Part shown: piece by piece, positions 1 to 64,000 of the stretch
How the letters are laid out: every line of letters starts with the position of its first letter
How positions within the stretch are numbered: position 1 is the stretch's first letter
Assembly (NCBI RefSeq): GCF_014645235.1
Contig: NZ_BMLM01000001.1
Location: forward strand, 1,550,001 to 1,614,000
Length of the DNA: 64,000 nt
Direction of reading: 5' to 3'
From: Agrococcus terreus
GTDB lineage: Bacteria > Actinomycetota > Actinomycetes > Actinomycetales > Microbacteriaceae
Program-made: the position numbers and the translations under genes
Notes under the pieces: generated by a model
Databases searched by the model: none
Told to the model about the DNA's origin: nothing
What the model saw: only the letters and a program-made list of their open reading frames with translations

Positions 1-176
1 TCGCGACCGACGCGCCCGGCGTCTTCGTCGCCGGCGACGCGGGCCGCGGCGCCTCGCTCATCGTGTGGGCGATCGCGGAGGGCCGCGCCGCGGCCGCCGC
101 GGTCGACGCCTACCTCGAGGGCGACACCGACCTGCCCGCACCCGTGCGCGCCACCGACCGGCCGTTCGCGGCCTAG
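1..176 (+). CDS. gltD: Glutamate synthase small subunit, C-terminal fragment
   Basis: Only the last 57 codons are inside the window; the gene begins upstream of base 1 and the reading frame starts at base 3. The visible part contains the FAD/NAD(P)-oxidoreductase tail motif [20 protein letters not shown]. This is the second dinucleotide-binding loop typical of GltD, which feeds electrons from NADPH to the large subunit in glutamate synthesis from glutamine and 2-oxoglutarate. A strong hairpin follows the stop codon, so this is the end of its transcript. Other members of the pyridine-nucleotide disulfide oxidoreductase group share the motif, so the exact subunit identity is an inference from a short fragment and from its position before pyk. 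Confidence 0.75.
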
Positions 177-180
177 GCGT

Positions 181-210
181 CCGGCCCCCGGCGATCGCGC
201 CGGGGGCCGG
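181..210 (+). terminator. Hairpin terminator after gltD
   Basis: A perfect 13-bp inverted repeat (181-193 with 198-210) encloses a 4-base loop and starts 4 bases after the gltD stop codon. It lacks a clear U-tract, as is common in GC-rich actinobacteria. Confidence 0.7.
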
Positions 211-298
211 CACCGACCCGCGGGGCACTCCGGCTCTGCGAGGATGGAGACCGTTCGCGCCGAACACCCAGGCGGCGCGATGACGGAAGGCAGAAGCG

Positions 299-1792
299 AT
301 GAGAAGAGCCAAGATCGTCGCGACGTTCGGGCCGGCCCTCGCCGGCTACGACCAGACCAAGGCCGCGATCGCGGCCGGCATCAACGTCGCGCGCATGAAC
401 CTCAGCCACGGCGACCACGGCGTGCACGAGGAGGTGTACCGGAACATCCGCCGCGCGAGCGACGAGCTCGGCATCCCCGTCGGCATCCTCGTCGACCTGC
501 AGGGCCCGAAGATCCGCCTCGGCAAGATCCCCGGCGGGCCCTACGAGCTCGCCGAGGGCGACCGGTTCACGATCACGACCGACGACATCGAGGGCGACGG
601 CACGCGTGCCGGCACGACCTTCAAGGGCCTCCCGGCCGATGTCAGCCCCGGCGACCCGCTGCTGGTCGACGACGGCCGGATCGCGCTGCGCGCGGTCGAG
701 GTGACCGACACGGAGGTCGTCACCGAGGTCGTCGTCGGCGGCCCGGTGTCGTCGAACAAGGGCATCAACCTGCCCGGCGTGGCCGTGAACGTGCCCGCGA
801 TGAGCGAGAAGGACGAGGACGACCTCCGGTGGGCGCTCGACCTCGGCGCCGACATCATCGCGCTCTCGTTCGTTCGCGACGCGAAGGACATCGAGCGCGT
901 GCACGAGATCATGGACGAGGAGGGCCGCAGGCTCCCCGTCGTCGCGAAGATCGAGAAGCCGCAGGCCGTCGAGCACCTCGCCGAGATCATCGACGCCTTC
1001 GACGCCATCATGGTCGCCCGCGGTGACCTCGGCGTCGAGCTGCCGCTCGAGCAGGTGCCGCTCGTGCAGAAGACCGCGATCGAGCTCGCCCGCCGCTGGG
1101 CGAAGCCCGTCATCGTCGCCACGCAGGTGCTCGAGTCGATGATCGAGAACCCGCGGCCCACGCGCGCCGAGGCGAGCGACTGCGCGAACGCGATCCTCGA
1201 CGGCGCGGACGCCGTCATGCTCTCGGGCGAGACGAGCGTCGGCAAGCACCCGATCACGACGATCGAGACCATGGCGCGCATCGTCGTCGCCGCCGAGGAG
1301 CAGGGCCTCGAGCGCATCCCGCCGCTCGGCACGAAGCCCCGCACGCAGGGCGGCGCGATGACGCTCGCCGCGCTCGACGTGGCCCAGTTCGTCGAGGCGA
1401 AGGCGATCATCGTCTTCACCGAGTCGGGCGACTCCGCGCGCCGCATGTCGCGGCTGCGCTCCTCGATCCCGACGTTCGGCTTCACGCCGGACCCCGAGAT
1501 CGAGAGCCGCATGCAGATGATCTGGGGCATGGCCACGCACCTCGTCGACCGCGTGAGCGACACCGACGACATGTTCGCGCAGGTCGACGACGTGCTCATC
1601 GGCAAGGGCCTCGTGCCCGTCGGCGAGAAGGTCGTCGTCATCTCCGGATCCCCTCCCGGGATCTCGGGCTCGACGAACGACCTGCGCATCCACACGGTCG
1701 GCGACGTGCACCGCGAGGCCGCGCCCGCGTACCACGGCAAGCGCCGCATCGAGGTCGCGCACCGGTCGACGCCGGCCCCCGAGGAGCGCTAG
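299..1792 (+). CDS. pyk: Pyruvate kinase
   Basis: This cytoplasmic enzyme makes pyruvate and ATP from phosphoenolpyruvate and ADP, the last step of glycolysis. The 497-residue protein starts MRRAKIVATFGPA, the usual N-terminus of the family. It carries the substrate and metal motifs MNLSHGDH (about residue 32), KIEKPQA and MVARGDLGVELP in the barrel, a B domain at about 70-170, and a C-terminal allosteric-type domain (ITTIETMARIV, then FTESGDSARRMSRLR). The ATG is preceded by GGAAGG about 9 bases upstream. The C-terminus is slightly longer than the usual ~475 residues, with a basic tail. It is a single-gene unit between two hairpins, followed by tRNA-Leu and pdtaR as in many actinobacteria. 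Confidence 0.97.
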   Translation: MRRAKIVATFGPALAGYDQTKAAIAAGINVARMNLSHGDHGVHEEVYRNIRRASDELGIPVGILVDLQGPKIRLGKIPGGPYELAEGDRFTITTDDIEGDGTRAGTTFKGLPADVSPGDPLLVDDGRIALRAVEVTDTEVVTEVVVGGPVSSNKGINLPGVAVNVPAMSEKDEDDLRWALDLGADIIALSFVRDAKDIERVHEIMDEEGRRLPVVAKIEKPQAVEHLAEIIDAFDAIMVARGDLGVELPLEQVPLVQKTAIELARRWAKPVIVATQVLESMIENPRPTRAEASDCANAILDGADAVMLSGETSVGKHPITTIETMARIVVAAEEQGLERIPPLGTKPRTQGGAMTLAALDVAQFVEAKAIIVFTESGDSARRMSRLRSSIPTFGFTPDPEIESRMQMIWGMATHLVDRVSDTDDMFAQVDDVLIGKGLVPVGEKVVVISGSPPGISGSTNDLRIHTVGDVHREAAPAYHGKRRIEVAHRSTPAPEER

Positions 1793-1813
1793 CGCTCCTC
1801 CCGGCTCGGACCA

Positions 1814-1847
1814 CGAGAGGGCGGCACCTGCGGGTGCCGCCCTCTCG
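1814..1847. terminator. Terminator between pyk and tRNA-Leu (convergent)
   Basis: A perfect 15-bp stem (1814-1828 with 1833-1847) has a 4-base loop. It lies between pyk (plus strand) and the 3' end of tRNA-Leu (minus strand), so it can serve both transcripts. Confidence 0.85.
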
Positions 1848-1854
1848 CCGTGCG

Positions 1855-1936
1855 TGCCGGTGGTGGGACTCGAACCCACACTCCTCGCGGAAGCGCAGTT
1901 TGAGTGCGCCGCGTCTGCCGATTCCGCCACACCGGC
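1855..1936 (-). tRNA. tRNA-Leu(CAA)
   Basis: The complement folds as a class II tRNA of 82 bases. The acceptor stem is GCCGGTG/CACCGGC with discriminator A, the D arm contains TGGCGGAATCGGCAGACG, and the anticodon stem is GCGCA/TGCGC around loop CTCAAAC, giving anticodon CAA (decodes UUG). It has a variable arm (TTCCGCGAGGA region) and a T arm GTGGGTTCGAGTCCCAC. The 3' CCA is not encoded. Its promoter must overlap the divergent pdtaR promoter at about 1965-1977. Confidence 0.95.
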
Positions 1937-1970
1937 TCTGCGCCGGACGCTGGGCGCCCGCCGCGAACAC

Positions 1971-1976
1971 TAGGCT
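1971..1976 (+). promoter_or_regulatory. -10 box of pdtaR (leaderless); overlaps divergent tRNA-Leu -10
   Basis: TAGGCT ends 7 bases before the pdtaR ATG, so transcription should begin at or next to the start codon. Read on the other strand, the same bases give TAGCCT followed by TAGTGT, candidate -10 boxes for tRNA-Leu. The two promoters therefore appear to share DNA. Confidence 0.6.
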
Positions 1977-1983
1977 AGACCTC

Positions 1984-2631
1984 ATGACCGACGACCTCTT
2001 CGCAGAGCCCCAGCTCGACGTCCCGCCCGCCGAGCCCGCCACGACCGCGCGGCGCGTCGTGGTCGCGGAGGACGAGTCGCTCATCCGCCTCGACATCGTC
2101 GAGACGCTGCAGGCCGCGGGCTTCGAGGTCGTCGGCGAGGCGGGCGACGGCGAGCGCGCCGTCGAGCTCGCGACGGAGCTCTCGCCCGACCTGGTGGTCA
2201 TGGACGTGAAGATGCCGAAGATGGACGGCATCACGGCCGCCGAGCGCATCGGCAACGCCAAGCTCGCGCCCGTCGTGCTGCTCACCGCCTTCAGCCAGAA
2301 GGAGCTCGTGGAGCGCGCCGGCGAGGCCGGTGCCCTCGCGTACGTGGTGAAGCCGTTCACGCAGAACGACCTGCTGCCCGCGATCGAGATCGCGCTCGCC
2401 CGCTGGGACCAGATCCGAGCGCTCGAGGCCGAGGTCGCCGACCTGGCCGACCGCTTCGAGACCCGCAAGCTCGTCGACCGCGCGAAGGGCCTGCTGAACC
2501 AGCGCATGGGCCTGTCGGAGCCGGAGGCGTTCCGCTGGATCCAGAAGGCGTCGATGGACCGCCGCCTGACGATGGCCGAGGTCGCCGCCGCCGTCATCGA
2601 ACAGCTCGGCGAGAAGAAGCCGAAGAAGTAG
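1984..2631 (+). CDS. pdtaR: ANTAR-domain response regulator (PdtaR type)
   Basis: The 215-residue protein has a receiver domain at about residues 24-140 (acidic pocket Glu29-Asp30, phospho-acceptor Asp74 in VVMDVKMPKMDG, Lys in YVVKPF). A C-terminal ANTAR RNA-binding domain follows at about 148-205 (KLVDRAKGLLNQRMG, with AFRWIQKASMDRR). ANTAR regulators prevent transcription termination by binding paired stem-loops in RNA. In mycobacteria the orthologue PdtaR is activated by the cytoplasmic kinase PdtaS and also lies near pyk. No kinase is adjacent here, so the partner should be elsewhere. The TAGGCT box 7 bases upstream of the ATG and the absence of a Shine-Dalgarno sequence predict a leaderless mRNA. 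Confidence 0.92.
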   Translation: MTDDLFAEPQLDVPPAEPATTARRVVVAEDESLIRLDIVETLQAAGFEVVGEAGDGERAVELATELSPDLVVMDVKMPKMDGITAAERIGNAKLAPVVLLTAFSQKELVERAGEAGALAYVVKPFTQNDLLPAIEIALARWDQIRALEAEVADLADRFETRKLVDRAKGLLNQRMGLSEPEAFRWIQKASMDRRLTMAEVAAAVIEQLGEKKPKK

Positions 2632-2651
2632 CCCGGGCGGCGCCCTGGGCT
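2630..2651 (+). terminator. Weak hairpin after pdtaR
   Basis: AGCCCGGGC and GCCCTGGGCT can pair with one bulge directly over the stop codon. It is a short stem without a U-tract, so termination is uncertain. Confidence 0.35.
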
Positions 2652-2684
2652 CGCCGCGCCCGCCGCGCCTCCACCCGCACGTCT

Positions 2685-2800
2685 GAGTGGTCACCTCCCG
2701 CGAGGGAGTGGCCACTTCGTGCATCGAGTGGTCGTCTCTTGCTGGGATCGGTCGCTTCCTGCAGCAGATGGTGACCAGTGATCGCGCGGATCGACCACTC
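2685..2800. repeat. Left phased repeat array (6 units, 20-21 bp pitch)
   Basis: Six copies of a degenerate hexamer core begin at 2689 (GGTCAC), 2710 (GGCCAC), 2730 (GGTCGT) and 2750 (GGTCGC) in plus orientation, then 2771 (GTGACC) and 2791 (TCGACC) in minus orientation. Steps are 21, 20, 20, 21 and 20 bases. Most units share further bases, with a consensus near GGTCRC-TTC-N-TGC. The stretch from 2652 to 2883 holds no convincing gene and is visibly less GC-rich than its surroundings. The array sits upstream of the DUF559 gene and is mirrored by a second array downstream. Confidence 0.85.
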
Positions 2801-2883
2801 GATCATCGTTCGCACATCGGCTGCTCTCCACATCGCTGTCCCGACGTCGCACGAGCGTTCGGCAGGGTGAGCACGATGCGGCC

Positions 2884-3753
2884 ATGCGCTCCGAACACGC
2901 CTTCACCGTCCGCGACGCACTCGACTCGGGGATGACGCCCGCCGAGCTTCGCTCCGCCGCCTGGGATGCCCCGGCGCGCGGGGTGCGGACCGCGCCGGCC
3001 GCACCGGGCGGGCTGCTCGACGCCATCCGGGCGCTCGCCGCCGACGACCAGTACTTCTCGCACACGACGGCCGCGCTGATCCACGGCATGCCGCTGCCGC
3101 GTCGCCTCGAGGAGGACCCGCGCGTCCATCTCGCCTCGCCGACCGGAGCCGGCCGGATGCGGCGGCCCGGGGTCGTCGGGCACCGGCTCAAGTCCGAGGT
3201 GGTCCTGATCGACGGCGCGCGCGTCGAGGCTCCGGCGGACGCGTTCGTGCACCTCGCGACGCTGCTCTCGGTCGACGAGCTCGTCGCGATCGGGGACTGG
3301 CTGGTGTCTCCGCAGCGGTCGCAGCCATCGTCCGTCGAGGAGCTCGCAGCGGCGATCCGCCGCTACGCGGGCGCGCGCGGGCTGGCGAAGGCGCGCCGAG
3401 CGCTGGCGCAGGTGCGCGTCGGCGCGGAGTCGCCTCGCGAGACCGCGATGCGGCTCCTGGTGGTACGGGCAGGCCTGCCAGCGCCGGTGCTGCAGCACGA
3501 GGTCCGCGATGCGTTCGGGCTGTTCGTGGGGCGCCTCGACCTGGCGTGGCCCGCGCTGCGGCTCGCCGTCGAGTACGACGGCGAGCACCACTTCGCCTCG
3601 GCGGAGGCGATGGAGCGCGATGTCGCGCGGCTGCGCGAGCTTCGGAGGCTGGGATGGACGATCATCCAGGTGACGAAGCGCGACCTGCGCGACGGCGGCA
3701 GGCAGATCGTCCGGACCATCGCCGAGGCCTTCGCGAGCTGCGCGGCGCGCTGA
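2884..3753 (+). CDS. AbiEi-N-like / DUF559 endonuclease-like protein
   Basis: The 289-residue soluble protein has two parts. Residues 1-130 resemble the N-terminal winged-helix region of AbiEi-type antitoxins (FTVRDALDSGMTPAEL, then FSHTTAALIHGMPLP). Residues about 190-285 are a DUF559 domain of the PD-(D/E)XK/Vsr-like nuclease superfamily: Asp219 in GRLDLAWP, Glu230 and Asp232 in AVEYDGEHH, and IIQVTKRDL near residue 262. These acidic residues and the lysine suggest an intact metal-dependent nuclease site. No AbiEii-type toxin gene is adjacent, so it is not a standard type IV toxin-antitoxin pair. A CACGAT box 6 bases before the ATG and no Shine-Dalgarno sequence suggest leaderless expression. 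The gene stands alone between two phased repeat arrays. Biological role unknown; nuclease activity is inferred. Confidence 0.85.
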   Translation: MRSEHAFTVRDALDSGMTPAELRSAAWDAPARGVRTAPAAPGGLLDAIRALAADDQYFSHTTAALIHGMPLPRRLEEDPRVHLASPTGAGRMRRPGVVGHRLKSEVVLIDGARVEAPADAFVHLATLLSVDELVAIGDWLVSPQRSQPSSVEELAAAIRRYAGARGLAKARRALAQVRVGAESPRETAMRLLVVRAGLPAPVLQHEVRDAFGLFVGRLDLAWPALRLAVEYDGEHHFASAEAMERDVARLRELRRLGWTIIQVTKRDLRDGGRQIVRTIAEAFASCAAR

Positions 3754-3826
3754 GCCCCGGACGCTGTCAGCTGGGTCGGGCGGGCTCGACGCGACTGCAT
3801 CCGCCGCGCCGCTCGCGTCGCGCATC

Positions 3827-3960
3827 GATCGGTCACGTTCGGCGATCAGTGGTCAAGATCTGCTGCACGAAGCGACCGATGACGACAGTTCTCGACCGGT
3901 CGATGCAGAACGTGACCGATCACGAGCAAGGAGTGACCAGTCGGGGGCACGAGCTGACCG
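3827..3960. repeat. Right phased repeat array (7 units, 20-21 bp pitch)
   Basis: Seven copies of the left-array core follow the DUF559 gene: plus orientation at 3831 (GGTCAC) and 3851 (GGTCAA), then minus orientation at 3872 (GCGACC), 3892 (TCGACC), 3912 (GTGACC), 3933 (GTGACC) and 3954 (CTGACC). Steps are 20, 21, 20, 20, 21 and 21 bases. Read in their own direction, the 3872 unit (GGTCGC TTC G TGC AGC) nearly matches the left-array unit at 2750 (GGTCGC TTC C TGC AGC). Bases 3754-3983 contain no gene. The array ends about 25 bases before the stop codon of the convergent thioesterase gene. Confidence 0.85.
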
Positions 3961-3983
3961 CTCGGTGGCGGGGCGCCGCCGCC

Positions 3984-4415
3984 TCAGCGGGTGCGCTTGA
4001 TGAAGTTCGTGATGCGGATGGTCGAGGCGCGTCGGCCCTCGTCGTCGGTGCAGACGATCTCGTGCACCGTCATGGATCCGCCGAGGTGCAGCGCGCGGCA
4101 CTCAGCGGTGACCCAGCCCGAGGTGATCGAGCGCGTGTGCGTCGCGTTGAGGTCGACGCCCACGGCGACGGCGCCCTCGCCCGCGTGGATGTTCGCGGAC
4201 ACCGAGCCGAGCGTCTCGGCGATGACGCAGTACGCGCCGCCGTGCACGAAGCCGACCGGTTGGCGGTTGCCCTCGACGGGCATGCGCGCGATCGAGTGCT
4301 CAGCCGAGAGCTTCACGAACTCGATGCCCATCCGCTCGGCGAGCTCGCCTCCGGGTCGTCCGCCGCGCCGCTCCAGCAGCGCGTCCGTGGCCTCGTCGAC
4401 CTCGTGCTCGGTCAC
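3984..4415 (-). CDS. PaaI-family hotdog thioesterase
   Basis: The 143-residue protein has the PaaI/4-hydroxybenzoyl-CoA thioesterase hotdog signature FVHGGAYCVIAETLGSVSA, where the HGG loop binds the CoA thioester, and the later strand VGVDLNATHTRSITSGWV. Such enzymes hydrolyse acyl- or aryl-CoA thioesters in the cytoplasm; the substrate cannot be read from the sequence. The chosen start is GTG at 4415, giving VTEHEVDEATDALL, because GAGGAG lies about 6 bases upstream. A longer in-frame reading to 4787 would run antisense through polA and is rejected. It is divergent from polA, with starts 52 bases apart. Confidence 0.88.
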   Translation of the reverse strand: MTEHEVDEATDALLERRGGRPGGELAERMGIEFVKLSAEHSIARMPVEGNRQPVGFVHGGAYCVIAETLGSVSANIHAGEGAVAVGVDLNATHTRSITSGWVTAECRALHLGGSMTVHEIVCTDDEGRRASTIRITNFIKRTR

Positions 4416-4454
4416 GCGCGCTCCTCGCTCGATGGGGGTGTCGGCAGGCCGGGA

Positions 4455-4460
4455 TAGGGT
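4455..4460 (+). promoter_or_regulatory. -10 box of polA (leaderless)
   Basis: TAGGGT ends 7 bases before the GTG start at 4468. An earlier in-frame GTG at 4459 overlaps the box itself and would not be transcribed from it. Confidence 0.55.
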
Positions 4461-4467
4461 GACTGCC

Positions 4468-7113
4468 GTGTCGGACACGAAGCCTACCCTCATGGTCATC
4501 GACGGCCATTCCCTCGCGTTCCGGGCGTTCTTCGCCCTGCCGCTCGACAACTTCGTGAACTCGGAGGGGCAGCACACGAACGCCATCCACGGGTTCCTGT
4601 CGATGCTCCTCAAGCTGCTCCAGGACCACCGCCCGACGCACCTCGCGGTCGCGTTCGACATCTCGCGGTTCTCGTTCCGGACCCGCGAGTACGAGGCGTA
4701 CAAGGGCACGCGCGACGAGACGCCCAAGGAGTTCAAGGGCCAGGTGCCGCTGCTCGAGGAGGCGCTGCACGCGATGGGCGTGCGCACCCTCTCGAAGGAG
4801 GACTACGAGGCCGACGACATCCTCGCGACCCTCTCCGTCGAGGGCCGGAAGGCCGGCATGGACGTGTTCGTCGTCTCCGGCGACCGCGACACCATCCAGC
4901 TCGTCAACGACGACGTCACGCTGCTCTACCCGGCCGTCCGCGGCGTCTCCGAGCTCAAGCACTACACGCCCGACGCGGTGCGCGAGCGCTACGGCATCGA
5001 GCCCGAGCAGTACCCCGAGATCGCGGCGCTCGTCGGCGAGACGAGCGACAACCTCATCGGCATCGACAAGGTCGGCGAGAAGACCGCTGTCAAGTGGATC
5101 CAGCAGTACGGCACCGTCGAGAACCTCCTCGCGCACGCGGACGAGATCAAGGGCGTCGTCGGCAACAACCTGCGCGAGCAGCGCGAGCGCGCCGAGCGCA
5201 ACCGCCGCCTCAACAAGCTCCTCACCGACGTCGACCTCGGCGTTCGGCCCGAGGAGCTCGCGCGCGGCGCCGTCGACGAGGCGAAGCTGCGGGAGGTCTT
5301 CCAGCGCCTGCAGTTCCGCACGCTCCTCGACCGGGTCATCAAGCAGGAGGGCAGCGGCGAGGCCGTCGCGGCCCTCGAGCCCGAGGTCGCAGCGCCGGCG
5401 GTGCAGAAGCTCGTCGACGAGGAGCTCGACCTGTGGCTCGAGCGCGCGCAGGGCACGGTCGCCGTGTCGCTCGCGCTCGATGAGGCCGGCGCGATCGCCG
5501 GCTTCGGCGTCGCGACCGAGGGCGCGAGCGCCTACGTGCCGTACAAGCACGGCACGGGCGACTACGACGGCTTCGTCGCGTGGCTCGCCTCCGACGCCCC
5601 GAAGGCCCTGCACGACGTCAAGGCCGCGATCCGCGCCCTGCACCGCTCGGGCCTCGAGCTCGGCGGGGCGGTGCACGACACGCGCGTCGCCGCGTGGCTC
5701 ACGACGCCGACGGCGCCGCCCAAGACGTTCGAGCTCGACTGGCAGACGGAGGCGCTCGTCGGCGCGACGCTGCCGGCCCCCGACCCGAACCAGCTCGTGC
5801 CCGAGGTGGAGCCCGAGCAGCTCGGCACCGTCGCGTGGCTCACGGGCGAGGTCGCCCGCGCGCAGCGCACGCGCCTCGACGAGGGCACGCAGGGCGTGCT
5901 CGACCGCATCGAGCTGCCCCTCATGCCCGTGCTCGACCGCATGGAGCGGCAGGGCGTGCAGATCGACGGCGCCGTGCTCGGGCGCATCCACGACCAGCTC
6001 CGCGAGCGCTCGGCCGAGCACGCGCAGGCGGCGTTCGCCGAGATCGGCCACGAGGTGAACCTCGGCAGCCCCAAGCAGCTGCAGACGGTGCTCTTCGAGG
6101 AGCTCGACATGCCCAAGACGCGCGCGACCAAGACGGGCTACTCGACCGACGCGCAGGCCCTCGCCGACCTGCAGGAGACGAACCCGCACCCGTTCCTCGA
6201 CCTGCTGCTCAAGCACCGCGAGGCGACGAAGCTCGTGCAGATCATCGAGACGCTGCAGCGCGCCGTCGGCGACGACCAGCGCATCCACACGCGCTACGAC
6301 CAGACCGGCTCCGCGTCGGGCCGCCTGTCGTCGAACGACCCGAACCTGCAGAACATCCCGGTCCGCACCGAGGTGAGCCGCGAGATCCGCAGCGCCTTCG
6401 TGCACGGCGAGGGGTTCGAGACGCTCCTCACCGCCGACTACTCGCAGATCGAGATGCGGATCATGGCGCACCTCTCGGGCGACGAGGGCCTCATCGAGGC
6501 CTTCCTCTCCGGCGAGGACCTCCACCGGTTCGTCGGCAGCCGCATCTTCGGCGTCGACCCGAGCGAGGTCACGTCGCTGCAGCGCGTGAAGGTCAAGGCG
6601 ATGAGCTACGGCCTCGCCTACGGCCTGAGCGCCTTCGGCCTCTCGAAGCAGCTGCGCATCACGCAGGCCGAGGCGAAGCAGCTCATGCTCGACTACTTCC
6701 AGCGCTTCGGCGGCATCCGCGACTACCTGCGCGGCGTCGTGATGCAGGCGAAGGACGACGGGTACACGACCACGATCTTCGGCCGCCGCCGCCCGTTCCC
6801 CGACCTCACCTCGTCGAACCGCGTGCTGCGCGAGAACGCCGAGCGCCAGGCGCTCAACTCGCCCATCCAGGGCTCCGCCGCCGACATCATCAAGCGCGCG
6901 ATGATCGCGATCGACCGCCGCATCCGCGACGAGGGCCTCGGCTCCCGGATGCTGCTGCAGGTGCACGACGAGCTCGTGTTCGAGGTCGCGGCAGGGGAGC
7001 GGGAGGCGCTCGAGCAGCTCGTGCGCGACGAGATGGCCGGCGCCGCCGAGCTCTCCGTGCCGCTCGAGGTGCAGGTGGGCGTCGGCGCCAACTGGGACGA
7101 GGCGGCGCACTGA
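4468..7113 (+). CDS. polA: DNA polymerase I
   Basis: The 881-residue protein has three regions in order. An N-terminal 5'-3' exonuclease (residues about 5-300; MVIDGHSLAFRAFFALP, VVSGDRDTIQLV, AALVGETSDNLIG) is followed by a 3'-5' exonuclease-like region at about 320-500. The polymerase domain occupies about 510-881, with motif A DYSQIEMRI, motif B RVKVKAMSYGLAYG and motif C QVHDELVFEV. The middle region lacks recognisable DEDD proofreading carboxylates, as in other actinobacterial enzymes. It repairs gaps and removes RNA primers. The start is taken as GTG 4468, seven bases after TAGGGT; no Shine-Dalgarno is visible, so a leaderless mRNA is likely. Its stop overlaps the start of the next gene by one base. 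Confidence 0.96.
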   Translation: MSDTKPTLMVIDGHSLAFRAFFALPLDNFVNSEGQHTNAIHGFLSMLLKLLQDHRPTHLAVAFDISRFSFRTREYEAYKGTRDETPKEFKGQVPLLEEALHAMGVRTLSKEDYEADDILATLSVEGRKAGMDVFVVSGDRDTIQLVNDDVTLLYPAVRGVSELKHYTPDAVRERYGIEPEQYPEIAALVGETSDNLIGIDKVGEKTAVKWIQQYGTVENLLAHADEIKGVVGNNLREQRERAERNRRLNKLLTDVDLGVRPEELARGAVDEAKLREVFQRLQFRTLLDRVIKQEGSGEAVAALEPEVAAPAVQKLVDEELDLWLERAQGTVAVSLALDEAGAIAGFGVATEGASAYVPYKHGTGDYDGFVAWLASDAPKALHDVKAAIRALHRSGLELGGAVHDTRVAAWLTTPTAPPKTFELDWQTEALVGATLPAPDPNQLVPEVEPEQLGTVAWLTGEVARAQRTRLDEGTQGVLDRIELPLMPVLDRMERQGVQIDGAVLGRIHDQLRERSAEHAQAAFAEIGHEVNLGSPKQLQTVLFEELDMPKTRATKTGYSTDAQALADLQETNPHPFLDLLLKHREATKLVQIIETLQRAVGDDQRIHTRYDQTGSASGRLSSNDPNLQNIPVRTEVSREIRSAFVHGEGFETLLTADYSQIEMRIMAHLSGDEGLIEAFLSGEDLHRFVGSRIFGVDPSEVTSLQRVKVKAMSYGLAYGLSAFGLSKQLRITQAEAKQLMLDYFQRFGGIRDYLRGVVMQAKDDGYTTTIFGRRRPFPDLTSSNRVLRENAERQALNSPIQGSAADIIKRAMIAIDRRIRDEGLGSRMLLQVHDELVFEVAAGEREALEQLVRDEMAGAAELSVPLEVQVGVGANWDEAAH

Positions 7114-8108
7114 TGCGCTTCGGACTCTTCGTGCCCCAGGGCTGGCGGCTCGACCTCGTGGGCATCGAACCGGCGGACCAGTGGCAGCGGATGCTCGCCG
7201 TCGCGCAGCGCGCCGACGCGGGTCCGTGGGAGTCGGTGTGGGTGTACGACCACATGCACACGACGCCGCACCCCACCGACGAGGCGACCCACGAGGCGTG
7301 GTCCCTCATGGCCGCGCTCGCCGCGAGCACCGAGCGGGTGCGGCTCGGCCAGATGTGCACGTGCATCGGCTACCGCAACCCGGCGCTGCTCGCGAAGATC
7401 GCGGCGACCGTCGACTGCATCTCGGACGGCCGGCTCGAGTTCGGCATCGGCGCCGGCTGGTACGAGCACGAGTGGCGCGCGTACGGCTACGGCTTCCCGG
7501 GTGTCGGCGAGCGCATCTCGGCGCTCCGCGACGGTGTGCAGATCATCCAGCGGCTCTGGGCGGACGGCGAGGCGACCGTCTCGTCCGAGTCGTTCGAGGT
7601 CGACGGCGCCATCTGCCGCCCGCAGCCGCTGCAGACCGGTCGCGACGGCCGGCCGCGCATCCCCACCTGGATCGCCGGCGGCGGCGAGCAGCGCACGCTC
7701 CGCTACGTCGCGAAGTGGGGCGACGCGGCGAACTTCGGCGGTGGGCCCGAGCAGTTCGCGCGCAAGCGCGACATCCTCCTCGGCCACCTCGAGCGCGAGG
7801 GCCGCGACCCGGCCGAGGTGCGGCTCTCGTCGAACCTCAACGTGGTGCTCCGCTCGACGGAAGAGGAGGCGCGGCGCGTCGCCGATGAGGTCAATGCTCG
7901 TGCCGACACGGCGTTGCCCGCGGAGCACGCCCGCAGCGGCTTCCGCACGCAGGGCGCGGTCGTCGGCACCCCGCAGCAGCTGCTCGACCACCTCGGCGCG
8001 ATGCGCGAGGCGGGGCTCGACACGCTCATCGCGTACATGCCGGAGGTCGCGTTCGACCAGGAGGGCATCGACCTCTTCGAGCGCGAGGTCATGCTGCACC
8101 TCGCGTAG
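7113..8108 (+). CDS. LLM-class F420-dependent oxidoreductase (Rv1855c-like)
   Basis: The 331-residue protein begins MRFGLFVPQGWRLDLVGI, the signature of the Rv1855c-like group of luciferase-like (TIM-barrel) monooxygenase-fold enzymes. It keeps the family segments VWVYDHMHT, IGYRNPALLAKIAATVD and FGIGAGWYEHEWRAYG. These proteins are predicted to use reduced coenzyme F420 or FMN; the substrate is unknown. The start codon overlaps the polA stop by one base (TGATG), so translation is coupled and the two genes are cotranscribed. A functional link to DNA replication is not implied by the sequence. Confidence 0.88.
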   Translation: MRFGLFVPQGWRLDLVGIEPADQWQRMLAVAQRADAGPWESVWVYDHMHTTPHPTDEATHEAWSLMAALAASTERVRLGQMCTCIGYRNPALLAKIAATVDCISDGRLEFGIGAGWYEHEWRAYGYGFPGVGERISALRDGVQIIQRLWADGEATVSSESFEVDGAICRPQPLQTGRDGRPRIPTWIAGGGEQRTLRYVAKWGDAANFGGGPEQFARKRDILLGHLEREGRDPAEVRLSSNLNVVLRSTEEEARRVADEVNARADTALPAEHARSGFRTQGAVVGTPQQLLDHLGAMREAGLDTLIAYMPEVAFDQEGIDLFEREVMLHLA

Positions 8109-8181
8109 CGACCGCGTCGACGCCGGCCGCGGCGGTCGCGGACGCGCCCGCACGCGCAGGCGATCCCTGGGGCCGCCCGCA

Positions 8182-8187
8182 TAGGGT
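8182..8187 (+). promoter_or_regulatory. -10 box of the DUF885 gene (leaderless)
   Basis: TAGGGT is followed by seven bases (GGGGCGC) and then the ATG at 8195, with no Shine-Dalgarno sequence other than this G-rich spacer. Confidence 0.6.
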
Positions 8188-8194
8188 GGGGCGC

Positions 8195-9886
8195 ATGACC
8201 GACCAGACCGCCGGCGCGCCGTCGCGCCCGCAGACCGACATCGACCGGATCGCCGAGGAGTACGTGCACCGCACGGCGGCGCTCAACCCGGAGCTCAACG
8301 TCTACCTCGGCCTCGAGGGCGACAAGGCGGGCTTCGGCGACTACTCGCCCGCCGGCCGCGCCGAGGCGGCCTCGCTCGCGAAGGACGTCCAGGCGCAGCT
8401 GCAGGCCGCCCAGCCCGTCGACGACATCGACTGGGTGACGAAGACCGACCTGCTGCGCGAGCTGCAGCTCGACATCGACGTCGAGGCCTCAGGTTGGGGC
8501 GACCGCGACCTCAACAACCTCGCGAGCCCCGCCACGGGCATCCGCGACATCTTCGACCTCATGCCCACCGCGTCCGAGGACGACTGGGCGCAGATCGCGC
8601 AGCGCATGCGCAACGTGCCGACGGCCATCGACGGCTACGTGGCCTCGCTCCGCAACGGCATCGCGAACGGCAACACCCCCGCCGGGCGCCAGATCGAGAA
8701 CGTGCTCGACCAGTACACCGAGTACGAGGCGGGCGAGGGCTTCTTCCGCGACCTCGCCGCCGCCGCGAAGGCCGGCGACGCCGACCTGCCCGAGTCGCTC
8801 CGGGGCGACCTCGCCGAGGCCGCGCGCGCCGCGACCGAGGCGCACGCGGGCCTCGCGCGGTTCCTCCGCGAGGAGCTCGCCGCCTCGGCCAATCCGGTCG
8901 ACGCCGTGGGCCGCGAGTTCTACTCGCTCATGTCGCGCCGCTTCCTCGGCGCGGAGGTCGACCTCGACGAGACCTATGCCTGGGGCATCGAGGAGCTCGA
9001 GCGCATGCGCGACGAGCAGGAGGCGATCGCCCGCGAGATCAAGCCGGGCGCGACGGTGCAGGAGGCGATCGCGTTCCTCGACCAGGACGAGTCGCGCAAG
9101 CTGCACGGCACCGACGCCCTCAAGGCATGGATGCAGCGCACGAGCGACCAGGCGATCGAGGAGCTCGGCCGCACCCACTTCGACATCGCCGAGCCCATCA
9201 AGGCGCTCGAATGCATGATCGCGCCGACGCAGACCGGCGGCATCTACTACACGGGCCCCGCGGACGACTTCTCGCGCCCCGGCCGCATGTGGTGGTCGGT
9301 GCCGAAGGGCGTCACGGAGTTCGACACCTGGCGCGAGCTCACGACCGTCTACCACGAGGGCGTCCCTGGCCACCACCTGCAGATCGCGCAGGCGACCTAC
9401 AACCGCGAGCAGCTCAACCTGTGGCGCCGAGTCGCCGGCACCTCGGGCCACGCCGAGGGCTGGGCGCTCTACGCGGAGCGCCTCATGGAGTCGCTCGGCT
9501 ACCTCGACGACCCCGCCGACCGCCTCGGGATGCTCGACGGCCAGCGCATGCGCGCCGCCCGAGTCGTGCTCGACATCGGCGTGCACCTCGGCAAGCCGCG
9601 CCTCGACGGCACGGGGGAGTGGGACTTCGACTACGCGTTCGACTTCCTGCGCTCGAACGTGAACATGAACGAGCCGTTCGTGCGCTTCGAGGTCAACCGC
9701 TACTTCGGCTGGCCCGGCCAGGCGCCGTCGTACAAGATCGGCCAGCGCATCTTCGAGCAGATCCGCGACGAGGCGAAGGAGGCGGAGGGTGACGCGTTCG
9801 ACCTCAAGCGCTTCCACATGCGCGTGCTGAACATCGGCGGCGTCGGCCTCGACACGCTGCGCCAGGCGGTGCTGCGCGGCGCGTGA
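8195..9886 (+). CDS. DUF885-family putative metallopeptidase
   Basis: The 563-residue cytoplasmic protein has no signal peptide or membrane segment. It matches the DUF885 family: a helical N-terminal half, then the zinc-binding-type motif YHEGVPGHHLQIAQ near residue 387, followed by SGHAEGWALYAERLM, which supplies the downstream glutamate typical of gluzincin-like peptidases. C-terminal helices follow. Peptidase activity has been proposed for the family, but the substrate is not known. It is transcribed alone from a TAGGGT box and followed by a hairpin. Confidence 0.9.
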   Translation: MTDQTAGAPSRPQTDIDRIAEEYVHRTAALNPELNVYLGLEGDKAGFGDYSPAGRAEAASLAKDVQAQLQAAQPVDDIDWVTKTDLLRELQLDIDVEASGWGDRDLNNLASPATGIRDIFDLMPTASEDDWAQIAQRMRNVPTAIDGYVASLRNGIANGNTPAGRQIENVLDQYTEYEAGEGFFRDLAAAAKAGDADLPESLRGDLAEAARAATEAHAGLARFLREELAASANPVDAVGREFYSLMSRRFLGAEVDLDETYAWGIEELERMRDEQEAIAREIKPGATVQEAIAFLDQDESRKLHGTDALKAWMQRTSDQAIEELGRTHFDIAEPIKALECMIAPTQTGGIYYTGPADDFSRPGRMWWSVPKGVTEFDTWRELTTVYHEGVPGHHLQIAQATYNREQLNLWRRVAGTSGHAEGWALYAERLMESLGYLDDPADRLGMLDGQRMRAARVVLDIGVHLGKPRLDGTGEWDFDYAFDFLRSNVNMNEPFVRFEVNRYFGWPGQAPSYKIGQRIFEQIRDEAKEAEGDAFDLKRFHMRVLNIGGVGLDTLRQAVLRGA

Positions 9887-9897
9887 CGCGCCCGCGT

Positions 9898-9933
9898 CGG
9901 CGGGGCTCCGGGCTGCGGCTCGGGGCCCCGCCG
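9898..9933 (+). terminator. Hairpin after the DUF885 gene
   Basis: CGGCGGGGC (9898-9906) pairs with GCCCCGCCG (9925-9933); the 18-base loop can form an inner short stem. It lies 12 bases after the stop codon and just before the rpsA promoter. Confidence 0.6.
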
Positions 9934-9937
9934 CCGG

Positions 9938-9966
9938 TTGTCGGCCTCTCCCTGCGCGTGTAGGCT
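9938..9966 (+). promoter_or_regulatory. rpsA promoter (TTGTCG-17-TAGGCT)
   Basis: A -35 box TTGTCG (9938-9943), a 17-base spacer and a -10 box TAGGCT (9961-9966) form the best sigma-70-type promoter in the window. The predicted leader is about 90 bases and includes a small CACG/CGTG hairpin just after the start of transcription. A long leader is usual for rpsA, which is often autoregulated. Confidence 0.75.
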
Positions 9967-10062
9967 TGCACGGTCACTCGTGTGGCACGCAATCCAACCG
10001 CTCTGCCGGCCGCGCTCCTGCGCGTCCCCGGCCCGACTCATCCCTGAAGGCTCATCATCTCC

Positions 10063-11520
10063 ATGACCACTGCAACGACCAAGGCTCCGAAGCAGGTCGC
10101 CGTGAACGACATCGGCTCGACCGAAGACTTCATGGCCGCCGTTGAGAAGACCCTGAAGTTCTTCAACGACGGCGACCTCATCGAGGGCACCGTCGTCAAG
10201 ATCGACCGCGACGAGGTCCTCCTCGACGTCGGCTACAAGACCGAGGGCGTCATCCCCTCGCGCGAGCTCTCCATCAAGCACGACGTCGACCCCACTGAGG
10301 TCGTCGAGGTCGGCGACTCCGTCGAGGCCCTCGTCCTCCAGAAGGAGGACAAGGAGGGTCGTCTGATCCTCTCGAAGAAGCGCGCCCAGTACGAGCGCGC
10401 CTGGGGCGACGTGGAGCGCATCAAGGACGAGGACGGCGTCGTCACCGGCACGGTCATCGAGGTCGTCAAGGGCGGTCTCATCGTCGACATCGGCCTCCGC
10501 GGCTTCCTCCCGGCCTCGCTCATCGAGCTGCGCCGCGTCCGCGACCTCACGCCGTACCTCGGCCAGGAGATCGAGGCGAAGATCCTCGAGCTCGACAAGA
10601 ACCGCAACAACGTGGTCCTCTCGCGCCGTGCGCTGCTCGAGCAGACGCAGTCGGAGTCGCGCGGCCAGTTCCTGCAGTCGCTGCAGAAGGGCCAGGTCCG
10701 CAAGGGCGTCGTCTCGTCGATCGTCAACTTCGGCGCGTTCGTCGACCTGGGCGGCGTGGACGGCCTCGTGCACGTCTCCGAGCTCTCGTGGAAGCACATC
10801 GAGCACGCCTCCGAGGTCGTCGAGGTCGGCCAGGAGGTCACCGTCGAGATCCTCACGGTCGAGCTCGACCGCGAGCGCGTCTCGCTCTCGCTCAAGGCGA
10901 CGCAGGAGGACCCCTGGCAGGTCTTCGCCCGCACGCACGCGATCGGCCAGGTCGCGCCGGGCAAGGTCACCAAGCTCGTCACGTTCGGCGCGTTCGTGCG
11001 CGTCGCGGACGGCATCGAGGGCCTCGTGCACATCTCGGAGCTGTCGAGCCGCCACGTCGAGACCGCCGACCAGGTCGTCTCGGTCGGCGACGAGGTCTTC
11101 GTGAAGATCATCGACATCGACCTCGAGCGCCGCCGCATCTCGCTCTCGCTGAAGCAGGCGAACGAGGGCGTCGACCCCGAGGGCACCGACTTCGACCCGG
11201 CGCTCTACGGCATGCTCGCCGAGTACGACGAGCAGGGCAACTACAAGTTCCCGGAGGGCTTCGACCCCGAGACGAACGAGTGGAAGGAAGGCTCGGACGC
11301 CGCCCGCGAGGCCTGGGAGGCCGAGTACGCCGCAGCGCAGTCGCGCTGGGAGGCGCACAAGGCGCAGGTGGCGTCGGCTCGCGACGCCGAGACGCTGTCG
11401 AACGACGTGCCCTCGAGCGCGCAGAGCTTCGGCGGCAACGAGGAGTCCTCGGCCGGCACGCTCGCCGACGACGAGGCGCTCGCCGCCCTGCGCGAGAAGC
11501 TCACCGGCTCGGCCGAGTAG
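10063..11520 (+). CDS. rpsA: 30S ribosomal protein S1
   Basis: The 485-residue protein contains four S1 (OB-fold) RNA-binding domains at about residues 37-105, 124-190, 210-278 and 296-365, each with the pattern G-x-V-x3-x-F-G-A-F-V (for example VVSSIVNFGAFVDLG). An acidic C-terminal tail rich in Asp, Glu, Ala and Ser follows. Four domains is the usual actinobacterial count, against six in enterobacteria. S1 helps mRNA bind the 30S subunit. GAAGG lies about 13 bases before the ATG. It is a single-gene transcript with its own promoter and a very strong terminator. Confidence 0.97.
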   Translation: MTTATTKAPKQVAVNDIGSTEDFMAAVEKTLKFFNDGDLIEGTVVKIDRDEVLLDVGYKTEGVIPSRELSIKHDVDPTEVVEVGDSVEALVLQKEDKEGRLILSKKRAQYERAWGDVERIKDEDGVVTGTVIEVVKGGLIVDIGLRGFLPASLIELRRVRDLTPYLGQEIEAKILELDKNRNNVVLSRRALLEQTQSESRGQFLQSLQKGQVRKGVVSSIVNFGAFVDLGGVDGLVHVSELSWKHIEHASEVVEVGQEVTVEILTVELDRERVSLSLKATQEDPWQVFARTHAIGQVAPGKVTKLVTFGAFVRVADGIEGLVHISELSSRHVETADQVVSVGDEVFVKIIDIDLERRRISLSLKQANEGVDPEGTDFDPALYGMLAEYDEQGNYKFPEGFDPETNEWKEGSDAAREAWEAEYAAAQSRWEAHKAQVASARDAETLSNDVPSSAQSFGGNEESSAGTLADDEALAALREKLTGSAE

Positions 11521-11526
11521 CACGCA

Positions 11527-11574
11527 GCACGACAGCGGGCCGCACCCCTCGGGGTGCGGCCCGCTCTGTCGTGC
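11527..11574 (+). terminator. Strong rpsA terminator
   Basis: A 15-bp perfect stem (11534-11548 with 11551-11565) is extended by an outer 7-bp stem (11527-11533 with 11568-11574) after a two-base bulge. It starts 7 bases after the rpsA stop codon. Confidence 0.85.
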
Positions 11575-11612
11575 GGGCGTGCTCGGCCACCCCGATCTGC
11601 GAGGATCGGGGC

Positions 11613-13028
11613 ATGCCCTCCCACGAGCGCCTCGAGCGCGCCCTCGCGTACGCCGACCGCTGGATCGCCTACCGCCGCTGGCGCTTCAGGGTGCCCGGCG
11701 TGCAGGTCGCCGTGCGGGTCGGCGGCGAGCTCGTGCTCGACACGGCGCACGGCCTCGCAGACGTCGCCGCCCGCGAGCCGCTCACCCCGGCGCACCGCTT
11801 CCGCATCGCCTCGCACTCGAAGGCGCTCGCCGCGATCGTCGTGCTGCGGCTCGTCGACGAGGGCCGCGTGCGGCTCGACGACGAGGCGCAGGCGCACGCG
11901 CCGCAGCTGGCGGGCACCGACGCGGGCGCGCTCACGGTGCGCGAGCTGCTGTCCCACGGCGGCGGCGCGACGCGGGACGGCGACGACGTGTCGCACTGGC
12001 ACCTGCAGCGAGACTTCCCGGACGCCGACGCCCTCGCGGCCCTCGCCCGCGGCGGCGCGGGGCGGATCGCCGCCTCGACCGAGTTCAAGTACTCCAACGT
12101 CGGCTTCGGCATCCTCGGGCTCGTCGTCGAGGGCGCGACGGGGGAGCCGTACGGCGCCGCCTTCGACCGGCTGCTCGCCCGCCCGCTCGGGCTCGCCGCC
12201 ACCGCGGCCGACCTCGACGACCGCGTGCCCGGCGCCCGCACCGGCGCGCCCCTCGCGACCGGCCACAGCGGCATCCACTCGAGCGAGGCGCGCATCGCCT
12301 TCGCGAGCCCCGGCACGGGCGCCCTCGCCGCCGCGACCGGCGCGGCCTCGACCGCGGCCGAACTGACCGACGCGCTCCGCACGGTCGCCGACGCCGACGA
12401 CCGGCTGCTCTCGGCCGCCTCGCGGCGCCGGATGCGGCAGCGGCAGTGGACGACGGCGGGCCGCGACGGGAGCCAGGCGGGCTACGGCCTCGGCCTCATG
12501 CTGCGCGAGCTCGACGGCCGCACCTGGGTCGGCCACGGCGGCGCCTGGACCGGCCAGGCCACCCGCACGCTCGTCGACCCCGAGCGCGACCTGGTCGTGT
12601 CGGTCCTCACGAACGCGATCGACGGCCCGGCGGAGGAGCTCGCGATCGGCGTCGCGCGCATCCTGCATGCGGGCCTCGAGGAGCCTGGCGCCGACGTCGA
12701 CCTGGAGCTCCTGCGCTCGTTCGAGGGCGCCTACGCGAGCATCTGGGGCCGGCTCGACGTCGTCGAGCTCGGCGGGCGCCTGCTCGGCATCCCGCCGACG
12801 GCGGCCGATCCGCTCGCCGCCGTCGACGTGCTGACGCCCGAGGGCGACGACCGGGTGCGGATCGCGGCCGCGACCGGGATGGGATCCGGCCACGAGGTCG
12901 CGGTCGCCGCGCGCGGCGCCGACGGCCGGGTGGCGTGGTGGGGCGGCGCCTGGCACATGGCTGCGGTGGACGCGGTGCCCGCCGACGCGGTGCCTGCCGA
13001 CGCCGAGCCGGCGGGGGAGCGGCCCTAG
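11613..13028 (+). CDS. Serine hydrolase of the beta-lactamase/class C fold
   Basis: The 471-residue protein shows the SxxK nucleophile motif in RIASHSKALAA (about residue 69), a YxN motif in FKYSNVGFGILG, and the C-terminal WVGHGGAWTGQ region equivalent to the H/KxG motif. It has no signal peptide, so it probably acts in the cytoplasm on an ester or peptide rather than as a secreted antibiotic-resistance enzyme. About 120 extra residues follow the catalytic domain, as in many esterase EstB-like and D-aminopeptidase-like family members. GAGGAT lies 6 bases before the ATG and is a weak candidate -10 box. The stop codon overlaps that of the convergent DUF4126 gene. Confidence 0.88.
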   Translation: MPSHERLERALAYADRWIAYRRWRFRVPGVQVAVRVGGELVLDTAHGLADVAAREPLTPAHRFRIASHSKALAAIVVLRLVDEGRVRLDDEAQAHAPQLAGTDAGALTVRELLSHGGGATRDGDDVSHWHLQRDFPDADALAALARGGAGRIAASTEFKYSNVGFGILGLVVEGATGEPYGAAFDRLLARPLGLAATAADLDDRVPGARTGAPLATGHSGIHSSEARIAFASPGTGALAAATGAASTAAELTDALRTVADADDRLLSAASRRRMRQRQWTTAGRDGSQAGYGLGLMLRELDGRTWVGHGGAWTGQATRTLVDPERDLVVSVLTNAIDGPAEELAIGVARILHAGLEEPGADVDLELLRSFEGAYASIWGRLDVVELGGRLLGIPPTAADPLAAVDVLTPEGDDRVRIAAATGMGSGHEVAVAARGADGRVAWWGGAWHMAAVDAVPADAVPADAEPAGERP

Positions 13029-13648
13029 GCCCCAGCCGCCCGCTCGGTCGCGCTGCGGAGGTCGGCGTTCCGCCGCCGTCGCGCGGTGCGCACGAGCGAC
13101 CAGGCGAACAGGCCCAGCAGCACGAGCACGACGAGCACGAGCAGCGGCGCGACGAGCGCGAGCACCGACAGGCCGACGGCGCCGGCGTCCTCGATCGTCG
13201 ACACCACCGGTGCGGCCGCGCCGCCGGTCGCGACATTCGCCGCGGGCCGGAGCGCCGTCTTCCCGGCATGCACGACGAGCGCGATCACGGCGCCCAGCAC
13301 GATCGGCACCCACTGGTTCGAGGCGAAGAACTCCGCCGGGTCCGAGACCGCCACGGTCGACGAGGTGGTCGACGAGCCGAACACGAGACCGCCCGCGGCG
13401 GGCCGCACGAGCGTCTGCAGCACGTCGTTGACGCTGTCGACGGCCGGCACCTTGTCGGCGACGACCTCGACGACGAGCAGCACGGCGATGATGCCGATCA
13501 CCCACCAGCTCGACAGCCACGCCCAGCCCTCCGGCAGCTGGAGCACGTCGGGCAGCAGCCGCGCCACGAGACCGACGACGAGCAGCGGCACGTAGGCGTT
13601 CATGCCGGCCGCGGCGGCGAGGCCGGCACCCGTCAGCAGCTCGAGCAT
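13025..13648 (-). CDS. DUF4126 membrane protein
   Basis: The 207-residue protein is predicted to be integral to the membrane, with hydrophobic segments near residues 5-30, 45-65, 115-140 and 165-190. The N-terminus LLTGAGLAAAAGMNAYVPLL and the central AVDSVNDVLQTLVRPAAGGLVFG match the DUF4126 family; the function of the family is unknown. GGGAGG lies 4 bases before the ATG, and a TAGCAT box on the minus strand (13688-13693) would give a leader of about 33 bases. It converges with the hydrolase gene, sharing stop-codon bases. Confidence 0.85.
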   Translation of the reverse strand: MLELLTGAGLAAAAGMNAYVPLLVVGLVARLLPDVLQLPEGWAWLSSWWVIGIIAVLLVVEVVADKVPAVDSVNDVLQTLVRPAAGGLVFGSSTTSSTVAVSDPAEFFASNQWVPIVLGAVIALVVHAGKTALRPAANVATGGAAAPVVSTIEDAGAVGLSVLALVAPLLVLVVLVLLGLFAWSLVRTARRRRNADLRSATERAAGA

Positions 13649-13736
13649 CGGACCTCCCGTCGCGCGGCGCGGTCGCCGCTCGAGCGAATGCTAGCCCGCC
13701 CCGGCGAGCATGCGCCCGAACCGGCGCCGCGCGCGG

Positions 13737-13742
13737 TAGCGT
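13737..13742 (+). promoter_or_regulatory. -10 box of the sensor kinase gene (leaderless)
   Basis: TAGCGT ends 6 bases before the ATG at 13749. The divergent DUF4126 promoter box TAGCAT lies about 45 bases away on the other strand. Confidence 0.5.
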
Positions 13743-13748
13743 GCTCCC

Positions 13749-15367
<1,619 letters not shown>

Positions 15368-15371
<4 letters not shown>

Positions 15372-16570
15372 CGATCGACCTGCTGACCCTCTCGCTCATG
15401 GTGGCGCTCGTCGTGCACGTCGCCGGCGTGCTGTTCATCGTCGAGACGATGCTCCGCAAGGAGGACCGCTCCGGCCGCGTGTGGGCGCTCGCGTTCCTCG
15501 CGGCGATGCTCACGACCGAGGCCTACATGGTGTGGGCGGCGACCGAGGGCTCGTGGTGGGCGGTCGCGGTCGGCAACGCCACCTTCGTCGGCGGCACAGG
15601 GCTCCTGTGGCTCGGCTGCCGCTCGTTCAACGACCGCACCATCCAGCGCCAGGGCGCCATCGTCGCGCTCGCGGCCGCCGCGACCGCCGTCGCCGTCGCG
15701 CTCGAGGGCGACGCAGGCGGCGACTGGGCCGGCCACTGGCTGCTCTTCGGCGGCAACGCGGTGTTCGCGGCGCTCGGCGCCGCGGAGGCCTGGCGGGGTG
15801 CGATGCGCCGCAACGGCACCGCCATCGGCCTCGGCATCGTGCTCGCGATCGAGGCGGTCTTCTTCGGCGCGCGGCTCGTGGTGTCGGTGACGGTCGGCAC
15901 CGACAGCGAGGTGTTCCGCGTCTGGCTCGGCAGCGAGGTCTCCGGCATCCTCACGATCGTGCTCACGATCGTCGCGGTCGTCGTCGCCTCGGTGCTCCGG
16001 GCCGAGAGCGTCCGGATGCGCGGCACCGACGACTCCGCCGTGCTCGCCATCGCCCCCGACGGCGTGCTGCTGCGCTCGACGTTCCTGCGCGTGCTCGGCG
16101 GCCGCCTCATGCGCGCGAACCGCCGCGAGGAGCTCTTCGGCGTGCTCGCGGTGCACATCGACGCGCTGCCGCGCATCGCCACCGCGTTCGGCGCCGACGA
16201 GGCCGAGCACGTGCGCCAGACCGTGCGCGCCGCCGCCCGGCGCCTGTCGCCGACGACGGCGGTGCTCGGCGCCGACGACGACGGCACGCTGCTGCTCGCG
16301 TTCCAGCCGGCGACGCTCGCCGAGGCGCGCCAGCTCGCGGCCCGCGTGCACCGCGCGATGCTCGACCAGCTGCGCACCGCGGGCGCCCAGGTGATGCCGG
16401 CGATCGGGATGGGCGTGAGCCTCACGAGCGTGGTCGGCTACGACCACCGCGCGATCGTCGCCTCCGCGATCGCCGCGGCGCAGCGCGCCATCGGCAGCGA
16501 CGACACCTCGGTCGTGCTCGCCGGCGAGGAGGACGTGCCGGTCGGACGGCGCCGCTCGCCGCACGTCTGA
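15368..16570 (+). CDS. Seven-TM protein with degenerate GGDEF-like domain
   Basis: The 400-residue protein has seven hydrophobic segments (residues about 5-25, 35-52, 58-78, 92-112, 118-138, 152-175 and 190-215). A cytoplasmic domain at about 230-390 has the length and secondary-structure order of a diguanylate cyclase: LFGVLAVHIDALPRIATAFG, a helix, TAVLGADDDGTLLLAF, then VMPAIGMGVSLTS. Where an active cyclase has GG(D/E)EF, this protein reads GADDDGT, and the usual metal-binding Asp pattern is incomplete, so cyclic-di-GMP synthesis is unlikely. The start overlaps the kinase stop (ATGA), which suggests a role in the same signalling pathway. The GGDEF-like assignment is by pattern and less certain than the membrane topology. 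Confidence 0.75.
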
Positions 16571-16625
16571 CCGCCGCGCGCAGCGGGCGCGCGCGACCCG
16601 GGCAGTGCCGCGGTCCGCCGCAGCG

Positions 16626-17450
16626 CTACGCCGTGCGGCGGTAGCCGACGCCGCGGACCGTCTCGATCCAGCGGGGGTCGGCGGGCGACTCGCCGAGCTT
16701 GCGGCGCAGGTTCGCGACGTGCACCTCGATCGCGCGGGCGTCGTGCTCGCTGAGGTACTGGTCGCGCTCACCGCGCTCGCCGCGGAGCATGCTCGCGAGC
16801 TGCAGCTTCGAGACGACCCGGCGGCCGGACCCCAGCAGCATCCGCAGGATGTCGAACTCGCTGCGGGTGAGCTCGAGCTCCTCGCCCTCGAGCTCCACGA
16901 CCCGGGCGTCGGGCTCGACGCGGAGGCCGCGGTGCTCGAGCCAGCTCGTCTCCGGCGCGGCGGCCTCCACCCAGGGGAGCGGGCCGGTGAGGTGCAGCTG
17001 GTGCTGCGCGGCGCCCACGGACGTCGGCGTGGTCGGATGCGGCGCGGACGGCCGCGGCGCGGACGGGTGGGGCACCTGGAGCTCACGAGGGCGGCGCATC
17101 ATGGCCTCGATGCGGGCGCGCAGCTCGCGCGGGCGGAAGGGCTTGACGATGTAGTCGTCGGCGCCCGTCTGCAGGCCCTGGAGCGTGTCGATCTCGTCGC
17201 CGCGCGCCGTGATCATGACGATGTAGGCGCTCGACGAGTTGCGGATCTGGCGCGCTGCCTCGAAGCCGTCGATGCCGGGCATGTTCACGTCGATCGTGAC
17301 GACGACCGGGTCGTGCCGGCGCACGAGGTCGACGCCGGTGACGCCGTCGCTCGCCGCGTGGACGGTGAAGCCTGCCTGCGTGAGCACCTGCGCGAGCAGC
17401 TCGCGGATGTCCTCGCCATCCTCGATGACGACCGCAACGTCCTTGTCCAC
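16626..17450 (-). CDS. OmpR/PhoB-family response regulator
   Basis: The protein (274 residues from the chosen start) has a receiver domain at residues 4-118: acidic pair Glu10-Asp11, phospho-acceptor Asp54 in VVTIDVNMPGIDG, and Lys in DYIVKPFRPRELRARIEAMM. A linker of about 50 residues is rich in Pro and His. The C-terminal winged helix (about 170-270) contains LTRSEFDILRMLL and AIEVHVANLRRKLGE...VRGVGYR. It should bind DNA when phosphorylated. The start is taken as GTG at 17450 because GGAGGG lies 4 bases upstream; an in-frame ATG at 17513 gives 295 residues but is upstream of a TATCAT -10-like box (17497-17502). The gene converges on the kinase/GGDEF-like pair, its probable partner. Confidence 0.9.
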   Translation of the reverse strand: MDKDVAVVIEDGEDIRELLAQVLTQAGFTVHAASDGVTGVDLVRRHDPVVVTIDVNMPGIDGFEAARQIRNSSSAYIVMITARGDEIDTLQGLQTGADDYIVKPFRPRELRARIEAMMRRPRELQVPHPSAPRPSAPHPTTPTSVGAAQHQLHLTGPLPWVEAAAPETSWLEHRGLRVEPDARVVELEGEELELTRSEFDILRMLLGSGRRVVSKLQLASMLRGERGERDQYLSEHDARAIEVHVANLRRKLGESPADPRWIETVRGVGYRRTA

Positions 17451-17587
17451 GACGCCCTCCGGATCCCTGCGCCCCTCGTGACGGGTCGCGTCCGCTGATG
17501 ATAGCGCGGTCATGGGGTGCCTCCGCAGGTTCGGGGTCGGGTCGGCGGGCCGCTGCTCGAAGGCACCGCGGCCGCTCCGCGGCGCGC

Positions 17588-18100
17588 TCATCCGACGCTC
17601 CTGCGCCGCGCTGCCGTCGGCGGCGCCAGCAGGACGACGGCGACGAGCACCATGGCGGCGGCGAGGAGCGGCACCGCGAGGCCCGGCGCCACCACGGCCT
17701 CGGCGATGCCGCCGATGCCGGGGAGCCGAAGGCTCGGGGCCCACACCTCGCCGCCGACGACGGCGTCGCGGGCCGGGCTCCCCCCGGGACCGGCCGCGGC
17801 CGTCGTGATCGTCCACTCCTGCTCGCCGGTGCGCTCGACGGCCTCGACGCGCTCGAGCGCGATGCCGCCCGCGACGGCGGCGGGGAGGCCGACGAGGTCG
17901 CCGGCGGCGAGGCCGTCGACGGGCGCGCGGGTGACGACGACGAGGTCGCCGCCCGAGAGCGAGGGCCGCAGCGACGCGCCGTCGACCGCGAGCGGCCGGG
18001 CGAGCCCCGCGAGGGAGGCGGCCCAGAGCACCGCTGCGGCTGCGAGGCACACGCCGGCGATCGCCAGCAGCGCGATCGCGGTGCGGCGCGCGGCGATCAT
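17588..18100 (-). CDS. Signal peptidase I-like (S26) membrane protein, probably inactive or atypical
   Basis: The 170-residue protein has an N-terminal membrane segment (residues 8-30), then a short S26-type core, LAVDGASLRPSLSGGDLVVV, where Ser corresponds to the catalytic serine and the GDLV repeat is conserved. A second membrane segment lies at about 135-158. In bacterial-type enzymes a Lys follows, and in SipW/ER-type enzymes an HRV; here the equivalent stretch reads ALERVEAVE, so neither general base is seen. It could be a degenerate SipW-type peptidase. No typical substrate genes are adjacent. A possible 39-codon reading frame overlaps its start by four bases. Function uncertain. Confidence 0.7.
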   Translation of the reverse strand: MIAARRTAIALLAIAGVCLAAAAVLWAASLAGLARPLAVDGASLRPSLSGGDLVVVTRAPVDGLAAGDLVGLPAAVAGGIALERVEAVERTGEQEWTITTAAAGPGGSPARDAVVGGEVWAPSLRLPGIGGIAEAVVAPGLAVPLLAAAMVLVAVVLLAPPTAARRRSVG

Positions 18101-18216
18101 CGGACCGCTCCGCGGCCGGATGCGGTGCGGTCGGATGCGGTGCCGGCCGCAGGGCCTCCGGGCGCGGCGCGGAGCGGGCGACGGTCGTCGCCTGCGCTGG
18201 CGGTGCTCGCGGCCAT
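18097..18216 (-). CDS. Possible 39-residue leader peptide ahead of the S26-like gene
   Basis: An ATG at 18216 opens a 39-codon frame ending in an ATGA overlap with the S26-like gene, and a run of five G lies 6 bases upstream of the ATG as a weak ribosome site. The product is rich in Ala, Gly, Arg and Ser with no membrane segment and resembles no family I know. The coupling argues for translation; the composition could equally be chance in GC-rich DNA. It could also simply be untranslated leader. The rest of 18217-18356 holds only promoter-type sequence (TAGCGT on the minus strand). Confidence 0.3.
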   Translation of the reverse strand: MAASTASAGDDRRPLRAAPGGPAAGTASDRTASGRGAVR

Positions 18217-18356
18217 TCGGTGCCCCCTGTGCGGCTGCTGGTGCTGCTTGGTCGGGACGCTACGCCGGGGCGCTCAGCGCGGGGCGCGCGGCGTGCACAG
18301 CGCTCGCTTGAGGTTCGCTCAGCGCCACCTCGCGGCCCGGCTGGCAGAGTGGGGCC

Positions 18357-18974
18357 ATGCCCCTCGTCGCGCTCACCGGCGGCATCGCCTCCGGCAAGTC
18401 CACGATCGCCCGACGCCTCGCCGAGCACGGCGCGCTCGTCGTCGACGCCGACGCGGTCGTCCGCGAGCTGCAGCAGCCCGGCGGGGCCGTGCTCGCGGCC
18501 ATCGCGGAGCGCTTCGGCGACGGGATGCTGCTGCCGGACGGGCACCTCGACCGCGCGGCGCTCGGCGCCCGCATCTTCGCCGATCCTGCCGACCGTCGGG
18601 CGCTCAACGCCATCGTGCACCCGGCGGTGCAGGCCGAGAGCGCGCGCCGCTTCCGGGAGGCGCTCGAGGCGGACCCCGCGCGCATCGTCGTGTACGACGT
18701 GCCGCTGCTCGTCGAGGCGAGGCCGGACGACCCGTGGGACCTCGTGGTCGTCGCGCACGCGCCCGCCGAGGTGCGCGTGGCGCGGCTCGTCGAGCACCGC
18801 GGGATGGACGAGGCGGCGGCCCGCGAGCGGGTCGGCGCTCAGGCGAGCGACGCCCAGCGGCTCGCGATCGCCGACGTCGTCGTCGCCACCGACGGCACGC
18901 TCGAGGAGACGCTCGCGCAGGCGGACGCCCTGTGGGAGCGGCTCTCCAGCGACCCTGTGGGCGGCCGCTCCTAG
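18357..18974 (+). CDS. coaE: Dephospho-CoA kinase
   Basis: The 205-residue cytoplasmic enzyme phosphorylates dephospho-CoA in the last step of coenzyme A synthesis. It has the P-loop LTGGIASGKSTIARRL at residues 5-20, the CoA-binding segment VVDADAVVRELQQPGG, LNAIVHPAVQAE, YDVPLLVEA and the lid region VEHRGMDEAAARERVGAQ. Length fits the single-domain form (about 200 residues), without the C-terminal UPF0157 extension present in mycobacteria. CAGAGT lies 6 bases before the ATG, a weak leaderless-type box. It is followed at once by uvrB, whose -10 box overlaps the coaE stop codon. Confidence 0.95.
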   Translation: MPLVALTGGIASGKSTIARRLAEHGALVVDADAVVRELQQPGGAVLAAIAERFGDGMLLPDGHLDRAALGARIFADPADRRALNAIVHPAVQAESARRFREALEADPARIVVYDVPLLVEARPDDPWDLVVVAHAPAEVRVARLVEHRGMDEAAARERVGAQASDAQRLAIADVVVATDGTLEETLAQADALWERLSSDPVGGRS

Positions 18975-18977
18975 GCT
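18972..18977 (+). promoter_or_regulatory. -10 box of uvrB overlapping the coaE stop codon
   Basis: TAGGCT contains the coaE stop codon TAG as its first three bases and ends 6 bases before the uvrB ATG. uvrB therefore has its own leaderless promoter embedded in the end of coaE. Confidence 0.6.
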
Positions 18978-18983
18978 GGGGGC

Positions 18984-21035
<2,052 letters not shown>

Positions 21036-21045
21036 GGACGTCCGG

Positions 21046-21810
21046 CTAGGCCGCCGCCCGCCGGTACAGCACCTCGGGCCGGCCGCGCGCGCCGAACCGG
21101 TGCGTCGCGGTCACGGCGCCCGAGCGCACGAGATGGTCGAGGTAGCGCCGCACCGTGGCGCGCGAGGCACCGACGGCGTCGGCGACGGCGCTCGCGCCGA
21201 GCGGCGTCGTCGGGTCGAGCGCCGCGAGCACCGCCGCGAGCGTCGAGGCGGCGATGCCCTTCGGGAGCTGCGCGGTCGCGGCGTCGGCTGCACGGGGCAC
21301 GACGGGCTGCACGCCGGTGTCGCCGCCGCCCACGAGCCGGTCGATCTCGGCCTGCGCGAGCGCGACCGCGCGCTCCTCGGGGCGGTCGACGCGGCGGGCC
21401 CGGTAGTCGACGAGCCGCCGCTCGAGCGCCTCGCGCGAGAACGGCTTCGCGAGGTACCCCACGACGTGGGCGGCCGCGGCCTGCCGGATCGTCCGCACGT
21501 CGCGGCTCGAGCTCACGACGAGCACGTCGACCGCCCAGCCGCGCGACGAGCGCAGCCGGTGCAGCACCTCGACGCCGCTGATGTCGGGCAGGTGCACGTC
21601 GAGCAGCACGAGGTCGACGCCGCCGAGCGCCGCGAGCTCGGCGGCCGCCGCGCCCGTGCGGGCGGTGCCGACCACCTCGAAGCCCTCGAGGCCCGCGACG
21701 GCCGCGGTGTGGAGGCGCACGACCGCCGGGTCGTCGTCGACGACGAGGGTGCGGATCGCGCGCGACGGCCGCGCGGGCACCGCAGGCTCCGCGTGGCTCG
21801 CGGGGCTCAC
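21046..21810 (-). CDS. CitB/DcuR-type response regulator
   Basis: The 254-residue protein has a receiver domain at residues 19-140 (Asp25-27 acidic cluster, phospho-acceptor Asp71 in LVLLDVHLPDISG, Lys in GYLAKPFSREAL). A linker and a C-terminal helix-turn-helix at about 190-245 (ASTLAAVLAAL...SAVADAVGASRATVRRYLDHLV) follow, matching the CitB/DcuR family that controls uptake of di- and tricarboxylates. It is translationally coupled to the upstream kinase (ATGA) and divergent from tctCBA, so it very likely activates that transporter in response to its substrate. Confidence 0.9.
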   Translation of the reverse strand: MSPASHAEPAVPARPSRAIRTLVVDDDPAVVRLHTAAVAGLEGFEVVGTARTGAAAAELAALGGVDLVLLDVHLPDISGVEVLHRLRSSRGWAVDVLVVSSSRDVRTIRQAAAAHVVGYLAKPFSREALERRLVDYRARRVDRPEERAVALAQAEIDRLVGGGDTGVQPVVPRAADAATAQLPKGIAASTLAAVLAALDPTTPLGASAVADAVGASRATVRRYLDHLVRSGAVTATHRFGARGRPEVLYRRAAA

Positions 21811-23045
21811 CGCGGCACCGCCGCGAGCGGCAGCTCGACGAGCAGGCGGGCGCCGCCGTCGGGGGAGCGGCCCACGGTCGCCTCGCCACCGCGGTCGCGC
21901 ACGTGCCGGGCGACGATGCCGAGGCCCAGCCCGCGGCCCGCGCCCTTGCCGCTCACGCCCCGCTCGAAGACGCGCGCGACCTCCTCCGGCGCGATCCCGG
22001 GGCCATCGTCGTCGACCTGCACGAGCAGCGCGTCGGCGTCGGCCGCGACGAGCAGCCGCACGCGGGCGCCGGGGCGCGACTCGATGGCGTTCCGCACGAG
22101 GTTCGCGACCACCTCGAGGTCGGCGTCGACGAGCGCGCCAGCCGGCACCGAGGATCCCGGATCGACCTCCAGCGCGCCGCCCGCGCTCGTCGCGGCCGCC
22201 GCGAGCCCCTCCACGAGCGCGCGCAGCGCCGGGTCGTCGAGCGCCGCGTCGACGCCCTCGCCCACGGGCACGAGCCCGCCGATGTAGTCGAGCGCGGCGG
22301 TCGGCTCGCCCTCGGCCACGAGCCCGCGGATGGCGTGCAGCCGGGTGTGGAACTCGTGCGCCTGGTCGCGCAGCGCGTCGGCCACGCGCCGCTGCGCCTC
22401 GAGCTCGCGCACGTCATCCTCGAGCCGACGGATCCGACGCGCGACTACCGCGCCGACGGCCGCGCTCAGGGCGACGCCGACCACGAGCGCACCCGCGACC
22501 CAGGGGGTGAGCGAGCCGGTGGCCTCGGCCGTCGACGCGGCGAGGCGGTGCTCGGCGATGCCGACGGAGGCGACCCCCACGACGGCGCCGTCGCGCACGA
22601 TCGGCACCTTCGCGCGCAGCGTCGGGCCCAGGGTTCCCTCCTCGACGCCGACGAAGACCTCGCCGCGCAGGACGGCGGCCGCGTCGGTCGACAGGGCGCG
22701 GCCGCGCTCCGCGGGCGTCGGATGGGCGAGGCGCACCCCGTCGGCGTCGGCGATCACGACGTAGTCGACGCCGCCGGATTCGCCCAGCAGGTCGGCGAGC
22801 GGCTGCAGCTCGGCCATCGCGGCCTCGCGGGGGCCGACGACCGCCGCCTGCACCTGCTCGAGCGAGGCGAGGCTGCGGGCGACGTCGAGCACGCGCGCCT
22901 CCGTCGCGGCGCGCACGGCCCGCTCCTGCACCGCGACCGCCACCGCGGTCGTCGCGCCCACGCACGCCAGCACGATGAGGCACTGGGCGACGAGCAGCCG
23001 CCAGAGCCGCGACGGGACGCCGACGCCGGCCGCGGATCCCGGCAT
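21807..23045 (-). CDS. CitA/DcuS-type sensor histidine kinase
   Basis: The 412-residue protein has an N-terminal membrane segment (residues about 12-35), an extracytoplasmic Cache/PAS-type sensor domain (about 40-165, with the conserved VGVASVGI strand) and a second membrane segment (175-197). The kinase core starts with the atypical H-box QAHEFHTRLHAIRGLVAEG of the DcuS/CitA family, followed by the ATPase motifs NLVRNAIES, DDGPGIAPEEVARVFERGVSGK and GLGLGIVARHV. The second cytoplasmic PAS found in DcuS is absent. The sensor domain probably binds a carboxylate directly. GGAGG lies 6 bases before the ATG. Confidence 0.92.
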   Translation of the reverse strand: MPGSAAGVGVPSRLWRLLVAQCLIVLACVGATTAVAVAVQERAVRAATEARVLDVARSLASLEQVQAAVVGPREAAMAELQPLADLLGESGGVDYVVIADADGVRLAHPTPAERGRALSTDAAAVLRGEVFVGVEEGTLGPTLRAKVPIVRDGAVVGVASVGIAEHRLAASTAEATGSLTPWVAGALVVGVALSAAVGAVVARRIRRLEDDVRELEAQRRVADALRDQAHEFHTRLHAIRGLVAEGEPTAALDYIGGLVPVGEGVDAALDDPALRALVEGLAAAATSAGGALEVDPGSSVPAGALVDADLEVVANLVRNAIESRPGARVRLLVAADADALLVQVDDDGPGIAPEEVARVFERGVSGKGAGRGLGLGIVARHVRDRGGEATVGRSPDGGARLLVELPLAAVPR

Positions 23046-23059
23046 CGTCCACCTCCGTA

Positions 23060-23071
23060 CGCATCAATGCG
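23060..23071. promoter_or_regulatory. Inverted repeat in the citAB-like/tctC intergenic region
   Basis: CGCAT-CA-ATGCG is a 12-bp palindrome in the 112-base divergent region between the sensor kinase and tctC. It is a candidate binding site for the adjacent CitB-type regulator. The length is short enough that chance is possible. Confidence 0.35.
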
Positions 23072-23157
23072 CGCAACTCCGGACCGGCTCGGGCCCCAGG
23101 GCGCGCTCCTGCGAGCCTACTTCGCATCCGACGGACGACGAGGTCGAGGAGGACCGG

Positions 23158-24138
23158 ATGCGGCTGAGCGCACAGGGTGCGATCGTGGGTGGGCTCGCGA
23201 GCGTCCTCCTGCTGGTCGCGGCGACGCACGCGAGCGCGAGCGGCGGCGAGGCCACGCCGCGCACGCGGCTGACGATGGTGGCCCCGGCGGCTCCCGGCGG
23301 CGGCTGGGACGGCTTCGCCCGCGAGGCGCAGCAGGTGCTCCGCACCGACGGCACCGTCGCGGCGCCGCAGGTCGTCAACGTGCCCGGCGCCTCCGGCACG
23401 ATCGGGCTCGGCCAGGTCGCCCAGATGGGCGACCGCCACGACCTCATGCTCGTCACGGGCGGCGTCATGGTCGGCGGCATCGTCGTCAACGGCTCGAGCG
23501 TCGGCTTCGACGACGTCACGCCCATCGCCCGCCTCGCCGACGACTACAACGTGCTCGTCGTGCCGGGCGACTCGCCCCACGAGACGCTCGACGAATTCGT
23601 CGAGGCCCTCGCCGCCGACCCCGGCGGCACCGCGATCGCGGGCGGCTCGCTCGGCGGCATCGACCACCTGCTCGCCGGCATGCTCGCCGGAGAGAGCGGC
23701 GTCGACCCCGCGGACGTCAACTACCTCGCCTACCCGGGCGGCGGCGAGGTCGTCACCTCGATGCTGTCGCACACCGCCGAGGCGGGGCTCTCGGGCTACA
23801 ACGAGTTCCGCGACCAGATCGAGTCGGGCAACCTGCGGGCGCTCGCGCTCTCGGCGCCCGAGCCGGTCGAGGGGATCGACGTGCCGACGTTCGTCGAGCA
23901 GGGCGTCGACGTGTCGATGGCGAACTGGCGCGGCCTCGTCGCCCCGCCCGGCATCTCGCCGGAGGTCGAGGCGGAGCTGCAGGCGATCGTGCGCGAGCTG
24001 CACGCGAGCGAGGGATGGCGCGAGGTGCTCGCGCGCAACGACTGGGAGGACAGCCTCATGATGGGCGAGGAGTTCGAGCGCTTCCTCGAGGACGAGACGG
24101 CGCGCACCGCGCAGGTCGTCGCGGAGCTCGGGCTGTGA
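23158..24138 (+). CDS. tctC: TctC substrate-binding protein (Bug family)
   Basis: The 326-residue exported protein starts with a signal peptide (residues 1-33, hydrophobic core GAIVGGLASVLLLVAATHASA) and no lipobox cysteine. The mature part begins with the Bug-family signature TMVAPAAPGGGWDGFAREAQQ and contains NVPGASGTIGLGQVA and GGSLGGIDHLLAGML. It would capture a tri- or dicarboxylate outside the membrane and deliver it to TctAB. The start was chosen at ATG 23158 for the GAGGAGG box 5 bases upstream. A secreted non-lipidated binding protein is unusual for a monoderm bacterium, so it may be retained by other means. First gene of tctCBA. Confidence 0.93.
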   Translation: MRLSAQGAIVGGLASVLLLVAATHASASGGEATPRTRLTMVAPAAPGGGWDGFAREAQQVLRTDGTVAAPQVVNVPGASGTIGLGQVAQMGDRHDLMLVTGGVMVGGIVVNGSSVGFDDVTPIARLADDYNVLVVPGDSPHETLDEFVEALAADPGGTAIAGGSLGGIDHLLAGMLAGESGVDPADVNYLAYPGGGEVVTSMLSHTAEAGLSGYNEFRDQIESGNLRALALSAPEPVEGIDVPTFVEQGVDVSMANWRGLVAPPGISPEVEAELQAIVRELHASEGWREVLARNDWEDSLMMGEEFERFLEDETARTAQVVAELGL

Positions 24139-24815
24139 CCGGCGGGACGACCGCCGCGCGCGAGCGGGCCGCGCAGCCGCAGGCGCCCCGGCCGCAGCAG
24201 GCGCGACGCTGGTCGACCGGCCGCGGCGAGCTGTGGGTCGCGGGCGGCGTGCTCGCCCTCGCCGGCGCCCTCGCGTCGGGCACCGCGACGATGGAGGTGC
24301 CCGACGGCGTCGCGGCGCCCGGGCCGCAGTTCTTCCCCTGGCTCGTCGTGGGGCTCCTCGCGGTCGTCGGCGTCGCCCTCGGCGCGCAGGTGCTGCTGCA
24401 GGCGCGGCGCGCGCACGCCGACGGCGGCGCGCCCGCCACGATGTCGAACGACCTGCTCGAGGACCTCGGCGCCATCGACGGCACGAGCGAGCTGCGCATC
24501 GTCTCGCCCGCCGATGCGGCGCCCGCGCCGGGGGAGGACCCGGAGGATGACGGGGCGCGCCTCGACGTGCGCACGATCGCCCTCACCGTCGCCGCCCTCG
24601 CCGGCTTCGCGCTCGCGCTCACCTGGCTCGGCTGGATCCTCTCCGCCGCGGCGCTCTTCTGGGCGCTCGCGCGCCTGTTCGGCAGCGGCCGGCCGCTGCT
24701 CGACGTCGGCGTCGCCGTCATCGTCGCATCCGTCATCCAGCTCGCCTTCGGCGCGGGCCTCGGCCTGCCGCTCCCGGCGGGCATCCTGGAAGGGGTCGTC
24801 CCGTGGACCAGCTGA
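24135..24815 (+). CDS. tctB: TctB small membrane subunit
   Basis: The 226-residue protein has four predicted membrane segments (residues about 35-53, 65-90, 155-172 and 178-215), as expected for TctB, the small subunit of the tripartite tricarboxylate transporter. The conserved region VPDGVAAPGPQFFPWLVVGLL follows segment one. An acidic loop of about 60 residues separates segments two and three. The GTG start overlaps the tctC stop (GTGA). The 3' end overlaps tctA by 13 bases. Confidence 0.88.
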   Translation: MTGGTTAARERAAQPQAPRPQQARRWSTGRGELWVAGGVLALAGALASGTATMEVPDGVAAPGPQFFPWLVVGLLAVVGVALGAQVLLQARRAHADGGAPATMSNDLLEDLGAIDGTSELRIVSPADAAPAPGEDPEDDGARLDVRTIALTVAALAGFALALTWLGWILSAAALFWALARLFGSGRPLLDVGVAVIVASVIQLAFGAGLGLPLPAGILEGVVPWTS

Positions 24816-26335
24816 CGCACCTGCTCGAGGGCTTCTCGGTCGCCCTCACGCCGAGCAACCTGCTCTTCCTCGTCATCGGCGCCGTGCTCGGCACCGCCGT
24901 CGGCGTGCTGCCGGGCCTGGGCTCCGCGATGGCGGTGGCGCTGCTGCTGCCCGTCACGTTCAGCCTCGACCCCACGGGCGCGTTCATCATGTTCGCGAGC
25001 ATCTACTTCGGCGGGCTGTTCGGCGACTCGACCGCCGGCATCCTGCTCAACACGCCCGGCAACTCCTCGGCCATCGCGACGACCTTCGAGGGGCATCGGA
25101 TGGCCAAGGACGGCCGGGCTGCGAAGGCGCTCGGCACCTCGGCGATCGGCGCCTTCCTCGGCGGCACGATCGCGTGCGTGCTCGTCGTCTTCTTCTCGCC
25201 GGCCATCGTGCGGCTCGCGACGGTCATGGGCCCGGCGGAGTACTTCGCCCTCACCGTGTTCGCGTTCGTCGCGATCGCGGCGGTCGTCGCCGACTCCATC
25301 GTGCGCGGCCTCGTGTCGCTCGGCCTCGGCTTCGCGGTCGGGATGGTCGGCATCGACGCGATGTCGGGCGCCGAGCGCTTCACGGGCGGCACGCCGGTGC
25401 TCTTCGACGGCATCTCGATCATCGTCGTCACCGTGGGCCTGCTCGCGATCGGCGAGGTGCTGCACGTCGCGGGCCGCATCCGCACGGCGGGCGGCAACGG
25501 GCCGTTCCTCAGCCCGAAGGGCTCGCCGCTGCTGAACCGCCGCGAGTGGCGGCAGGCGCTCCCGGCGTTCCTGCGCGGCACCGCGTTCGGCGTCCCCTTC
25601 GGCGCGATCCCCGTGGGCGGCTCCGAGGTGCCGACGTTCCTCGCCTACGGCACCGAGAAGCGCCTCGCGCGCCGCCGCGGGGACGCCGACTTCGGCACCC
25701 GCGGCGCGATCCAGGGCGTCGCGGCGCCGGAGGCCGCCGGCAACGCGACCGCGGGCTCCGCGATGGGCGCGCTGCTCGCGCTCGGCCTGCCGACCTCCGC
25801 GACCGCCGCGATGATGATCGCCGCCTTCCAGCAGTACGGCATGCAGCCCGGGCCGCTGCTGTTCGAGCGCTCGGGCGACCTCGTGTGGCCGCTGCTCGCG
25901 AGCCTCTTCCTCGGCCTCGGCATCCTGCTCATCATCAACCTGCCGTTCGCGGCGCTGTGGGCGCGGCTGCTCGTCATCCCGCGCCACTACCTCTACGCGG
26001 GCATCGCGGTCGTGGCCATGCTCGGCGTCTACGCGATCTCGTCGCGCGTGCTCGACCTCTGGATGGCGCTCGCGATCGGCGTCGTCGGCGTCATCATGCG
26101 GCACTTCTCGCTGCCGATCGCGCCGGTGCTCATCGCCGCGATCCTCGGCCCGATGGCCGAGACGCAGCTGCGCCGCGCGCTCGCCGTCTCGGAGGGCGAC
26201 CCGACGGCGCTCGTCGCCTCGCCGTTCACGATCGTGCTCTACCTGCTGCTCGCGGCGACCGTCGCGGTGAGCGTCGTGCAGCACCTGCGCCACGCCCGCG
26301 CCGAGCGGGCGACGAAGGCGCGGGTGCCGGCCTGA
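24803..26335 (+). CDS. tctA: TctA large membrane subunit
   Basis: The 510-residue protein has about 11-12 membrane segments and the family signature [20 protein letters not shown] near residue 35, plus [19 protein letters not shown] and the second-half repeat [24 protein letters not shown]. It is the translocating subunit of the tripartite tricarboxylate transporter, driven by an ion gradient and supplied by TctC. The GTG start has a GGAAGGGG site about 8 bases upstream, inside tctB. It ends 51 bases before the stop of the convergent GntR-type gene. The substrate (citrate, tartrate, glutarate or other) cannot be decided from sequence. Confidence 0.95.
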
Positions 26336-26386
26336 TCCGGCGCCCGCGACCGGCGCAGGCGGACGAGGCGCCGGCCCTCGCGGGCC

Positions 26387-27022
26387 TCAGGCCCTGCCGA
26401 GCCGCGCGTAGGCGCCCAGGATGCGCCGCTCCGACTCGGTGAGGTAGCGCTCGAGCTCGGCGGCGGCGGCCTCCGGGCCCTCGTCGACGAGTGCGTCGAG
26501 CACGGCGCGGTTGCGGGTGACGAACGGCCGGTGGAGCGACTCGAAGTCGGCGATCGCGAGGAACGCGAGCCGCAGCTCGGCCGAGAGCTGCTCGTGGGCG
26601 CGCTCGAGGCGCGGGCTGTCGGAGAGCGAGACGAGCGCGCGGTGGAAGGCCATGTTCGCCGTGCCGACCGTCGCCCAGTCGCCCTGCTCGACCGCTGCCT
26701 CGGCGCGCTCGACCTCCTGGCGCATGGCGGCGACGCCCGGGTGCAGCGGCGAGGCGTCGCGGAGCACGCCGCACTCGATCTGGCGGCGCGCCCGATAGAT
26801 GTCGACGACGTCGGCGGTGGTGGGGGAGGCGACCGAGACGCCGCGGTTGGGCACGTGCTCGACGAGCCCGTGCTGCGCGAGCGCCCGGAACGCCTCGCGG
26901 AGCGTGTTGCGGGAGACGTCGAGGCGCGCCGCGAGCGCCGCCTCCGACAGCCGCTCGCCGGGCGCGAACTCGCCCGCGATGATCCGGCGGCGGAGGTCAC
27001 CGGCGAGGCTCGTGTCGCTCAT
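26387..27022 (-). CDS. GntR-family regulator, FadR/FCD type
   Basis: The 211-residue protein has a GntR winged helix at residues 5-70 (LRRRIIAGEFAPGERLSEAALAARL, then SRNTLREAFRALAQHGLVEHV) and a helical FCD ligand-binding domain at 80-205 with metal-site-type residues (Asp, His in AFHRALVSLSDSPRL). Such repressors bind organic acids. It is divergent from the 5-oxoproline operon and probably represses it through the palindrome at 27096-27108. The start is ATG 27022; TACGAT lies 6 bases upstream, so the mRNA is probably leaderless. The position resembles kipR in the Bacillus ycsF-ycsG-ycsI-kipI-kipA-kipR cluster, but kipR is of the IclR family. Confidence 0.92.
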   Translation of the reverse strand: MSDTSLAGDLRRRIIAGEFAPGERLSEAALAARLDVSRNTLREAFRALAQHGLVEHVPNRGVSVASPTTADVVDIYRARRQIECGVLRDASPLHPGVAAMRQEVERAEAAVEQGDWATVGTANMAFHRALVSLSDSPRLERAHEQLSAELRLAFLAIADFESLHRPFVTRNRAVLDALVDEGPEAAAAELERYLTESERRILGAYARLGRA

Positions 27023-27028
27023 GGCTCG

Positions 27029-27034
27029 ATCGTA
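27029..27034 (-). promoter_or_regulatory. -10 box of the GntR-type gene (leaderless)
   Basis: On the minus strand TACGAT is followed by CGAGCC and the ATG at 27022. Confidence 0.55.
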
Positions 27035-27095
27035 GGGGAGCGGCCCGGAGGATCGTCCGCGCATCCGCAACAGGATGGAAACACGCCGGACCCGC

Positions 27096-27108
27096 ATTGT
27101 TCAACAAT
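27096..27108. promoter_or_regulatory. Probable GntR operator, palindrome ATTGTTCAACAAT
   Basis: A perfect 13-base palindrome (ATTGTT-C-AACAAT) fits the FadR-subfamily operator pattern TNGTNNNACNA. It lies two bases before the -35 box of the operon promoter and is strikingly AT-rich in this DNA. The adjacent FCD-type regulator is the obvious ligand. Confidence 0.75.
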
Positions 27109-27110
27109 CG

Positions 27111-27139
27111 TTGCCACGGTGTCCTACGACGGCTAGGCT
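27111..27139 (+). promoter_or_regulatory. Promoter of the 5-oxoproline operon (TTGCCA-17-TAGGCT)
   Basis: The -35 box TTGCCA (27111-27116) and -10 box TAGGCT (27134-27139) have a 17-base spacer. The leader is about 48 bases. The operator palindrome abuts the -35 box. Confidence 0.75.
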
Positions 27140-27192
27140 CCCCTCCAGCGCACCCCGCGCGCCCGAGCCCACCGACGGAGATGGGAAGACAG

Positions 27193-28491
27193 ATGTCCGA
27201 CACGCAGCACACGGCGCAGCCGCAGCCGGCAGGCGAGCAGGAGCCGACGGGCGCCGACCGCGCCAAGGCCTTCGCGAAGAGCCGCCGGGGACCGATCCTC
27301 GGCGCCATCTTCCTCATGGCCACCTCGGCCATCGGCCCCGGCTTCATCACCCAGACCGCGACGTTCACCGCGCAGCTCGGCGCCGCGTTCGCCTTCGCGA
27401 TCCTCGTGTCGATCCTCATCGACCTCGCGGTGCAGATGAACATCTGGCGCATGATCACGGTCACCGGCAAGCGCGCCGGCGACCTCGCGAACAGCGCCCT
27501 CCGCGGCTCGGGCCACGTGCTCGCCGTGCTCATCATCATCGGCGGCCTCGCGTTCAACATCGGCAACATCGCCGGCGGCGGCCTGGGCCTCAACGCGATG
27601 CTCGGCATCGACGCGAAGATCGGCGGCCTCCTCACCGGCCTCCTCGCGATCGGCATCTTCCTGTTCAAGAAGGCCGGCCGCGTCGTCGACATCGTCGTGA
27701 TGGTGCTCGGCGTCGGCATGATCGCGATGACGATCTACGTCGCGATCGTCTCGAACCCGCCCGTCGGCGACGCCCTCCGGCAGACGTTCCTCCCCGACAC
27801 GCTGAACTTCGCGACCATCACCACGATCGTCGGCGGCACCGTCGGCGGCTACATCACGTACGCCGGCGCGCACCGCTACCTGGAGTCGGGCCTCACGGGC
27901 CCCGAGCACGTCAAGGACGTGCACCGCGCCTCCATGAACGGCATCCTCGTCACCGGCGTCATGCGCTACGTGCTGTTCCTCGCCATCCTCGGCGTCGTCG
28001 CCTCGGGCGTCGCGCTCGACCTCTCGAGCCAGGCCGCCAATCCCGCGGGCCAGGCCTTCGGCATCGTCCTCGGCGAGGCCGGCATCCGGATCTTCGGCTT
28101 CATCTTCTGGGCCGCCTCCATCACGTCGGTCATCGGCGCCGCCTACACCTCGGCGACGTTCATGTCGGTGTTCTCGAAGCGCCTCTCCGGCGGCTGGCCC
28201 CTGCAGCTCGCGACGGTCGCGTTCATCGTCGTCTCGCTCATCGTCTACCTGCTCATCGGCACGGCGCCGGCGGCGCTGCTCGTCTTCGTCGGCGGCTTCA
28301 ACGGCCTGATCCTGCCGATCGGCCTGACGATCTTCATGTACATCGGCTGGTTCCGGCAGCGCGACGTGCTGGGCGGCTACCGGTACCCCGTGTGGCTGCT
28401 CGTGCTCGGCACGCTCGCGACGGCGCTCACCTGGTACATGGGCTCGCAGTCCGTGGTCCCCATCTTCGCCTTCCTCGGCGTCGGCGCGTAG
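27193..28491 (+). CDS. NRAMP-fold transporter (YcsG type) lacking the metal motif
   Basis: The 432-residue membrane protein has 11 predicted membrane segments and aligns by eye with NRAMP-family proteins of the YcsG group ([20 protein letters not shown] in the first segment). The metal-binding Asp-Pro-Gly-Asn of segment one and the Met-Pro-His of segment six are not present, so transport of Mn or Fe is doubtful. It lies at the head of a pxp operon, as ycsG lies beside ycsF in Bacillus subtilis. Uptake of 5-oxoproline or a related compound is an inference. The start is ATG 27193, with GGAAG 5 bases upstream; an in-frame ATG at 27181 is possible. Confidence 0.85.
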
Positions 28492-28500
28492 GCGGCGGCC

Positions 28501-29268
28501 GTGACGACCATCGACCTCAACTCCGACCTCGGCGAGAACGTCCCCGAGCGGATCGTCGGCGACGACGCGGCGATGCTGCGGGTCGTCACGAGCGCCAACG
28601 TCGCCTGCGGCTTCCACGCGGGGAGCCCGGAGGGCATCCGGGCGACCCTCGTGGAGGCGGCCACGCGCGGCGTCGCGATCGGCGCCCACCCCGGGTACCG
28701 CGACTACGAGGGCTTCGGCCGCGTCGACGTCGAGATCGACGACGCGACGCTGCAGGCCCACGTGGAGTACCAGCTCGGCGCGCTGGGCGCCCTCGCGGCC
28801 TCGGCGGGGGAGCGGATGGTCTACGTGAAGCCGCACGGCGCGCTCTACAACCGGATCGCGCACGACGAGGCGCACGCGCGCGTCGTCGTCGCGGCGGTGC
28901 GCGCCGTCGACCCCTCGCTCGTGCTGCTGGGGCTCGCCGGCTCGGTGGTGCTCGACGTCGCCGAGGCCGCGGGCCTCGCGACCGCCGCGGAGGCGTTCGC
29001 CGACCGCGCGTACACGCCCGAGGGCCTGCTCGTCTCGCGGAAGGAGCCGGGCTCGGTGCTCCACGACCCGGAGGCGGTGGCGGGGCGGATGGTGCGCCTG
29101 GCGCAGGAGGGCGTGCTCGAGGCGATCGACGGCACGACCGTCGCCGTGCGCGCCGAGTCGATCTGCGTGCACGGCGACAGCCCCGGCGCCATCGCGATGG
29201 CGGAGGCGACGCGCGCGGCGCTCGAGGCCGCGGGCGTCGCGATCGCCCCGTTCGCGGGGGCGCGCTGA
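28501..29268 (+). CDS. pxpA: 5-oxoprolinase subunit A
   Basis: The 255-residue LamB/YcsF-family protein carries DLNSDLGEN at the N-terminus, [30 protein letters not shown] and [13 protein letters not shown], the conserved metal and substrate motifs. With PxpB and PxpC it hydrolyses 5-oxoproline to glutamate using ATP. The GTG start lies 9 bases after the transporter stop, with only a weak GGCGG upstream. The stop overlaps the next ATG by one base. Confidence 0.95.
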
Positions 29269-30086
29269 TGCTCGGCCCGCACGCGCCGGTCGCCACGCCC
29301 GAGCAGCTCGCCGCGGCGCGCGAGGCGCGCGAGGCCTACCGCGGCGGCCTCGTGGCCCCCACGAGCGGCGTCGCGCACGGGCTCGTGCAGGCCAACCTCA
29401 TCGCCGTGCCGCGAGACTGGGCGTTCGAGACGCTGCTGTTCGCGCAGCGCAACCCGAAGTCGTGCCCCGTGCTCGAGGTCGTCGAGCCCTCGGCCGACGG
29501 CCGCGTCGAGCCGCGCCTCGCGCCCGGCGCCGACCTCCGCACCGACATCCCCGCCTACCGCGTGTGGCGCGACGGCGAGCTCGTCGAGGAGGTCGCCGAC
29601 GCGACCGCCGCGTGGGCCGAGCAGCCGCTCGTCGCCTTCCTCATCGGCTGCAGCTTCACGTTCGAGGCCGGCCTCGCCGATGCCGGCATCCCCATCCGGC
29701 ACCAGGAGCTCGGCACGAACGTGCCGATGTACCGCACCGCGCGGCAGTGCGAGCCCGCGGGCCGGCTCTCGGGCGAGCTCGTCGTCTCGATGCGGCCGAT
29801 CCCCGCCGACCGCGTGGCCGACGCGGTGGCCATCTCCGGCCGCTTCCCGGCGGTCCACGGGGCGCCGGTGCACATCGGCGACCCGGGCTCGCTCGGCATC
29901 GCCGACCTCGGCGCGCCCGACTTCGGCGACGCGCCGGAGGTGCGCGAGGGGGAGGTGCCGGTGTTCTGGGCGTGCGGCGTCACGCCGCAGGCGGCCATCA
30001 TGGCCTCGCGGCCCCCGTTCGCGATCACGCACGCACCCGGCCACATGATGGTGCTCGACGTGCCCGACGCGGCGTACGCCGCATGA
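29268..30086 (+). CDS. DUF1445 putative hydro-lyase (YcsI, D-glutamate cyclase family)
   Basis: The 272-residue soluble protein matches the DUF1445/YcsI family: [34 protein letters not shown], then [12 protein letters not shown] and the C-terminal [12 protein letters not shown] with [12 protein letters not shown]. YcsI-type proteins are classed with D-glutamate cyclases, which interconvert D-glutamate and 5-oxo-D-proline, so a place in a 5-oxoproline operon is sensible. The direct reaction is not proven for this branch. It is coupled on both sides (TGATG before, ATGA after). Confidence 0.9.
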
Positions 30087-31657
30087 CGCGCGTCGTCACC
30101 GCGGCCGACACGGCGCTGCTGCTCGAGGCGGCCGACCTCGACGAGGCGATGCGGCTGCTGCCGCGGCTGCGCGAGGCGGCGCTGCCGGGCGTGACCGAGC
30201 TCGTCCCCGCCGCCCGCACCATCCTCGTGCGCTTCGACCCGCGCGCCGTCCGGGCCGCCGACCTCGCCGAGCGGCTGCTCGCTGTCGAGCCGGCCGCCGA
30301 GCGCGCGGCGAGCGATGCCTCCGTGACCATCCCGGTCCGCTACGACGGCCAGGACCTCGACGAGGTCGCCGGTCTCCTCGGCGTCTCGGCCGAGGAGGTC
30401 GTCGCGCGCCACCAGGCCGCCGCGTGGAGCGTCGCCTTCACCGGCTACGCGCCCGGGTTCGGCTACCTCGTCGGCGACGACGACCTCTTCCAGGTGCCGC
30501 GCCGCTCGAGCCCGCGCACGCGCATCCCGGCCGGCTCCGTCGGCCTCGCGGGCGCCTTCTCAGGCGTCTACCCGCGCGAGAGCCCGGGCGGCTGGCAGCT
30601 CATCGGCCGCACCGATGCGCGCATGTGGGACCTCGGCCGCGAGCCCGCGGCGCTGCTGGCGCCCGGCACCGCGGTGCGCTTCGAGCGCGTCGAGCGCGAG
30701 CTCGTCGAGGCGGCGCCCGCCGAGCGGCCCGCCGTCGACAGCGCGCACGCGCTCGAGGTCGTGCGCCCCGGCCTGCAGCTGCTCGTGCAGGACCTCGGGC
30801 GGCCCGGCATGGCCGCGACGGGCGTGAGCGCGTCCGGCACCGCCGACCGCACGGCGCTGCGCGCCGCGAACCGCGCGGTGGGCAACGACCCTGGCACGCC
30901 CGCGCTCGAACTCGCGGGCGGCGGCGCGGTGCTCCGCGCCCGCGGCCCCGCCGTCGTCGCGATCGCGGGCGGCACGGCCGAGGCGACCGTCGAGGGGCCG
31001 GCCGGCACCGCCGCCGTCGTGCACGGCGCGCCCGTCGCGCTCGACGACGGCGACGAGCTGCGGATCGGCGCGGTCACCGCGGGCCTGCGCGCCCTCGTGG
31101 CCGTGCGCGGCGGCATCGCGCTCGAGCCCGCGCTCGGCAGCCTCGCGACCGACACGCTCGCCGGCCTCGGCCCGGCGCCGCTCGCCGCCGGCGACGTGCT
31201 GCCGCTCCACGGCCCCGCGGCGGCGCCGCACGCGGTCGACCCGGTGCCGGCCGCGCTCGGTGCGCCGCCCGCGCCCGGGCAGGAGGTGCCGCTGCGCATC
31301 GTCCTCGGCCCGCGCGCCGACTGGTTCGCCCCGGCGGCGCTCGAGGCGCTCACGGGCCAGGCCTGGCTCGTCACGCCGCGCTCCGACCGCGTCGGCGTGC
31401 GACTGGAGGGCGAGCCGCTCGAGCGCGCGCGCGACGGCGAGCTGCCGAGCGAGGGCGCCGTGACGGGTGCGATCCAGGTGCCGCCCGACGGCCAGCCCGT
31501 GCTCTTCCTGCCCGACCACCCGCTCACGGGCGGGTACCCGATCGTCGGCGCCGTCGTCGACGACGACCTCGACCTCGCCGGCCAGCTGCCGCCCGGCGCC
31601 CGCATCCGCTTCGTCCTCGTCGACGAGCCGCCGATCGACCTCGGAGCCCCCGCATGA
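30083..31657 (+). CDS. pxpBC: Fused 5-oxoprolinase subunits B and C (KipI-KipA)
   Basis: The 524-residue protein joins two normally separate subunits. Residues about 1-205 are KipI/PxpB (AHS1 domain) with [13 protein letters not shown] and [18 protein letters not shown]. Residues about 220-520 are KipA/PxpC (AHS2 domain) with [36 protein letters not shown] and a C-terminal [13 protein letters not shown]. Together with PxpA it forms ATP-dependent 5-oxoprolinase. The same two domains form the carboxyltransferase part of urea carboxylase, relevant because the next gene encodes biotin carboxylase and carrier domains. The start overlaps the previous stop (ATGA). Confidence 0.93.
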
Positions 31658-33375
31658 CCCGCATCCAGACCGTCCTCATCGCCAACCGCGGCGAGATCGC
31701 CGTGCGGGTCGCGCGCGCGTGCGCCGAGGCGGGCATCCGCTCGGTCGCCGTGTACGCCGACCAGGACGTCGACGCGATGCACGTGCGGGCCGCCGACGCC
31801 GCCGTCGCCCTCGGCGGCTCGACCGCGGCCGAGACGTACCTCGACATCCCGTCGCTGCTCGAGGCGGCCCGCGCCTCGGGCGCCGACGCCGTGCACCCCG
31901 GCTACGGCTTCCTCTCCGAGAGCGCCGCCTTCGCGCGCGCCGTCGAGGACGCGGGCCTGACCTGGATCGGGCCGGCGCCAGAGAGCATCGAGGCGCTCGG
32001 CGACAAGGTCTCCGCGCGCCGCATCGCGGTCGAGGCGGGCGCGCCGCTCGCGCCCGGCATCGACCGCCCGCTCGAGGGCGCGCACGAGGCGGTCGCCTTC
32101 GCCGAGGAGCACGGCCTGCCGATCGTCGTGAAGGCGGCGTTCGGCGGCGGCGGGCGCGGCATGCGCATCGCCAGGACGCTCGAGGAGGTGCCGGAGGCGT
32201 TCGAGGCCGCCTCGCGGGAGGCGGTGGGCGCCTTCGGCCGCGGCGAGTGCTTCGTCGAGCGCTACCTCGAGCACCCCCGCCACGTCGAGGCGCAGGTGCT
32301 CGGCGACGGCCACGGCCGCGTGGTCGTCGTCGGCGACCGCGACTGCTCGCTCCAGCGCCGCAGCCAGAAGCTGCTCGAGGAGGCGCCCGCGCCGGGCCTC
32401 ACCGACGAGCAGCGCGCGCGCATCCACGCCGCCGCGCGCGACATCTGCGCGGCCGTCGACTACCGGGGCGCCGGCACGGTCGAGTTCCTGCTCGCCGCCG
32501 ACGGCACGATCGCGTTCCTCGAGGTCAACACCCGCTTGCAGGTCGAGCACCCGGTCACCGAGATGGTGACCGGCGTCGACCTCGTGCGCGAGCAGCTGCG
32601 CATCGCCGAGGGCCGCGGCATCTCGTTCGACGCGACGCCCGCGCCGTCCGGCCACGCGATCGAGCTGCGCGTCAACGCCGAGGACCCGGGCCGCGGCTTC
32701 CTGCCGAGCCCCGGTCTCGTCACGGTCCTGCGCGCCCCCGGCGGCCCCGGCGTGCGCTGGGACGCCGGCGTCGAGGCCGGCGACCGCGTCGAGGCGGCGT
32801 TCGACTCGCTCGCGGCCAAGCTCATCGTCCACGCGCCCGACCGCGACGCGGCCCTCGTGCGCCTCCGTCGCGCGCTCGGCGAGCTCGAGGTCGAGGGCGT
32901 CGCCACCGTCGCGCCGTTCGCGCTCGCCGTGCTCGACGAGCCCGCGTTCTCGACCGACGGCTTCGCGGTGTCGACGCAGTGGATCGAGGCCGAGCTCATG
33001 CCCCGCCTCGAGCCGCAGCTGCGCCCCGCGCCCGCGCCCGCGGACGCGCTCCGCCGCGTCGCGATCGAGGTCGACGGCCGCCGCGTCGTACTGGGGCTGC
33101 CGGAGGCGCTCCTCGCGGCCGCCGCGGGCGCCGGCGGCGGAGCGCCCGCAGCGCCGGCGCGCGACGAGGCGGCCGTCGAGGCGCCGGTGCCCGGCACGCT
33201 CGTGCGCTGGTTCGTCGACGACGGCGCCGAGGTCGCCGAGGGCCAGGAGGTCGCGGTGCTCGACGCGATGAAGATGGAGACGAAGGCGCTCGCGCACCGC
33301 GCGGGCACCATCGCGCGGGTGCTCGAGGAGGGCGCGGCGGCCTCGGTCGGGGAGACGATCGCGCGGATCGACTAG
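31654..33375 (+). CDS. Biotin carboxylase with C-terminal biotin carrier domain
   Basis: The 573-residue protein has a complete biotin carboxylase (residues 1-450): [15 protein letters not shown], the ATP-grasp loop [44 protein letters not shown] and [17 protein letters not shown] Pro/Ala linker follows, then a biotinyl domain (about 500-573) with the attachment lysine in [12 protein letters not shown]. It carboxylates biotin using ATP and bicarbonate. No carboxyltransferase of the AccD type is adjacent; the likely acceptor partner is PxpBC in the same operon. Last gene of the operon, coupled by ATGA. The alternative is a housekeeping acyl-CoA carboxylase alpha chain. Confidence 0.92.
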
Positions 33376-33389
33376 CGCAACCGAGTGCG

Positions 33390-33407
33390 CCCTGGGCGAA
33401 GCCAGGG
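33390..33407 (+). terminator. Short hairpin after the 5-oxoproline operon
   Basis: CCCTGG (33390-33395) pairs with CCAGGG (33402-33407) around a six-base loop, between the operon and the uvrA promoter. It is weak and without a U-tract. Confidence 0.4.
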
Positions 33408-33429
33408 GATGCGTGTCAGCGGCCGGTCG

Positions 33430-33435
33430 TAGGCT
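33430..33435 (+). promoter_or_regulatory. -10 box of uvrA (leaderless)
   Basis: TAGGCT is followed by six bases and the GTG start at 33442. No LexA-type box is obvious in the short intergenic region. Confidence 0.6.
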
Positions 33436-33441
33436 TCTTCG

Positions 33442-36318
<2,877 letters not shown>

Positions 36319-36325
36319 GGGCGCG

Positions 36326-38245
36326 ATGAGCGCCGCCCGTCCCTCCCGCACCGTCCCGTACAAGCCCGCGCCGGGCACGATCCCGACGGCGCCGGGCGTC
36401 TACCGGTTCCGCGACGAGCACGAGCGCGTGCTCTACGTCGGCAAGGCGAAGAACCTGCGGCAGCGGCTCTCGAACTACTTCCAGCCGCTCGAGGCGCTCC
36501 ACGAGCGCACGCGGCGGATGGTGCTCACCGCCGTGCGCGTCGAGTGGACGATCGTCGCGAGCGAGTACGAGGCGCTGCAGCTCGAGTTCACCTGGATCAA
36601 GGAGTACGAGCCGCCCTTCAACGTCCAGTTCCGCGACGACAAGTCGTACCCGTACCTCGCGGTGACGATGGGCGACGACGTGCCGCGGGCGATGATCACG
36701 CGCAACCGCGGCATCCGCGGCGCCCGCTACTTCGGCCCGTACACGAAGGTCTGGGCGATCCGCGAGACGCTCGACCTGCTGCTGAAGGCCTTCCCGGTGC
36801 GCTCGTGCAGCGCCTCCACCTACGACCGCGCCGAGCGCACGGGCCGGCCGTGCCTGCTCGGCGACATCGGCAAGTGCGCCGCGCCCTGCGTCGGCCGCAT
36901 CTCGCAGGAGGACCACCGCGGCCTCGCGCGCGAGCTCGTCGCGTTCATGAACGGCGGCGACCAGGCGGTCGTCGACCACATGCGCGAGGAGATGCAGCGC
37001 GCGAGCGCCCGGCTCGAGTTCGAGCGCGCCGCGCGCGTGCGGGACCAGCTGCAGGCGCTCGACGCGGTGCTCGAGCGCACGAGCGTCGTGCTCTCGGACC
37101 GCGTCGACGCCGACGTCTTCGGCGTCGTCGCCGACGAGCTGAGCGCCGCCGTCCACCTGTTCGCGGTGCGCGGCGGCCGCATCCGCGGCACGAAGTCGTG
37201 GGTCGTCGACACCGAGATCGACATGACCGACGGCGAGCTCGCGACGCAGATGCTCCGCATCGCCTACGACGAGGGCGGCGACGCGCCCGCGCGCGAGGTC
37301 CTCGTGCCGAAGGAGCCCGACCTGCCCGACGAGGTCGCGACCTGGCTCACGACGCGCCGCGAGGCGCACGGCCTCGGCGGCCGCGTCGACATCCGGGTGC
37401 CGCAGCGCGGCGAGAAGCGCCGCCTCGCCGACTCCGCGACCGTGAACGCCGCGCACGCGCTGCAGGTGGCGCGCACGAAGCGCACGAGCGACTACGTGAC
37501 GCGCTCGCAAGCGCTCGCCGACCTCCAGGAGGCGCTCGGCATGGCCGAGGCGCCGCTGCGCATCGAGTGCTTCGACGTCTCGCACCTCGGCGGCACCGGC
37601 GTCGTCGCCTCGATGGTCGTCTTCGAGGACGGCCTGCCGCGCAAGGACCAGTACCGCAAGTTCGCGATCGCGCAGACGACCGACGACACCGACTCCATCC
37701 GCCAGGTCATCGCCCGGCGCGCGCGGTACATCGTCGACGGCGACCCGGAGGACACCGGCAGCCGCTTCGCCTACACGCCGCAGCTGCTGCTCGTCGACGG
37801 CGGGCGACCGCAGGTGCAGGCCGCGAAGCGGGCGCTCGACGAGGCCGGCGTCCGCGGCGTCGCGCTCGCCGGCATCGCCAAGCGCCTCGAGGAGCTGTGG
37901 CTGCCCGACGACGAGTACCCGGTGATCCTGCCGCGCACGAGCGAGGCGCTCTACCTCGTGCAGCGCCTGCGCGACGAGGCGCACCGCGTCGCGATCTCGT
38001 ACCAGCGGCAGAAGCGCTCGAGCGCCATCGAGACCGAGCTGAGCGGCATCCCGGGCCTGGGGCCCGCACGCGTGCGCGCCCTGCTCAAGCACTTCGGCTC
38101 GGCGAAGCGCGTGCGCGCGGCGAGCCCCGAGCAGCTCCAGGAGGTCGCAGGCGTCGGTCCCGCGCTCGCCGTCGCCGTCGCGCGGGCCCTCGGCGCCGAT
38201 ACGATGGTGGCGAGCACCGACGGCGACCAGGGAATCGGAACGTGA
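36326..38245 (+). CDS. uvrC: UvrABC excision nuclease subunit C
   Basis: The 639-residue endonuclease has an N-terminal GIY-YIG domain (residues about 15-95; [22 protein letters not shown]), which makes the 3' incision, and a UVR motif near 205-240 ([15 protein letters not shown]). A central RNase H-like domain follows for the 5' incision ([33 protein letters not shown]). C-terminal helix-hairpin-helix repeats ([20 protein letters not shown]) complete it. The start is ATG 36326 with GAGGG upstream. The stop overlaps the rapZ GTG. Confidence 0.97.
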
Positions 38246-39105
38246 ACGCGAGAGAGATCGTCATCATCACCGGCATGTCCGGGGCGGGCCGCTCGACGGT
38301 CGGGAACGCGCTCGAGGACCTGGGCTGGTTCGTGGTCGACAACCTCCCGCCGACGATGCTCCAGGCGCTCGTCCGCACGGCGGCCGCGCCCGAGGCGACC
38401 GAGCCGCAGCTCGCGATCGTCGTCGACGTCCGCGGCGGCACGCTCTTCGACGACGCGAAGCGCTTCATCGAGATGCTCCGCAGCGAGCACAGCGTGCGCA
38501 TCCTCTTCCTCGAGGCGAGCGACGCCGAGCTCGTCCGCCGGTACGAGCAGGTCCGCCGGCCGCACCCGCTGCAGGGCGACGGCACGATCCTCGACGGCAT
38601 CCGGCTCGAGCGGAACCGGCTGCAGGCCATCCGCGGCCTCGCCGACGACCTGCTCGACACGACGGGTCTCAACCCGCACCAGCTCACGACGCGCGTGGGG
38701 GAGCGGTTCGCGCCCGGCGGCCAGCTCGAGGTCACGCTCACGGTCATGAGCTTCGGCTTCAAGTACGGCACGCCGGTCGACGCCGACCTCATCGCCGACA
38801 TGCGCTTCCTGCCCAACCCGTTCTGGGTGCCGGAGCTGCGGTCGCACAACGGCACCGACGCCGTCGTGGCCGACTACGTGCTCGCGCAGGAGGGCGCCCA
38901 GGAGTTCGCCGACCGGTACGTCGAGGCCCTGCGCCCCGTGCTCGCCGGCTACCTGCGCGAGAACAAGCTGCACGCGGTGCTCGGCATCGGCTGCACGGGC
39001 GGCAAGCACCGCTCGGTCGCCATGAGCCAGTACATCGCGGCCCGGCTCGAGGGCACTCCCGGGGTGCGCGTGGCCGTGAAGCATCGAGACCTGGGGCGCG
39101 AATGA
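38242..39105 (+). CDS. rapZ: RNase adapter RapZ / nucleotide-binding protein YvcJ family
   Basis: The 287-residue protein has Walker [17 protein letters not shown] (residues 10-25), WFVVDNLPP, a Walker B-like [10 protein letters not shown] and the conserved C-terminal block [26 protein letters not shown] with [13 protein letters not shown] (written here [14 protein letters not shown]). In E. coli RapZ guides RNase E to a small RNA; in Gram-positive bacteria YvcJ hydrolyses nucleotides and its role is unclear. The GTG start overlaps the uvrC stop. In many relatives yvcK follows; here whiA follows directly. Confidence 0.95.
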
Positions 39106-39119
39106 CGAGGGGAGCGGGC

Positions 39120-40097
39120 GTGGCACTGACCGACGACGTCAAGGAGGAGCTCGCGCGCGTGCGCGTGACGCGACCCCAGACGAAGGCGGCGGAGGTCGCG
39201 ACCCTCCTGCGCTTCGCGGGTGGGCTGCACGTGATCTCGAGCCGCGTGGCGGTGGAGAGCGAGCTCGGCTCGGCCTCCGTGGCCCGGCGGCTCGCGAAGA
39301 GCATCCTCGAGCTGTACGGCATCCGGCCGGAGATCGCGCGGATCTCGTCGTCGTCGAACCGCGCGAGCGGCGCCTACCTGGTGCGCGTCATCGCGGACGG
39401 CGAGACGCTCGCGCGCCAGACCGGCCTCATGGATGCGCGGCGCCGCCCCGTGCGCGGCCTCCCGAACAAGGTGACGACGGGCTCGATCGAGGACCTCGCC
39501 GGCATCTGGCGCGGCGCGTTCCTGGCGCAGGGCACGCTCTCCGACCCCGGCCGCTCCGCGGCGCTCGAGGTCGCGTGCCCCGGCAACGAGGCCGCGATGG
39601 CGCTCGTCGGCGCCGCCGGCCGCCTCGGCATCCCCGCGAAGTCGCGCGAGGTGCGGGGCGCGCACCGCGTCGTCATCCGCGAGGGCGAGCCCATCTCGCG
39701 CATGCTCACCACGATGGGGGCGCACGACACCGTGCAGGCGTGGGCGGAGCTCCGGCAACGCCGGGAGGTGCGGGCGACCGCGAACCGGCTCGTCAACTTC
39801 GACGACGCCAACCTGCGCCGCAGCGCCCAGGCGGCGGTCGCGGCGTGCGCGCGCATCGAGCGCGCCCTCGAGATCCTCGGGCCCGACGTGCCCGAGCACC
39901 TCGGCTACGCGGGCCGCCTGCGGCTCGACCACCGCGAGGCGAGCCTCGACGAGCTCGGCCACCTCGCGACGCCGACGATGACGAAGGACGCCGTCGCCGG
40001 TCGCATCCGGCGCCTGCTCGCGATGGCCGATCGCGCCGCGCAGGACCAGGGCATCCCGAACACCGAGGCCGCCGTGCCGGAGGACCTGGACGTCTGA
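39120..40097 (+). CDS. whiA: Sporulation/cell-division transcription factor WhiA
   Basis: The 325-residue protein starts [16 protein letters not shown], the usual WhiA N-terminus, with a LAGLIDADG-like domain (residues about 20-220; [20 protein letters not shown]) and a C-terminal helix-turn-helix (about 240-310; [21 protein letters not shown]). In Streptomyces it controls cell-division genes; it is also kept in non-sporulating actinobacteria. The start was placed at GTG 39120 because of family length and AGGGGAG upstream; an in-frame ATG at 39102 overlaps rapZ and adds six residues. Confidence 0.95.
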
Positions 40098-40151
40098 TCC
40101 GAGGGCGCCGAGCGGTCGATCGCGCACCGCTGGCACGCACCCCCGCGTGGA

Positions 40152-40157
40152 TAGGAT
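40152..40157 (+). promoter_or_regulatory. -10 box of sodA
   Basis: TAGGAT with a CTGGCA -35-like box 16 bases upstream (40130-40135). The leader is about 45 bases and carries a GAGGAG ribosome site, so this gene is not leaderless. Confidence 0.5.
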
Positions 40158-40208
40158 CGGAACGACCGCCATGCGCGCCAGGAGCGCGCGAGTGAGGAGA
40201 ACCGGACC

Positions 40209-40832
40209 ATGACCGTGTACACCCTTCCCGACCTGCCGTACGACTACGCGGCGCTCGAGCCCCACATCTCTGCGAAGATCATGGAGCTCCACCACGACAA
40301 GCACCACAAGGCCTACGTCGACGGCGCGAACACCGCTCTCGAGAAGCTGCAGGCCGCGCGCGACGCCGACGACTTCGGCGCCGTCAACAAGCTCGAGAAG
40401 GACCTCGCGTTCAACCTCGGCGGCCACACGAACCACACCGTCTTCTGGAACAACCTCTCCGGCGACGGCGGCGGCGAGCCCGAGGGCGAGCTGCAGGCCG
40501 CGATCGACGAGTTCTTCGGCGGCTTCGGCAAGTTCCAGGCGCACTTCACCGCCAACGCCACGGGCATCCAGGGCTCCGGCTGGTCGGTGCTCGCGTGGGA
40601 CTCGATCGCGTCGCGGCTCAACGTCTTCCAGCTCTTCGACCAGCAGGGCAACGTCCCGGTCGGCGCGCACCCGATCCTCATGCTCGACATGTGGGAGCAC
40701 GCCTTCTACCTCGACTACCTCAACGTGAAGGCCGACTACGTGAAGGCCTTCTGGCAGATCGTGAACTGGCAGGACGCGCAGGCCCGCTTCGACGCGGCCA
40801 AGGCGCAGACCTCGGGCCTCATCGTCCGCTGA
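40209..40832 (+). CDS. sodA: Superoxide dismutase, Fe/Mn family
   Basis: The 207-residue cytoplasmic enzyme converts superoxide to hydrogen peroxide and oxygen. Metal ligands are visible: His in LEPHISAKIMELHHDKHH, His in NHTVFWNNL, and Asp and His in the signature DMWEHAFYLDY. The N-terminus YTLPDLPYDYAALEP is typical. Sequence signatures look more Mn-like, but the metal cannot be settled by eye. GAGGAG precedes the ATG by about 8 bases. A single-gene unit with its own promoter and terminator. Confidence 0.97.
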   Translation: MTVYTLPDLPYDYAALEPHISAKIMELHHDKHHKAYVDGANTALEKLQAARDADDFGAVNKLEKDLAFNLGGHTNHTVFWNNLSGDGGGEPEGELQAAIDEFFGGFGKFQAHFTANATGIQGSGWSVLAWDSIASRLNVFQLFDQQGNVPVGAHPILMLDMWEHAFYLDYLNVKADYVKAFWQIVNWQDAQARFDAAKAQTSGLIVR

Positions 40833-41921
<1,089 letters not shown>

Positions 41922-41926
41922 TCCGC

Positions 41927-43131
<1,205 letters not shown>

Positions 43132-43138
<7 letters not shown>

Positions 43139-43917
43139 CCCGCATCCCCCTCATCGCCGGCAACTGGAAGCTCAACCAGGACCACCTGCAGGCCATCGCG
43201 CTCGTGCAGAAGCTGGCCTGGACGCTGCAGGACGGCAAGCACGACCACGCGGCGGTCGAGGTGGCGGTCTTCCCGCCCTTCACCGACCTCCGCAGCGTGC
43301 AGACGCTCATCTCGGCCGAGCGGTTCGAGCTGCGCTTCGGCGCGCAGGACGTCTCGGAGCACGAGTCGGGCGCCCACACGGGCGAGGTCTCGGCCGCGAT
43401 GCTCGCGAAGCTCGAGTGCTCGTACGCGATCGTCGGCCACTCCGAGCGCCGCCAGGACCACGCGGAGACGGATGCCATCGTCGGCCGGAAGGCCGCCGCG
43501 GCGCTCCGCGCGGGCATCGTGCCGGTGATCTGCGTCGGCGAGACGGCCGAGGACCTCGAGCAGCACGGCGCGTCCGCGGTGCCCGTGCAGCAGCTGCGCG
43601 ACGTGCTCGCCGAGCTGCCCGATGCCGGCGAGATCGTCGTGGCCTACGAGCCCGTCTGGGCGATCGGCTCCGGCCAGGCGGCGACCGCCGAGCAGGCCCA
43701 GCAGGTCTGCCAGGCGCTGCGCGCCGCGATCGCGGAGGGCCGCGGTGCCGAGGCGGCCGAGGCCACCCGCATCCTCTACGGCGGCAGCGTGAAGTCGGGC
43801 AACATCGCCGGCTTCATGCGCGAGCCCGACGTCGACGGCGCGCTCGTCGGCGGCGCGAGCCTCGACGCGGCGGAGTTCGCGGCGATCGCGCGCTTCCGCA
43901 GCCACGTCGGCACCTGA
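43132..43917 (+). CDS. tpiA: Triosephosphate isomerase
   Basis: The 261-residue barrel enzyme interconverts dihydroxyacetone phosphate and glyceraldehyde-3-phosphate. It has [10 protein letters not shown] with the substrate Lys, the catalytic His in [10 protein letters not shown], the catalytic Glu in [16 protein letters not shown] with the flexible loop, and [14 protein letters not shown] 43132 is preferred over GTG 43135 because GGAGG lies seven bases upstream. Confidence 0.97.
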
Positions 43918-43963
43918 TCGCTCGCAGCGCCGCTGGCCTCCCCGCGACCGGGAAGGCCTGCGC

Positions 43964-43969
43964 TAGACT
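43964..43969 (+). promoter_or_regulatory. -10 box before secG
   Basis: TAGACT would give a leader of about 42 bases containing a CCGCGG-CCTGA-CCGCGG hairpin. No clear -35 box. Confidence 0.4.
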
Positions 43970-44017
43970 GCCCGTTGCACTTCCCGCGGCCTGACCGCGG
44001 AACCGGAAAGAGGGCTA

Positions 44018-44266
44018 GTGGAGATTCTCCAGATCATCATGCAGGTGATCCTCGGCATCACCTCGGTGCTGCTGACGCTGTTCATCCTGCTGCACAAGGG
44101 CCGCGGAGGCGGCCTCTCCGACATGTTCGGCGGCGGCGTCACGTCGTCGCTCGGCGCCTCGGGCGTCGCGGAGCGCAACCTGAACACGCTCACGGTCGTC
44201 GTCAGCCTCGCCTGGCTCGCGTCGATCGTGGTGCTCGGCCTCATCACGAAGTTCGCGGGGATCTGA
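44018..44266 (+). CDS. secG: Preprotein translocase subunit SecG
   Basis: The 82-residue protein has two membrane segments (residues 3-25 and 58-78) around the conserved cytoplasmic loop LLHKGRGGGLSDMFGGG. It is the accessory subunit of the SecYEG protein-export channel. The GTG start has AGAGGG five bases upstream. Position after tpiA is the common actinobacterial order. The stop overlaps the rbpA ATG by one base. Confidence 0.95.
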   Translation: MEILQIIMQVILGITSVLLTLFILLHKGRGGGLSDMFGGGVTSSLGASGVAERNLNTLTVVVSLAWLASIVVLGLITKFAGI

Positions 44267-44622
44267 TGGCATCCGGTGGCAGTGCGATCCGTGGCTCGCG
44301 CGTCGGCGCGGGCCCCATGGGCGAGCAGGACCGGGGCTTCCACGCCGAGCGCGTGGCCGTCTCGTACTGGGACGCGATGGGCAACGAGACCATCCGCTAC
44401 TTCGCGGCCGACCTCCCCGAGGACGAGATCCCCGAGGTGATCGACTCGCCGTCGACCGGCCTGCCCGCGGGCCGCGACAAGGCGAACCCGCCGCAGGTGG
44501 CGAAGAACGAGCCGTACAAGACGCACCTCGCGTACGTGAAGGAGCGCCGCACCCCCGAGGAGGCGGTGCAGCTGCTCGACGAGGCGCTGCAGAAGCTGCG
44601 TTCCTCGGAGGGCCGCGCCTGA
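44266..44622 (+). CDS. rbpA: RNA polymerase-binding protein RbpA
   Basis: The 118-residue protein is an actinobacterial general transcription factor that binds RNA polymerase and the principal sigma factor and stabilises open complexes. It shows the N-terminal tail GSAIRGSRVGAGPMGEQDRG, the core RVAVSYWDAMGNETIRYFAAD and the C-terminal sigma-interaction helix RTPEEAVQLLDEAL. The core lacks zinc-binding cysteines. It is coupled to secG by TGATG. Confidence 0.96.
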   Translation: MASGGSAIRGSRVGAGPMGEQDRGFHAERVAVSYWDAMGNETIRYFAADLPEDEIPEVIDSPSTGLPAGRDKANPPQVAKNEPYKTHLAYVKERRTPEEAVQLLDEALQKLRSSEGRA

Positions 44623-44643
44623 TACGACGCGCGCTGACGCGAC

Positions 44644-44696
44644 CCGCACGACGAAGCGGCCGTCCCTCCTCGGAGGGCGGCCGCTTCGTCGTGCGG
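44644..44696. terminator. Bidirectional terminator between rbpA and pgl
   Basis: A perfect 19-bp outer stem (44644-44662 with 44678-44696) is capped by a 6-bp inner stem. It is the strongest hairpin in the window and serves both convergent operons. Confidence 0.9.
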
Positions 44697-44705
44697 AGCC
44701 GCGGT

Positions 44706-45410
44706 TCAGGCCACGAGCGACGCGGCCTCCGCGTCGGCCAGCAGCAGCGTCTCGACGCGCCCGCGGGCGTGTGCGACGGGCGCGGTCGCCGCGTCGGCGT
44801 CGCCGAGCGCGAGCCGCACGGACTCCGCCTTGTCGGCGCCGGCGACGATGAGCCACGTCCGCTCGGAGGCGGCGATCGCGCCCAGCGTGAAGCTCAGCCG
44901 CTCGGGCGGCGGCTTGGGGGAGTCGCGCACGGCGATCACCCGCTCGCCCGGCTCGTCGACGCCCGGCATCCCTGGGAAGAGCGACGCGATGTGCGCGTCC
45001 GGCCCCACGCCGAGCAGGGTGACGTCGACGGGCCCGAGCCACTCGAGCACCGAGGTGGCGCGCAGCGCCGCCTGGTCGAGCGTCGTGCCATCGGCCGCGG
45101 GCAGCTCGTGCACGTGGTCGGCGGGGATCGGCACGCGGTCGAGCAGCGCCTCGCGCGCCTGCACGGCGTTGCGATCGGGGGAGTCGGCGGCGACGTAGCG
45201 CTCGTCGCTCCACGTCACGTGGAGCCGCTCCCAGTCGACGTCCCGCTCGCCGAGCGCCGCGAGCAGCTCGATGCCGACGCTGCCGCCGGTGACCGCGACG
45301 AGCGCGCGGCCGCGCGCCGCGATCGCGTCGGCGATCGCCGCGGCGAGGCGGTCGGCGGCGTCCGCCACGAGGGCGGCGCGGTCGGCCGCGACGTGCAGCT
45401 CGGCGCTCAC
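44706..45410 (-). CDS. pgl: 6-phosphogluconolactonase
   Basis: The 234-residue enzyme hydrolyses 6-phosphogluconolactone in the oxidative pentose-phosphate pathway. Family motifs are VAVTGGSVGIELL, WSDERYVAADSPDRNAVQAREALL, and LLGVGPDAHIASLFPG with the catalytic His. The GTG start overlaps the opcA stop (GTGA). Last gene of the tkt-tal-pgi-zwf-opcA-pgl operon. Confidence 0.95.
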   Translation of the reverse strand: MSAELHVAADRAALVADAADRLAAAIADAIAARGRALVAVTGGSVGIELLAALGERDVDWERLHVTWSDERYVAADSPDRNAVQAREALLDRVPIPADHVHELPAADGTTLDQAALRATSVLEWLGPVDVTLLGVGPDAHIASLFPGMPGVDEPGERVIAVRDSPKPPPERLSFTLGAIAASERTWLIVAGADKAESVRLALGDADAATAPVAHARGRVETLLLADAEAASLVA

Positions 45411-46360
45411 GCGGCGGCCCGCTCGTCGGCGTGCGAGGCGATCGCGAGCAGCACCTGGCGGTACATGTCGTCCGCGTCGAGCTTGCGCAGCTCCTCGGCC
45501 AGCTGGTCCTCGAGGCCGCGGGTCGAGAGCGCCACGTGGTGCTCGGGCTGCCCGGGCTGCGCGAGGATGCCGACCGAGTCGCGCACGCGGGTGAGCGACG
45601 AGTCGCCGCTCGGCCGGTGCAGCTCGACCGCGTGCAGGCCGCTCGAGCCGACGGGCGCCTCGCCGGCGTCCTCCAGCTCGACGTCGACGCCGAGGCGCAG
45701 GCGCAGCCACGCAGCCATGAGGTGCGTGCTCGGGTTCGCGAGGTCGCCGGAGACCCTGCCCGACGTCACCTGCTCGAACGGCGGCTGGTCGAGCAGCGCC
45801 GCGAGGTGCGCGCGCCAGTTCGTCAGCCGCGTCCACGCGAGGTCGGTGTCGCCGGGCGCGTAGCAGCCGGCCAGCCCGAGGATCGCTGCGCGCGGGTCGG
45901 CCTGCTTCGCCGAGTCGGTGATGCGACGCTGGGCGATCTGCCCGAGCTGCGACCCCGAGGGGAGCGTCGGCATGAAGCTCGGCCACCACGCCACGACGGG
46001 CGCGTCGGGGAGCAGCAGGCCCTGCACGATGCCGAGCAGGTGGCTGCCGAGCTCGCCGTAGCACTGCAGCAGCACGACCTCGCTCGCGCCCGCGTCGGCG
46101 CCCACGCGGAGCTCCGCGTCGAGGCGCGCCTCCTCGCCGGCGTTGACGTGATCGGGGTTGCGGGAGACGACGATGACGCGCATCGGGTGCTCACGGGAGG
46201 CGGCGTTGGCGGCGCGGATCGCCTCCTCCTCGCCGCCGATCTGCGTGTGCACGACGAGCGTGAGCACGCGGCCGAGCGCGACGACGCCGCCCTCGTCGCG
46301 GATCTCGAGCATCCGCTTCTGGACCTCGGCGGTCGACGTGCGGGTGAGTCGGATGATCAC
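45407..46360 (-). CDS. opcA: Glucose-6-phosphate dehydrogenase assembly protein OpcA
   Basis: The 317-residue protein is found mainly in actinobacteria and cyanobacteria and activates or assembles Zwf. Recognisable parts are VVALGRVLTLVVH, the central VVLLQCYGELGSHLLGIVQGL with LLPDAPVVAWWPS and the C-terminal LEDQLAEELRKLDADDMYRQVL. The GTG start has GGAGG five bases upstream and overlaps the zwf stop. Confidence 0.94.
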   Translation of the reverse strand: MIIRLTRTSTAEVQKRMLEIRDEGGVVALGRVLTLVVHTQIGGEEEAIRAANAASREHPMRVIVVSRNPDHVNAGEEARLDAELRVGADAGASEVVLLQCYGELGSHLLGIVQGLLLPDAPVVAWWPSFMPTLPSGSQLGQIAQRRITDSAKQADPRAAILGLAGCYAPGDTDLAWTRLTNWRAHLAALLDQPPFEQVTSGRVSGDLANPSTHLMAAWLRLRLGVDVELEDAGEAPVGSSGLHAVELHRPSGDSSLTRVRDSVGILAQPGQPEHHVALSTRGLEDQLAEELRKLDADDMYRQVLLAIASHADERAAA

Positions 46361-47994
46361 GGTCGCCTCCAGTGCCTGCCGTCGCGCGCGAGCAGCTCGT
46401 GCGCGCTGCGCGGTCCCCACGAGCCGGGCTCGTACTGCTCGACCGGGCCGCCCTCGGCCTCCCAGTGCTCCTCGATCGGATCGAGGATGCGCCACGAGAG
46501 CTCGACCTCCTCGTGCCGCGGGAAGAGGGGCGGGTCGCCGAGCAGCACGTCGAGGATGAGGCGCTCGTACGCCTCGGGGCTCTCCTCGGTGAACGCGTGG
46601 CCGTAGCCAAAGTCCATCGTCACGTCGCGCACGTGCATGCCGGGGCCCGGCACCTTCGAGCCGAAGCGCATCGAGACGCCTTCGTCGGGCTGGACGCGGA
46701 TGACGAGCGCGTTCTCGCTCATCGTGCGCAGGTCCGACGGCTCGAACAGGTACTGCGAGGCGCGCTTGAAGACGATCGCGATCTCGGTGACGCGGCGGCC
46801 GAGGCGCTTGCCGGCGCGCAGGTAGAACGGCACGCCCGCCCAGCGCCGGGTGTCGACCTCGAGCTTGATGGCCGCGTACGTCTCGGTGCCCGAGTCGGGC
46901 CGCATGCCGTCCTCGTCGAGGAAGCCGCGCACCTGCGCGCCCCCGTGCCAGCCGCCGCCGTACTGGCCGCGGGCCGTCGACTCGCCGAGGGGGCCGGGCA
47001 CGCGTGCCGCGCGCAGCACCTTCTCCTTCTCGAGCCGCAGGTCGGCGGCCGCGAACGAGACGGGCTCCTCCATCGCCGTCAGGGCGAAGAGCTGCAGCAG
47101 GTGGTTCTGGATGACGTCGCGCGCGGCGCCGATGCCGTCGTAGTAGCCGGCGCGGCCGCCCACGCCGATGTCCTCGGCCATCGTGATCTGCACGTGGTCG
47201 ATGTGGTTCGCGTTCCAGATCGGCTCCCACAGCGCGTTCGCGAAGCGCAGCGCGAGGATGTTCTGGACCGTCTCCTTGCCGAGGTAGTGGTCGATGCGGA
47301 AGACGCTGTCGGGCGGGAAGACCGACTCGACGACGTCGTTGAGCTCGCGCGCCGAGGCGAGGTCGTGGCCGAACGGCTTCTCGATGACGACGCGCTTCCA
47401 GCGGTCGCCGTCGGCCTGCGCGAGGCCCGAGCGCTTCAGCTGCTGCGTGACGAGCGGGAACGCGTTGGGCGGGATCGAGAGGTAGAAGGCGTGGTTGCCC
47501 ATCGTGCCGCGGCTCTCGTCGAGCTCGGCGAGCACCTCGGCGAGGCGGTCGAAGGCCGCGTCGTCGTCGAAGTCGCCCTGCACGAAGCGGATGCCCTCCG
47601 ACAGCTGCCGCCAGACGGACTCGCGGAACGAGGTGCGTGCGTGCTGCTGCACGGCCTCGCGCACGACCTCGGCGAACTGCTCGTGCGTCCAGTCGCGGCG
47701 GCCGAAGCCGACGAGGCCGAAGCCGGGCGGCAGGAGGCCGCGGTTCGCGAGGTCGTAGACGGCCGGGAGCAGCTTCTTGCGCGCGAGGTCGCCCGTGACG
47801 CCGAAGAACGTCATGGCGTTGGGGCCGGGGATGCGCGTGAGGCGCTGGTCCGAGGGGTCGCGCAGCGGGTTGACGCCGGGGCCGACGGCGGCTGCCCCGG
47901 CGGGGGCCGCGGCGACCGGGGTCGGCACGACCGGTGCTGGGCCGCCCGCGACCGGGGCCGCCGTGGCGGCCCCGGTCGTCGTGGTGTCGGTCAC
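46357..47994 (-). CDS. zwf: Glucose-6-phosphate 1-dehydrogenase
   Basis: The 545-residue enzyme oxidises glucose-6-phosphate to the lactone with NADP. It has the nucleotide motif FFGVTGDLARKKLLPA (about residue 66), VVIEKPFGHDL and the active-site signature RIDHYLGKETVQN. The first 45 residues form an Ala/Pro/Val/Gly-rich extension not seen in most Zwf proteins. The GTG start is fixed by its overlap with the pgi stop (GTGA); an internal GTG in the extension has no ribosome site. Confidence 0.96.
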   Translation of the reverse strand: MTDTTTTGAATAAPVAGGPAPVVPTPVAAAPAGAAAVGPGVNPLRDPSDQRLTRIPGPNAMTFFGVTGDLARKKLLPAVYDLANRGLLPPGFGLVGFGRRDWTHEQFAEVVREAVQQHARTSFRESVWRQLSEGIRFVQGDFDDDAAFDRLAEVLAELDESRGTMGNHAFYLSIPPNAFPLVTQQLKRSGLAQADGDRWKRVVIEKPFGHDLASARELNDVVESVFPPDSVFRIDHYLGKETVQNILALRFANALWEPIWNANHIDHVQITMAEDIGVGGRAGYYDGIGAARDVIQNHLLQLFALTAMEEPVSFAAADLRLEKEKVLRAARVPGPLGESTARGQYGGGWHGGAQVRGFLDEDGMRPDSGTETYAAIKLEVDTRRWAGVPFYLRAGKRLGRRVTEIAIVFKRASQYLFEPSDLRTMSENALVIRVQPDEGVSMRFGSKVPGPGMHVRDVTMDFGYGHAFTEESPEAYERLILDVLLGDPPLFPRHEEVELSWRILDPIEEHWEAEGGPVEQYEPGSWGPRSAHELLARDGRHWRRP

Positions 47995-49586
47995 CGCGCC
48001 GCGAGGGCGAGGAGCCGGTCGAGCCCCTCGTCGAGGTCTTCGAGCGTGAGCGTCAGCACGGGCCGGCCGTGGTCGGCGAGCACGCTCGCGTCGCCCGAGG
48101 CCTGCGCGTGGATGAGCTGGCCGAACGAGAACGGGCGCCCGGGGATCTCGAGGTCCTCGTGCGGCCGGCCGAGCAGCTGCAGGAAGACGCCGTTCGGCGT
48201 GCCGCCCTTGTGGTACTGGCCGGTCGAGTGCAGGAAGCGCGGGCCCCAGCCGAACGTGACCGGGTGGCCCGTGCGCGCCGCGAGCACGGCGCGGAGCCGC
48301 TCGAAGCGGGGCTGCCCGATGCGGTCGAGGTAAGCGTGGACGGCCACGTAGCCGCCCTCGCCGAGCGCGCCGAGCAGCGCGTCGAGCGACGCCTCCACGG
48401 TCTCCTTCGCGACGTCGGCGGTGCCGCGCACCTCGATCGAGCCGTCGACCGCGACGGGCGCGGCCTCCGGCTGCAGGTCGTCGAGGAGGCCGCGGGCGGC
48501 GATCTTCGCCGACTCCACGTCGGGCTGGTCGAACGGGTTGATGCCGAGCAGGCGTCCGGCGACGGCGGTCGCGAACTCCCACACGAGCAGCTGCGCGCCG
48601 AGCGTGCCGGCCACCTCGACCTCGCCGTGCTCGACGTGCTTGGCCTCGCGGGCCGAGCCGACGAGCCGCACGACCTGGAGGTCGCCGAGGTCGGCGGACA
48701 GCTCCGGGGCGTCCTTCTCGAGCACGACGGGCAGGATGCCGACGCCCTCCTTGCCGGTCGACTCCGCGATGAGCTGCTCGGCCCAGTCGCCGAGGCCGAG
48801 GATGTGCGTGCCGTCGGCGACGATGCCCAGCTTGTCGCGCAGCGGCGACGTGCCGGCGATGACCGCCGCGAGGCGGAGGCCCGGGTTGTCCTCCGAGTCC
48901 TCGCTGATCTCCGGCAGCGCCGCGATCGCCTCGTCGAGCAGCTCGCGCACGTCGACGCCCGCGAGGGCCGAGGGCACGATGCCGAAGGCCGTGAGCGCCG
49001 AGTAGCGGCCGCCGACGTTCGGGTCCGCGTTGAACACGCGGTAGCCCGCGGCGCGGGCGTCGGCGTCGAGCGGGGAGCCCGGGTCGGTGACCACGACGAT
49101 GCGCTCGGTCGGGTCGATCCCCGCCTCGCGGTACGCGGCCTCGAACGCGCGGCGCTGGCTGTCGGTCTCGAGCGTCGAGCCCGACTTCGACGAGACGACG
49201 AGCGCGGTCTGCGACAGGTGGTCGCGGAGCGCCCGGCGCACCTGGCCCGGCTCGGTCGAGTCGAGCACCGTGAGGTTGACGCCCTCGGTGCGCGTGATGA
49301 CCTCCGGCGCGAGCGACGAGCCGCCCATGCCGGCGAGCGCGATGCGGTCGACGCCCTTGGCGCGCAGCTCCTTGCGGAGCGCCTCGAGCTCGTCGACGAG
49401 CGGACGCGTCACGGACGCGGCCTCGACCCAGCCGAGGCGGATCGACGCCTCGGGCTGCGCGGCCTCGCCCCAGAGCGACGCGTCGCCCGAGACGATGGCG
49501 CCGGCGACGCCGTCGGCCACGAGCTGCGGCACGACGCGGTCGATGGCCTCCTGCGCGGCACCCGATGCGGTGAGGATGAACGTCAT
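47991..49586 (-). CDS. pgi: Glucose-6-phosphate isomerase
   Basis: The 531-residue protein belongs to the SIS-domain isomerases of the type fused to transaldolase in some bacteria, here as a separate protein. Motifs: [47 protein letters not shown] and [13 protein letters not shown]. It interconverts glucose-6- and fructose-6-phosphate, linking glycolysis with this operon. It is coupled to tal by ATGA. Confidence 0.94.
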
Positions 49587-50695
49587 CGCGCCACCGCCGC
49601 ATCGAGCTGCCCGCGGACGGTCTCGACGAGCTCGGCCCACGAGGCGTCGAACTTCTCGACGCCCTCGTCCTCGAGCACCTGGACGACCTCGGCGTAGGAG
49701 ACACCGACCGCCTCGAGCGCGTCGAGCACGCCCTCTGCCTCGTCGGCCGTGCCGGAGACCGCATCGCCGCGGATCTCGCCGTGGTCGGCGACGGCCTCGA
49801 GCGTCTTCTCGGGCATCGTGTTCACGGTCTGCGGCGCGACGAGCTCGGTCACGTAGAGCGTGTCGGGCAGCGACGGGTCCTTGACGCCCGTCGAGGCCCA
49901 CAGCGGCCGCTGCGTGTTGGCGCCCGCCTCGAGCAGCGCCTGCGCGCGCTCCGAGCCGAAGGCCTCCTGCCACACGCGGTAGGCGAGGCGAGCGTTCGCG
50001 ACGCCGGCCTTGCCCTTGAGCGCGGCTGCCTCGTCGGTGCCGATCGCCTCGAGGCGCTTGTCGATCTCCGTGTCGACGCGCGACACGAAGAACGAGGCGA
50101 CGGAGTGGATGCGCGAGAGGTCGTGGCCGGCCTGCTGCGCGCGCTCGAGGCCCGTGAGGTAGGCGTTGATGACGTCGCGGTAGCGGTCGAGCGAGAAGAT
50201 CAGCGTGACGTTGACGCTGATGCCCGCGCCGATCGTCGCGGCGATCGCCTCGAGCCCCTCCTGCGTGGCGGGGATCTTGATGAGCACGTTCTCGCGGGCG
50301 ACGAGCTCGTGGAGCTGCTGCGCCTGCGCGATCGTGCCCTCGGTGTCGCGGGCGAGGCCGGGCTCGACCTCGATCGAGACGCGGCCGTCGAAGCCGCCGG
50401 TCGAGCGGTAGAGCGGCGCGAACAGGTCGCACGCGTTCGCCACGTCGGTGGTCGTGAGGTGCGTGATCGTCTCGTCGACGCTCGCGCCCTTCTCGGCGAG
50501 GGCCTTGACGTCCTCCGCGTACGACTCGCCGTTGGCGAGCGCGTTCGCGAAGATCGTCGGGTTCGTCGTCACGCCCACGACGTCGCGGGTCTCGATGAGC
50601 TCGGCGAGGTTGCCGGACAGGATGCGCTGGCGCGACAGGTCGTCGAGCCAGATGCTGACGCCTGCGTCGCTGAGCGCCTTCGTGTGCTGGGTCAT
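49583..50695 (-). CDS. tal: Transaldolase
   Basis: The 370-residue barrel enzyme transfers a dihydroxyacetone unit between sugar phosphates. It shows [25 protein letters not shown], the Schiff-base lysine in [14 protein letters not shown] and [13 protein letters not shown]. Length fits the actinobacterial TalB-like class 2. GGCAACCGC precedes the ATG, with a purine stretch (TTGGAGGC) about 8 bases upstream. It lies 26 bases after tkt. Confidence 0.96.
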
Positions 50696-50721
50696 GCGGT
50701 TGCCTCCAATGTGCGCCCGCG

Positions 50722-52818
50722 TCAGCGAGCGGCCTCGATCGATGCGCGCGCGGCCTCCACCACGGCCTCCGCCGTGAAGCCGAACTCGCGGAACAGCGTC
50801 TGCCAGTCGGCGCTCGCGCCGAAGTGGTCGATCGCCACGGTGCGGCCGGCGTCGCCGACGATGCCCTGCCAGGTGAGCGCGGAGCCGGCTTCGACCGACA
50901 CGCGCGCGCGCACGGCGGCCGGCAGCACCGACTCGCGGTACTCGGCGCTCTGCTCGGCGAACCACTCGAGCGACGGCGCCGCGACGACGCGCGCCTGCAC
51001 GCCCTCGGCGCGCAGCTGCTCGCGCGCCTGCAGCGCGAGCTGCACCTCGGAGCCCGTGGCGATGAGGAGCACATCGGGCGTGCCCTCGGCCTCGGCGAGC
51101 ACGTAGGCGCCCTTCGCGACGTTCGAGGCGTGGGCGAGGACGTCGCCCGAGGCCTCGCCCTCGCCGCGCTCGAGCACGGGGAGGTTCTGGCGGGTGAGCG
51201 CGATGCCGACCGGCTGGTCGCGGCGCTCGAGGATCGTCTTCCACGCCCACGCGGTCTCGTTGGCGTCCGACGGGCGGACGACCTCGAAGCCGGGGATGGC
51301 GCGGAGCGTCGCGAGCTGCTCGATGGGCTGGTGCGTGGGGCCGTCCTCGCCGAGCGCGATCGAGTCGTGCGTCCAGACGTGGATGGGGTGCACGCCCATG
51401 AGCGCGGCGAGGCGCAGCGCGGGGCGCTGGTAGTCGCTGAAGATCAGGAACGTGCCGCCGTAGGGGCGGGTGTTGCCGTGCAGCACGATGCCGTTGAGGA
51501 TCGACGCCATCGCGTGCTCGCGGATGCCGAAGTGCAGCGTGCGGCCGGCGTACGAGCCCTGCGGCCACGCCTTCGTCGAGCGGTCGCCGGGCACGAACGA
51601 GCCCTTGCCCTCGAGCGTGGTGTTGTTCGACTCGGCGAGGTCGGCGGAGCCGCCCCACAGCTCGGGGAGCACGTCGGCGAGGGCGTTGAGCACCTTGCCG
51701 CTCGCGGCGCGGGTCGACACCTCGGTGCCGGCCTCGAAGGTCGGCAGCGCGTCGGCGAGGCCCTCGGGCAGCTCGCCCGCCTCGATGCGGTCGAAGAGCG
51801 CCTTGCGCTCCGGCTCGGCCGCGGCCCACGCATCGAAGCGCGCCTGCCACGCCTCGCGCGACGCCGTCGCGCGCTGCGCGGCGTTGCCGCGGGTGTAGTC
51901 GATGACCGAGTCGGCGACCTCGAACGACTGCTCGGGGTCGAAGCCGAGCACCTGCTTCACGGCCGCGACCTCGTCGCCGCCGAGCTTCGAGCCGTGGATC
52001 TTGCCCGTGCCCTGCTTCGAGGGGGCCGGCCACCCGATGATCGTGCGGAGGATGATGAGGGTCGGCTTCTCGAGCTCGCCCTTGCCCTGCTCGATCGCGG
52101 CGTGGAGCGCCTCGACATCCTCGACGTAGCCCTCGGGGGTGCGCCAGGAGACCTCGAGCACCTGCCAGCCGTAGGCCTCGTAGCGGGCCTTGACGTCCTC
52201 GGTGAAGGCGATGTCGACGTCGTCCTCGATCGAGATCTCGTTCGCGTCGTAGATCGCGATGAGGCGGCCGAGGCGCTGGTGGCCCGCGAGCGAGCCGGCC
52301 TCGCTCGTGACGCCCTCCTGCAGGTCGCCGTCGCCGGCGATCACGTACGTCCAGTGGTCGAACGCCGACTCGCCCTCGGGGGTCGCCGGGTCGAAGAGCT
52401 GGCGCTCGTAGCGCTGCGCGTAGGCGAAGCCGACGGCCGAGGCGAGGCCCTGGCCGAGCGGGCCCGTCGTGATCTCGACGCCCTTCGTGTGGCGGTACTC
52501 CGGGTGGCCGGGCGTCTTCGAGCCCCACGTGCGGAGCGACTCGATGTCGGCCTTCTCGAGGCCGGAGCCCGTGAGGTAGAGCTGGATGTACTGCGTCAGC
52601 GACGAGTGGCCGACGGAGAGGATGAAGCGGTCGCGGCCGACCCACTGGTCGTCGGCGGGGTCGCGGTCCATCACCTTCTGGAACAGGAGGTGGGCGACGG
52701 GGGCGAGGCTCATGGCCGTGCCGGGGTGGCCGTTGCCGACCTTCTCGACGGCGTCCGCCGCGAGCACCCTCGCGGTGTCCACGGCCTGCTGGTCGTCGTT
52801 GGTCCATTCGAGCGCCAA
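50722..52818 (-). CDS. tkt: Transketolase (UUG start)
   Basis: The 698-residue thiamine-diphosphate enzyme transfers two-carbon units. It has [20 protein letters not shown], the cofactor motif [16 protein letters not shown] with [11 protein letters not shown], and the C-terminal transketolase domain. There is no suitable ATG or GTG. A TTG at 52818 gives the expected N-terminus ([19 protein letters not shown]) and has AAGGAG five bases upstream, so UUG is the likely start codon. First gene of the pentose-phosphate operon; a TATGCT box on the minus strand (52880-52885) is a candidate -10. Confidence 0.95.
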
Positions 52819-52965
52819 GGAGGCTCCTTCTGACAGGCGGCACGCGGCCGCTGCGTATGCGGGCTGTTGCGACCGTCCCAGCATAGTGAGGGCATGGGTG
52901 CGCGCCCGGTGCGTGACCCCCGGTGACGGGCGGCGCGCGGACGGTGGCGGCGTCCGCGGGCGCGA

Positions 52966-52971
52966 TAGGAT
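52966..52971 (+). promoter_or_regulatory. -10 box of ctaB
   Basis: TAGGAT gives a leader of about 40 bases with GGGAG before the ATG. The divergent tkt region (52819-53018) otherwise holds no gene. Confidence 0.45.
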
Positions 52972-53018
52972 GGGGGAGGCCGCGCCCACCGGCCCGCACA
53001 CCTCGAGATCGGGAGTCC

Positions 53019-53969
<951 letters not shown>

Positions 53970-53996
53970 CCCGCGCCCGCGGCGGCCGCGATCGGC

Positions 53997-54953
53997 CTAC
54001 AGCCGGTCGAGCATGTCGAGCAGGCGTCCCTCGCGGAGCGCCCACGGGCTCACGTCGAGCTCCTTCGCGCCGAACGCGCGCATCGCCTCCGAGAGCACGA
54101 TGCCGCCCGCGACGATCTGGAACGTGCGGTCGGGCGTGATGCCCGGCAGCGCGGCGCGCGAGGGCGCGTCCATGCGCGCGAGCCGCGGCACCCAGTCGTC
54201 GAGCTGGTCGCGGCGCAGCACCACCCGGTCGGCGCCGCCGACGCCCGGCATCGCGTTGCCCGCGAGGCGCGCGAGCGAGCGGATGGTCTTCGACGAGCCG
54301 ACGACGTGGTCGGGCCGCCCGACGGGCTTCGCCTCCGCGACCGCGTCCTCGAGCACGGCCTTCGCGTACATCCGGAGCGCCCTCTGGTCGGCGGCGGTCG
54401 GCGGGTCGCCGTGGAAGAAGCCGACCGTCGAGCGGCCGGCGCCGAGCGGCACCGAGAGCGCGATCGCGGGCTCCTCGTCGTCGCCCGCGGCGATCTCGAG
54501 CGAGCCGCCGCCGATGTCGAAGAGCAGGATCCGACCGGCGGACCAGCCGAACCAGCGGCGCACCGCGAGGAACGTGAGCCGCGCCTCGTCGGGGCCGGAG
54601 AGGATCTGCAGCGGCACGCCCGTCTGCGCCTCGATGCGGGCGACGACGTCGTCGCCGTTGTCGGCCTCCCGCACCGCGCTCGTCGCCATGACGACGAAGT
54701 CGTCGAGCTGCTCGCCGCGCGCGATCTGGGTGCACTCGCCGATCGCGTCGAGGAGCGCCGCGACGCCCTCGTCGCTGATCGCGCCGTCGACGAGGTAGCG
54801 CATGAGCCGGAGCGTGCGCTTGTGCGAGCGGGAGGGCACGGGCCGCCCGCCGCGGCGCACGTCGACGATGAGCAGGTGCACCGTGTTCGAGCCGATGTCG
54901 AGCACGCCGAGGCGCGCGCCGTGGCCGATCGCGGTGTCCGGGGGAGCGGTCAT
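53997..54953 (-). CDS. Ppx/GppA-family phosphatase
   Basis: The 318-residue protein has the ASKHA fold of exopolyphosphatase and guanosine pentaphosphatase: [17 protein letters not shown] at residues 15-31, [13 protein letters not shown], and the second phosphate loop [15 protein letters not shown]. It is the short actinobacterial form without the C-terminal HD-like domain, so it may act on short polyphosphate; the exact substrate is unknown. On the minus strand CAGGAT lies six bases before the ATG, a weak leaderless-type box. It is convergent with ctaB. Confidence 0.92.
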
Positions 54954-55017
54954 GGTGCGATCCTGCCACCCGGCGCCACCGGCACCCCGCAGGTGGGGTC
55001 TGCCGTCGGGCCCGGTG

Positions 55018-55926
55018 TCAGGCCGCGACGGCCTCCCGGTCGTCGGTCGCGACGGGCGCGGCCTCGGCCGGCGGGCGGAGCGACAGCACGACGGCCGAGC
55101 CGAGCGCGGCGATGATCACCGAGAGCACCATGTGGATGCCGACGAGCCCGATGGGCAGGCCGAGGTTCGACTGCGCGATGCCGATCGCGACCTGCAGCAG
55201 CACCACCGCGAACGTGGCGACGACGAGGCGGAGGTGGCGGCGGGGGCCGCGCAGCACGGCCGCGGCGAGCACGGCGCCGAGGAGCGCGACGAGCGCGTAG
55301 CCGGGCCAGGCGTGCACGTGCTGCATGACGGATGGGTCGAGGCCGTTGCGCGCCGCGCCGCCGTCGCCGGCGTGCGGGCCGGAGCCGGTCGTGAGCACGC
55401 CGACGACGATCACGACGGCGAGCACGGCCGTCATGGCATGGACGAGGATCGTCTGCCCGCGGGCCGCGACGCGGGGGCCGCTCGGGCCGACCACGACCTT
55501 CCAGGTCATGACCGCCGCGAGCACGACCAGCACGACCGAGAGGAAGAAGTGGATCCCGACGGTGTCGGGGCGCAGGTGCATCCAGACGACGACGGCGCCG
55601 ATGAGCGCCTGCGCGACGGTGAGGCCGACGACGAGGCTCGCGAGGGTCACGATCGTCCGGCCCGCGCGCTGGACGATCGCCATGACGAGCATGACGACGG
55701 CGATGAGGACGACGATGCCGCCCCAGACGCGGTTGCCGAACTCGATGAGCCCGTGGATGCCCTGCTCGGGCACGGGCGTGAACGACTCCGGCGTGCAGTT
55801 GGGCCACTCCGAGCAGCCGAGACCGGAGCCCGTGAGGCGCACGGCCCCGCCGGTCCCGACGATCACGATCTGCGACACCAGGGTCGCCCACGCGGCGATG
55901 ATCAGGCTCCGCGAGCGCTGCAGCAC
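55018..55926 (-). CDS. ctaA: Heme A synthase
   Basis: The 302-residue membrane protein has eight membrane segments and the COX15/CtaA signature [19 protein letters not shown] in the first external loop, including one Cys of the conserved pair. Heme-ligand His residues occur in [30 protein letters not shown] and GIHMVLS. It oxidises heme O to heme A. The start is GTG 55926 with AGAGG six bases upstream. Confidence 0.94.
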
Positions 55927-55950
55927 GATGCACCTCTCTGCCTCGCGCGA

Positions 55951-55956
55951 TAGGAT
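55951..55956 (+). promoter_or_regulatory. -10 box for the suf operon, overlapping divergent ctaA -10
   Basis: TAGGAT (plus) overlaps TATCGC read on the minus strand (55947-55952), which would serve ctaA with a leader of about 14 bases. The plus-strand leader before sufB would be about 150 bases; 55957-56113 holds no gene. Confidence 0.4.
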
Positions 55957-56113
55957 CGGGGTCGAGCCCATCGGCTCCGAGACCCCAGCGCCGCATCGGC
56001 GGCGCCGCATGCGCGCGGCACATCCAGTATGGCCCTCGCAGGGAGGCTCGCGAGACGAGCGGAATGCCGAGGAGCGCCGCGGGGTTCTCATTGATGCGTG
56101 GAAGGGGGAGACG

Positions 56114-57532
56114 ATGTCCGACGTCCTGATCGATCGTCCCGAGCTCGAGGGCCTGGGGCAGTACGAGTTCGGGTGGCACGACTCCGACGAGGCCGGCCAG
56201 ATCGCCAAGCGAGGCCTGAGCGAGCAGGTGGTCCGCGAGATCTCCGAGCTGAAGAACGAGTCGGAGTGGATGCTGGAGCGGCGCCTGAAGGGCCTCCAGC
56301 TGTTCGGTCGCAAGCCCATGCCGACGTGGGGCGCCGACCTCTCCGGCATCGACTTCGACAACATCAAGTACTTCGTGCGGTCCACGGAGCGCCAGGCGCA
56401 GTCGTGGGAGGACCTCCCTGAGGACATCCGCAACACGTACGACCGCCTCGGCATCCCCGAGGCCGAGCGCTCCCGCCTCGTCGCCGGCGTCGCCGCGCAG
56501 TACGAGTCGGAGGTCGTGTACCACCAGATCCAGGAGGACCTGGAGCGCCAGGGCGTCATCTTCATGGACACCGACACGGCGCTGCGCGAGCACCCGGAGA
56601 TCTTCGAGGAGTACTTCGGCACCGTCATCCCGGCCGGCGACAACAAGTTCGCCGCGCTGAACACGGCGGTGTGGTCGGGCGGCTCGTTCGTCTACGTCCC
56701 GAAGGGCGTCCACGTCGAGATCCCGCTGCAGGCCTACTTCCGGATCAACACCGAGAACATGGGCCAGTTCGAGCGCACGCTCATCATCGCCGACGAGGGC
56801 TCGTACGTGCACTACATCGAGGGCTGCACGGCCCCGATCTACTCGTCCGACTCGCTGCACTCGGCGGTCGTCGAGATCATCGTGAAGAAGGACGCCCGTG
56901 TCCGCTACACGACGATCCAGAACTGGTCGAACAACGTCTACAACCTCGTCACGAAGCGCGCCATCGCCGAGGAGGGCGCGACGATGGAGTGGATCGACGG
57001 CAACATCGGCTCCAAGGTGACGATGAAGTACCCGTCGATCTACCTCGTGGGCGAGCGCGCCAAGGGCGAGACGCTGTCGGTGGCCTTCGCGGGCCCCGGG
57101 CAGCACCAGGACGCCGGCGCGAAGATGATCCACATGGCGCCGCACACGACGTCGTCGATCGTCTCGAAGTCGATCGCGCGCGGCGGCGGCCGGGCCGGCT
57201 ACCGCGGCGAGGTCCGCGTCGACGCCAACGCCCACCACTCCGCGAACACCGTGCGCTGCGACGCCCTGCTCGTCGACACGATCTCCCGCTCCGACACGTA
57301 CCCGGCGATCGACATCCGCGTCGACGACGTCGTGCTCGGCCACGAGGCGACCGTGTCGAAGGTGAGCGAGGAGCAGCTGTTCTACCTCATGTCGCGCGGC
57401 ATGGAGGAGGACGAGGCGATGGCGATGATCGTCCGCGGCTTCATCGAGCCGATCGCCCGCGAGCTGCCGATGGAGTACGCGCTCGAGCTCAACAAGCTCA
57501 TCGAGATGAGCATGGAAGGATCCGTCGGCTGA
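56114..57532 (+). CDS. sufB: Fe-S cluster scaffold SufB
   Basis: The 472-residue protein is the core scaffold of the SufBCD complex. It shows [54 protein letters not shown] with the conserved Cys, and [13 protein letters not shown]. No intein is present, unlike the mycobacterial SufB. The ATG has AAGGGGGAG just upstream. It is coupled to sufD by TGATG. Confidence 0.97.
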
Positions 57533-58719
57533 TGACCGTCATCGACACGACCCCCGTCGTCCCCGTCCAGACGCGCTCCGAGCGCCCCTGGTCGTTCGAC
57601 CCCGAGGACTTCGAGCGGCCGACCGGCCGCGAGGTCAACTGGAAGCTGAGCGACCTGCGCCGCCTGGCGCCGCTGCTCGTCGACGAGGAGACCGAGGCGG
57701 GCGAGCGCTCGCTCGACTACGACACCGGCGACGCCGAGGCCCGCGGCCTGCTCGTCGAGTCGACGGGCCACGACGCCGCACCGCGCGGCGAGATCTTCCA
57801 GCCGGAGGACCTCGCGAGCGCGATCGCGTGGAAGCGCTGCGCGAACGCCCTGCACGTGCGCCTGCCCGAGGGCCAGGCCGTCGAGGCGCCCGTCGTCGTC
57901 CGCATCGCGGGCCGCGGGGCCGACGTGCACGGCAACGCGCACATCGTCATCGAGGCGATGCCCGGCTCGCAGGGCACGGTCGTGCTGTCGCACGAGGGCT
58001 CGGCCGCCTACGCCCAGAACGTCGAGATCCTCGTGCGCCCCGGCGCGCGGCTCGAGGTCGTCTCGGTCCAGGACTGGGAGGACGACGCGGTGCACGCGGC
58101 GGCCCACCAGGCCGTCGTCGAGCAGGGCGGGTTCCTGCGCCACATCGTCGCCTCGTTCGGCGGCGGCGTCGTGCGCGTGAACCCCTCGGTGCGCCTCGCG
58201 GGCGAGCACGCGGAGGGCGAGCTGTTCGGCCTCTCGTTCGCCGACGCGGGCCAGCACCTCGAGTCGCAGGTCTACCTGCACCACGAGGGCGTCTCGACGA
58301 AGGGCGACGTGCTCTACAAGGGTGCGCTGCAGGGCGAGGGCGCGCGGTCGGTCTGGATCGGCGACGTGCTCATCGGCTCGGGCGCCACGGGCACCGACTC
58401 GTACGAGAAGAACCAGAACCTCGTGCTCACCGACGGCACGCGCGCCGACTCGATCCCGAACCTCGAGATCGAGACGGGCGACATCGCGGGCGCCGGCCAC
58501 GCCTCGGCCACCGGCCGCTTCGACGACGAGCAGCTCTTCTACCTGCAGTCGCGCGGCATCGAGGAGGAGGAGGCGCGTCGCCTCGTCGTCATCGGCTTCC
58601 TCATGGAGATCGTGCAGAAGGTGGGCGTGCCCGAGGTCGAGGAGCGCCTGGCCGCCGCGATCGAGGAGGAGCTGCGCCGCGGCGCGAGCCTCGCGCCCGC
58701 CTCGCGGGCCGGCGCATGA
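57532..58719 (+). CDS. sufD: Fe-S cluster assembly protein SufD
   Basis: The 395-residue SufB paralogue has the beta-helix core with GTVVLSHEGSAAYAQNVEIL and the C-terminal conserved SVWIGDVLIGSGATGTDSYEKNQNL (only partly quoted in family terms) and DDEQLFYLQSRGIEEEEARRL. It forms a heterodimer with SufB and binds SufC. It is coupled on both sides by start-stop overlaps. Confidence 0.96.
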   Translation: MTVIDTTPVVPVQTRSERPWSFDPEDFERPTGREVNWKLSDLRRLAPLLVDEETEAGERSLDYDTGDAEARGLLVESTGHDAAPRGEIFQPEDLASAIAWKRCANALHVRLPEGQAVEAPVVVRIAGRGADVHGNAHIVIEAMPGSQGTVVLSHEGSAAYAQNVEILVRPGARLEVVSVQDWEDDAVHAAAHQAVVEQGGFLRHIVASFGGGVVRVNPSVRLAGEHAEGELFGLSFADAGQHLESQVYLHHEGVSTKGDVLYKGALQGEGARSVWIGDVLIGSGATGTDSYEKNQNLVLTDGTRADSIPNLEIETGDIAGAGHASATGRFDDEQLFYLQSRGIEEEEARRLVVIGFLMEIVQKVGVPEVEERLAAAIEEELRRGASLAPASRAGA

Positions 58720-59039
58720 CCGCTCAGCGAGCCTGCGGCGTGGGCGACGTCGCCGTCGGGTCGGCCCTCCGGGTCGAGCTCGACGGCGTCGCCGTGTGCG
58801 TCGTGCAGGACTCCGCGGGCGCGATCCACGCGCTCGGCGACACCTGCACCCACGGCGAGATCTCGCTCGCGGAGGGCTTCGTCGAGGACGACGCCATCGA
58901 GTGCTGGGCCCACGGCTCGCAGTTCGAGCTCACGACGGGGAAGCCGAAGAACCTGCCGGCCTACGAGCCCGTGCCGGTCTTCCCCGTGACCATCGACGGC
59001 GACGACGTGCTCGTCGACGTCCAGAACCCACTGACGTGA
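58716..59039 (+). CDS. Rieske [2Fe-2S] ferredoxin-like protein of the suf operon
   Basis: The 107-residue protein has the Rieske ligand pairs Cys-Thr-His (DTCTHGEISLAEG) and Cys-Trp-Ala-His (IECWAHGSQFELTTG), so it should bind one [2Fe-2S] cluster with two Cys and two His. It is a stand-alone ferredoxin-type domain without a membrane anchor. Its place between sufD and sufC is usual in actinobacteria and suggests an electron-transfer role in cluster assembly. Confidence 0.92.
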   Translation: MTAQRACGVGDVAVGSALRVELDGVAVCVVQDSAGAIHALGDTCTHGEISLAEGFVEDDAIECWAHGSQFELTTGKPKNLPAYEPVPVFPVTIDGDDVLVDVQNPLT

Positions 59040-59070
59040 CGCGGCACGAGCCGCGGAGGAAGGGAGCGCG

Positions 59071-59829
59071 ATGAGCGTGCTGGACATCAAGGACCTGCAG
59101 GTCTCGATCGAGACCGAGCAGGGCAAGAAGGAGATCCTGCGGGGCGTCGACCTGACGATCAGCTCCGACGAGATCCACGCCGTGATGGGCCCGAACGGCT
59201 CGGGCAAGTCGACGCTGGCCTACACGATCGCGGGCCACCCGCGGTACACGGTCGACGGCGGCTCGATCACGCTCGACGGCGAGGACGTGCTCGGCATGAG
59301 CGTCGACGAGCGCGCCCGTGCGGGCCTGTTCCTCGCGATGCAGTACCCGGTGGAGATCCCCGGCGTGACGGTCTCGAACTTCCTGCGCACCGCGAAGACC
59401 GCGGTGTCGGGCGAGGCGCCGCGCGTGCGCGAGTGGATCGGCGACGTCCGCACGGCGATGGAGTCGCTGCGCATGGACCCGTCGTTCGGCGAGCGCAACG
59501 TCAACGAGGGCTTCTCGGGCGGCGAGAAGAAGCGCCACGAGATCCTCCAGATGGAGCTCCTGCGCCCGCGCTTCGCGGTGCTCGACGAGACCGACTCGGG
59601 CCTCGACGTCGACGCGCTGCGCATCGTCTCGGAGGGCGTGAACCGCATCAAGGGCGAGACGCTGCTCGGTGTGCTCCTCATCACGCACTACACGCGCATC
59701 CTGCGCTACATCCAGCCCGACCACGTGCACGTGTTCGTGAACGGCCGGGTCGCCGAGCAGGGCGGCCCCGAGCTCGCGGAGCGTCTCGAGGAGGAGGGCT
59801 ACGACCGCTACCTCAAGGCCGGCGTCTGA
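59071..59829 (+). CDS. sufC: SufC ABC-type ATPase
   Basis: The 252-residue soluble ATPase has Walker A GPNGSGKSTLAYTI (about residue 36), signature NVNEGFSGGEKKRHEI and Walker B FAVLDETDSGLDVDALR. It powers SufBD conformational change. GGAAGGGAG lies seven bases before the ATG. It is coupled to the next gene by TGATG. Confidence 0.97.
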   Translation: MSVLDIKDLQVSIETEQGKKEILRGVDLTISSDEIHAVMGPNGSGKSTLAYTIAGHPRYTVDGGSITLDGEDVLGMSVDERARAGLFLAMQYPVEIPGVTVSNFLRTAKTAVSGEAPRVREWIGDVRTAMESLRMDPSFGERNVNEGFSGGEKKRHEILQMELLRPRFAVLDETDSGLDVDALRIVSEGVNRIKGETLLGVLLITHYTRILRYIQPDHVHVFVNGRVAEQGGPELAERLEEEGYDRYLKAGV

Positions 59830-60161
59830 TGGCGCTCATCGAGGTCGAGGCGGCGAAGTTCGACCAGATCACCGATGCGCTCAAGGACGTCGTCGACCCG
59901 GAGCTCGACGTCAACATCGTCGACCTGGGCCTCGTCTACGACCTGGCCTGGGACGACGAGCAGGACGCGCTCGTCATCTCGATGACATTGACGTCGGCGG
60001 GCTGCCCGCTCACCGACGTCATCGAGACGGAGATCGCCGAGAAGCTCGACGGCGTCGTGGAGCAGTTCCGCATCAACTGGGTGTGGATGCCGCCGTGGGG
60101 TCCGGAGCGGATCACCGAGGACGGCCGCGAGATGATGAGGGCTCTAGGGTTCACCATCTGA
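59829..60161 (+). CDS. SufT-like/DUF59 metal-sulfur cluster assembly factor
   Basis: The 110-residue protein has the MIP18/DUF59 motif VVDPELDVNIVDLGLVYDL and the conserved cysteine loop TLTSAGCPLTDVIE. It probably assists Fe-S maturation of target proteins. In many actinobacteria sufS and sufU lie between sufC and this gene; here sufC is directly coupled to it. Confidence 0.93.
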   Translation: MALIEVEAAKFDQITDALKDVVDPELDVNIVDLGLVYDLAWDDEQDALVISMTLTSAGCPLTDVIETEIAEKLDGVVEQFRINWVWMPPWGPERITEDGREMMRALGFTI

Positions 60162-60169
60162 CCACCACG

Positions 60170-60198
60170 AAGGGGACGACCACCGCGGTCGTCCCCTT
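60170..60198. terminator. Terminator of the suf operon
   Basis: A perfect 12-bp stem (60170-60181 with 60187-60198) with a five-base loop lies nine bases after the stop. It also lies just past the end of the convergent minus-strand operon. Confidence 0.85.
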
Positions 60199-60218
60199 CA
60201 TCGTGCCTCCAGCGACCG

Positions 60219-60590
60219 CTACGCCGCGTCCCTGCTCACCCGCGGCGCCCACGCCCGCTCGGGCTCGGCGGGCTCGAGCATCGACCACACGGTCGGCGCG
60301 AGCGGCGGGTAGTCGTCGACGATGCGCCGCAGCACGAGGTCGCTCACGTCGTGCCCGGGCCGCACGGCGTGCGGCGGCAGGATCCGCTCGGAGCGCAGCA
60401 GCAGGACGACGATCTCGTCGACGCTCGGCAGCTCCGACATGAAGTCCCACGGGTCCTCGCCGGAGCGCAGCCGCTCGTCGACGAGCACGGAGCGCTCGTC
60501 GGCGGCCTCGGCGCGCAGCACCTCGAGGCTCGCGCGCCGGCGCGGCGCCGGGTGGGGGGTCGCGTCGTGGGGCGTCGGAGCCTCCGTCAT
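60219..60590 (-). CDS. Conserved-looking hypothetical protein, 123 residues
   Basis: I do not recognise a named family. The protein is soluble, with a basic Pro/Arg-rich start, an acidic centre (DERLRSGEDPWDFMSELPSVDEIVVLLLR) split here for description as SGEDPWDFMSELPS and VDEIVVLLL, and a C-terminal PLAPTVWSML. The start overlaps the stop of the upstream helicase gene (ATGA), so it is cotranslated with it. A role linked to the RNA helicase is only inferred from that coupling. Confidence 0.7.
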   Translation of the reverse strand: MTEAPTPHDATPHPAPRRRASLEVLRAEAADERSVLVDERLRSGEDPWDFMSELPSVDEIVVLLLRSERILPPHAVRPGHDVSDLVLRRIVDDYPPLAPTVWSMLEPAEPERAWAPRVSRDAA

Positions 60591-62452
60591 CGATCCCGTC
60601 CGTGGCGGGGCTTGCGCGCGGGCCGCTCGTCGCGGTCGCCGCGGGGCGCCCGGTCGTCGCGGTCGCGGCGCGGGGCGCGGTCGTCGCGGTCCCTGCGCGG
60701 GCCGCGGTCGTCGCGGTCGCGGCGGGGTCCGCGCTCATCGCGCTCACCCCGCTCACGGCGCCCCGTGTCGACGCGCAGGTCGATCGGCACGCCGAGGATG
60801 CGGGTCTGCGACAGCTTCTCGAGCTGGCCGGGGGAGAGCTCCGGCAGCTCGACGAGCGTGAAGTCGTAGCGGATGGTGATGCGGCCGAAGTCGTCGCGGC
60901 CGAGGCCGCCCTCGTTGGCGAGCGCGCCGACGATCTGGCGCGGCTCGACGCCCCGCCTGCTGCCGACCGCGAGGCGGTAGGTCGTCGCGTCCGAGGGGCC
61001 GCGGCGCGGGCCCCGCTCCGCGCGGTCCGGCCGGTCGCCGGCGTCGCGGTCGCGGCCGCGCTCCCGCTCGCGCGGCGGCTGCAGCGCGCGGTCGGCCTCG
61101 GCGTCGAGCAGCAGCGGGGTCTCGCCCTGCGCGACGACGGCGAGCGCCGCCGCGACGTCCTCCTGCTGCGCGTCGTGGTTCTCGACGTAGTGGGCGATGA
61201 TCTCGCGGAACCGCTCGATCCGGTCCGTCTCGGCCAGGGCTGCCGTGATGGCATCGTCGAAGCGCGTGAGGCGGGTCGCGTTGACCTCGCCGGCGCTCGG
61301 CATCGGCATGACCGCGACGGTGCCGCGGGTCGCCTTCTCGATGGCGCCGAGCATCCGGCGCTCGCGCGCGGTGACGAAGCTGATCGCGTCGCCGGTGCGG
61401 CCGGCGCGGCCCGTGCGGCCGATGCGGTGCACGTACGACTCGGTGTCGATCGGCAGGTCGTAGTTGATGACGTGGCTGATGCGCTCGACGTCGAGGCCGC
61501 GGGCGGCGACGTCGGTGGCGACGAGCACGTCGAGGGTGCCGGAGCGGAGCGCGTCGATCGTCTTCTCGCGCTGCGGCTGCGCGATGTCGCCCGAGATGGC
61601 GGCGGCCGCGTAGCCGCGCGCGCGGAGGCGCTCGGCGACGGTCTCGGTCTCGTTGCGCGTGCGGGTGAAGACGATCGCGGCCTCGAAGGGCTCGACCTCG
61701 AGCACGCGGGTGAGCGCTTCGAGCTTCTGCTGGTACGAGACCATGAGCGCCCGCTGCGTGATGCTCGGCGAGGTCTGCGAGCCGCCCTTCACGGTCACCT
61801 CGGCGGGCTGGCGGAGGTGCTGCTGCGAGATGGCGCGGATCTGCCTCGGCATGGTGGCCGAGAAGAGCGCGACCTGCTTGTCGGCGGGCGTCTGCTGGAG
61901 GATCTCGTCGACGTCCTCGGCGAAGCCCATCCGGAGCATCTCGTCGGCCTCGTCGAGCACGACGTGCGTGAGGCCCGAGAGGTCGAGCGTGCCCTTGGCG
62001 AGGTGGTCCATGATGCGGCCGGGCGTGCCGACGACGACGTGGACGCCGCGGCGCAGCGCCGAGAGCTGGACGCCGTAGCCCTGGCCGCCGTAGATCGGGA
62101 GCACGTGCACGCCGCCGAGGTGGGCGGCGTAGCGCTCGAAGGCCTCGCAGACCTGCACGGCGAGCTCGCGCGTGGGCGTGAGCACGAGCGCCTGCGGCTC
62201 GCGGCGGTCGACGTCGATGGCGGCGAGCACGGGCAGCGCGAAGGCGGCCGTCTTGCCCGTGCCGGTCTGGGCGAGGCCGATGATGTCGCGGCCCTCGAGC
62301 AGCAGCGGGATGGTCTCGGCCTGGATCGCCGAGGGCGTCTCGTAGCCGACGTCGTCGAGCGCGGCGAGGATGCCGGCGGGGAGGCCGAGGTCGGCGAAGG
62401 TCGTGCGATCGCCCTCGTCGTCGGAGGCGGGAGCGGTCTGCGTGTCGGTCAT
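60587..62452 (-). CDS. deaD: DEAD-box RNA helicase, DeaD/CsdA type
   Basis: The 621-residue protein has the Q motif (FADLGLPAGILAALDDVGYETPSAIQ region), Walker A AQTGTGKTAAF, PTRELAVQ, VLDEADEMLRMG, SAT and HRIGRTGRAGR. A DbpA-type RNA-binding domain at about 490-565 follows, then a tail rich in Arg and Asp with nine-residue repeats. Such helicases help ribosome assembly and mRNA unwinding, especially in the cold. A TAGCGT box seven bases before the ATG suggests a leaderless mRNA. It is divergent from pnuC. Confidence 0.95.
   Translation of the reverse strand: MTDTQTAPASDDEGDRTTFADLGLPAGILAALDDVGYETPSAIQAETIPLLLEGRDIIGLAQTGTGKTAAFALPVLAAIDVDRREPQALVLTPTRELAVQVCEAFERYAAHLGGVHVLPIYGGQGYGVQLSALRRGVHVVVGTPGRIMDHLAKGTLDLSGLTHVVLDEADEMLRMGFAEDVDEILQQTPADKQVALFSATMPRQIRAISQQHLRQPAEVTVKGGSQTSPSITQRALMVSYQQKLEALTRVLEVEPFEAAIVFTRTRNETETVAERLRARGYAAAAISGDIAQPQREKTIDALRSGTLDVLVATDVAARGLDVERISHVINYDLPIDTESYVHRIGRTGRAGRTGDAISFVTARERRMLGAIEKATRGTVAVMPMPSAGEVNATRLTRFDDAITAALAETDRIERFREIIAHYVENHDAQQEDVAAALAVVAQGETPLLLDAEADRALQPPRERERGRDRDAGDRPDRAERGPRRGPSDATTYRLAVGSRRGVEPRQIVGALANEGGLGRDDFGRITIRYDFTLVELPELSPGQLEKLSQTRILGVPIDLRVDTGRRERGERDERGPRRDRDDRGPRRDRDDRAPRRDRDDRAPRGDRDERPARKPRHGRDR
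60626..60735. repeat. 27-bp tandem repeat in the helicase tail
   Basis: The 12-mer GTCGTCGCGGTC (first copy CTCGTCGCGGTC) recurs at 60626, 60653, 60680 and 60707, exactly 27 bases apart. It encodes four copies of a nine-residue unit close to RDRDDRxPR. The low-complexity charged tail may vary in length between strains. Confidence 0.8.
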
Positions 62453-62459
62453 GCCTCCA

Positions 62460-62465
62460 ACGCTA
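62460..62465 (-). promoter_or_regulatory. -10 box of deaD (leaderless)
   Basis: On the minus strand TAGCGT is followed by TGGAGGC and the ATG. The GGAGG is only one base from the ATG, too close to act as a normal ribosome site. Confidence 0.5.
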
Positions 62466-62491
62466 CGCGCTGCGGAGGCCTCCCGCAGACC

Positions 62492-62497
62492 TACGCT
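62492..62497 (+). promoter_or_regulatory. -10 box of pnuC (leaderless)
   Basis: TACGCT is followed by GGTGGC and the ATG at 62504. This leaves no room for a riboswitch. Confidence 0.5.
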
Positions 62498-62503
62498 GGT
62501 GGC

Positions 62504-63202
62504 ATGGACCTCGACTGGCTCGCCGCGATATACGGCGCGACCATCCCCGTGGGCGGCGGCCAGGAGCTGCTGCTGCGCGAGGTGGTGGGCAACGCGTTCG
62601 GCCTGGCGAGCGCGGTCGGCGGGATGCTGCGGCGCGTGTGGGCGTGGCCGGTCGGCATCGTCGGCAACGTGCTGCTGCTCACGGTCTTCCTCGGCGCGCT
62701 CTTCGACCCGACGCACACGCTGCCCGCGCTGCTCGGCCAGGCGGGCCGCCAGGTGATGTTCATCGCCGTGGCGATCTACGGCTGGGTGCGGTGGCGGCAG
62801 GCGCGGGGCGCCGACGGCCAGATCGTGCCGCGCTGGGCCACCTGGCCGCAGCGCGCCGGGCTCGCGGTCGTGCTCGTCGTCGGCACCGTGGCGCTCACGC
62901 CGCTGTTCGCGGCGCTCGGCTCCTACGAGCCGGTGTGGGCGGATGCTTGGACCTTCGTCGGGTCGCTGCTGGCCACCTACGGCATGGCGCGCGGCTGGAC
63001 GGAGTTCTGGCTCGTCTGGGTGCTCGTCGACCTCGTCGGGGTGCCGCTGCTGCTCTCGGCGGGCTACTGGGCGACCGCGGCGATGTACGCGTTCTACGGC
63101 GCGTTCACGGTCTGGGGCTTCGTGGTGTGGGCGCGCGCACGCCGCAAGCCCGCGGTCGAGACCCTGCTGCCGGATCCGCGGATCGGGCCGACCGAGCGCT
63201 GA
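62504..63202 (+). CDS. pnuC: PnuC-type nicotinamide riboside transporter
   Basis: The 232-residue membrane protein has seven predicted segments and the PnuC features WAWPVGIVGNVLLLTVF, FIAVAIYGWVRWRQ, SLLATYGMARGWTEFWLVW and the C-terminal YAFYGAFTVWGFVVW. It probably takes up nicotinamide riboside by facilitated diffusion coupled to intracellular phosphorylation; no kinase gene (nadR) is adjacent. It is convergent with the MFS gene. Confidence 0.92.
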   Translation: MDLDWLAAIYGATIPVGGGQELLLREVVGNAFGLASAVGGMLRRVWAWPVGIVGNVLLLTVFLGALFDPTHTLPALLGQAGRQVMFIAVAIYGWVRWRQARGADGQIVPRWATWPQRAGLAVVLVVGTVALTPLFAALGSYEPVWADAWTFVGSLLATYGMARGWTEFWLVWVLVDLVGVPLLLSAGYWATAAMYAFYGAFTVWGFVVWARARRKPAVETLLPDPRIGPTER

Positions 63203-63214
63203 CCGAACCGGGCG

Positions 63215-64000
63215 CTAGTCGTCGGCGACCGCTCCCTGTGCGGGCGCGGCGGCCGAGCGCCGCTCGGGCGCCTTCGGCGGCGCGAAGCACAGCGCCGCCA
63301 CGATCGCGACGAGCAGCACCGCGGCCGGCAGCAGCATCGACTGCCCCATCGCGGCGGCGAACGGCGCGACGAGCTGCTCGGGCAGACCGCCGGTGCCGCC
63401 CTCCTGCTCGGCCGTCGGCGCCATCCCGAGCTCGGCGGTGAGCCGCGCCGTCATGAGCGCGGCGATCGACGCCGAGCCGATGACGGCGCCCACCTGTCGC
63501 ATCGCGTTGTAGACGCCGGCGCCCGCTCCGGCGGCGGACAGCGGCAGGTTGCGGGTGGTGGTCACCGAGATCGGCCCCCACATGAACGCGTTGCCGACGC
63601 CGAGGAGCGCGGAGGGCAGGAGCAGCCACAGCACGTCGACGCCCGGCTGCATCCACGCGGCGTACCAGGCGAGCGCACCCGCGACGGACGCGATGCCGAA
63701 GGCCGCGAACAGCTTGACGTCGCGGCCCTGGAGGGCGCGGCCGACGAGCGGCGAGAGGACGCCGGCGAGGATCGCCATCGGCAGCAGCAGCAGCGCCGAC
63801 TCGGTCGTGCCGAGCCCGCGCGCGGTCTGCAGGTAGAGGAAGAGCGGCACGCCCTGCGCGGTGATCGCGAAGCCGACGGCCGAGATCGCGATGCAGCCGA
63901 GCGTGAAGCTGCGGTCGCGGAAGAGCGAGAGCGGCAGCAGCGGCTCGCCGCGCGTGCGCGCCTGCCACCGGACGAACGCGGCGAGCAGCACGACGCCGAC
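63215..64000 (-). CDS. MFS drug-exporter-type transporter (DHA2), C-terminal part
   Basis: The frame is open to the window edge, so the N-terminal half lies outside. At least 258 residues are visible, with membrane segments matching the second half of a 14-segment DHA2/EmrB-QacA exporter: LPLSLFRDRSFTLGCIAI, FLYLQTARGLGTTESALLLLP, the repeated GVGNAFMWGPISVTTTRNLP and AGAGAGVYNAMRQVGAVIGSA. The substrate is unknown. An internal ATG at 63991 is not the real start. Confidence 0.85.
   Translation of the reverse strand, partial: VGVVLLAAFVRWQARTRGEPLLPLSLFRDRSFTLGCIAISAVGFAITAQGVPLFLYLQTARGLGTTESALLLLPMAILAGVLSPLVGRALQGRDVKLFAAFGIASVAGALAWYAAWMQPGVDVLWLLLPSALLGVGNAFMWGPISVTTTRNLPLSAAGAGAGVYNAMRQVGAVIGSASIAALMTARLTAELGMAPTAEQEGGTGGLPEQLVAPFAAAMGQSMLLPAAVLLVAIVAALCFAPPKAPERRSAAAPAQGAVADD

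Follow-up and report, generated by a model that had tools for sequence, protein, structure and literature searches.

The locus described here is, in our view, fairly probably the 'mother' copy of a REPIN/REPtron-like system in which a Vsr-like nuclease, AbiEi-like in its N-terminal region, takes the place of a Y1 transposase. The locus lies in a 64-kb stretch of DNA, called the window below (G000:C1:1550001-1614000), from a host genome of 2.83 Mb; positions are counted from the first letter of the window. The association between the nuclease and its repeats is well supported. By analogy with known systems, we infer that the nuclease may bind, cut or spread these repeats.

The nuclease gene (2884..3753, + strand) encodes a protein of 289 amino acids, and it is assigned from profile matches, homologs and a predicted structure. 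The protein scores 34.4 bits against the profile MTES_1575 REase (curated cut-off 38.2) and 19.4 bits against DUF559 (20.6), slightly short of the cut-off in each case. The first-pass annotation, which had called it a nuclease of the Vsr-like/DUF559 kind, was right on this point. The same annotation had given the protein an AbiEi N-terminus, and here the outcome is mixed: no AbiEi match is detected in the window protein (Pfam, E <= 1; PADLOC, E <= 0.1), whereas the PADLOC AbiEi model matches 19 of 23 aligned relatives, and Pfam AbiEi_4 matches 2 of the 23. A structure model built from 7 sequences has a mean pLDDT of 69.2, with residues 1-44 and 83-108 below 50. Its best Foldseek match is to the homing endonuclease I-Bth0305I, in the catalytic domain (PDB 3r3p; probability 1.00, target TM 0.77, E 0.023); no Foldseek match of the model has E <= 0.001, and the match between the two proteins in sequence is weak (E 0.48). 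Among 90 homologs, E186 is retained in 90, D219 in 89, H236 in 85 and D246 in 90, and this retention speaks for an active enzyme. In our own reading of the sequences, these residues would correspond to the EDxHD motif.

Phased arrays lie on both sides of this gene. Scored against the consensus GAGTGGTCACTTCNTGC, array 1 (2685..2800) consists of + units at 2685, 2706, 2726 and 2746 followed by - units at 2764 and 2784, each with 1-5 mismatches, and array 2 (3827..3963) consists of + units at 3827 and 3847 followed by - units at 3865, 3885, 3905, 3926 and 3947. The unit at 3885, with 8 mismatches, is the sole weak one among the 13. The units are 17-mers at a pitch of 20-21 bp, and in both arrays 18 bp separate the start of the last + unit from that of the first - unit. 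The 4+2 and 2+5 arrangement at this pitch, first noticed by inspection, is thus confirmed by the scoring. The chained-array score is 36 for array 1 and 18 for array 2; the rest of the window does not exceed 7, and 20 Markov-1 random sequences of 64 kb have maxima of 8-12, a comparison that is somewhat circular because the unit was derived from the host genome's own arrays. The two arrays are real and far above chance. It had also been said that nothing else in the window resembles them, and all 6 pattern matches in the window (up to 3 mismatches) do fall within the two arrays. The RNA fold z relative to mononucleotide shuffles is -6.3 for array 1 and -3.6 for array 2.

The gene and its arrays are framed by conserved neighbours: on the left, a response regulator with an ANTAR domain (1984..2631, + strand), and on the right, a thioesterase-like gene (3984..4445, - strand; named by eye, extent approximate). 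Far from this locus, the window also contains a strong lone hairpin of 53 bp (44644-44696) with a sequence unlike that of the arrays, probably a terminator.

In the host genome, the arrays are not private to the nuclease gene. A whole-genome pattern search allowing up to 3 mismatches gives 64 matches (33 forward, 31 reverse), compared with 7 (3 forward, 4 reverse) in the backward control of the same search, and the matches build 12 further inverted arrays of the same design as those in the window. These dispersed arrays sit between unrelated genes, so that the occurrence of repeats equally at unrelated genes, which the first-pass annotation had named as speaking against its proposal, is found in part. 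The 18-bp distance between the starts of the last + and the first - unit recurs in 13 of the 14 host arrays; the exception is L009, where the central - unit is not recognised. All 14 arrays are more stable than mononucleotide shuffles (fold z -2.3 to -10.3). A known RNA family was rejected for the arrays: an Rfam search of 13 loci returned a tRNA and two matches far below the gathering scores, and nothing more. In a family-wide search for the GGTCAC pair, a few genomes outside the genus reach 10-12; the unit is lineage-specific, because the counts outside the genus are mostly near the control level.

The site of the gene was fetched in 24 genomes of the genus by way of the left-hand response regulator. 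The nuclease gene is present at this one conserved site in 18 of the 24 genomes. It is missing in 5 (G005, G006, G012, G020 and G023), where absence was judged at the home site alone (tblastn within about 1.5 kb) and in few lineages, one of the five genomes being 65% complete; in G010 the contig ends at the site, and the gene call excludes this genome. By eye, repeats lie beside the gene on both sides in every one of the 18 gene-bearing genomes, and the unit varies between species while being of the same type on the two flanks. A strict regular expression with a pitch of ~20 bp finds at least 4 units upstream in 15 of the 18 and at least 3 downstream in 12, where several of the downstream stretches end with the fetched piece and the units of G008, G014 and G019 are few or diverged. 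Since the upstream units mostly point rightward and the downstream units leftward, the gene is at the centre of one inverted array in most gene-bearing species.

Whole-genome abundance of the unit goes with the gene as well. Of the 18 gene-bearing genomes, 17 have 18-99 phased GAKTGG pairs, the exception being G004 with 5, whose unit is GAGCGG; the five genomes with no gene at the site have 0-4 phased unit pairs, a background level; and G010 has 61 GAKTGG pairs. The backward control for such pairs gives 1 to 27, with the 27 in gene-bearing G011. Several further observations can be made at these loci. The home interval, from the response regulator to the thioesterase-like gene, holds palindromes of other families in the gene-less G006 and G020. 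The G004 ortholog (L087) matches in two pieces that lie in separate reading frames, pointing to a frame break at about 681-685; its arrays are still present. G007 has a second family gene (L077, 3068-4185), and arrays of a related unit are found on its flanks too. In G001 and G002, several contigs start or stop within arrays (for example, G002:C5:10-155); it therefore appears that assemblies break at the repeats, and true copy numbers may be higher than those counted.

Presence and absence of an array can be compared in the interval between dnaE and hisD (gene names by eye), with G017 left out. The interval was scored by eye because a regular-expression unit count missed units of the GGCG type. 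Arrays are present there in 6 of the 24 genomes (G000, G010, G011, G013, G016 and G021), 14 others have an interval of 18-154 bp with no array by eye, and G004, G022 and G023 have other sequence between the two genes. In G022 (L287), tandem copies of a different repeat, GTTGGTCGAGGAGCG..., occupy the interval downstream of dnaE. The unit of the G016 array is unlike that beside the G016 nuclease gene, which counts against a strict rule of one enzyme and one unit, unless a paralog accounts for the mismatch.

The host genome has four further family genes, 26-45% identical to the window protein. All five carry a repeat of their own on both flanks, differing from gene to gene, and no GGTCAC-type arrays are found near the four paralogs. 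The expectation that DUF559 genes would be flanked by GGTCRC units is therefore right as to the presence of flanking repeats and wrong as to their sequence, which is gene-specific; GGTCRC does not mark DUF559 genes at large, given that the four paralogs have other palindromes. Some of these repeats also occur away from their genes: the L004-type palindrome is found at five other places in the host genome, one of which resembles sequence matched in other species too, and the L005 type has a single copy elsewhere.

Homologs of the family are found in 114 of the 148 genomes searched in the class. For 90 loci in 50 genomes, the 400 bp upstream of the gene was compared with the 400 bp downstream, in either orientation and ungapped; the loci come from high-scoring homologs and do not sample the family at random, and related ones do not count as independent. 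Loci L141 (score 400, contig-end coordinates), L131 (short flank), L154 and L211 (both cut off by contig ends) were dropped. As controls, 247 genes outside the family were taken from the window and from 16 arbitrarily chosen stretches in these genomes. A shared flank repeat with a score of at least 16 is found at 73 of the 90 family genes vs 8 of the 247 controls, and at a score of at least 20, the numbers are 67 of 90 vs 0 of 247. When flanks are instead paired across loci (8190 pairs, L141 included), 2.0% reach 16 and 0.55% reach 20. Some of the 17 family genes with no shared flank repeat at 16 retain a strong one-sided hairpin. Among the named genomes (Microbacteriaceae and others), 8 of 9 loci reach 16, and the ninth is a truncated match. 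The proposal that the arrays go with the nuclease gene is upheld by these counts.

The 20-bp pitch, which had been expected of DUF559 genes at large, does not hold across the family; in the majority of its members, palindromes of about 45-75 bp are found instead. Both flanks bear hairpins (self-complement score of at least 20) at 24 of the 90 family genes vs 3 of the 247 controls, and hairpin potential near control genes is common, with 68 of 247 downstream flanks at 16 or above. Repeats are shared across loci in 24 of 43 pairs with at least 60% protein identity, and in 21 of 3847 pairs below 45%. At L189, the two flanks of the family gene carry the same 69-bp direct repeat without any difference, which suggests recent copying.

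One palindrome was followed in a distant genus. The hairpin TTGATCATGGAGAA...TTCTCCATGA, searched for in 30 genomes, has 14-69 strand matches in 5 of the 6 genomes tested from that genus and 0 matches in the other 25 genomes. It adjoins a family gene in G277, G259 and G329, and in G277 it is found at 41 places at least. All 20 of the 20 G277 copies compared are exactly 59 bp long, where the search pattern permitted 30 different lengths. The inner pairs of the arms covary among these copies (e.g. TA in 11 and GC in 6; CG in 8 and TA in 7), the outer 14 bp of the arms being fixed by the search pattern. Of the 20 sites, 10 have convergent genes on their two sides, 4 same-direction genes and 2 divergent genes; another 3 fall within a called frame, and 1 is unassigned. 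Dispersal as inverted, hairpin-forming copies, mainly between genes, is thus seen for three repeat families: the window unit, the L004 type and the G277 hairpin.

The closest parallel is the REPIN-RAYT system (REPtron). In PMC3116915 and PMC3733652, the RAYT gene is described as non-moving and flanked by its own repeat, with hairpin copies dispersed elsewhere. The likenesses are an enzyme gene framed by palindromic repeats of its own, hairpin-folding inverted doublets dispersed between genes, an enzyme gene that is single-copy and distinctive (with vertical inheritance judged here within the genus) and repeats that lie mainly between convergent or same-direction genes. Unlike REPIN-RAYT, the enzyme here is a Vsr-like nuclease instead of a Y1/HUH tyrosine transposase, the GTAG tag is absent from the window unit GAGTGGTCACTTCNTGC, and the arrays of this genus are built of multiple 20-bp units around a fixed centre of 18 bp. 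A conventional RAYT as the mover was ruled out: the Y1 transposase domain (PF01797) is found in 0 of 30 genomes, repeat-rich ones included, with the control rings at 5 of 14. The pattern of flanking and dispersed hairpins, together with a non-RAYT enzyme and no Y1, favours a system that works in the same way but evolved independently.

In such a system, the N-terminal and middle regions of the nuclease would recognise the gene's own repeat, in the form of paired half-sites or of a hairpin, extruded or single-stranded, and the C-terminal domain would cut at or near it. Repair or replication would then copy the element into new intergenic places, and the arrays may arise by tandem growth of the 20-bp unit. 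Neither target-site duplications nor excision junctions were noticed among the copies. The nuclease gene itself would not move, as RAYT genes reportedly do not. According to PMC3943268, I-Bth0305I dimerises on a target of nearly 60 bp, and by analogy a target of this length would suit a palindrome of 45-75 bp. Among the options in the first-pass annotation, the one in which the arrays are the ends of a small mobile unit agrees with this reading.

The same comparison brings up a homing-type selfish element, in which empty sites are cut, the gene and its repeats are recombined in, and the dispersed repeats are footprints left after loss of the gene. The best fold match is to a homing endonuclease at probability 1.00 and target TM 0.77, the catalytic fold and, in our reading, the retained E, D, H and D residues are those of the EDxHD/Vsr-like homing endonuclease I-Bth0305I, its reportedly long target (nearly 60 bp, PMC3943268) would fit as well, and several sites do lack the gene. 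We nevertheless consider homing unlikely. In 18 of 24 genomes the gene keeps to a single site, and independent gene loss would not be expected to leave an 18-bp centre in 13 of 14 host arrays. As for I-Bth0305I itself, its sequence match is weak, the relatives here carry an AbiEi-like N-terminal region, and the window gene, unlike EDxHD homing endonucleases, is free-standing between flanking repeats and not in an intron or intein.

It is distinctly unlikely that the arrays are an autoregulatory operator, through which the AbiEi-like region would repress its own gene, with the downstream and dispersed copies as by-products or a wider regulon. An N-terminal region of the AbiEi type, matched in 19 of 23 relatives, agrees with this idea, and array 1 lies directly upstream of the gene, where phased sites would suit cooperative binding. 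Against it, the repeat is shared past the stop codon in 73 of 90 genes, the inner hairpin arms covary, and, with a simple gene caller, 0 of the 12 dispersed host arrays lie in the intervals between divergent genes. The operator on its own, another of the options first put forward, thus fails on the repeat beyond the stop codon, the dispersed copies and the paired changes in the hairpin arms. Resemblance to the AbiE type IV toxin-antitoxin systems is likewise limited to the N-terminal region, which is AbiEi-like in 19 of 23 relatives; no AbiEii-like partner is apparent next to the gene, whose neighbours are the response regulator and the thioesterase-like gene (by eye), and the AbiEi-like region is fused to a nuclease domain, with no AbiEi match in the window protein itself.

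The repeats could also act as RNA, as terminators or mRNA-protecting hairpins that the nuclease adjoins by chance. Their strong folding (z -2.3 to -10.3 over 14 arrays) and their location at 3' ends or between convergent genes would be in keeping with such a role. This explanation is very improbable, since chance linkage is excluded by the 67 of 90 vs 0 of 247 flanks at a score of at least 20, and gene-specific sequence is unnecessary for terminators. Defence, in which the nuclease would attack foreign DNA and the flanking repeats would be a protected self-mark or control site, is the least credible of all: its whole support is that the nuclease and AbiEi have kin in the PADLOC library, there is no partner gene, and the orthologs lie between housekeeping genes, not in a variable island.

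The preferred reading, a nuclease-driven counterpart of REPIN-RAYT, can be set against what has been published. Caulobacter VsrA has the same kind of DUF559/PD-(D/E)XK nuclease domain and has been linked to cytosine methylation; flanking repeats are not mentioned in the portion of that paper at hand (PMC12907096). A literature search that covered few subscription journals and no preprints found nothing tying DUF559 or Vsr-like genes to flanking or dispersed palindromes, and the evidence points to a repeat-spreading system that is, as far as could be found, undescribed so far. In the literature consulted, the enzymes tied to the dispersed palindromic repeats of bacteria are Y1 transposases (RAYTs), and a large class of repeats, the CGTC REPs, is said to have no dedicated enzyme (PMC3733652).

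More broadly, we give about an even chance to the view that Vsr-like/DUF559 nucleases are a second, independent class of enzyme for dispersed palindromic repeats, widespread in Actinomycetia, with one repeat family per paralog. If so, this class would account for REP-like elements in high-GC genomes that have no RAYTs, and gene-specific repeats owned by a nuclease of a different superfamily would be a case of convergence. It would also suggest what a very common protein family, so far without a known role, may do, and it would pair enzyme with DNA in a way that can be tested, with dozens of natural enzymes that each have a putative site on both flanks of the gene.
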